Below are positions 1 to 32,237 of a stretch of DNA of 32,237 bases, piece by piece. The notes beneath the pieces were generated by a model. That model searched no databases. It was given only the letters and a program-made list of their open reading frames with translations, and was not told where the DNA came from. Each line of letters starts with the position of its first letter. Position 1 is the first letter of the stretch. This stretch comes from Acidobacteriaceae bacterium (GTDB taxonomy: Bacteria; Acidobacteriota; Terriglobia; Terriglobales; Acidobacteriaceae): the NCBI GenBank assembly GCA_003166855.1, contig PMUM01000067.1, forward strand, positions 1 to 32,237. Reading direction: 5' to 3'. A program made the position numbers and the translations under genes.

Positions 1-654
1 GTGGTGGTGATTTATTGCGTGGCCAACTTCTCGTATTTTTATGCGCTTCCATTCTCCGAGGTTTTGACTTCGAACTCCACCACCTATCGCGACGCGCTGC
101 CGGTCGCCGCCAAGGCCGCGACCACTTTTCTCGCCAGGTATGGCGCGACGTTTATCTCGCTGGTGTTTGTGATGTCCACTCTGGGTGCGCTGAACGGGAC
201 CATTCTCTCTTCAGCCCGAGTGCCGTATGCGATGGCGCGCGACAAGCTGTTCTTTGCACCCTTTGGCCGCGTCAGTGGGGCGACTCACGTCCCAGTATTC
301 TCGATTGTGTTGCAGGGGATCTGGGCGAGTTTGCTGGCAATCTCAGGAACCTATGATCAGCTGACCGACTGCGTAGTGTTCGCTTCGTGGATCTTTTACG
401 CGCTGGTCACGACTTCCGTCTTCGCGCTTCGGCGGAAGATGCCCGGTGTGGAACGGCCTTACAAGACGCTGGCGTATCCATTTCTGCCGTTGGTGTTTGT
501 GCTGGTCGCGTGTTGGCTGGTCTGGAACACGATCCACACAGGGCCGCTGGAATCCACTGTGGGCTTGGGCCTGATCGCCACCGGTCTTCCTCTCTATTTC
601 TACTTCCGCAAGTCGCGCGGGGGAACTGCGCCGACCGCTGGCGCCAACCAGTGA
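1..654 (+). CDS. APC-superfamily amino acid permease, C-terminal part (5' truncated by window edge)
   Basis: This is the last 217 residues of a multi-pass inner-membrane transporter. Hydrophobic segments are visible at about residues 43-70, 98-115, 123-142, 158-176 and 184-201. The sequence between the second and third of these segments, with GALNGTILSSARVPYAMARD at about residues 62-81, is typical of the amino acid/polyamine/organocation (APC) superfamily, LAT/YfnA-like branch, where it forms part of the substrate path. The chain ends in a short polar cytoplasmic tail (FRKSRGG). The GTG at base 1 is almost certainly an internal valine codon, because family members are about 430-500 residues long. 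The stop codon (652-654) abuts the stop of the convergent RidA gene with no spacer. Nearness to a D-serine dehydratase-like enzyme and RidA suggests an amino acid substrate, but the specificity cannot be read from the sequence. Confidence 0.85.
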   Translation: MVVIYCVANFSYFYALPFSEVLTSNSTTYRDALPVAAKAATTFLARYGATFISLVFVMSTLGALNGTILSSARVPYAMARDKLFFAPFGRVSGATHVPVFSIVLQGIWASLLAISGTYDQLTDCVVFASWIFYALVTTSVFALRRKMPGVERPYKTLAYPFLPLVFVLVACWLVWNTIHTGPLESTVGLGLIATGLPLYFYFRKSRGGTAPTAGANQ

Positions 655-1107
655 TTACTTCGTGCGCCGTTGCTTGCGATTCGTTTTCTTCGGGCTCGAT
701 TTTCGGGAGCTGGATTTCTTTTGCGGAGCATAGGCGATGCAATCGGCCTCAATCAACATTCCAGGCAACTGCCGCAAGTCACTTCCCACAGTCGTGCGCA
801 CTGGGTAGGGAGCAGAAAAACGGCGTGCGTACACCGCGTTGTAGCGCGCAAACAGGGCAGTGTCACTGAGATGCACGGTCACCTTGACGACGTCCGCGAG
901 GGTGGCATGATCGGCGGCGAGAACAGACTCCATATTGCTGATGACTTGTTCGGTCTGCGCTTCAATCGTGTCGCCCGACAGCTTGCCGGTTCTGGAATCG
1001 ACCGGACCGGTTCCGGTCACGAAGATGAAGTCTCCAGCGCGCCAGCCCTGTGAGTACGCCCCCTGCGGCGCCGCTCCGCGCTCAGTCTGAATCACGTATT
1101 TCGCCAT
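655..1107 (-). CDS. RidA family (YjgF/YER057c/UK114) reactive intermediate deaminase
   Basis: This 150-residue protein belongs to the RidA family, which hydrolyses 2-aminoacrylate and related enamine/imine intermediates released by PLP enzymes, in the cytoplasm. Family marks are GAYSQG (residues 17-22), FVTGTGPVD (29-37) and PYPVRTTVG (100-108) with Arg104, the equivalent of the substrate-binding arginine (Arg105 in E. coli RidA), and the acidic IEAD segment (119-122). The start is placed at 1107 rather than seven codons upstream because GGGAGG (1112-1117) lies 4 nt before this ATG. An unusual Lys/Arg/Ser-rich tail (about residues 129-150) extends beyond the normal ~128-residue fold. The gene follows the D-serine dehydratase-like gene after 49 nt on the same strand, so the two are probably co-transcribed, and a dehydratase of that type is a natural source of 2-aminoacrylate. 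Confidence 0.88.
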   Translation of the reverse strand: MAKYVIQTERGAAPQGAYSQGWRAGDFIFVTGTGPVDSRTGKLSGDTIEAQTEQVISNMESVLAADHATLADVVKVTVHLSDTALFARYNAVYARRFSAPYPVRTTVGSDLRQLPGMLIEADCIAYAPQKKSSSRKSSPKKTNRKQRRTK

Positions 1108-1156
1108 GGTGCCTCCCGGTCCTTCCACTTCCTATTTCACCCCGCGCTATCAAACT

Positions 1157-2287
1157 CTATGTCCGCAGTCCTCGCGCGCGCACCCGCCACACCACTTCGA
1201 CCCGTTCACTCCGGAACCCGATGATCTCGTCGTTGAGATTGGCGCAGGTACAAGCGTGGTAGGGGTAGAAGCGGATCTTTTCTCCGAGTTTCACGTCGTC
1301 GTCGGCGCGCGCCATCCCGTGTTCTTCGTTGAGCCGCTGTACAAAGATTCGCCGGTCGACGGCCCGCGCGATGGCAGCGGGAACAGCGCGGCCGGTGCCG
1401 ACTCCGCCAGTATCCCCGCTGAAAGTCTTCGTGCCGCCGTCGATGGTGAGACGGTCGCTTCCGTTCGTGCTCGCCACCGTGCACAGAACCGATAGCGCCA
1501 ATTGGTCTTCGCTGGCAATGCCACTGTCCAGTTGCATCAGGTCGTTGAAAACATAGTTGCCGGCGCGCACTTCCGTGACTCCGAGAACTTCCGCGACCCA
1601 CTTGCCGGTGGGTGTGCTGCCGGCTGTGATCTCGCCGACCTCGATGCCGCCAGCTCTCAGCCGGTTCGCAACTTCCACCAGTAATTGCCCTTCGGCGTGC
1701 CCAGCATCTTTCGGGTTGGGTGCTCCGGGAAAACTGCCGGAGCGGTAGGTGGTGAGGCCTGCGAAGTGCAGTCCCGGCAGCGATTTTATTTTGGCTGCCA
1801 GGCGCTCGATCGCAGCCTGGTCGTCGGAGGGAATTCCGCCTCGGTGGAGCCCGCTGTCGATATCCACGTGTACGCGGATTGTTGCGCCCGCCTCGGAGGC
1901 GGCCTTCGACAATCCGCGAGCGGCTTCCTCCGAATCGCAGTTCACCGTCAGGCTTCGGACTCGCGCCGCCAGCGCGGCGAGGCGCCGCCACTTCACCTCT
2001 CCGACGACTGGGTATGCAATACAGATGTCTTCAATCCCCGCTTCTGCAAAGGGTTCCGCTTCGCTCACCTTGGCGCAGACGATTCCTCGAGCCCCGGCGG
2101 TAATCTGCATGCGCGCGATTTCCGGGATCTTGTGGGTCTTAATGTGGGACCGAAACTGAACTTTGCACTTGTCCGCGTGGGCTTGCCATTCGCGGATGTT
2201 CTTCTCCAAACGGTCGAGATCGATCAGGGTTGTGGGGGTGTCCAGATCGTAGATGGAAGACCCTTGCTTTGGGTGAGATGAAGCCAA
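1157..2287 (-). CDS. D-serine dehydratase / D-threonine aldolase-like PLP enzyme (DSD1 family)
   Basis: This 376-residue protein is a fold-type III PLP enzyme with an alanine-racemase-like barrel at the N-terminus. The PLP lysine sits in SHIKTHK (residues 47-53, Lys50), and the barrel continues through HVDIDSGLHRGG (about 139-150). The C-terminal beta domain ends with the metal motif H344-A-C346 in the segment YPYHACTC. A His-Cys pair is the zinc site reported for eukaryotic D-serine dehydratase, whereas D-threonine aldolases use His-Asp, so the dehydratase reading (D-serine to pyruvate and ammonia) is favoured; an aldolase or 3-hydroxyaspartate activity is not excluded. The start is TTG at 2287, supported by GGAG 7 nt upstream; no ATG lies near the expected N-terminus. 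RidA follows on the same strand. Cytoplasmic. Confidence 0.85.
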   Translation of the reverse strand: MASSHPKQGSSIYDLDTPTTLIDLDRLEKNIREWQAHADKCKVQFRSHIKTHKIPEIARMQITAGARGIVCAKVSEAEPFAEAGIEDICIAYPVVGEVKWRRLAALAARVRSLTVNCDSEEAARGLSKAASEAGATIRVHVDIDSGLHRGGIPSDDQAAIERLAAKIKSLPGLHFAGLTTYRSGSFPGAPNPKDAGHAEGQLLVEVANRLRAGGIEVGEITAGSTPTGKWVAEVLGVTEVRAGNYVFNDLMQLDSGIASEDQLALSVLCTVASTNGSDRLTIDGGTKTFSGDTGGVGTGRAVPAAIARAVDRRIFVQRLNEEHGMARADDDVKLGEKIRFYPYHACTCANLNDEIIGFRSERVEVVWRVRARGLRT

Positions 2288-2469
2288 CTTGGTTCTCCGC
2301 GTTCAGATTTCGGCGTTCCTAGGATACAGTCTTACGCAGGCGCCGGGGAATCCTTCGTCAGACTCACGGTGATTTTCAGTAGCGGCCTGCCGTGCCATCC
2401 GTTACCATCTCACTTCGAGGACCGCTCCACACTCACTCGTGGAATGCTTCCTCGCAGCCATCGAACCCA

Positions 2470-3384
2470 ATGCGCACGAATCGCCAACGGTCCCTTCTCA
2501 GTGCAATCGCCTTGATCCTTGTTCTGTCTGCTCCGGGCGCCTTCGCCAAGAGCAGCACTCAAATTGTAGTGGTCCCGGTTGCCAACATGTACTCCGGACC
2601 GAGCGACCAGACCGATGTTGTGTCTCAGGCGATTTACGGGAGCAACGTGACTCTGCTGACCGCTCGCGGCGAGTGGTGCAGAATTCAAACGGCCGACCAT
2701 TACAAGGGATGGGTTCCGAGCAGACATCTTCGCCTCGTGCAGAGCGGTGCCGGCTACGCGACGGTAGGCATGGTCGTTCAGGTCGAGAGTCTTTTCGCCA
2801 ATCTTTATCGCGAGCCAGACGTAACCAAGCACAAGCCTGTCATCACCATCCCCTTCGAATCGCGACTGGAAGCGATGCCCGACGACGCAAGCGATAAAAA
2901 AAAGACATCCGGGAAGGGAAGCCACGAAGGTTGGTTGCAGGTTCGACTTCCTGACAAGCGCAGTGAGTGGATCCAGTCAAGCGATGTTGTCACCGACCCG
3001 AAGCCGTTGTCGATTCCCGAATCCATCGAACTGGCGAAACGCTTCATCGGCATTCCTTATCTATGGGGAGGCACGTCGAGCTTTGGCTTCGACTGCTCCG
3101 GCTTCACGCAAATGCTGGTGCGGGCTCGCGGCTTCAACATGCCGCGCGACGCCGACAAGCAAGCGGAGTGGACTGGCATGGTCGCGGTGGATCGGCAAAA
3201 CCTGGAGCCCGGCGACTTGCTCTTCTTCGGCTCTTCACCCCGCAAGATCGATCACACCGGAATGTACATCGGCGACGGGCAATTCATTCAGGACACGACC
3301 AATGGGCATCCGGTTGTCCAGATCAGCCGGCTCAACGACGAACCGTGGACTCACCTTCTCGTTGCCAGCCGGAGAGTGAAGTGA
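2470..3384 (+). CDS. Exported SH3b-NlpC/P60 cell-wall peptidase
   Basis: This 304-residue protein starts with a signal peptide (MRTNRQRS followed by a hydrophobic run, likely cut after AFA near residue 26). Two bacterial SH3-like regions follow (about residues 33-90 and 98-172), then an NlpC/P60 domain (about 183-304). The catalytic cysteine is in FDCSGF (Cys209) and the histidine in DHTGMYIG (His262); His280 may be the third polar residue. This layout matches gamma-D-glutamyl-diamino acid endopeptidases such as YkfC-type enzymes that cleave stem peptides of peptidoglycan. An in-frame start exists 26 codons upstream, but residues before Met27 are not signal-like, so 2470 is preferred even though its ribosome site is weak. 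The 182 bases upstream, shared with the divergent dehydratase gene, hold no clear promoter that I can see. Confidence 0.9.
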   Translation: MRTNRQRSLLSAIALILVLSAPGAFAKSSTQIVVVPVANMYSGPSDQTDVVSQAIYGSNVTLLTARGEWCRIQTADHYKGWVPSRHLRLVQSGAGYATVGMVVQVESLFANLYREPDVTKHKPVITIPFESRLEAMPDDASDKKKTSGKGSHEGWLQVRLPDKRSEWIQSSDVVTDPKPLSIPESIELAKRFIGIPYLWGGTSSFGFDCSGFTQMLVRARGFNMPRDADKQAEWTGMVAVDRQNLEPGDLLFFGSSPRKIDHTGMYIGDGQFIQDTTNGHPVVQISRLNDEPWTHLLVASRRVK

Positions 3385-3436
3385 TCGGCATTCTTCCCGG
3401 GTGCAACGTTACCACGCTGCCCGTCGCATGGTCCCG

Positions 3437-3464
3437 CGGACAATCGGGAAAAGTACGTTAGACT
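3437..3464 (+). promoter_or_regulatory. Candidate sigma-70-type promoter for the 577-residue protein gene
   Basis: CGGACA (3437-3442), a 16-nt spacer, then TAGACT (3459-3464) sit 18 nt before the ATG at 3482. The -10-like box matches four of six consensus bases and the same TTAGACT string occurs upstream of purQ. The transcript would have a very short leader. Confidence 0.35.
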
Positions 3465-3481
3465 TACCAGCCGGAATCCGC

Positions 3482-5215
3482 ATGCCTCCAACTCTCGACG
3501 CCCTCCTGACCAGCCTCGAAGCCGCGAAAGGCCGTTTCGGGCGGGGCGCAAGCGCCCACACGCAGACTCTTCTCGAGCAACTGGCACGCCACCAGTTTCG
3601 CGATGCCAAGTCGCTGATTCGCTTTCACGAGAGTCTGTTGTTTCTGCGAGCTTTTCCGCAATCGCGGGCGGTGGTCGCGAAGATTGAACAACTGCTGGAC
3701 ACATTCCATAAGCGGGTCGAGAAACTCCGTGAACTCGGAGTTGACATGTCGGTGTTCGACGACTTCGATACTTCCGGCATCGCGGGCACAACCATGCAGG
3801 ATGCGCTCAACTTCGACGCCGCGCGCTGGCTGGCGCGCCGCATTCCACGCAATGTTGAGATCGCGTGGGATGACTATGAGGAAGAACGCGCGATGGGATC
3901 TACCTGGCCGCGTTTCATTCCTTTGCTCTCGGAAGATGCCGACGTGGAAGCAAACATCCCTTGGCGCAGCTGGCTCGACAGTGCAAGGGGGCGTGAGCGG
4001 TATCTCGAATGGCTGATTCGCCGCTTCGAACAGTTGCCGGTCTCTAATCGCCAGCGTGCGGAACTGTACGATTCGTTGCGTATCCCACTGCGCTGGCGCC
4101 TGGAGAATCTGAAGATCTCGCGCAGTCGCAACTGGACGCAGCCGAGGCAGTTCTACTATCACGGCGCGCCGCTACTTGTCCGGAGCCAAGTGTCGCTGAC
4201 GCGCGAACTCGCTCAACCGGCTCCGCGTCTGGCAAGAGTCTCGCGTCGCGAAGGCCAGTCTGTCATGGACAACATCCGGGCGGTGATGGCTGTGCGTTAT
4301 CGCGAACTCTACGGCACGACGCTGGGCGATCCCAACTCCGTTGTGCGCGCCCGGCTCGGCCGCGGTGTGGTCATGTATTTCTGGAACCTGCCAGCTGACC
4401 GGCGGTTGCCGTTGCGCGCCTACGTCGCGGGATTCACTCTCAAGAACGGGGTTCCGATCAACTACATCGAAGCCATCGGTCTATGCGAATGGATCGAGGT
4501 GGGCTTCAACACGTTCTACACCTACCGGCAGGGCGAAACCGCCTGGATCTATGCGCAGGCTCTGCGTTGCCTGTGCGCGTTCACCGAAGCGACCACGATC
4601 TCGGTCTATCCGTATCAGATCGGACAGAACAATGACGAAGCACTCGACTCCGGTGCCTTCTGGTTTTACCGCAAGTTGGGCTTCCGCTCGGGCAGCAGTG
4701 ATCTGGAGCAACTTGCCAGGCGGGAAGAGCAGAAGATCGCGGCGAACCCGCAATACCGCACGCCGAAGAAAACGCTGAGGCGGCTGGCGGAAGCGCATGT
4801 GTTCTATGAGGTGGGGCGCGTTGATCCCTTGTCGACCGACTCTCAGGTCCTGGCCTCCCGCGCGCCGTCCGCGCCGGGAGCATGGGACACGTTCTCGACG
4901 CGCAATCTGGGTTTGCGGGTAAACCGGCGGATGGCGCGCGAGTTCGGGGGAGATAGTCAGCGCATCTGTCGCGCGTCGGTGATCGACGTAGGCCGCGCGT
5001 TGGGCATCAACTTGTCCCGCTGGACTTCGGCGGAGCGACAGGCATTCGAGAACTGGTCACTGGTGTTGGCGCTGATTCCTGACCTGAGCCGCTGGACGCC
5101 GCAAGAGAAGAAGGACACGGCCAAGATCATCCGCGCCCAGGCGGGACCCAACGAGATGCGCTACCTCCGCCTCACGCGACATCATCTGCGGCTGCGCAAA
5201 GAACTTCTGCGGTAG
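3482..5215 (+). CDS. Uncharacterised 577-residue protein with a GNAT-like core
   Basis: I do not recognise this protein as a named family. It is soluble, Arg-rich and lacks a signal peptide or membrane segments. The middle (about residues 255-405) reads like a GNAT N-acyltransferase core: a VVMYFWNL strand, a strand pair leading to GVPINYIEAIGL, a helix with ETAWIYAQALR, a strand ISVYPYQIG, and the typical closing motif FWFYRKLGF near residue 400. The N-terminal ~250 residues are helical and charged (repeated RRF, RRE, WRSW segments), and the C-terminal ~150 residues are also mostly helical. The start at 3482 is chosen over an upstream GTG at 3401 because the intervening peptide is not protein-like and a promoter-like box (TAGACT, 3459-3464) lies inside it. 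It stands alone: upstream is a peptidase gene and downstream a convergent small gene. Function unknown. Confidence 0.75.
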   Translation: MPPTLDALLTSLEAAKGRFGRGASAHTQTLLEQLARHQFRDAKSLIRFHESLLFLRAFPQSRAVVAKIEQLLDTFHKRVEKLRELGVDMSVFDDFDTSGIAGTTMQDALNFDAARWLARRIPRNVEIAWDDYEEERAMGSTWPRFIPLLSEDADVEANIPWRSWLDSARGRERYLEWLIRRFEQLPVSNRQRAELYDSLRIPLRWRLENLKISRSRNWTQPRQFYYHGAPLLVRSQVSLTRELAQPAPRLARVSRREGQSVMDNIRAVMAVRYRELYGTTLGDPNSVVRARLGRGVVMYFWNLPADRRLPLRAYVAGFTLKNGVPINYIEAIGLCEWIEVGFNTFYTYRQGETAWIYAQALRCLCAFTEATTISVYPYQIGQNNDEALDSGAFWFYRKLGFRSGSSDLEQLARREEQKIAANPQYRTPKKTLRRLAEAHVFYEVGRVDPLSTDSQVLASRAPSAPGAWDTFSTRNLGLRVNRRMAREFGGDSQRICRASVIDVGRALGINLSRWTSAERQAFENWSLVLALIPDLSRWTPQEKKDTAKIIRAQAGPNEMRYLRLTRHHLRLRKELLR

Positions 5216-5251
5216 GGGTCGAACCGATAACTTCGTGGTTAAGGGGGACAG

Positions 5252-5575
5252 CTACTCTATTTCGTGCCGCACCTTCTTAGAGAGTTTCTCCAACTTTTTC
5301 AAGTTTTCGTCGAGGTCTTTGACCAGCATCCCCTGTTGTAGTTTCTGCAGATCCGACTGAACGGAGCTACTCAAGGCGGATAATTCGTTGGCGTCGTGGT
5401 GAAGCGCCGCAAGCCGGGCTGCTCTGAGGTTGGGCGCAGGCGAGGCAGATACTTGTGAAATCTGTTCCTCGCGCTGCGCGACGCTTTGGTTGATACGCCC
5501 CTGCATACTGGTGTGTTGGCTACTGGCCGGGAGCGAAAGAATGAACAGTAGAAGAAAAGCGTAGCGGGCGGGCAT
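5252..5575 (-). CDS. Small exported coiled-coil protein
   Basis: This 107-residue protein has a short signal peptide (MPARYAFLLLFILSLPASSQ, cleavage near residue 18-20). The mature part is entirely helical and polar, with heptad-like leucines in its second half (LSALSSSVQSDLQKLQQGML and LKKLEKLSKKV), so a coiled coil in the periplasm is likely. The start is set at 5575 because GGGAGG lies 5 nt before this ATG; the reading frame stays open upstream but without support. The gene converges on the 577-residue protein gene with a 36-nt gap. I cannot assign a function; the sequence resembles small secreted helical proteins seen in Acidobacteriota. Confidence 0.72.
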   Translation of the reverse strand: MPARYAFLLLFILSLPASSQHTSMQGRINQSVAQREEQISQVSASPAPNLRAARLAALHHDANELSALSSSVQSDLQKLQQGMLVKDLDENLKKLEKLSKKVRHEIE

Positions 5576-5725
5576 GGGAACCTCCCTCAGGCAACGTCCT
5601 AATTGGACGAAATTGTACTCCCGCCTGAGGATGATAAGCATAAAGCACGGGAGATGAGGGAGGTCGACGGATTGTTGCTTGACGCTATTTAGCGAAATAG
5701 CTAAAACCGATCTGAGGTGTAGTGT

Positions 5726-6256
5726 GTGACGGAAAGTCCCCCGCAGTTCGGTTCAGCGTCCGAATCGATCGCGCACCCCATCCTGCTCTACGACGGTGTT
5801 TGCGGGCTGTGCAACCGGCTAGTGAAGTTCGTCTTGCGGCGGGATCCGGCGGGGATGTTTCGATTTGCCTCCCTGCAGAGTGGGTTCGCAGGGACTGTTC
5901 TCGCGCGGCATGGGGCGGATACACGGGATCTCGATACTGTTTACGTCGTCGTGAATTGCGATCTGGCCGATGAACATCTGTTGTCTCGGTCGGATGCTGT
6001 TGTGTTTATCCTCCGACACCTGGGAGCAGCCGAGCTTCGCTCGGCCCGTCCGGGTCTGAGACCCGGACCCACACAAGCAACACCAATTCCCGGATCTTTA
6101 TTCTGGCGGCTGTCCGGAATCGTTTTGCAGGTGGTTCCCCGACCGCTTCGCGAATGGGGATACAGAATGGTCGCACGCAACCGATACCGCATCTTCGGGC
6201 GCTACGACACTTGCCCAATACCCACCGAAGACACTCGTTCTCGTTTCCTGGCTTAG
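5726..6256 (+). CDS. DCC-family (DUF393, YuxK-like) thiol-disulfide protein with an internal insertion
   Basis: This 176-residue protein opens with the family signature LYDGVCGLC (residues 21-29), whose CGLC pair (Cys26, Cys29) is a thioredoxin-like redox motif. The normal family C-terminus follows: VPRPLREWGYRMVARNRYRIFG and CPIPT. The start is GTG at 5726 with GAGG (5714-5717) 8 nt upstream. Family members are usually about 130-145 residues. Part of the extra length is a segment at about residues 102-120 (ELRSARPGLRPGPTQATP), placed between the LRHLG helix and FWRLSG. That segment is encoded by two adjacent perfect DNA hairpins (6030-6068), so it looks like a repeat element translated in frame. 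The gene overlaps the convergent decarboxylase by 4 nt. Members of this family are thought to be thiol-disulfide oxidoreductases, but the substrate here is unknown. Confidence 0.88.
   Translation: MTESPPQFGSASESIAHPILLYDGVCGLCNRLVKFVLRRDPAGMFRFASLQSGFAGTVLARHGADTRDLDTVYVVVNCDLADEHLLSRSDAVVFILRHLGAAELRSARPGLRPGPTQATPIPGSLFWRLSGIVLQVVPRPLREWGYRMVARNRYRIFGRYDTCPIPTEDTRSRFLA
6030..6068. repeat. Double-hairpin (REP-like) element inside the DCC gene
   Basis: Two perfect inverted repeats lie 3 nt apart: CCGAGC-TTC-GCTCGG (6030-6044) and GTCCGGGTC-TGA-GACCCGGAC (6048-6068). Each has a 3-nt loop. They coincide with the extra residues in the DCC protein and keep its frame open. The architecture resembles short palindromic dispersed repeats, but whether further copies exist in this genome cannot be seen here. 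Confidence 0.75.
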
Positions 6257-7725
6257 GCCCGGCGCTCCCTGCCAGACTCGATGGCAACACCCTCGCTCAC
6301 GATCAGCCCAATCAGTTCGTCCATTTGATCTTCTGTCATCGTGGGATTCATGCAGGTGAACTTGAGAGCCTGGCGGTTGTGGACCCGCGTGTGGCCAATG
6401 ACTGCCAGTCCGCGATCAAAGAGACGCTGGCGGAGAGCGGCGTTGATCTGGTCCGAATCAACTGCTGCCTGAGACGGCATGTAGCGAAAGACGACCGTGC
6501 TCAGTTGCGGTTCGGACAAGAGTTCGAGCCGCGGGGTATCCCGGATGACTCGCGCTGAGTGCCGAGCGAGTTCGACGGTCCGGTCAATCATGGCGGCGAG
6601 TTTGTCGCGGCCGAGCGTTTGAAACGAAATCCATAATTTCAGAGCGTCGAAGCGGCGGGTGGTGAGCAGGGAAGTCGTCACCAGGTTGGGAATGCCTTCC
6701 TCTTCGTGAGCCTCGGGGTTGAGGTAGTCGGCGTTCAGCTTGATGGAGTCGAAGTGGCGGGAGTTGCGCAGCAGGAATGCGCTGCACGGAATCGGCTGCC
6801 AGAAGAGTTTGTGAAAGTCGATGCCGAGTGAGTCAGCGGATTCAATGCCCTTTAGCTTGACGCGATGCTGAGCGGAGAAGAGCAGAGCGCCGCCGTAAGC
6901 CGCGTCCACGTGAAGCCATGCGCCCGCCGCTTGCGCGAGGGAGGCTAGCTCCGGAATGGGATCGACCGAACCGAAGTCGGTTGTGCCCGCGGTCGCGACG
7001 ATGGCCAGAGGAAGCAAACCTGCGGCGTGACTGGTCTGAAGAGACTCCTGCAGGGCTGCGGGACTCATGCGGAAGTTCTCATCCACGGCGACTCGCACCA
7101 CAGCGTCGGTTCCCAGGCCCAACTGCGAGGCGGATTTCTCCACGGTGAAGTGCGCCACTTCGGAACAGAAAATACGCAGCCGGCGAGCTTCGGGGGGAAG
7201 GCCAGATTTCTGCGCCGACCAGTTCCAATGTCTCTGCAGAAACGTATCGCGCGCCAGCAGCATGGCCATATAGTTGGACTGGGAACCGCCGGTGGTGAAC
7301 GTCCCGTCGGAAGTAGCGGGTAGCCCTGCCCGCGCGCACAGCCAGCGAATCATCTTCTGCTCAACGACCGTGGCGATGGGCGCTTGGTCGAAGGAATCCA
7401 TGGACTGATTGAGGGCGCTGATCACGACCTCGGCCGCCAAAGCGGCTAACAACGGCGGGCAGTGCAAGTGCGCGACGGTATTGCGATGGTTGACGGCGAC
7501 CGAGTTCGAGACGACCGTGCGCAAAGTCGCGGCTATTTGTTCGGAAGTGCTTGCAGCGTCCGGAAGAAAATCGGTGCGAATCAGGTCCGCCAGGGTGGCC
7601 GAGTTCTTTCCGGAATAGGGAGGCTCTGGGAGGGACGTACAGACAATCTGGGCCGCTTCGGAGACAAGCCTTTGGTACCGGTCTTTGTCTTCCTGGGTGG
7701 GAGTCAAGAACTCAGATTCGAACAA
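6253..7725 (-). CDS. Group II PLP-dependent decarboxylase (L-2,4-diaminobutyrate / aromatic amino acid decarboxylase-like)
   Basis: This 490-residue protein is a fold-type I, group II PLP decarboxylase. It shows TTGGSQSN (residues 144-151), the stacking histidine in EVAHFTVEKS (His192), HVDAAYGG (272-279, Asp274 pairing with the pyridine nitrogen) and the Schiff-base lysine in DFHKLFWQPI (Lys306). The DFHKLFWQP form is closest to L-2,4-diaminobutyrate decarboxylases, though aspartate, tyrosine or glutamate substrates are possible. The start is TTG at 7725 with AGGA upstream in the non-coding strand; no better start is nearby. The gene follows a small membrane protein gene after a 50-nt gap made almost entirely of a 13-nt tandem repeat, so the two are probably one transcript. 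Its stop codon overlaps the end of the convergent DCC gene by 4 nt. Cytoplasmic. Confidence 0.88.
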   Translation of the reverse strand: MFESEFLTPTQEDKDRYQRLVSEAAQIVCTSLPEPPYSGKNSATLADLIRTDFLPDAASTSEQIAATLRTVVSNSVAVNHRNTVAHLHCPPLLAALAAEVVISALNQSMDSFDQAPIATVVEQKMIRWLCARAGLPATSDGTFTTGGSQSNYMAMLLARDTFLQRHWNWSAQKSGLPPEARRLRIFCSEVAHFTVEKSASQLGLGTDAVVRVAVDENFRMSPAALQESLQTSHAAGLLPLAIVATAGTTDFGSVDPIPELASLAQAAGAWLHVDAAYGGALLFSAQHRVKLKGIESADSLGIDFHKLFWQPIPCSAFLLRNSRHFDSIKLNADYLNPEAHEEEGIPNLVTTSLLTTRRFDALKLWISFQTLGRDKLAAMIDRTVELARHSARVIRDTPRLELLSEPQLSTVVFRYMPSQAAVDSDQINAALRQRLFDRGLAVIGHTRVHNRQALKFTCMNPTMTEDQMDELIGLIVSEGVAIESGRERRA

Positions 7726-7737
7726 GCGCGTCTTTCC

Positions 7738-7776
7738 TGGTGTTGCGGCTTGGTGTTACGGCCTGGTGTTACGGCC
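7738..7776. repeat. 13-nt tandem repeat, three copies, filling an intercistronic gap
   Basis: Three head-to-tail units follow one another: TGGTGTTGCGGCT (7738-7750), TGGTGTTACGGCC (7751-7763) and TGGTGTTACGGCC (7764-7776). The last two are identical and the first differs at two bases. The array occupies 39 nt, almost all of the space between the stop of the small membrane protein and the TTG start of the decarboxylase. Confidence 0.85.
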
Positions 7777-7991
7777 TATGTTTTGCGCAATCCGAGAACA
7801 AGGGCAACAACGCCACCGGCGAGAAGAACTATGCCAGCGGCGGGAGGCAGTTTGTCGCTGCTTTGGGTCTCCACGCTGATTTTGGCGTCGCCGATCTTCA
7901 CACCGTGATTCTCGCTGTGCGGAATCGGCACGACAAACGACAGCACTCCTAGTACGAGCAGCAAGACTCCGACGAGGGAAAGGGCTTTCAT
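7776..7991 (-). CDS. Small two-helix membrane protein
   Basis: This 71-residue protein has two hydrophobic segments, KALSLVGVLLLVLGVLSFVV (about residues 2-21) and PAAGIVLLAGGVVALVLGL (about 50-68), joined by a polar loop of about 28 residues with KIGDAKISVET. This layout, a helix, a loop of the IG-DAKI-VET type, then a glycine-rich helix, is one I recall from small conserved membrane proteins of unknown function in Acidobacteriota and Proteobacteria (DUF3185-like). The start at 7991 is preferred over one six codons upstream because GGAG lies 8 nt before it. It probably shares a transcript with the downstream decarboxylase. No function can be assigned. Confidence 0.72.
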   Translation of the reverse strand: MKALSLVGVLLLVLGVLSFVVPIPHSENHGVKIGDAKISVETQSSDKLPPAAGIVLLAGGVVALVLGLRKT

Positions 7992-8235
7992 AGGGGAAGC
8001 TCCGATCAACGGATTGATTAGCTTGTGTACAGGGCCAACACCTGCGATACGCCTGTGATCCTATCATCAAGCGGCGCGCAGGGTTCAACCTTGCGCTACC
8101 GGAAACAGCGAGCCATCGGGCCTTTGCGCTATGATTGCGGGTGCTTGAGTTTGTCCATAAAACGACAACCGCAACCTTACACTACATGCTCAGGTCCAGC
8201 TTCTAAAATGTTCCGGGAAAAGGAATAGCTCACAA

Positions 8236-9114
8236 ATGAAGACTGACAAATTGGCGAAGACCTATCAGGTGGAAAGCGGCAAACATTTTCGGCTGAAAGA
8301 CTTCGATCCCGCAGATACGGGACACTGGCGGTCCAAAGAAAGTGCCACTGAGGCTTTGCAGCAGGGCATTGTCCGCAGCGCAGAACTGCAGGACAAGCTC
8401 TACGCGCAGGACAGCTGGGCTCTCCTCCTGATATTCCAGGCCATGGACGCGGCTGGGAAGGACGGCATCATCAAGCATGTGATGTCGGGGATCAATCCGC
8501 AGGGTTGCCAGGTGTTTTCGTTCAAAGCTCCCTCGGATCTCGAGCTACAGCACGATTTTCTGTGGCGGACGACGCGCGATTTGCCGGAGCGCGGGCATAT
8601 CGGCATCTTCAACCGTTCCTATTATGAAGAAGTGCTGGTGGTGCGGGTTCATCCTGAAATTCTCAAGAGCCAGAAGACGCCTCCCTCGCTGGTGGGCAAG
8701 AATATTTGGGAGGAGCGTTTCGAGGACATCCGCTCCTTCGAGCGGCACATGGCGCGCAGCGGGACGGTGATCCGCAAGTTCTTCCTGAATGTTTCGAAGA
8801 AGGAGCAGAAACGCCGCTTTCTGGAGCGCCTGGACGAACCGGAGAAGAACTGGAAGTTCTCGGCCGCCGATATTCGCGAACGCAAATGCTGGGAAGATTA
8901 TCAGAAGGCCTACGAAGACATGATCGCCAACACTGCGACCGAACACGCGCCGTGGTACGTCGTGGCCGCGGATAACAAATGGTTTACGCGGCTGGTCGTC
9001 TCGGCAGTGGTGGTGGAGACACTGGAGTCTCTCGACCTTGCCTACCCCAAGGTGGAAGAGGCGAAGCTAAAAGAGTTGGAAGCCGCAAAGAAAATCCTGA
9101 TCTCGAAAAAGTGA
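8236..9114 (+). CDS. Polyphosphate kinase 2 family protein (polyphosphate:nucleotide phosphotransferase)
   Basis: This 292-residue protein is a single-domain PPK2 enzyme, which transfers phosphate between inorganic polyphosphate and nucleoside mono- or diphosphates in the cytoplasm. The P-loop is FQAMDAAGKDG (residues 67-77, Lys75), the Walker B-like strand is GIFNRSYYEEVLVVRVHPE (123-141), and the lid carries an arginine cluster in FFLNVSKKEQKRRFLERL. The ending, PWYVVAADNKWFTRLVVS, is also standard for the family. Length is typical of one-domain PPK2 proteins. ATG at 8236 is preceded by AAGGA about 12 nt upstream, a loose ribosome site. The upstream 244 bp separate it from a divergent small gene. 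Whether it works on AMP, ADP or GDP cannot be told from the sequence alone. Confidence 0.92.
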   Translation: MKTDKLAKTYQVESGKHFRLKDFDPADTGHWRSKESATEALQQGIVRSAELQDKLYAQDSWALLLIFQAMDAAGKDGIIKHVMSGINPQGCQVFSFKAPSDLELQHDFLWRTTRDLPERGHIGIFNRSYYEEVLVVRVHPEILKSQKTPPSLVGKNIWEERFEDIRSFERHMARSGTVIRKFFLNVSKKEQKRRFLERLDEPEKNWKFSAADIRERKCWEDYQKAYEDMIANTATEHAPWYVVAADNKWFTRLVVSAVVVETLESLDLAYPKVEEAKLKELEAAKKILISKK

Positions 9115-9246
9115 TTGTGCGGCTGCTCGGCGTGAGTCGCCTCGCAGTCAGCGGGCTGGTGGGAAACGCCTGCGGCTCTTTGCAGCCAGCCTTGCTTGCA
9201 TTACCATAACCAAATTGTCCACTTCTTCCCCGGAGATAACCTGAAC

Positions 9247-12200
9247 ATGGGCCCATACAAATTTCGTGCGAACGTGTCGATCTTTGCTCAGTTGGTTTTC
9301 ACGGTGTCATTCGCGATCGTGATTACGGTACCCGCACACTCGCAAGCCAAACCCGAACGGCAATCCAAAGCCGTGAAGCCGTCGCCCACAACGCAGACTG
9401 CGCAACCGCCGGCCGAGGCTGCGAAAGACTCCGACGCTGCCGAAGCCTCCAAGCCCGAAGAGAAAGCTTTTAAAGGGATGAAGTATCGCATGATCGGACC
9501 ATTCCGCGGCGGGCGCTCGCTCACGGCAGCGGGAATTCCCGGGGATCCCACGACCTATTATTTCGGAGCGACTGGGGGTGGGGTCTGGAAGTCGACGGAC
9601 GGCGCGATGACGTGGGCGCCAGTCTTTGACAAAGAGGGAACATCCGCCATCGGGAGCATCGCGGTGGCGAGTTCCAATTACAATGTGATCTACGTAGGGA
9701 CCGGCGAGGCCTGTATTCGCGGCAACATCTCGCACGGCGACGGAGTCTACAAATCGCTGGACGCCGGCAAGACCTGGAAGAACGTAGGCCTGAAAGATTC
9801 GCGCGCGATTGGCAGGGTCATTATTAACCCCGCGAATCCCGACATTGCCTTTGTGGCAGCTCTCGGGCATCCTTACGGGCCCAACAGCGAGCGCGGCATT
9901 TTCCGCACGACCGATGGCGGCAAGACCTGGGAGAAGGTTCTTTACAAAGACGAGAACACTGGCGGCATCGATGTAGCGTTCGATCCGCATAATCCCAACA
10001 TCTTGTTTGCGGCGTTGTGGCAGGCGCGGCGTACTTCGTGGAGTATGTCGAGTGGCGGCCCGGGCAGCGGGCTCTACCGCTCAAACGATGGCGGTAGCAG
10101 CTGGAAACGCATTGAAGAGCACGGCTTACCGAAGGGTCCGTACGGGAAAATCGGCGTAGCCGTGGCGGCAAACTCGGACCGCGTGTATGCGCTGATCGAG
10201 GCGCACAATCCGGATGGCGGCCTCTACCGCTCCGACGACGGGGGCGAGTCGTGGCAACTGGTGAACCCCGATCACAGTTTGTGGCAGCGTCCGTGGTACT
10301 ACATGCACGTAATCGCCGACCCGCGCGACGAGAACGTTCTCTACATCATGAACGTTGAATCGTACAAATCGACCGACGGTGGGCATCTGTTCAATAAGAT
10401 CCGCGTACCGCACGGCGATAACCATGGGCTTTGGATCGATCCGCAAAATACGCGCCGGATGATCGCTTCAAACGACGGCGGAGTTACGGTCACGTTGGAT
10501 GGCGGCAAGAACTGGACGCGCCAGGACAACCAGCCCACCGCGCAGTTCTACCACGTGATCACCGACTCGGCGACGCCCTATCGCGTCTACGGACCACAGC
10601 AGGACAGCGGCACCGTTGCCATCGTCAGCCGCAGCGACGACGGCTCGATCGACCGCAGTGACTGGTACGACGTGGGTGGCGGCGAGGCTGGCTACATTGC
10701 GCCGGATCCGCGCGACCCGAATATTGTTTACGCGGCCGATTATCAGGGAAACATCACTCGCTACGACCGGCATATCGGACAGGTCAAAGCAATCACCGAG
10801 CAACCGGAGCTTTCCGACGCGTACGGGGCCGCGAACCTGGAGCATCGTTTCCAGTGGACCGCGCCGGTCATGCTGTCCCCGCACGATCCCAATACGCTCT
10901 ATCACGCCGGGGAGCAGTTGTTTAAGACCACCGACGGAGGCATGCACTGGCAGGCCATTAGTCCCGACCTGACACGGAATGATAAAGGGAAACAGAAAGT
11001 CTCAGGCGGAGACATTACGCTCGACGACTCCGGCACCGAGTACTACGACACCATTTTTGCGCTGGCGGAATCGCCGCTGAAGAAAGGATTGCTGTGGGTC
11101 GGCACCGACGATGGCCTGATTCAGCTCACGCAGGATGAAGGCAAGACCTGGACCAACATCACGCCCAAAGATATGCCGGAGTGGGCTCGGATCAGCCTGA
11201 TTGATGCTTCCCCGCACGATGCCGGAACCGCATACGTCGCCGTGGATCGTCACCAGTTCGATGATCTGCGTCCTTACATTTACAAGACCAGCGACTACGG
11301 CAAAAGTTGGACGAAGCTGGGGCAGGGAATTCCTGACACGGCGTTTGTGCGAGCGGTGCGGGAAGATCCGAAGAAGCGCGGGCTGCTGTACGCGGGAACG
11401 GAAACGGGAGTTTATGTTTCGTTCAACGACGGCGCGAACTGGCGTCCGCTGAAGTTGAATCTGCCGACGACGTCGGTGCACGATCTGGTGATCAAAGACA
11501 ACGATCTGGTCATTGCTACCCACGGGCGGGCGTTCTGGATTCTCGATGACCTGTCTCCGCTGCGGCAGTACAGCGATGACATCGCGCAGAAAGATGCATT
11601 CCTGTATGCGCCCGGGACGGCTTACCGGATTCAGGCGGGAGCAGGCGGAGAACGGCATCCTTCCAAGAGGACCGGGCAGAATCCTCCGGCTGGCGCGGTC
11701 ATTTATTACTTCTTGAAAGACGCACCGAAGGCCGACACCGAAGCGAAGATCGAGATTCTGGACGCTTCCGGCAAAGTCATTCGCAAGTATTCGAGCGCCG
11801 AGTACAACACGCTGGATGAGCCGCTCGACCCGGACGATAAGAAGCCCGAGAAGCAACTCAAACCCGAAGCCGGGTTGAACCGGTTCGTCTGGGATCTGCG
11901 CTACGAAGAAGCGCATCACGTCCCCGGCTACTACCTCTGGGAATATGGCAGCGGTGCACGGGGACCGGTCGCCGTGCCGGGTCACTACCAGGTTCGGCTG
12001 ACGGTGGGAGCCCAGACTCAGACAGCCGCGTTCGATCTGAAACTGGATCCGCGGGTGCAGGTCAGCCAAGCCGATCTGGAGCAGCAATTCAACCTGCTGC
12101 TGCAGACCCGCGACGAACTGAGCCGCGTATACGACACGGTCAATCAGATTCAGGACGTTCGTTTGCAGCTGTCAGGACTCAAGCGGCGCTTGCCGGAAAA

Positions 12201-12567
12201 TGCCAGCACAAAGACGATTGTGAACGCAGCGGATGATTTGGAGAAGAAGCTGGTCGCGGTCCGCGAAGAACTCATCAACCTGACCATCAGCGCCAATGAA
12301 GACTCGTTGGCGTATCCTCCGCAACTCGACGCGAAGTTGGCCTACCTCGCGATGGATGCGAGCACTGCCGACTCTGCGCCGACCGAGGCCGAACAAAGGC
12401 AGTTTGAGAAGCTGAAGAGACAGAGTGGAGAACTGATTGGGCGTTGGGAGAATTTGCAGCGCCGCGATCTGGCCGCATTCCAGAAGCTCACGGTGGAAGG
12501 CAGCCTATCTACCGTAGTGGTGCCGCCCCCGGGGCGCGCCACGGATGAGCCAGTCCCGGCCCACTAG
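9247..12567 (+). CDS. Large exported BNR/Asp-box repeat protein (sortilin/VPS10-like beta-propeller)
   Basis: This 1,106-residue protein has a signal peptide (hydrophobic run at about residues 11-28, then PAHSQA) and an Ala/Pro/Lys-rich linker. A long beta-propeller region follows, containing many Asp-box motifs of the S/T-x-D-x-G-x-x-W type: STDGAMTW, SLDAGKTW, TTDGGKTW, SNDGGSSW, SDDGGESW, LDGGKNW, TTDGGMHW, TQDEGKTW and TSDYGKSW. After the propeller comes a beta-sandwich-like segment (HYQVRLTVGAQTQTAAF, then DPRVQVS) and a helical C-terminus. Proteins of this layout are annotated as glycosyl hydrolases or VPS10-domain proteins, but I see no sialidase catalytic residues, so a binding or scaffold role outside the membrane is as likely. 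The start at 9247 is chosen because the signal peptide begins there and GGAG lies 11 nt upstream. It stands alone between PPK2 and a non-coding stretch. Confidence 0.87.
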   Translation: MGPYKFRANVSIFAQLVFTVSFAIVITVPAHSQAKPERQSKAVKPSPTTQTAQPPAEAAKDSDAAEASKPEEKAFKGMKYRMIGPFRGGRSLTAAGIPGDPTTYYFGATGGGVWKSTDGAMTWAPVFDKEGTSAIGSIAVASSNYNVIYVGTGEACIRGNISHGDGVYKSLDAGKTWKNVGLKDSRAIGRVIINPANPDIAFVAALGHPYGPNSERGIFRTTDGGKTWEKVLYKDENTGGIDVAFDPHNPNILFAALWQARRTSWSMSSGGPGSGLYRSNDGGSSWKRIEEHGLPKGPYGKIGVAVAANSDRVYALIEAHNPDGGLYRSDDGGESWQLVNPDHSLWQRPWYYMHVIADPRDENVLYIMNVESYKSTDGGHLFNKIRVPHGDNHGLWIDPQNTRRMIASNDGGVTVTLDGGKNWTRQDNQPTAQFYHVITDSATPYRVYGPQQDSGTVAIVSRSDDGSIDRSDWYDVGGGEAGYIAPDPRDPNIVYAADYQGNITRYDRHIGQVKAITEQPELSDAYGAANLEHRFQWTAPVMLSPHDPNTLYHAGEQLFKTTDGGMHWQAISPDLTRNDKGKQKVSGGDITLDDSGTEYYDTIFALAESPLKKGLLWVGTDDGLIQLTQDEGKTWTNITPKDMPEWARISLIDASPHDAGTAYVAVDRHQFDDLRPYIYKTSDYGKSWTKLGQGIPDTAFVRAVREDPKKRGLLYAGTETGVYVSFNDGANWRPLKLNLPTTSVHDLVIKDNDLVIATHGRAFWILDDLSPLRQYSDDIAQKDAFLYAPGTAYRIQAGAGGERHPSKRTGQNPPAGAVIYYFLKDAPKADTEAKIEILDASGKVIRKYSSAEYNTLDEPLDPDDKKPEKQLKPEAGLNRFVWDLRYEEAHHVPGYYLWEYGSGARGPVAVPGHYQVRLTVGAQTQTAAFDLKLDPRVQVSQADLEQQFNLLLQTRDELSRVYDTVNQIQDVRLQLSGLKRRLPENASTKTIVNAADDLEKKLVAVREELINLTISANEDSLAYPPQLDAKLAYLAMDASTADSAPTEAEQRQFEKLKRQSGELIGRWENLQRRDLAAFQKLTVEGSLSTVVVPPPGRATDEPVPAH

Positions 12568-13097
12568 TATGAGCTAAGCGAGTAGCGCCGGCGTCCCGCC
12601 GGCTGTCCCGAGGGCGTCTCGCCCTCGGAGTCGTCGGCGCTACATTCTCTCCACGAGTTACTTCTATTACTTCCGTGCCACTTCGATGGCACTGTTGTGC
12701 CTTGTTCGCGCTCAGCCCTGTTGCTATTGTGCCGATAGAGGTTGTAGTTGGTTCCTCCCCTGAGGATCAACGAGGTGTCGATCCTGATTGGGGGGTGTCT
12801 ATGCGAAAGATGCATCTGTTCTATGCGGCACTTGGCTTCGCGGTGGCCCGCTGGATCTTTAAGCGGCAAGCGGTAGTCGACCCAGTCACACGGTTTCGGT
12901 CGCAAGGACTTCTGTAGAACGGTTTTCTCCGGGCTTGGGCGTGCGCCCCGTTGCGCCTCCATTTCGTTAGCGCACGCCCACTGCTTCTTTCCTGCTCCCT
13001 GAAGTAACTGTTACCAAGGTTTGCCCGTATCACCCGGTTTCTTCGATCTCTCCATACAATTAGCTCAGGACCCTCTTCGCGAGTGGTCTGAGCTGTC
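12568..13097. other. Non-coding stretch of 530 bp
   Basis: No convincing gene is present; short open frames on both strands have poor codon character. It holds the 62-bp multi-hairpin repeat (12582-12643), a 6-bp hairpin GTGCCA-CTTCGA-TGGCAC (12675-12692), and a perfect 10-bp inverted repeat TGGGCGTGCG / CGCACGCCCA (12936-12945 and 12971-12980, 25-nt loop). No T-run follows either hairpin, so neither looks like an intrinsic terminator. The promoter of the next gene must lie here but I cannot pick it out. Confidence 0.6.
12582..12643. repeat. 62-bp multi-hairpin intergenic repeat element
   Basis: The element is bounded by a perfect 9-bp inverted repeat, GTAGCGCCG (12582-12590) and CGGCGCTAC (12635-12643). 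Inside are two further perfect hairpins: GCCGGC-GTCCC-GCCGGC (12587-12603) and CCGAGGGCG-TCT-CGCCCTCGG (12608-12628). The outer stem and first inner stem share four bases, so they cannot both form fully at once. It starts 15 nt after the stop of the BNR gene. The form is that of a miniature palindromic dispersed repeat; copy number elsewhere is not visible. Confidence 0.8.
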
Positions 13098-13958
13098 ATG
13101 TCCTGGCTACCAAGAATGCGGATCGTCCTCGCGCTGCCCGTCCTGCTGGCGGCACTGATCCCTGCACGGCTGGCCGCCCAGGACGATCCAAATGCCGATC
13201 CGAACGACGCACCGCTGGGAGATGTTGCCCGTAGCCTGCGCAAGAAAACTCCGCCCTCCCAAACCGTGATCGATGACGACAATCTGACGAAGGTGATGGA
13301 TCAGGCGGAAAGCCGCCACTCTCCGGGCTCGGCGCTCAGGTTTCTGATGGCGGGAGAAAGTAAAGGATTTCGCGTCAGCGCGCCGGATGTCACCTGCAGC
13401 CTCGCTTTCACGGCTAACGTGAAGTCCCTGCTCTCGAACCAGTATGCCCAGATGGAACTGCCTCCGGGCGAGATATCGAAGCTCGACGGACCGGCCACCA
13501 TCGAAGGCGATGCCCTAATCGTTGCCGTTTATAACCGGACGGACTGGCACGTCAGCGAGGTAGCGGTGGCTCTGACTGTCATCAAGAAGAGCGTTGTTCT
13601 TGGTGGCATGTCGATCGGCGATACGGAGACTGAGGTTCGACCCGAGAAGAAGCCCGATGTGACGGTGATCTACCGGATGCGCGCGGCCGCCGCTCCGTGG
13701 GAGACGACGGTCTTCAATACTTCACTCAAAACGCAGCTCGCTGCCGACGAGGAGTGGCACTGGGCCATTGTGCAAGCGAGAGGTTATCCGCCGCAGACGT
13801 ATTCAGGGCCTGCGCCCCAGACAGCCGCGGACACCATCGGTCCGGCAGCGGTCCAAGCAATATCGGATCAGTCACCTTCAGCGAAGCCTACACTATCCCC
13901 GGCAGTGGCTGAGCCGCAGAACACGCCAAAGATTTCTCCCGCGCAAAATCCGCAATAG
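13098..13958 (+). CDS. Exported hypothetical protein
   Basis: This 286-residue protein has a signal peptide (about residues 1-27, ending ARLAAQ). After it comes LGDVARSLRKKTPP and then VIDDDNLTKVMDQAE (about 57-71), a pairing I recall from many Acidobacteriota secreted proteins of unknown function. The middle (about 98-225) is beta-rich with alternating hydrophobics, including IVAVYNRTDWHVSEVAVALTV, which resembles an immunoglobulin-like or FxLYD-type strand pattern. The last 50 residues are a Pro/Ala/Ser/Gln-rich tail. A second in-frame ATG at 13116 could be the true start and would leave a signal peptide too; neither has a strong ribosome site. It converges on the M48 protease gene with a 29-nt gap. 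Function unknown. Confidence 0.72.
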   Translation: MSWLPRMRIVLALPVLLAALIPARLAAQDDPNADPNDAPLGDVARSLRKKTPPSQTVIDDDNLTKVMDQAESRHSPGSALRFLMAGESKGFRVSAPDVTCSLAFTANVKSLLSNQYAQMELPPGEISKLDGPATIEGDALIVAVYNRTDWHVSEVAVALTVIKKSVVLGGMSIGDTETEVRPEKKPDVTVIYRMRAAAAPWETTVFNTSLKTQLAADEEWHWAIVQARGYPPQTYSGPAPQTAADTIGPAAVQAISDQSPSAKPTLSPAVAEPQNTPKISPAQNPQ

Positions 13959-13987
13959 GGATTGAAAGCCGGCCAAGCGCGACGCCT

Positions 13988-14890
13988 TTACTTCACATAC
14001 TTTCCATTCTGCACTTCATACTCGATGCGGAAAGGCTTCTGCATTTTGCGGTCCTGCCACCCTTCCTGCGCGATCAGGTTGTTGGCCTGCGCGAGGCGTT
14101 CGGAAGGCAGGGGATGGGAGCGGAAGTATCCCTGCAAGCTTTGAATGGCGAGTTGCGTGAGTTCTTCTTCCGGACTCTGCGCGTGAACCACGTATTCGCT
14201 ACGCAGTTTGCTGAAGCGTTCGAACATCGTGACCGCCCCATAGGGGGAATATCCGCCCAGCACCGCCAGACGTATGCCTTCGCGGTCGGCTTCGAGTTCC
14301 TCGTCTTTGTTGTACCCGGCTTCCCATACCTGAACCGGGATTTGCAGAATCGCGCCCACGATTCCAAGCTGCAGATTGCGGAGGCGGGCTTCGATCTGCA
14401 CGCGCTCGGCGCAGTGATAGTGATCGATGTGTTCGATTTCATGTCCGATCACGGCGGCGAGTTCGTCCTCGCTGGTCATCAGATCGAGCATGCCCTCGCC
14501 CACATAGACCGGGCCTCCGGGAAGAGAGAAGGCGTTGATCATGCCGCGGTCGGGTACCAGATGAAATGAGTACGGCAGATGCCGGTGAGCGTTCGCGCTG
14601 ACGGCGTTTCCCACCTGCTGCACGTAGCTGTCAAGCGCCTGTTGTTCCGGACTCAGTTTCTCGGTGGAGATGGAGTATCCCGCAGCCAGTTGTTTGCCGA
14701 CGGCGATCTCGTCGGCATCGGAGAGGCGGGTGAGACGCATGGGCGCGCGGCTCAGATCGCGCTGGGCGTCGGCTGCCATGGCGACGATTGCGTTCGCAGA
14801 TACTGGCGTGGGGTCGTGGCGGCGCTGGCTCAAGTAGAGGCCAGCGACCCCGACGAGCAACACAACCACGAACGCGGCAGCACGTTTCAT
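13988..14890 (-). CDS. M48-family zinc metalloprotease, membrane-anchored or exported
   Basis: This 300-residue protein begins with a hydrophobic segment (MKRAAAFVVVLLVGVAGLYL), which could be a signal peptide or an anchor. The peptidase domain carries the zinc motif HEIEH (residues 150-154) and the downstream EELEADREG segment (197-205) that supplies the glutamate ligand, as in M48 proteases such as BepA/LoiP. INAFSLPGGPVYV (118-130) is the conserved substrate strand of the family. Its start codon overlaps the stop of the upstream DUF2339 gene as ATGA (14887-14890), so translation of the two is probably coupled. A longer reading frame runs further upstream but lies inside the DUF2339 gene and is rejected. 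The likely role is cleavage of misfolded or surplus envelope proteins; the coupling suggests the large membrane protein as partner or substrate, which is an inference. Confidence 0.9.
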   Translation of the reverse strand: MKRAAAFVVVLLVGVAGLYLSQRRHDPTPVSANAIVAMAADAQRDLSRAPMRLTRLSDADEIAVGKQLAAGYSISTEKLSPEQQALDSYVQQVGNAVSANAHRHLPYSFHLVPDRGMINAFSLPGGPVYVGEGMLDLMTSEDELAAVIGHEIEHIDHYHCAERVQIEARLRNLQLGIVGAILQIPVQVWEAGYNKDEELEADREGIRLAVLGGYSPYGAVTMFERFSKLRSEYVVHAQSPEEELTQLAIQSLQGYFRSHPLPSERLAQANNLIAQEGWQDRKMQKPFRIEYEVQNGKYVK

Positions 14891-17800
14891 AGGAATTGGC
14901 GGATCTTCTCGCTGTACTTGTTGTACAGGAACGAAGCTGACACCATCGCGACGCCGACGATCACGAACGTGACGTAGCGATCGCGCCAGGTCCAGGCCCC
15001 TGACCACATATCCAGAAGCAATATCTTCCCAAAACTTGCGATCAGCAGCAGGAATCCAGTCAGCCGAAAACTGCGTTCTTTGATCACGAAAGCGAAGATC
15101 ATGATCGACAGCGCTTCCACTCCCCACGCGACGGTTACCATGCCGGCGCGCATCTTGATGGCGAGCATCAGCGTGAGAAGCGCGATGGGCGCAAAGAACA
15201 TGAATTGCTCAGGATGCCGCATCAGCGCTCCAAACCAGTTGTCAGACAATTTGGCCCGGTAGCGGTCCCGCCACTGGAACGCGAAGGGCAGGCATGCCAG
15301 CAGAAGAGCAATGGCAGCGCCCAGAACAAAATATCTCCCCGTCCAATCCCCTCCGGTGAAATAGCTCGCGCCGAAAAGGTTGTGCATCACGCCCCGAGTG
15401 CAGACTCCAACTGTGAGAAGTAGCGACTGATGCAGGAAAAGCGGCCGATCCAGCCAAAGAGCGAGCCCGAACAGAACGAAAACCACCGCCGCCCATGCCG
15501 TGACCAGCCATTCGTTGGCAAACTGGAAGTAAAGAAGAGCGACGACGGTGCCGGTCCCCAGGTAAGCAAGCAGCATGTCGAAGTGGAACCCACGGTCATC
15601 GCGCGCCGACTGTTCGTCCAACTGGGCGTATACGAAGAACAAGATGAGGGCGATAGGCAGCACGGTGTACATCCGAGGTCCCCAGAATTCGCCAGGATTC
15701 CCGGCGGTCAGGTTAGCAAAGAAAATCCGGCCGAAGGAAGCGGCTAGCGCTACATATGCCTGGAACCGAAACTGCCGAACTTTGCGCCAGAGACCGTACT
15801 CGAAGAGAACCAGACCGAAGACGGCCCATCCCACGGCGATACTCAGCGACTCCAACTCATACCACAAGAGCAGGGAAACCAACGCCGACGCCGCCCACGA
15901 ATAGATGTGATGAAACTCGCGCTGGCGGAATTGTTCCGGCATGCGGATGATCCGCGACATCGCATAAAAAATTACCGCAACAATTGCCAGAGAGAGCAGT
16001 CGGACGCTGATGCCGTGCCATTTATCCAGCAAGTAAAGGTTCACGGTGACGCTGCGAGCCATGGTCAGTGCGGCGAGCGCGTGCCCTTGCCACCCCAGGT
16101 CGTCTAGTTCAAATCGCCGATCGACGAGCGCGAGCACCAGAGCAAACACAGCCCAGATCGCTGCAAGCCATGCGTTGGGCGCTTCATGCCACGCCAGGAA
16201 CGCTAGCAGAGCAGTCGCGGCAAAAGTATGCAGGTAAGCGACTGCCTGCCGGCCTTCGGAATCGGGCGTCGTTGATTTGCGGGAAAGGAAGTAGAGGCCC
16301 GCGGCCACAATCGTGATCGTGACCAGGCGCAGAGAAACGCCCGGCCAGATAGATTGCTCCAGCTCGAGGTTGAACGTGTAAGCGCGCACCAGCGCACACG
16401 CGGCCACAGCATTGGCCTGCCACCCGAGTGGGCGATAGCCAATCCGGCGCATGACCAGCGCGAGAACGACTGCGAAAACGATCCAGGAAACGGCGATCCA
16501 AGGCGCGGGCACAGCTTCGTTGAGCATCCAGACCATCAAACCAGTGCCCGCTGAACTGTACGCGATGCGACCAAAGCGCACGTGGTCCGGATTCGGCACG
16601 CGGATTCGCCGCGCGATCCAATAAACGCCCGCGACAACCGGCAATGCGGCAAACGCATGCAGAGGAATGTTGTGCCAGCGCTGAACGCCCGAAGGATCGG
16701 CAGTCACCGCGGCAAGGGTCGCCAGGACTCCCAACAGATGCGCGTGCCACGCCAGCACGGGATATCCGATCTGTTGGCCAACTTCCAGCAGCAGCACCGC
16801 GAAAGCGATTCCTGCCAGAGGCTGCCAGAGTTCGGGTACTTCGAAGTAGATGAGCGCGGTGACCAGCGCCGTCCCTGCGAAGGCGAACATCCCGCGGAAG
16901 AAACGTTGATTGTAGTCATCCTCCCGAGTAGCGGCCCATTTTGCTGTGAGATAGAAAGCTGCAGCGAGAATCGGCAACGTGATCAGGCGGTTCTGGACAT
17001 GTGTGTACTGCGCGACTTCACTGTGCAGGTTGACCACTCCGACGCGATACAGAGTCAACGCGCCCAGGACGCCGTATTGCACTTGTAGGTGGATCGATCG
17101 CAGTCTTTGGCCGAGCACGGCCAGAGTCAACATCACACCGGCGAAGGCGAGAGCGGTCCAGTCGGCTGAGAATAATGCCCAAGCCGCGGCCGCAGCCGAG
17201 AAGCATCCCAGATAGGAATGAGCGCTCAACATGGGCGCGTCCGGAGGATCGGTGAAGAACTGCGGCCAGCGTTGCCCCGCGAGCAGAGTGTTCAAGTAGA
17301 AGACGGCGGCGCAGAGTGCGAACATGACTCCAGCGTCCAGCACGACATCGTCGCCGACGCGCCGTGCGACCATGAGCTGCTGAAAATCGATTCCGACCAG
17401 ATGCAAGCCGACCAGCAAGCCCGCGAATAGTCCCAGCCGGCGGAACACGACTTCGCCGACCATCACACCGGCAGCGAGAAATGCTTCGGCGCCAATCAAC
17501 CAGAGAATGGCCACGTTGTTGCCGGAGTAGCGGAACGGTACCGCGCCAATCATCAGAGCCGCGCCCAGAACGCTCAGAATGATGAATGCCTCGCGGCGGC
17601 GTTTGGTGATCAAAAGCTGTCCCAGGCTGAACTCGATCGCTCCGATGATCAGAAGCGCCCAGAACGCGAGCTTCGGTTGCACCGACTGGAACTTCATGGC
17701 TCCTAGCAGCAGCAACGTGTTGAGCAGCGCGGCCGCAGTGGAAATATGTTCTTCGGTCGGGGATTTCGTTTTCCGGACAATGTACGAAACGCGATAAGTG

Positions 17801-19233
17801 ATCCAGTAGAACAAGAGGATCGCAGTACTGGCGTGGTAGTCGGGAAACGCGTGTCCCTCAGCGCCGGTGGGACCGAGCAGCCGGTATAGCCAATACAAAT
17901 GATTTCCGTAACTCGACAGGATGCCGAAGACTTCAAGTTCGAACCATCCCATCTTGATGACGATGGCGACGAGTCCGATAGCAAGGATCACGCCGGCAGA
18001 CAGGCTGTAGACGTCGTCATTGCTGAGCGCGACGGTGCCGTAGGCCAGCAGAAACGCGATCCCGGTCACCACCTGCGAGCGGTAGCGCAGGGTGTGCACA
18101 ACCATGGCGAGAGCCACTGCAAGCATGAGGATGAGATCAGCGCTGAGAGAATCCAGCACGTGCATGGCTGCCACGTGGTTCAGCGCATAGGTGGTCCAGA
18201 ACAGCAGCGACCATCCGCCACCGATCGAGGGATAGGAGAAGACGCGGTAGCGCTCGCGCTTCTCCAGAAAAACGCCACCGCCGAGAAGCGCAAAAGAGAT
18301 CACGTAAGAGAGCGCGACTTTGCCCCAAGGACCGAGTTGGCCGAGTTCCTTGATTCCAAAGTACGCAACGCCCAGCACGATCAGAACGATGCCGATTTTA
18401 TTCAGCCAATTCCTGCCCAGGATTTCTTCCAGCGCGAATACCGATTTCATGCGCTCCTGGGACGTCGGCTTGGGAACCGTAGCTGGCGGATGGGCCGCGG
18501 GTGATGAGGTGTGGAATGCGGCATGCTGCGGGGACGCGCTCACGCGAGCGGCTGGTGGCGGAGGTGCGATCGAAGGTGATGGCGGCACCGCCGAAGTTGT
18601 CGGCGATGCCGTAGGCGGCTGCATCCGCGATAGTGGAGGTGGAGTGGAGTCTACCGGAGCCGGAGACGGAATTGCGGGAGCCGGCACGACGGGTGCGTGT
18701 GGTCTCGTCTCAGCCGGGGCCTTGGCTGCAATCGGCGGAGCAACAACGGGAGGTGGAACGGGCCGCTGTTTTGGTTGCTCGACAATTTCAGGAACTGTCG
18801 GCTTCGACTCCTCGTTGTCTCTTGCGGCAACTAGATCGGGAAGCTTCTCAGGCGGAACGTGCGGCGTAACGCTCGCAGGAGGCACGATCGCTGGAGGGGC
18901 GCTTACCGCATCCGGAGCTTTCTGCAATACTGGCGCAGCCGGAGCCGTTACCTTGACTGGCTCGGTGTGGACCGCCGAACGAACGGACTGCGGCGTTTCG
19001 TGAACAGGCTCTGCAATCGGAGGCGCAGTTGCTATCTGGCGCCTGAGTTCCAGCAGCTCACGATGCAGGGCATCGTTCTGCTTGGTGTTCAGTTCGGCCA
19101 GATCCTGCAATTGCAAACGAAGTTTATTTTGCTTCCAGGCGCTGAGCCCGACTGCGGCCAGAGCGAACACGATACTAACCGTGGGCTCGCTCAAGGCTAA
19201 TACCGCGATCACTACGAGAACGAGTTCCAGCAT
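14887..19233 (-). CDS. Giant DUF2339 polytopic membrane protein
   Basis: This 1,448-residue protein begins with a transmembrane helix (MLELVLVVIAVLALSEP and on), followed by a coiled-coil stretch (about residues 36-70 with LNTKQNDALHRELLELRRQI). A long Pro/Ala/Val-rich linker follows (about 72-265), then a region with dozens of hydrophobic helices to the C-terminus. The conserved core starts at ALEEILGRNWLNKIGIVLIVLGVAYF, which I recall as the DUF2339 signature, and family members are often 900-1,500 residues. The start is ATG at 19233 because GGGGGAG lies 5 nt upstream; a GTG two codons earlier overlaps that ribosome site. Four nucleotides at the 3' end overlap the M48 protease gene. The function of DUF2339 proteins is not established; they are inner-membrane proteins. 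Confidence 0.88.
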   Translation of the reverse strand: MLELVLVVIAVLALSEPTVSIVFALAAVGLSAWKQNKLRLQLQDLAELNTKQNDALHRELLELRRQIATAPPIAEPVHETPQSVRSAVHTEPVKVTAPAAPVLQKAPDAVSAPPAIVPPASVTPHVPPEKLPDLVAARDNEESKPTVPEIVEQPKQRPVPPPVVAPPIAAKAPAETRPHAPVVPAPAIPSPAPVDSTPPPLSRMQPPTASPTTSAVPPSPSIAPPPPAARVSASPQHAAFHTSSPAAHPPATVPKPTSQERMKSVFALEEILGRNWLNKIGIVLIVLGVAYFGIKELGQLGPWGKVALSYVISFALLGGGVFLEKRERYRVFSYPSIGGGWSLLFWTTYALNHVAAMHVLDSLSADLILMLAVALAMVVHTLRYRSQVVTGIAFLLAYGTVALSNDDVYSLSAGVILAIGLVAIVIKMGWFELEVFGILSSYGNHLYWLYRLLGPTGAEGHAFPDYHASTAILLFYWITYRVSYIVRKTKSPTEEHISTAAALLNTLLLLGAMKFQSVQPKLAFWALLIIGAIEFSLGQLLITKRRREAFIILSVLGAALMIGAVPFRYSGNNVAILWLIGAEAFLAAGVMVGEVVFRRLGLFAGLLVGLHLVGIDFQQLMVARRVGDDVVLDAGVMFALCAAVFYLNTLLAGQRWPQFFTDPPDAPMLSAHSYLGCFSAAAAAWALFSADWTALAFAGVMLTLAVLGQRLRSIHLQVQYGVLGALTLYRVGVVNLHSEVAQYTHVQNRLITLPILAAAFYLTAKWAATREDDYNQRFFRGMFAFAGTALVTALIYFEVPELWQPLAGIAFAVLLLEVGQQIGYPVLAWHAHLLGVLATLAAVTADPSGVQRWHNIPLHAFAALPVVAGVYWIARRIRVPNPDHVRFGRIAYSSAGTGLMVWMLNEAVPAPWIAVSWIVFAVVLALVMRRIGYRPLGWQANAVAACALVRAYTFNLELEQSIWPGVSLRLVTITIVAAGLYFLSRKSTTPDSEGRQAVAYLHTFAATALLAFLAWHEAPNAWLAAIWAVFALVLALVDRRFELDDLGWQGHALAALTMARSVTVNLYLLDKWHGISVRLLSLAIVAVIFYAMSRIIRMPEQFRQREFHHIYSWAASALVSLLLWYELESLSIAVGWAVFGLVLFEYGLWRKVRQFRFQAYVALAASFGRIFFANLTAGNPGEFWGPRMYTVLPIALILFFVYAQLDEQSARDDRGFHFDMLLAYLGTGTVVALLYFQFANEWLVTAWAAVVFVLFGLALWLDRPLFLHQSLLLTVGVCTRGVMHNLFGASYFTGGDWTGRYFVLGAAIALLLACLPFAFQWRDRYRAKLSDNWFGALMRHPEQFMFFAPIALLTLMLAIKMRAGMVTVAWGVEALSIMIFAFVIKERSFRLTGFLLLIASFGKILLLDMWSGAWTWRDRYVTFVIVGVAMVSASFLYNKYSEKIRQFL

Positions 19234-19428
19234 TGGCACTCCCCCGTATGTTCGTGATTCCGTAGCCTAAATACTAGAACGCGAAGCAGGGCAGGTCTTG
19301 CATTTTCTTTCCTCCCTGCAAGCTGGGAAGTTACTAACGTTCTGATCTATTGTGACTGGATTCGTGAACCCCTTCGTGACAAGATGGGCACAACTCCAAC
19401 GACAACAGGAGCTTGTGAGAGCACGTTT

Positions 19429-22400
19429 ATGAGTCAAGGTACGGCTGTGCCTGAGGTTGAGATCGCTGGAAGCGCGCCCACCGAAGGCGCACCCGTGGGA
19501 GGCGTGGCGAGCGCTCCTCGCCCATGGCGGCGCGGCTTCTGGTCCCTGGTCATCACGCAATTTCAGGGTGCGTTTAACGAGAACGGCCTGAAGAATCTGG
19601 TGGTCTTCCTGATCCTCGGGATGGCCATGCAGAAGGCCGATCGCGACCGGCTGGTCCTGGTCGTCGGCACACTGTTTTCAGTCCCGTTCATTCTCTTCTC
19701 GATGACGGGCGGCTTTCTCGCGGACCGCTTCAGCAAGCGCACCGTCACAATCGGCACCAAATTCCTGGAGATGGCCGTCATGGTGTTGGCTATCGCGGGA
19801 CTGGGCTGGCAGAACCTGAACCTTGAAATGGCGGCAGTGTTCCTGGCGAGTACGCAGGCAGCGCTCTTCGGCCCGTCGAAGTATGGACTGCTACCGGAAT
19901 TGTTGCCGGAGCCGCTGCTCTCCTGGGGCAACGGTGTACTCGAACTCGGGACCTTTCTTGCGGTGATTGCGGGAGGAGTATCCGGCGCATTCCTGGCGGA
20001 CTTTTTCCAATCACATCAAGGTTGGTCGGGGTTCATCTTCCTGGGACTGTCGTGCGTGGGCTTGCTTTTCAGTCTGGGAATCACCAAAGTTCCTGCGGCT
20101 AATCCCACGAAAAAGTTTCGCGCCAACCCGATCGGCGATCTTTGGGTGCAGGGAAGCCTGATCCGCAAGGATCGGGTTCTTTGGCTCGCGGTGCTCGGCA
20201 ATACCTATTTCTGGTTTCTGGGCGCGCTGCTGACGGCCAACATTGTGTTCTATGGCAGCGATGTGCTGCACATCAGCTCTACGCGCACGGGGATTCTTCA
20301 AGCCGCAGTTGCGATCGGGATCGGCCTTGGAAGCCTGGCTGCCGGATATCTTTCCAGCGGCAAAGTCGAATATGGGTTGATTCCACTGGGCTCAGTCGGC
20401 ATGACCGTGTTCGGGATTCTGCTTTCTCGGCAGAATCTTTCGTTCGCCCATGTGCTCGGGCTGCTCGCTGCACTGGGCTTCTCGGCAGGATTCTTTGCGG
20501 TTCCGGTCAACGCGCTGATTCAGCACCGTCCGGACGAGAAAGATAAAGGCGGCGTCATTGCGGCGGCGAATCTGCTTTCATTCGTCGGCATCGGCGGTGC
20601 GGCGGGCATTTACTACGCCTTCCAGCACTACACCCACCTCAGCCCATCGCACATTTTTCTTGCTGCGTCGCTGATGACCGTCGCGGCGACCCTCTACGTT
20701 TTGTACTTGCTGCCCGACGCCTTGCTGCGGCTGCTGCTGTGGATCGCGACACATACGCTCTATCGAATTCATCTGCAAGGCCGCGACAATGTTCCGGCCA
20801 AGGGCGGCGCCCTGCTGGTCCCGAATCACGTCTCGATGGTGGACGCGGTGCTCCTCATCGCTTCCATCGATCGCCCGATTCGCTTTCTGATGTTTAAGGG
20901 TTCGTATGATCACCCTCTGGTAAAGCCGTTCGCCAAGATCATGGGCGTGATCCCCATTTCGTCGCAGCTTCGTCCCCGCGAAATGATTCAGTCGCTGCGC
21001 ACGGCGACCCAGGCCCTGAAGGATGGGGAAGTGGTGTGCATTTTCCCCGAAGGCCAGATGACGCGCATCGGCCAGATGCTGCCGTTCCGCCGCGGGATGG
21101 AAAGAATCGTGAAAGGCGTCGACGTGCCGATTATTCCCGTGAATCTCGGTGGGGTCTGGGGATCGATCTTCAGCTTCGAGCGCGGAAAATTTCTATGGAA
21201 GATGCCGCGGCGGATTCCGTATCCCGTGACCGTGACGTTTGGTAAGCCGATGCCGGCGACCACGAGCGCGCAGGAAGTGCGGCAGGCAGTGCAGGAGCTT
21301 GGCGCCGAGGCGTATCACTTCCGCAAGCGATATATGCGGACGCTGCATCGGTCCTTTGTGCAAACCGCGCGGCGACATCCGTTCCGCTTCGCCATGGCGG
21401 ATGGGCGCACGCCGAAAGTCACGTTTGGCAAGGCTCTCACCAGCACTGTGTTCCTCGCACGGCGGCTCGGTCCTGTCTGGGGAGATCAGAAGATGGTTGG
21501 CATCTTGCTGCCGCCATCGGTTCCTGGTGCTTTGATTAACATGGCCGCGCTGCTGATGGGGAAAGTTCCCGTCAACCTGAACTACACCGCGTCCAACGAA
21601 GTGTTGGCCTCGTGTGCCAAGCAGTGCGAACTGAAGACGGTGATTACGTCGAAAGCCTTTCTGGAACGTGTACATCTTCAGGTGCCGGCGCAAGCCATCA
21701 TGCTCGAGGATCTTGCCGACAAGCCAGGTTCACTTGAGCGATTGAGTGCCGCGCTGATCTCCTGGCTACTGCCCGTCCGGTTCATCGAAAAAGCTGTCGG
21801 AGCAACCCGCAAGACGACCCTCGATGACATCGCCACGATCATCTTCTCCAGTGGCAGTACCGGAGATCCCAAGGGCGTCATACTCACTCACTACAACGTT
21901 GCCTCCAATATCGAGCAACTGAATCAGGTCTTCATGCTCGGGAGGAACGACAAGATTCTCGGAATCCTGCCGTTCTTTCATTCCTTCGGTTTTACCGGAA
22001 CGCTTTGCTTGCCCACGACGATCGGGATGGGAGTCGTGTTCCATCCCAGCCCGCTCGAATCACGGGCCATCGGCGCGCTGGTCAGCCAATATGGCGTCAC
22101 GTTTCTGCTGGCAACGCCGACATTCTTGCAGGCATACATCCGCCGCTGCGAACCAGAAGACTTTGGCAGCCTGCAGTACGTGATGGCCGGCGCAGAGAAA
22201 CTTCCAGAGCGCACTTCGATTGCCTTTGAAGATCGCTTTGGACTCCGCCCGCTGGAAGGCTATGGCTGCACCGAGTGCTCGCCGGCAGTAACCGTAAACA
22301 CCCGCGACTTCCGGGCGGCGCAGTTCCGCCAGGTGGGCGCTAAGCGGGCCAGCATCGGGCATCCACTGCCGGGCATCAGTGTGAGGATCGTGAATCCTGA

Positions 22401-22905
22401 AACGTTCGATCCACTTCCCCTAGGCGAGACGGGCTTGCTGCTGGTGCGCGGTCCCAACGTCATGCAGGGATACTTGAATCGTCCGGAAAAAACCGCCGAA
22501 GTCTTGCGCGATGGATGGTACAACACCGGCGACATCGCCGCAGTCGACGACGACGGATTTATCCGCATCACCGACCGCATGAGCCGCTTCAGCAAGATCG
22601 GCGGTGAAATGGTGCCCCACATCAAGGTCGAGGACAAGCTGCACGAACTCAGCGGCGCCAGTGAACAAACCTTCGCGGTAACGGCCGTTCCCGACGAGAA
22701 GAAGGGCGAACGTCTGATCGTGTTGCACACGCTTCCCGAGGACAAACTGGAAGCGTGCCTGGCGCTCCTCGCCAAGTCCGATCTGCCGGCCCTGTGGAAG
22801 CCCCGCCCCGATCAGTTTGTGCACGTAGACGTGCTGCCCTACCTCGGCACGGGAAAGCTAGACCTGCGGCGTCTGAAGGAAATCGCGACCGAAGCGTCGC
22901 GGTGA
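19429..22905 (+). CDS. aas: MFS transporter / PlsC acyltransferase / acyl-ACP (CoA) ligase fusion (LplT-Aas type)
   Basis: This 1,158-residue protein joins three activities for salvage of lysophospholipids at the inner membrane. Residues about 30-425 form a major facilitator domain (FNENGLKNLVVFLIL at the first helix; ADRFSKR in the loop between helices), like the lysophospholipid flippase LplT. Residues about 445-640 form a PlsC/LPLAT acyltransferase with NHVSMVD (H467-x4-D472) and FPEGQMTR (about 539-546). The rest is an ANL-superfamily ligase with FSSGSTGDPKG (806-816), YGCTECSP (945-952), NTGD and the C-terminal catalytic lysine in TGKLDLRRLKE (Lys1143). The combined order is known from bacterial Aas-like fusions. 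The start is set at 19429, with GAGAG 7 nt upstream; a start 15 codons earlier lacks a ribosome site. Divergent from the DUF2339 gene. Confidence 0.9.
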   Translation: MSQGTAVPEVEIAGSAPTEGAPVGGVASAPRPWRRGFWSLVITQFQGAFNENGLKNLVVFLILGMAMQKADRDRLVLVVGTLFSVPFILFSMTGGFLADRFSKRTVTIGTKFLEMAVMVLAIAGLGWQNLNLEMAAVFLASTQAALFGPSKYGLLPELLPEPLLSWGNGVLELGTFLAVIAGGVSGAFLADFFQSHQGWSGFIFLGLSCVGLLFSLGITKVPAANPTKKFRANPIGDLWVQGSLIRKDRVLWLAVLGNTYFWFLGALLTANIVFYGSDVLHISSTRTGILQAAVAIGIGLGSLAAGYLSSGKVEYGLIPLGSVGMTVFGILLSRQNLSFAHVLGLLAALGFSAGFFAVPVNALIQHRPDEKDKGGVIAAANLLSFVGIGGAAGIYYAFQHYTHLSPSHIFLAASLMTVAATLYVLYLLPDALLRLLLWIATHTLYRIHLQGRDNVPAKGGALLVPNHVSMVDAVLLIASIDRPIRFLMFKGSYDHPLVKPFAKIMGVIPISSQLRPREMIQSLRTATQALKDGEVVCIFPEGQMTRIGQMLPFRRGMERIVKGVDVPIIPVNLGGVWGSIFSFERGKFLWKMPRRIPYPVTVTFGKPMPATTSAQEVRQAVQELGAEAYHFRKRYMRTLHRSFVQTARRHPFRFAMADGRTPKVTFGKALTSTVFLARRLGPVWGDQKMVGILLPPSVPGALINMAALLMGKVPVNLNYTASNEVLASCAKQCELKTVITSKAFLERVHLQVPAQAIMLEDLADKPGSLERLSAALISWLLPVRFIEKAVGATRKTTLDDIATIIFSSGSTGDPKGVILTHYNVASNIEQLNQVFMLGRNDKILGILPFFHSFGFTGTLCLPTTIGMGVVFHPSPLESRAIGALVSQYGVTFLLATPTFLQAYIRRCEPEDFGSLQYVMAGAEKLPERTSIAFEDRFGLRPLEGYGCTECSPAVTVNTRDFRAAQFRQVGAKRASIGHPLPGISVRIVNPETFDPLPLGETGLLLVRGPNVMQGYLNRPEKTAEVLRDGWYNTGDIAAVDDDGFIRITDRMSRFSKIGGEMVPHIKVEDKLHELSGASEQTFAVTAVPDEKKGERLIVLHTLPEDKLEACLALLAKSDLPALWKPRPDQFVHVDVLPYLGTGKLDLRRLKEIATEASR

Positions 22906-22944
22906 CTCAAGTCCCTTCAGGTCAGCTTTGGAAGCAGGCGAACA

Positions 22945-23742
22945 TTATCGCAACCATGTGATCCCACGGCCAAGCACGAGGATGAACAGCAGGCTCGCGA
23001 TGGCGCCCACTGCTATCCATACGCCACTACGCTGTATTGGTTCGACCGGTATCTCTTCGCTGGTTTCCGCTGTCCCCAGCATGCTTGGCAGGCTCAGCAG
23101 GCCCGCGTTCGCGCCCAATGTCGAGGGCAGGGCTGAGGCTACGACATAGAACAACCCAGCAGGATTGAGCAGGCCGGCGACTCCCGCCAGAATTCCATCC
23201 GTGAAATATGGCGTCCAGCACAGCACGCGAAATCTTCGTGGATTCTCCGCATCGCCACGGAATTGCCGCAACTGGGCCCTTACCAACAGCATGGACGCAT
23301 AGTAAGACGCCACGCCTAACAGCACGAGCCCAAGCCGCCACATCCAATGCGGACGCAGATCCTGGATCACGGCCGCCCAGTCTCCAAAGTTCGAGACGCC
23401 GGAAAAGAAGAAGTATCCGGTGCCCGTAAATAGATTTCCCGCCAGGGCCAGCACCAGAAAGTAACGAGTCGCCGGCCGGTAGAGCTGACCTCTTAGCAGG
23501 ACGAGCCAGAAGATCGCCGCGAAAACGAGATTGACCAGCGTACCATTGGCCGAGATCCATCGCGTTTCGATGTCGGATTGCAGAGCTACCGTGCTCATGG
23601 TCACGCTCCGGGCGCCGCTGAGCCACGCGGTCACGCCGTGACCCAGGCCCTCATGCAGGAGATCCTGAAGGATACAAGCCAAGGCTGAAATGGCGATGAT
23701 CGTAAGCTTGTCGTCTTTGGCAGAAGCGCCGCCGGTAGGCAT
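22945..23742 (-). CDS. Multi-pass membrane protein with HExxxH motif, possibly M50-like
   Basis: This 265-residue protein has about six hydrophobic segments. In the first helix it carries LLHEGLGHG (His30, Glu31, His35), a zinc-site-like motif with one extra residue compared with the HExxH of site-2 proteases. A later segment, FTDGILAGVAGLLNPAG, sits where M50 proteases have their Asp-Gly motif. The arrangement suggests a metal-dependent intramembrane peptidase relative, but the exact HExxH is absent and I do not recognise a named family. Start is ATG 23742; a longer open frame runs upstream but enters the divergent purQ gene, so it is rejected. The ribosome site is weak. It converges with the acyltransferase fusion gene (39-nt gap). 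Confidence 0.65.
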   Translation of the reverse strand: MPTGGASAKDDKLTIIAISALACILQDLLHEGLGHGVTAWLSGARSVTMSTVALQSDIETRWISANGTLVNLVFAAIFWLVLLRGQLYRPATRYFLVLALAGNLFTGTGYFFFSGVSNFGDWAAVIQDLRPHWMWRLGLVLLGVASYYASMLLVRAQLRQFRGDAENPRRFRVLCWTPYFTDGILAGVAGLLNPAGLFYVVASALPSTLGANAGLLSLPSMLGTAETSEEIPVEPIQRSGVWIAVGAIASLLFILVLGRGITWLR

Positions 23743-23799
23743 ACCGTTGCTTATGCTTGGTTTCAGCGGACACCTCGGAGAAATCTTCGTCGAGCGTGT

Positions 23800-23805
23800 T
23801 AGACT
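23800..23805 (+). promoter_or_regulatory. Candidate -10 box for purQ
   Basis: TAGACT (23800-23805), preceded by TG one base upstream (TGTTAGACT), resembles an extended -10 element and lies about 30 nt before the purQ start. No good -35 box is seen at the matching distance. The same TTAGACT string precedes the gene at 3482. Confidence 0.3.
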
Positions 23806-23835
23806 AGCCACAAATTCCCGCAACTGAGGACATCC

Positions 23836-24531
23836 ATGAAATTCGGCGTCATCATTTTCCCCGGTTCGAATTGCGATCACGACGCCTACTGGACGATTCA
23901 ACACCTGGCGAAGCAGCCAGTCACGTTCCTGTGGCACGAATCGCACGATTTGGAGAACTGTGATGCCGTCATTGTCCCCGGAGGGTTCGCCTATGGCGAT
24001 TACCTGCGCACGGGTGCAATTGCGAAGTTTTCGCCGGTCATGGAGTCGGTTCGCAAGTTTGCCGACGGCGGAGGGTTGGTGCTCGGCATTTGTAATGGTT
24101 TTCAGATCCTCTGCGAGTCGGGACTGCTCCCGGGAGCTTTAATGCGCAACGTTGGTCTCAAGTACGTTTGCAAGCCTGTACAAGTCCGGGTGGAAAATGT
24201 CGAGACGCCCTTCACGAATGCCTGTGCGAACGGGGAAGTATTGACCATCCCCATCGGCCACATGGAGGGCAACTACTTCTGTGATCCCGCTACCCTGGAA
24301 GAGTTGCATCGAGGCAACCGTGTGGTGTTCCGCTATTCCTCACCGGGCGGCGAAATCACGACAGCCGCGAATCCGAACGGATCGTTGGATAACATCGCCG
24401 GCATCTGCAGCCCCGGCGGAAATGTCGTTGGCATGATGCCTCATCCCGAGCGCTCAGCCGAACCCGAACTGGGCTGCACGGACGGGATGAAGGTGTTCCA
24501 GTCGATGGTCGGCGCCATGGCTCAGCGGTAG
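23836..24531 (+). CDS. purQ: Phosphoribosylformylglycinamidine synthase subunit PurQ (glutamine amidotransferase)
   Basis: This 231-residue protein is the glutaminase subunit that supplies ammonia to PurL in the fourth step of purine synthesis (FGAR plus glutamine and ATP to FGAM). It is a class I amidotransferase: FPGSNCDHD at residues 8-16, [12 protein letters not shown] (47-58), the nucleophile in GICNGFQ (Cys86) and the His-Glu pair in MMPHPE (His203, Glu205). Length matches the stand-alone subunit of organisms with a split PurL/PurQ/PurS enzyme. GAGGA lies about 6 nt upstream of the ATG. Neither purL nor purS is within the window; neighbours are a divergent membrane protein gene and an oxygenase gene 145 nt downstream. 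Confidence 0.96.
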
Positions 24532-24567
24532 TCGGCTGGAAGCTATAGCGCTGCTTAAAGATTTTTC

Positions 24568-24595
24568 TTGGTTATCAACAGGCTTCCGGTATATT
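24568..24595 (+). promoter_or_regulatory. Candidate promoter of the oxygenase pair
   Basis: TTGGTT (24568-24573), 16 nt, TATATT (24590-24595) lies about 80 nt before the ATG at 24677. The spacer contains TTATCAACA (24572-24580), one mismatch from a DnaA box, which may be chance. Confidence 0.4.
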
Positions 24596-24641
24596 GTCGT
24601 GCTTCTTCCCCTGTAGTACGGGTCCCCAAGACCTGGTTGTG

Positions 24642-24671
24642 TTTTCGAAAAGCACACGCGGGGAGGCGTGT
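24642..24671 (+). promoter_or_regulatory. Palindrome and ribosome-site hairpin in the leader of the oxygenase pair
   Basis: TTTTCGAAAA (24642-24651) is a perfect palindrome. Just after it ACACGC (24654-24659) can pair with GCGTGT (24666-24671), placing most of the Shine-Dalgarno GGGGAGG (24660-24666) in the loop. The ATG follows at 24677, 10 nt from the ribosome site. A GTG at 24668 touches the ribosome site and is not a credible start. Confidence 0.35.
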
Positions 24672-24676
24672 CTCTC

Positions 24677-25879
24677 ATGACACCGAAGCAGATTCTAGAT
24701 TCATTTTCAGAAACATTGATGCGGGACGAGCGGATTCTCAGCGCGCAGGAACGGGCACTCGTAGCCACGCTGCTGCAGCATGCCAAGGCTGCCACCAGCG
24801 AGAACCCGGAAACGCAGGATGCAGTCCGGTCCGTGATTGCGTCGGCCGTAGGCGAAACTGTCGCTCAGCGTGCTTTCGCGGTGCTTGGCGGAAGCATCGT
24901 CGAACGCATCCTGGGGGATAGCGGGGTGAGCGACGCAGGGTCGGTGCGAACCGCGGACCTCCCGCTGCGTGCGATGTCTGACCCGCAACCGCCCTCGCAC
25001 TCGCCCGGTCCGCAACCACCGGGCGTTCGAGCCCCGCATAAGGAGCCGCACCGTCCGGTGCGCGATACTCCGGTGGCCCCGTCGCCGAAGGATCCCCAAC
25101 CGCCCAGCGCCCCGCTGGGCACGCCCAGTGATCCCCAGCCGCCGTCGGGACAGCCTCACCCGCCGGGAGTTCGCGCGCCAGTGATACCGCCTCCCAAAGA
25201 TCCGCAGCCGCCGAGTTCGGTTCGCACCACGGTGGTCTCGGAAACAAGCGCAGCGGTAGCCGAGCGGGCATCTCTGTTGCCGGCGCAGTGCGTGGTTCTG
25301 GATGAGTTCCTGGCCCCACAGGAACTGGAGGAACTCACGCGCTTCGTCCAGGAGCATGAAGCCGACTTCAGCGCCAGCGAAGTGGTTTCTCCCAACGCGG
25401 ATGGTGGAATCGTCAACTACGAACACCGCCGGTCCCGCGTTCTGATGGACTTGGCCCAACACCAGGACATCATGCTGGAACGCATCAAAGCCGTGTTGCC
25501 GCAGGTCCTGGACAAGTTAGGGATGGGAGACTTCTGTATCGCAGGAGTGGAGACCCAGGTCACCGCCAGCAACGACGGCGATTTCTTCCATTTCCACAGC
25601 GATAACAGCAGCGATCGCGTGGCCTCACGCTACCTGACGTTTGTCTACTTCTTCCATCGCGAGCCTCGCCAGTTCGAAGGGGGCGAACTGCGGATTCACG
25701 ATGCGCACCTGCAACACGGAGCGTACGTCAGTGCGGGCAGCTACCAGACGATCATCCCTCAGCAAAACCAGATCGTCTTCTTCCCGTGCGAATTGCTGCA
25801 CGAAATCACCCCGGTGAATTGTGCCTCGCAGCACTTCGCCGACAGCCGCTTCACCTTAAACGGATGGCTTCGTCGCTAA
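24677..25879 (+). CDS. 2-oxoglutarate/Fe(II) oxygenase (prolyl-hydroxylase-like) with internal Pro-rich hexapeptide repeats
   Basis: This 400-residue protein has three parts. Residues 1-80 are a helical domain (MTPKQILDSFSETLM, then IASAVGETVAQRAFAVLGGS). Residues 101-180 are Pro-rich, with five [D/G]PQPP[S/G] hexapeptides at 102-107, 111-116, 139-144, 152-157 and 175-180, four of them exactly DPQPPS. Residues about 200-400 are a double-stranded beta-helix oxygenase: iron ligands H307-S-D309 in FHFHSDN and His375 in LLHEITPV, and a 2-oxoglutarate-binding arginine in ADSRFTLNGW (Arg391). The set resembles PKHD/prolyl 4-hydroxylase-type enzymes, which hydroxylate protein side chains. ATG 24677 is preceded by GGGGAGG 10 nt upstream. 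The last 16 nt overlap the next gene. The tethered Pro-rich segment could be the enzyme's own substrate; that is inference. Confidence 0.85.
   Translation: MTPKQILDSFSETLMRDERILSAQERALVATLLQHAKAATSENPETQDAVRSVIASAVGETVAQRAFAVLGGSIVERILGDSGVSDAGSVRTADLPLRAMSDPQPPSHSPGPQPPGVRAPHKEPHRPVRDTPVAPSPKDPQPPSAPLGTPSDPQPPSGQPHPPGVRAPVIPPPKDPQPPSSVRTTVVSETSAAVAERASLLPAQCVVLDEFLAPQELEELTRFVQEHEADFSASEVVSPNADGGIVNYEHRRSRVLMDLAQHQDIMLERIKAVLPQVLDKLGMGDFCIAGVETQVTASNDGDFFHFHSDNSSDRVASRYLTFVYFFHREPRQFEGGELRIHDAHLQHGAYVSAGSYQTIIPQQNQIVFFPCELLHEITPVNCASQHFADSRFTLNGWLRR
24977..25216 (+). repeat. Coding region of the Pro-rich DPQPPS repeats
   Basis: This stretch encodes residues 101-180 of the oxygenase. Two larger units are visible: SDPQPPS ... 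PPGVRAP ... KDPQPPS (101-144) and SDPQPPS ... PPGVRAP ... KDPQPPS (151-180). The four exact DPQPPS copies are written with four different codon sets; for example the serine is TCG, AGC, TCG and AGT. Confidence 0.85.
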
Positions 25880-26910
25880 ACAACTCGGCGTGGCTGGAGT
25901 GGATGACAACCCTGGTGGGAGGAGTGTCGCGGCACACTTATGCCGCGACATTTCCTCCTAATCGTTTCTATTGTCTGCTCGATGAACTACCTCTGCATTT
26001 GATCCCGCAACCTTTTCTCAGATCGCCGCGCCGGCACGAACATGCATCGCAATCGCTTGTCCTAAACCCCGATTGCATTGTGTGTGACGACGGGAAGTTG
26101 CCCGATGAACTGGCGTCGCGGAACGAACTATTCTCTGGTTTTGCTCTGCAGGGCACCATGGCGTGGGTGCGAAACCTGGCAACAGGAAACCTGCTCCCTT
26201 TCTGGCTGGGGCCACAAATGCAAAGCGTGGTTCGAGATCTGCGCCCTAATGAAGTGGCGCCGGTATCAGTGCCGGAAAGCGTGCGGAGCGTGTTGGCTGC
26301 GGCCGATATCCTGATCCCCGAAGATCGAACCAGCCAGCCCAGCCGGCAGCGTGAAGAGTTGGTTAACCGGGCGTCTCCAGTGTTTCGCGAAAGAGGCTAT
26401 GCGCCGCTCGGAGACTTGATTCATCCGTTTCATGTCGCGGCGTTGCGCCGCTATTATCGCCACTTGATTCGCACTGGCGCGATCCGCCTTGGCGATAAGC
26501 AAAGCCCTCGTCGCTACGTGGCCTACAACGAGCCCGTGGCACGCTTTTTCCACCAGGACGTCACGGCTACTCTGGGTGCGTTGGCCGGCGAGCCTCTCAA
26601 GCCGTCGTACGTCTATATGGCCTCGTACTTGGGCGGAGCGGAACTAAAGAAGCACACCGACCGCGAGCAATGTGAGTTTAGCGTCACTCTCTGTCTCGAC
26701 TTCTCTCCCGAGCCCAATCTTGAGACTCCGTGGCCCATCCGTCTCGATACGCCGACAAGCAATGTCACCGTCTACCAGGCCTTGGGAGACGGACTAGCTT
26801 ACCGCGGAACGCGATTGCCTCACTATCGCAGCCCGCTGGCCCAGGGGCAAACCTCGACCTCGATCTTCTTTCACTATGTGGGAGCTGATTTCGCAGGATC
26901 TTTGGATTGA
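25864..26910 (+). CDS. Second 2OG/Fe(II) oxygenase-like protein, translationally overlapped
   Basis: This 348-residue protein overlaps the preceding oxygenase gene by 16 nt, so the two are almost surely co-expressed. Residues about 1-150 form a domain I do not recognise. From residue 173 the sequence reads like a PhyH/2OG-type fold: FRERGYAPLGDLIHPFHVAALRRYYR is a typical entry helix, followed by YNEPVARFFHQ, KPSYVYMASYLGGAEL and the likely iron motif H264-T-D266 in KKHTDREQC. A distal histidine is probably His320 in RGTRLPHYR. The arginine expected to bind 2-oxoglutarate after the distal histidine is not obvious; the closing strand is STSIFFHYV. It is therefore either an active oxygenase with a variant co-substrate site or a non-catalytic partner. 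Its stop codon lies in a 14-nt tandem repeat. Confidence 0.72.
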   Translation: MASSLNNSAWLEWMTTLVGGVSRHTYAATFPPNRFYCLLDELPLHLIPQPFLRSPRRHEHASQSLVLNPDCIVCDDGKLPDELASRNELFSGFALQGTMAWVRNLATGNLLPFWLGPQMQSVVRDLRPNEVAPVSVPESVRSVLAAADILIPEDRTSQPSRQREELVNRASPVFRERGYAPLGDLIHPFHVAALRRYYRHLIRTGAIRLGDKQSPRRYVAYNEPVARFFHQDVTATLGALAGEPLKPSYVYMASYLGGAELKKHTDREQCEFSVTLCLDFSPEPNLETPWPIRLDTPTSNVTVYQALGDGLAYRGTRLPHYRSPLAQGQTSTSIFFHYVGADFAGSLD

Positions 26911-26942
26911 TACATCTGGATTGATAAATCTGGATTGATCAA
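26901..26942. repeat. 14-nt tandem repeat, three copies, across a stop codon
   Basis: Three units run head to tail: TTTGGATTGATACA (26901-26914), TCTGGATTGATAAA (26915-26928) and TCTGGATTGATCAA (26929-26942). The first unit contains the stop codon of the second oxygenase gene (26908-26910). The array fills nearly all of the 44-nt gap to the end of the convergent kinase gene. Confidence 0.85.
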
Positions 26943-26954
26943 TGCCCGGCCGGG

Positions 26955-29516
26955 CTAATGCAGTCCTGAGATGAGACATAGATCGGATAGTGTCTGGTTG
27001 TAGCTATAAGCAAAGTGCGTGCCATCGCGGCTGACCACAATTGGCGCAACCATCACTACCCCGGCAGGAGTTCCGGGCCTTAATTGCTGAAACATCGTCT
27101 CTTTCCCTGTCGCGATTTCCACCTTGTAGATCTTGCTGGGGAACTCCCCCAAGTGGTAGCCGTAAAGCAGGGAGCCATCGTTCGACCATTGCACCGGATT
27201 GAATGTGGCTCCCAACTTGGCAATGGGCCGAGGAGCACCGCCATCGAGGGCATAAATCTGCGTGGATTGATTCGGTCCGATCCCTAGGATGTAACGGCTG
27301 TCGGGCGACAAGGGGCCGCAATGAACTCCTTCCGGGGTTGCCGCTCTGGCTTTTCCGGTTGGCACGTCGATCACATAACATCGCGGCGCGCGGCCCGTCT
27401 CATTGCCATTTATGGCAATCTCTTGCCCGTTTGGCAGGAAGCGGGCCCATCCGTTTTGAATGTGCGCCAGCCCGCTGACATTGATCAAGCGCGGCTGGCC
27501 TGCGCCGATCGGCAGAAGCGTCAACTGTGGTGGCTGGCTGGTGGAGATCGAGATCGCCCAATTTCCGTCGGGTGATAAGCCTCCCGCGCTGCCTTCACCG
27601 AGACGAATCGGCAGAGAGCCATCGACCTTACGGAGGGCAACGGCATACTTTGGACCGGCCGCTTCACTGGCATCCTCGAACAAAACAGATTGCCCGTCGC
27701 GCGAAATGTCCCGTGCCGAGTTCAGATCGTGCCATGACAGGTCCACATCCTCTTTGTTGCCTGGAGTGCTGAAGGCCATGGCCAGCCGCTTCGAATTCAA
27801 GGTAACCAGCACCCGCCCGTCCGACGCTATGTCCTGCACAACGATGGATGTCGGCAAGGCGAGCACTGTGCGAAGCTTTCCGGAGAGATCCACTGCCATC
27901 AGATTCAGGTTGTGTCCTTGTTCCACCGCCGCGAACCAGATTTCCTTACCATCGTGGCGCCAGGCAACACCGTGTTCGGACTCCCACTCCACCGTTAGAG
28001 TGTGCACATGTCCGGCCAGATCGATGACGGAGACCACCCCGCGATTGTCCCAAAGGGCAGGATGGTCCATGAAAGCGATCTTGTCCCCCTGCGGCGAAAA
28101 CCGAATATTGCTGATCCAACCACTGCTCTGATAGAGCACATTGCCGCTGGGATATTCCAGGCGGCTGTGGCCGTCCACGGAATGCACGATGGCTAACCTG
28201 CCCTGCGGATCCCAATCCGCCCAACGTACATCTGCCTGCAATTCCCTGGGAGACCCTCCTGCCAGGGGCGTGCGAGCCAACATTCCATCCACCGTCTCAA
28301 GTTGGCCGTTGTGAGTGCCGTGCAGCACGACCGCCAGTTCGTTGCTGGGGGAAATGGCCAATAGATTGGCATCGCTCAAATCAAGCGGCTGCGCCAGAAG
28401 GGAATTCCCCACCGTTGAGAACAGCTGGATCGGCTTGCCATTCCATGCGGCGCTGTAAACGATGGACTGGCCGTCAGGGACGAAGCGCGCCGAATACACC
28501 GTACCCTCTTCAAACGTTAAGTGACGATAGGTCGGAGGTGCGACTGGAACCTTCAGTAGCTGGGCAAGCGCAAAAAAAACCATTGCCGCAGCCAACAATG
28601 CAACAACACCCCAAGGTAGTAATGAGCCGGTGTGAGTGATTGGCTTGGGCGAGGGAATCGTCGTCCCCGGCGAAGAAGACCCGGAAAGCGTCTGCAATGC
28701 GAACACCAGATCCTTGGCCGACTGGAAGCGGTTCTCCGGATCCTTTTCCAGACAATGCTTGACAATGTCTTGATATCCCGGCGGGACCGCAGCATCGTCC
28801 AAATTGACGCCGGCCGGTTCTTCGCGCAGCACTGCGGTCATGGTGTCGACTTCGGTCTCGCCACGAAACGCGCGGCATCCCGCCATCATTTCGTAGAGAA
28901 TCGCGCCGAAGCTGAAGATGTCGCTGCGGTGGTCCACAGGCTTGCCCCGCAGCTGTTCCGGCGACATGTAGGCGACAGTGCCAATGACAGCCCCGTGCTT
29001 GGTCACCGTGGTCAGGCTTTCAATCGGACGATTCTCTTCGGTCGGAGCCTGCAGCTTGGCCACGCCGAAATCCAGAATCTTGATGCGTCCGTCGTTCGTG
29101 AGAAACAGATTCTCCGGCTTCAGATCGCGATGAACGATGAGCCGGTCATGTGCGGCCGTGAGTCCCTGTGCGATCTGCAGAGCGTAGTTCGCAGCCTCGC
29201 GCATGGGGATGGGGCCTTCCGACAGGCGCTGCCGCAGGTTCTTGCCCTCGAGCAGTTCCGAGACAATGTAAGGCACCGTGCCTTCGAAACCAACGTCAAA
29301 AATGGCAAGTATGTTGGGATGGTTCAGCGCGGCGGCAGCCCGAGCTTCTTGCTCAAAGCGGCGCAGATGGTCGGGGTTATCGCTCGAAGCCGGCCGGATC
29401 AGCTTCAAGGCAACATCGCGTCCTAGTCTCTCGTCGCGCGCGCGAAAGACTTCGCCCATCCCTCCTGCACCAATTTTTTCGAGGACCCGATAGTGCCCCA
29501 CCAGCTGGCCGATCAT
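26955..29516 (-). CDS. Membrane Ser/Thr protein kinase (PknB type) with C-terminal beta-propeller sensor
   Basis: This 853-residue protein starts with a Hanks-type kinase domain (residues about 8-270). It is complete: glycine loop IGAGGMGEV (15-23), ATP-binding lysine in VALK (Lys38), helix-C glutamate in FEQEAR, catalytic HRDLKPEN (129-136), DFG (149-151) and SPE (185-187). A linker and one transmembrane helix (about 300-318) lead to an extracytoplasmic region of about 530 residues. That region is rich in WD40/TolB-like (PD40) strands such as ARFVPDGQSIVYSA, IRFSPQGDKIAFMD and LSPDGNWAI, probably a beta-propeller that senses a ligand or envelope state. The order kinase, helix, propeller is common in Acidobacteriota. 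Start is ATG 29516 with a weak ribosome site. It is divergent from the frameshifted proline-rich gene and convergent with the oxygenase pair. Confidence 0.92.
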   Translation of the reverse strand: MIGQLVGHYRVLEKIGAGGMGEVFRARDERLGRDVALKLIRPASSDNPDHLRRFEQEARAAAALNHPNILAIFDVGFEGTVPYIVSELLEGKNLRQRLSEGPIPMREAANYALQIAQGLTAAHDRLIVHRDLKPENLFLTNDGRIKILDFGVAKLQAPTEENRPIESLTTVTKHGAVIGTVAYMSPEQLRGKPVDHRSDIFSFGAILYEMMAGCRAFRGETEVDTMTAVLREEPAGVNLDDAAVPPGYQDIVKHCLEKDPENRFQSAKDLVFALQTLSGSSSPGTTIPSPKPITHTGSLLPWGVVALLAAAMVFFALAQLLKVPVAPPTYRHLTFEEGTVYSARFVPDGQSIVYSAAWNGKPIQLFSTVGNSLLAQPLDLSDANLLAISPSNELAVVLHGTHNGQLETVDGMLARTPLAGGSPRELQADVRWADWDPQGRLAIVHSVDGHSRLEYPSGNVLYQSSGWISNIRFSPQGDKIAFMDHPALWDNRGVVSVIDLAGHVHTLTVEWESEHGVAWRHDGKEIWFAAVEQGHNLNLMAVDLSGKLRTVLALPTSIVVQDIASDGRVLVTLNSKRLAMAFSTPGNKEDVDLSWHDLNSARDISRDGQSVLFEDASEAAGPKYAVALRKVDGSLPIRLGEGSAGGLSPDGNWAISISTSQPPQLTLLPIGAGQPRLINVSGLAHIQNGWARFLPNGQEIAINGNETGRAPRCYVIDVPTGKARAATPEGVHCGPLSPDSRYILGIGPNQSTQIYALDGGAPRPIAKLGATFNPVQWSNDGSLLYGYHLGEFPSKIYKVEIATGKETMFQQLRPGTPAGVVMVAPIVVSRDGTHFAYSYNQTLSDLCLISGLH

Positions 29517-29634
29517 AAGTGATTACGCGCGCGCCCTTTGCCATGGCATGTTAGGGGTGATAGCGGCCACAGTCAATAGCCTTGCGCAAGCTCAGAACTC
29601 CGCATTAACCGACTGTGCATAGCGTGCTAAACTT

Positions 29635-30342
29635 ATGCCCGCTGTGGGCCACACTCCTCCAATACCGCCGCCTACGCCGCCGTCGTGTTCCGAGTGTGCT
29701 TCCAAGACGCAGCCCGCTTGCGGGCGGACCTCCAACCCAAACTGCCTCGCGCATGTGGCGTTCGAGCGACGGCAAGACCCGCATCGACATGCCCCAGTCC
29801 AGCGTCATCTCCGATCCCATCTCGAAGCACACCATCGTGCTCGATCACCTGAAGAAAGAGGCGAGCATCATCCCGGTGACTCCGCCGGGGTCCCAATTGT
29901 GCCGCCGGGCACGAAGCCAGGAGTTGCTGCCGCCGTCCACCCGCCGTCCGTGCAAATGCAGGACCTGGGCAAGTCGATGATCGAGGGACACGAGGTCGAG
30001 GGCAAGCGCTACACTTTGCCCCACGTGCCACCGCCCCCCAAGCCATCGATTCCTGGAATGAAGTTGCCCAGTGCTCCACCGGTGCCGGGAGCGAAACTAC
30101 CCAGTGCTCCCTCGGGGCCGAATCCGCCAGGCGCACCGGCGCCGCCGAAGGCTCCCACCCTGCCACCATCGCCGAGTGTGGCTGAGGTCTGGACCAGCGT
30201 GCAGTTGAACACTCCGGTGTTGACCAAGGTCACAACCGCGGCAGGCGAGCACACTACGTATTGCAAACCCACGTTGACCGCGGAGCATCCGCCTTCTGTG
30301 TTTCAGGTCCCACCGGGATACAAGATCAAGTCGAAACTCTGA
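29635..30342 (+). CDS. Proline-rich protein gene with two apparent compensating frameshifts
   Basis: The frame beginning at 29635 stays open for 235 codons, but its middle (about 29711-29887) is not protein-like there. In the next frame the same bases encode a coherent peptide: SRMWRSSDGKTRIDMPQ, SVISDPISKHTIVLDHLKKE and ASIIPVTPPG, with strong G/C at third positions. After the GGGG run at 29887-29890 sense returns to the first frame: VPIVPPGTKPG, LGKSMIEGHEVEGKRYTLP, a Pro-rich stretch with two LPSAP units, then AEVWTSVQLNTPVLTK and PPSVFQVPPGYKI. I recall this order from a secreted Acidobacteriota family of unknown function. One extra base near 29709-29714 and one missing G at 29887-29890 would explain it. 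A signal peptide is lacking, so the 5' end may also be damaged. Sequencing error and a decaying gene are both possible. Confidence 0.6.
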   Translation: MPAVGHTPPIPPPTPPSCSECASKTQPACGRTSNPNCLAHVAFERRQDPHRHAPVQRHLRSHLEAHHRARSPEERGEHHPGDSAGVPIVPPGTKPGVAAAVHPPSVQMQDLGKSMIEGHEVEGKRYTLPHVPPPPKPSIPGMKLPSAPPVPGAKLPSAPSGPNPPGAPAPPKAPTLPPSPSVAEVWTSVQLNTPVLTKVTTAAGEHTTYCKPTLTAEHPPSVFQVPPGYKIKSKL

Positions 30343-30362
30343 GAGTTCGGCCCGGGTCTCAT

Positions 30363-30370
30363 GCTATAAT
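30363..30370 (+). promoter_or_regulatory. Extended -10 promoter element upstream of yebC
   Basis: TGCTATAAT (TG at 30362-30363, TATAAT at 30365-30370) is a perfect extended -10 element. No clear -35 box is seen, which is usual for extended -10 promoters. The transcript would have a leader of about 100 nt before the yebC start at 30479. Confidence 0.55.
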
Positions 30371-30478
30371 CTATGTTCGCCTGCATACGAACCGAGGCAA
30401 TCCTGTGATCTCCTCTGAAGGCGAATCCTGCGCCATCCATAGCTCTTTAAAGAAGATATTTAGACACGAGGTCTAACC

Positions 30479-31228
30479 ATGTCCGGCCACTCAAAATGGG
30501 CCACAATCAAGCACAAGAAGGGCGCGCTCGACGCCAAGCGTGGCAAGATTTTCACCCGTCTAATTAAGGAAATCAGCATTGCCGCGAAGAACGGCGGCGG
30601 CGATCCTGACTCCAACCCGCGCCTGCGCGGCGCCATCGTTGCCGCCAAGGCTGAGAATATGCCCGCCGACAACATCAAGCGGGCCATCCAGCGCGGCACC
30701 GGTGAACTGCCCGGCGCTACCTACGAAGAATTCTCACTCGAGGGCTACGGACCCGGCGGCGCGGCGGTGTTGCTCGACATCAACACTGACAACCGCAACC
30801 GCACCGTCAGCGAAATCCGTCACGTCTTTGGCAAGAACGGCGGCAACATGGCCGAAGCCGGCGCCGTTTCGTGGATGTTCCACAAGAAGGGCGACATCCT
30901 CATTCCCAAGACTGCCGCGAAAGAGGACGACCTGATGAACATCGTTCTCGAATCCGGTGGGGAAGACCTGAATGACGACGGCGACAACTGGGAAATCCTG
31001 ACCGCCGCCTCCGCCTATGAAGCGGTTCTGGAAGCGGTGAAAAAAGCCGGCATTGAGCCCATATCGGCGAGCGTCGCCATGATTCCGCAGAACTACATCA
31101 AACTGGAAGGCGCGGCGGCCAACACCATGATCCGCCTGATGGAAGCCCTCGAGGATCAGGATGACGTGCAAAACGTGCACTCGAACTTCGACATCGATCA
31201 GAAAACGTTGGAAGAAGTTGCCGGATAG
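30479..31228 (+). CDS. yebC: YebC/PmpR family protein (TACO1 homologue)
   Basis: This 249-residue protein matches the YebC/PmpR family along its whole length: MSGHSKWATIKHKK at the start, GGGDPDSNPRLR (about residues 38-49), AKAENMPADNIKRAIQRGTG (56-75), EGYGPGGAAVLL and NDNRNRT-like TDNRNRT (about 101-107). Members are annotated as DNA-binding regulators, and more recent work on YebC and mitochondrial TACO1 links them to translation of proline-rich or otherwise stalling sequences on the ribosome. GAGG lies 7 nt upstream of the ATG. An extended -10 promoter precedes it and a strong intrinsic terminator follows, so it is probably a single-gene transcript. Cytoplasmic. Confidence 0.96.
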   Translation: MSGHSKWATIKHKKGALDAKRGKIFTRLIKEISIAAKNGGGDPDSNPRLRGAIVAAKAENMPADNIKRAIQRGTGELPGATYEEFSLEGYGPGGAAVLLDINTDNRNRTVSEIRHVFGKNGGNMAEAGAVSWMFHKKGDILIPKTAAKEDDLMNIVLESGGEDLNDDGDNWEILTAASAYEAVLEAVKKAGIEPISASVAMIPQNYIKLEGAAANTMIRLMEALEDQDDVQNVHSNFDIDQKTLEEVAG

Positions 31229-31251
31229 TTTGCAGCAAGTGAAGATCGCAG

Positions 31252-31278
31252 AGCCGCCCTGGTCTCGGGCGGCTTTTT
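31252..31278 (+). terminator. Intrinsic terminator of yebC
   Basis: AGCCGCCC (31252-31259), a 7-nt loop TGGTCTC, and GGGCGGCT (31267-31274) form a perfect 8-bp GC-rich stem followed at once by TTTTT. It lies 24 nt after the yebC stop. Confidence 0.9.
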
Positions 31279-31329
31279 ATTCTTGGTACTCGAACATCGA
31301 ACGTGGACTAGGCATTCCGCGGACCGAAG

Positions 31330-31363
31330 TTTTCAACACGTTCGTGGAAAACACTGTGGAAAA
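31330..31363. other. Cluster of three DnaA-box-like 9-mers
   Basis: TTTTCAACA (31330-31338) on the plus strand, and on the minus strand TTTTCCACG (31343-31351) and TTTTCCACA (31355-31363), lie within 34 nt. The two minus-strand sites are a 12-nt direct repeat. TTTTCCACA differs from the DnaA consensus TTATCCACA at one position. There is no other sign of a replication origin here. Confidence 0.3.
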
Positions 31364-31440
31364 GAGCCAAACTAGCTTCGTAAGTGATTCACCACTGAGG
31401 CGCTTCAACACATTGCACTAGAGCAAGTGCTGGCACTTTC

Positions 31441-32217
31441 GTGGTAGAACTCGCGAGCAAGTATCTCTTGAAAGTTAGACTCGACAAACTGCTCGTGGAC
31501 CGAGGTCTGGCCGCTTCGCGCGAGCGGGCGCAGGCTCTCGTTCTTGCGGGCAAGGTACTGGTCGACGATCAGAAACTTGAGAAAGCAGGCGCGCAGGTTT
31601 CCGAGGAATGCGTGATCCGCCTGCTCGGCGAAGATCTCAAGTACGTCAGCCGTGGCGGACTCAAACTCGAGCGCGCGCTCGATCACTGGAATATCGCTGT
31701 CACGGGAAAGATCTGTCTGGATGTCGGCGCTTCCACCGGCGGCTTTACGGATTGCCTGCTGCAGCGTGGCGCCAAGCAAGTCGTCGCCGTCGATACCGGC
31801 TATGGTCAGATGGACTTCAAACTGCGTCAGGATGCGCGCGTCCGGTTGCTAGAAAAGACCAACGCCCGCTACCTGAAACGCGAAGATGTCGGCGTAACGG
31901 TGGATTTCGTTGCCATCGACGTGTCGTTTATCTCCGCTACTCTAGTGCTTCCGGCCGTCATCGCAGCCGCATTTCCGGAATCGTCCGATGAACGCCGGGG
32001 ACGCCAAATCGTCGTATTGGTGAAGCCGCAATTCGAAGCCGGCAGGGAGCACGTGGGCAAGGGCGGCATTGTGCGCGACGAAGCCGCGCAACTCGCATCC
32101 GTGGAGAAAGTTAAAGCAGCCGCAAAAAGCCTGGGTGCAGCCCAAATCGAAATGATCGAGTCGCCAATCCTCGGCGCCGAAGGCAATCGCGAATTCCTGC
32201 TCTACAGCCTGTTCTAA
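31441..32217 (+). CDS. tlyA: TlyA-family rRNA 2'-O-methyltransferase
   Basis: This 258-residue protein has an S4 RNA-binding domain (residues about 11-72, RLDKLLVDRGLAASRERAQ) and an FtsJ/RrmJ-like methyltransferase domain with the S-adenosylmethionine loop DVGASTGGFTD (94-104). The expected catalytic tetrad is present: Lys75 in SRGGLKLERAL, Asp160 in AIDVSFIS, Lys195 in VLVKPQFEAG and Glu251 in EGNREF. TlyA enzymes methylate the 2'-hydroxyl of cytidines in 16S and/or 23S rRNA; the family was first described as haemolysin. The GTG at 31441 has no good ribosome site; a TTG at 31468 (giving MKVRLDKLL) would match the usual N-terminus of the family, so the start is uncertain. It lies beyond the yebC terminator and thus needs its own promoter in the 160 nt between. 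Confidence 0.93.
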   Translation: MVELASKYLLKVRLDKLLVDRGLAASRERAQALVLAGKVLVDDQKLEKAGAQVSEECVIRLLGEDLKYVSRGGLKLERALDHWNIAVTGKICLDVGASTGGFTDCLLQRGAKQVVAVDTGYGQMDFKLRQDARVRLLEKTNARYLKREDVGVTVDFVAIDVSFISATLVLPAVIAAAFPESSDERRGRQIVVLVKPQFEAGREHVGKGGIVRDEAAQLASVEKVKAAAKSLGAAQIEMIESPILGAEGNREFLLYSLF

Positions 32218-32237
32218 TCCTCTGTGTCCTCCGTGTC

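Follow-up and report, generated by a model that had tools for sequence, protein, structure and literature searches.

Collagen prolyl 4-hydroxylases (P4H) target Pro-rich repeats, and the Skp1 prolyl 4-hydroxylase of Dictyostelium, PhyA, acts on a separate protein and is not known to carry tethered repeats. The Pseudomonas enzyme PPHD and human PHD2 share an HxD...H...R set of residues, and for most prolyl hydroxylases of bacteria no substrate is known, to our knowledge. According to passages of PMC7864055, PPHD hydroxylates EF-Tu in trans, and in protists the prolyl hydroxylation of Skp1 enables its glycosylation. In the alpha subunit of collagen P4H, as described in part of PMC9676403, N-terminal dimerisation and peptide-substrate-binding domains precede the C-terminal catalytic domain. 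Fused borosins (types I-III), by the account in sections of PMC8429565, place the modifying enzyme and its peptide substrate in one chain.

The window, that is, the whole stretch of 32,237 nucleotides analyzed here, encodes on its forward strand a protein in which a helical N-terminal domain (N-domain), a Pro-rich repeat segment and an oxygenase domain follow one another. Its domain order is like that of the collagen P4H alpha subunit, whose substrate is supplied in trans; PHD2, with HIF as its substrate in trans, differs in the same way from an enzyme acting on tethered repeats. With an enzyme and a maintained repeat segment in a single polypeptide, the protein has the architecture of a fused, borosin-like RiPP. 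The analogy with borosins, drawn in an earlier sequence-only reading of this DNA, extends to that architecture alone, since in fused borosins the modification is backbone N-methylation and is proven, and the core peptide sits at the other chain end. The reading favored here, at a probability of about 0.45, is that a PHD-type prolyl hydroxylase carries tethered repeats as its own predicted substrate. The likely substrate would then be tied to the enzyme, making the substrate question directly testable. The features concerned are the following.

24677-25879, forward strand: oxygenase-repeat gene, ATG at 24677, stop codon ending at 25879, 400 aa
24677-24931, forward strand: helical N-domain, residues 1-85, with high conservation (11 positions invariant across 32 rows)
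24932-25288, forward strand: Pro-rich repeat segment, about residues 86-204 (repeat statistics, AlphaFold2)
24980-24997, forward strand: repeat 1, DPQPPS
25007-25024, forward strand: repeat 2, GPQPPG
25091-25108, forward strand: repeat 3, DPQPPS
25130-25147, forward strand: repeat 4, DPQPPS
25199-25216, forward strand: repeat 5, DPQPPS
25289-25876, forward strand: 2OG/Fe(II) oxygenase domain, predicted prolyl-hydroxylase (PHD/Skp1-P4H) type (PF13640, ligands, fold, profile)
25595-25597, 25601-25603, 25799-25801 and 25847-25849, forward strand: codons of H307, D309, H375 and R391
25864-26910, forward strand: partner gene, 348 aa, oxygenase-like, H264-x-D266...H320, its first 16 nt shared with the 3' end of the oxygenase-repeat gene
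26955-29516, reverse strand: Ser/Thr kinase with a PD40 match, convergent, a conserved neighbor

The open reading frame and its three parts stand as the sequence-only reading had described them. AlphaFold2, run on a 61-row alignment, places four helices within residues 3-80 (pLDDT about 70-87), leaves residues 81-199 without helix or strand and mostly at low confidence, and folds residues 206-399 into a jelly-roll that is mostly confident. A GTG three codons 5' of the ATG would give a protein of 403 aa; M1 is invariant in all 32 aligned N-domain rows, a relative outside that set (L072/L092) has V at the M1 position, and a GGGGAGG lies, by eye, 10 nt 5' of the ATG. On the minus strand, ORFs as long as 251 aa run across the gene, while conservation and the Pfam match track the plus frame, and the one minus frame translated in full contains several stops. 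A promoter and terminator scan returned no promoter-like site and two terminator-like sites against 1.9 in shuffles. The N-domain (residues 1-85) has no match in Pfam or NCBIfam, and its profile reaches at best E 0.23 against the PDB. Relatives in cyanobacteria also have a helical N-terminus, but its comparison with the N-domain (hhalign probability 4.8%, E 0.0083) gave no ground for asserting homology.

The catalytic domain belongs to the 2OG-Fe(II) oxygenase superfamily, matching PF13640 (2OG-FeII_Oxy_3) at 60.8 bits against a cut-off of 27, and the iron ligands H307/D309/H375 and the Arg391 noted in the earlier reading are invariant columns in the 61-row alignment. W397, six residues past R391, is invariant in the same alignment; in PHD2, W389 stands six past R383. 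Comparison of the fold with the PDB by Foldseek gave 430 matches at E<=0.001, and the best 50 of these 430 are all prolyl hydroxylases (PPHD, PHD2 in most rows, Dictyostelium PhyA and a Trichoplax PHD), many of the 50 being entries of the single protein PHD2. PPHD (4iw3, 4j25) and human PHD2 are the best fold matches among those listed, at about 18% identity. PhyA, which is among the listed fold matches, is also the best PDB match of the 61-row profile (6t8m, E 4.9e-13), followed by two yeast TPA1 sequences at 2.6e-5; TPA1 is titled PKHD-type. A search with the single sequence points the other way, having as its sole PDB match the PKHD-type protein Sbal_3634 (3dkq, E 0.0046). PKHD-type proteins (YbiX, PRK05467) share the superfamily, but the window protein falls far below the cut-offs of the NCBIfam PRK05467 models, at 14-19 bits against 143-399. 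Of the PKHD/P4H group named in the earlier reading, the P4H/PHD side is the better fit, the nearest known members by both fold and profile lying there. By predicted fold and profile, the window enzyme is probably a PHD-type prolyl hydroxylase. One position counts against its hydroxylating its own repeats: the active-site Tyr303 of PHD2 is seemingly not conserved, the hand alignment placing A297 there.

The five [D/G]PQPP[S/G] hexapeptides reported from the sequence are all present, four as DPQPPS and one as GPQPPG. PQPP is present in five copies, where shuffling of the segment would lead one to expect 0.09, and the most frequent 4-mer of the segment has p = 0.003 against shuffles. As a control, an equally Pro-rich segment (26%) of a large minus-strand protein in the window gave p = 0.98 and no repeated motif. 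This control protein (14887-19239, reverse strand) is by eye multi-pass, with the 26% Pro segment at its N-terminus, and is presumably DUF2339-like.

Conservation of the repeats was assessed in 34 proteins, namely full-length proteins including the window's own (L001) and one from another genus (L062); they are the 35 available minus L074, whose frame is broken and which contains N. Members truncated at a contig end or with a disrupted frame (L030/L105, L066/L108, L067, L068, L064/L116, L076) and members found later (L110, L111, L114, L115, L117) lie outside this set. The start of L072 was set nine residues too early, its segment being unaffected. Segments are 89-169 residues long with 19-32% Pro. 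PQPP occurs 134 times across the 34 segments, exceeds composition shuffles (500, p<0.05) in 28 of them (the other six being L008, L010, L012, L029, L062 and L069), and is present in at least two copies in 27. The looser form P[QENDHRKI]PP is found in every segment and at least twice in 31. The residue that follows PQPP is S in 70 cases, G in 29, T in 18, A in 11 and another in 6, so that S/G/T/A account for 128 of 134. A linker of any unordered sequence with no conserved hexapeptide, which was to count against the earlier reading, is not what this 34-protein set shows.

Of 128 possible codings, 62 appear among the motif copies, and third positions are shared only slightly more by repeat units within a gene (0.42) than by units from different genes (0.37). 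Exact 24-nt repeats occur in only 6 of the 34 segments, one of them (L012) having near-perfect repeats with 111 repeated 24-mers. The varied codings and the rarity of exact repeats indicate that most motif copies are not fresh duplications. Over 29 close pairs, which are not independent, pooled pN/pS is 0.12 in the N-domain, 0.16 in the catalytic domain, 0.26 in the motif and 0.51 in the rest of the segment, the contrast between the last two being an upper estimate because the aligner prefers Pro-to-Pro matching. Motif pN is below that of the rest of the segment in 28 of the 29 pairs (exception L004/L011) and in all seven non-overlapping ones (L001/L002, L006/L009, L008/L010, L014/L071, L017/L026, L018/L025, L023/L024; sign p 0.008). 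Judged by these comparisons, the repeat segment of the window is kept as a peptide sequence and is no arbitrary linker.

The repeat unit changes outside this set. In the window's own genome (93% complete), the whole protein has one match, and a search with the repeats yielded, apart from the protein, a weak match at E 0.58 and another at E 0.88. Among 150 related genomes, 43 have a match to the protein: 37 of the 45 genomes of the genus, the window's own among them, and 6 elsewhere in the family, four of these last matching in the catalytic domain only (G074, G083) or in the N-terminal part only (G057, G080). Elsewhere in Acidobacteria the units are GPRPPQP (L110), GPNPPG (L116), PNPP/PEPP (L113), eight copies of APRPPSPGPPSPG (L117) and, in the Acidiferrales L114 and L115, GPGP[KR] 13 and 10 times; L111 has a looser Pro-rich form. 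P[QENDHRKI]PP is absent from the segments of L111, L114 and L115. The conserved motif expected of homologues is kept within the 34-protein set, in the loose form P[QENDHRKI]PP, and replaced in other genera, as with GPGP[KR]; in the sequences compared, the repeat motif is lineage-specific, and no hexapeptide is universal across Acidobacteria. A Pro-rich segment is present in every readable member and clearly repetitive in most, being weakly so in L008, L010, L029/L112, L069 and L111.

In a tree of 77 catalytic domains (midpoint root for drawing; L117 and L119 omitted for unknown residues), the acidobacterial rows with the N-domain architecture, 41 in all, group together (UFBoot 98, SH-aLRT 94), two of them (L105, L109) having lost the N-domain to a broken frame or contig end. 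Adjoining this group is L118, which has neither N-domain nor repeats (99/92), and rows from Streptomyces, Micromonospora and G083 come next outside (94/84). The label 'fused' needs eight changes on the tree, eight clade rows (L082, L089, L092, L093, L103, L105, L109, L110) being labelled 'other' through the Pro threshold or a broken contig or frame. Outside the clade, the 29 ORFs with a locatable domain start (three from L127 and two from L129; L133 and L143 cut at a contig start) have 2-17% Pro before the catalytic domain and no repeated Pro motif, a single P-x-P-P occurring there in two. The catalytic domain thus needs no such segment, and with one clade of the N-domain type and repeat-free relatives around it the fusion looks like a single event. 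On this phylogeny, the fusion of N-domain, repeats and oxygenase probably arose once, in Acidobacteria.

A separate substrate gene was also sought. Neither an N-domain search of the 150 genomes, with matches in 40, nor a profile search across the class (399 genomes), with eight fused-type matches, revealed a genuine separate gene of N-domain plus repeats; two histidine-kinase-like ORF matches of the latter (E 0.008-0.009) are read as chance. In G057, a genome with no oxygenase-domain match, an ORF (L060:5742-6260) combines the N-domain with four SGPRPPQP repeats and lacks the oxygenase. It was rejected as a precursor gene, its tail running antisense into a kinase gene whose match ends at about codon 193, and the locus (within L060:5262-6260) is read as a deletion remnant or assembly join. 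Other unfused N-domain ORFs are contig-end cuts (G080 in L061, G015, G017:C187) or have a broken frame (G027, G036). The idea of a separate small gene thus comes down to one remnant and several truncated or broken ORFs.

Pro-rich neighboring ORFs (at least 10 Pro within 30 residues) were considered as trans substrates in cyanobacteria and others and are not put forward, their enrichment not being significant: they are present at 5 of 12 oxygenase loci and in 7 of the 40 other stretches taken from the same 12 genomes (Fisher p = 0.12), and at 5 of 19 loci once seven further oxygenase loci are included. Proteins with PTPTPT or (AP)n tracts adjoin the oxygenase at L140:4153-4977 and L121:1665-2870, that of L140 having a PEP-CTERM match just below the cut-off. 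Among six window proteins scanned with Pfam no peptidase, exporter or recognition element was found, so that a released peptide product is not supported.

The overlapping partner gene is predicted to encode a second oxygenase-like protein. It has no Pfam or NCBIfam match, and its best PDB E values are 0.14 (sequence) and 0.32 (profile). H264, D266 and H320 are invariant in 39 aligned rows, the AlphaFold2 model has a mean pLDDT of 87.7, and the 50 Foldseek matches listed are all 2OG oxygenases, including SnoN, HalD/HalB and PHD2. Among the 42 acidobacterial loci with the N-domain architecture (L077-L117, L119), 41 have the gene as a neighbor, the exception being L105, whose frame is broken and which shows neither partner gene nor kinase. 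The gene also lies beside the oxygenase in L118, L065, L136, L137 and L149, where the pair occurs without N-domain and repeats, and belongs to the oxygenase cluster of L131 as well; it was not found at the cyanobacterial loci retrieved, of which some are short. The pair without repeats means that other substrates are required in those five loci. The convergent kinase lies downstream in 38 of 43 acidobacterial loci (three of the five misses are contig ends) and purQ upstream in 37 of 43 (three of the six misses are contig ends); in the Acidiferrales L114 and L115, the kinase is retained and purQ is absent.

Some pairs have further attachments. At L065:4392-6524 and L149:6329-8761 the partner protein is fused to a sulfotransferase domain (PF13469), and L136 and L137 look alike by eye; in these four loci, hosted by Actinomycetota and one acidobacterial genome, the adjacent oxygenase has a different N-terminal part, GNAT-like by eye.

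If the favored reading holds, the protein would be a cytoplasmic enzyme whose jelly-roll domain uses Fe(II), O2 and 2-oxoglutarate to hydroxylate prolines within the P-x-P-P-[S/G/T/A] repeats tethered to it, acting on its own chain or on a neighboring one. The product would be a polyproline rod bearing hydroxyproline. The helical N-domain may bind or present the repeats or hold chains together, and the second oxygenase may act on the same segment or partner the first enzyme. Self-hydroxylation is weakened by the occurrence of the enzyme pair without repeats elsewhere and by the variation of the repeat unit. Both observations suit the main rival, which we regard as a serious contender while judging it short of probable: the substrate would be another protein, and the unmodified segment a polyproline spacer or docking rod that keeps the two domains, and perhaps also the second oxygenase, at a distance from one another, or binds a partner. 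The motif varies by lineage and the Pro-rich character stays, as expected if stiffness is selected, and the relative PPHD is described in passages of PMC7864055 as modifying folded EF-Tu in trans. A pure spacer, however, would need no PQPP followed by a small residue, and the other Pro-rich segment of the window keeps no motif. Self-modification accounts better for the P-x-P-P-small-residue rule, and a rod for the variation of the unit.

Improbable, by our estimate, is a neutral low-complexity linker that grows and shrinks by slippage. The range of segment lengths and the near-perfect repeats of some members such as L012 would fit such a linker, but the synonymous codons are varied, exact 24-nt repeats are confined to a few segments, and motif pN lies below that of the rest of the segment. 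A tethered pseudosubstrate, in which the repeats fill the active site of their own or the second oxygenase until displaced by the true substrate or by hydroxylation, giving an oxygen-dependent switch, draws on the same data as self-hydroxylation, and the conserved kinase neighbor could add regulation; AlphaFold2, however, shows the segment as low-confidence coil, and we consider this switch slightly less credible still.

Relatives in Rhizobiales bear on the chemistry of the family. In plants, HPAT (hydroxyproline arabinosyltransferase) enzymes have hydroxyproline as their target, and PF11397 includes the Skp1 GlcNAc-transferase. In L131 (Hyphomicrobiales) the catalytic relative is followed by a PF11397 GlcNAc-transferase (1.7e-41) and a PF23452 HPAT protein (2.5e-7, cut by the contig end). 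It is preceded, in order, by a small Pro/Thr-tailed protein (131 aa with a TPGAPTPAP tail; cluster L131:1224-8040), a PqqD-domain protein, the partner relative and an O-FucT-like protein whose match (2e-5) is below its cut-off. In L133:3-2917 (Rhizobiales), a PF11397 protein (4.6e-43) and then an HPAT-PqqD protein (3.8e-14, 7.3e-10) come after the catalytic relative. Of the 30 genomes checked, 2 contain PF23452, those of L131 and L133; among 397 genomes of the order of L131 it is present in 1, the L131 genome, and it is absent from all 14 control genomes. PF11397 occurs in 4 of the 30, two being the genomes of L131 and L133 and another a Planktothrix, where it lies far from the oxygenase. Neither family has a match in nine Acidobacteria (the window's own genome and eight others), and there is accordingly no sign of glycosylation in the lineage of the window.

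These clusters, which recall the PhyA-Skp1 glycosylation of protists, offer supporting sequence evidence of prolyl chemistry for relatives of the catalytic domain, and they possibly encode a bacterial hydroxyproline-glycosylation pathway acting on a ribosomal peptide. If confirmed, they would be the bacterial counterpart of plant and protist hydroxyproline glycosylation. A wider picture, which we hold only tentatively and think rather doubtful, is that two oxygenases turn lineage-specific repeats in the chain of one of them into a hydroxyproline-rich rod, extensin- or collagen-like and in cis, and that a related Rhizobiales version would work in trans and then glycosylate, as protists do on Skp1. 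The enzyme itself is of a known kind; no description of such an enzyme fused to a maintained repeat array, or paired with a second oxygenase, was found among the open-licence PMC papers searched, by title, nor was a bacterial hydroxyproline O-arabinosyltransferase with a prolyl 4-hydroxylase among the titles of the open-licence PMC matches listed.

Two further arrangements of the family were observed. L118:5959-9631 (G030) holds a second, repeat-free copy of the oxygenase and partner genes, followed by a protein with two glycosyltransferase-type matches, and a Leptolyngbyaceae record (L127:1845-4128) carries three oxygenase genes of the catalytic-domain family in tandem.
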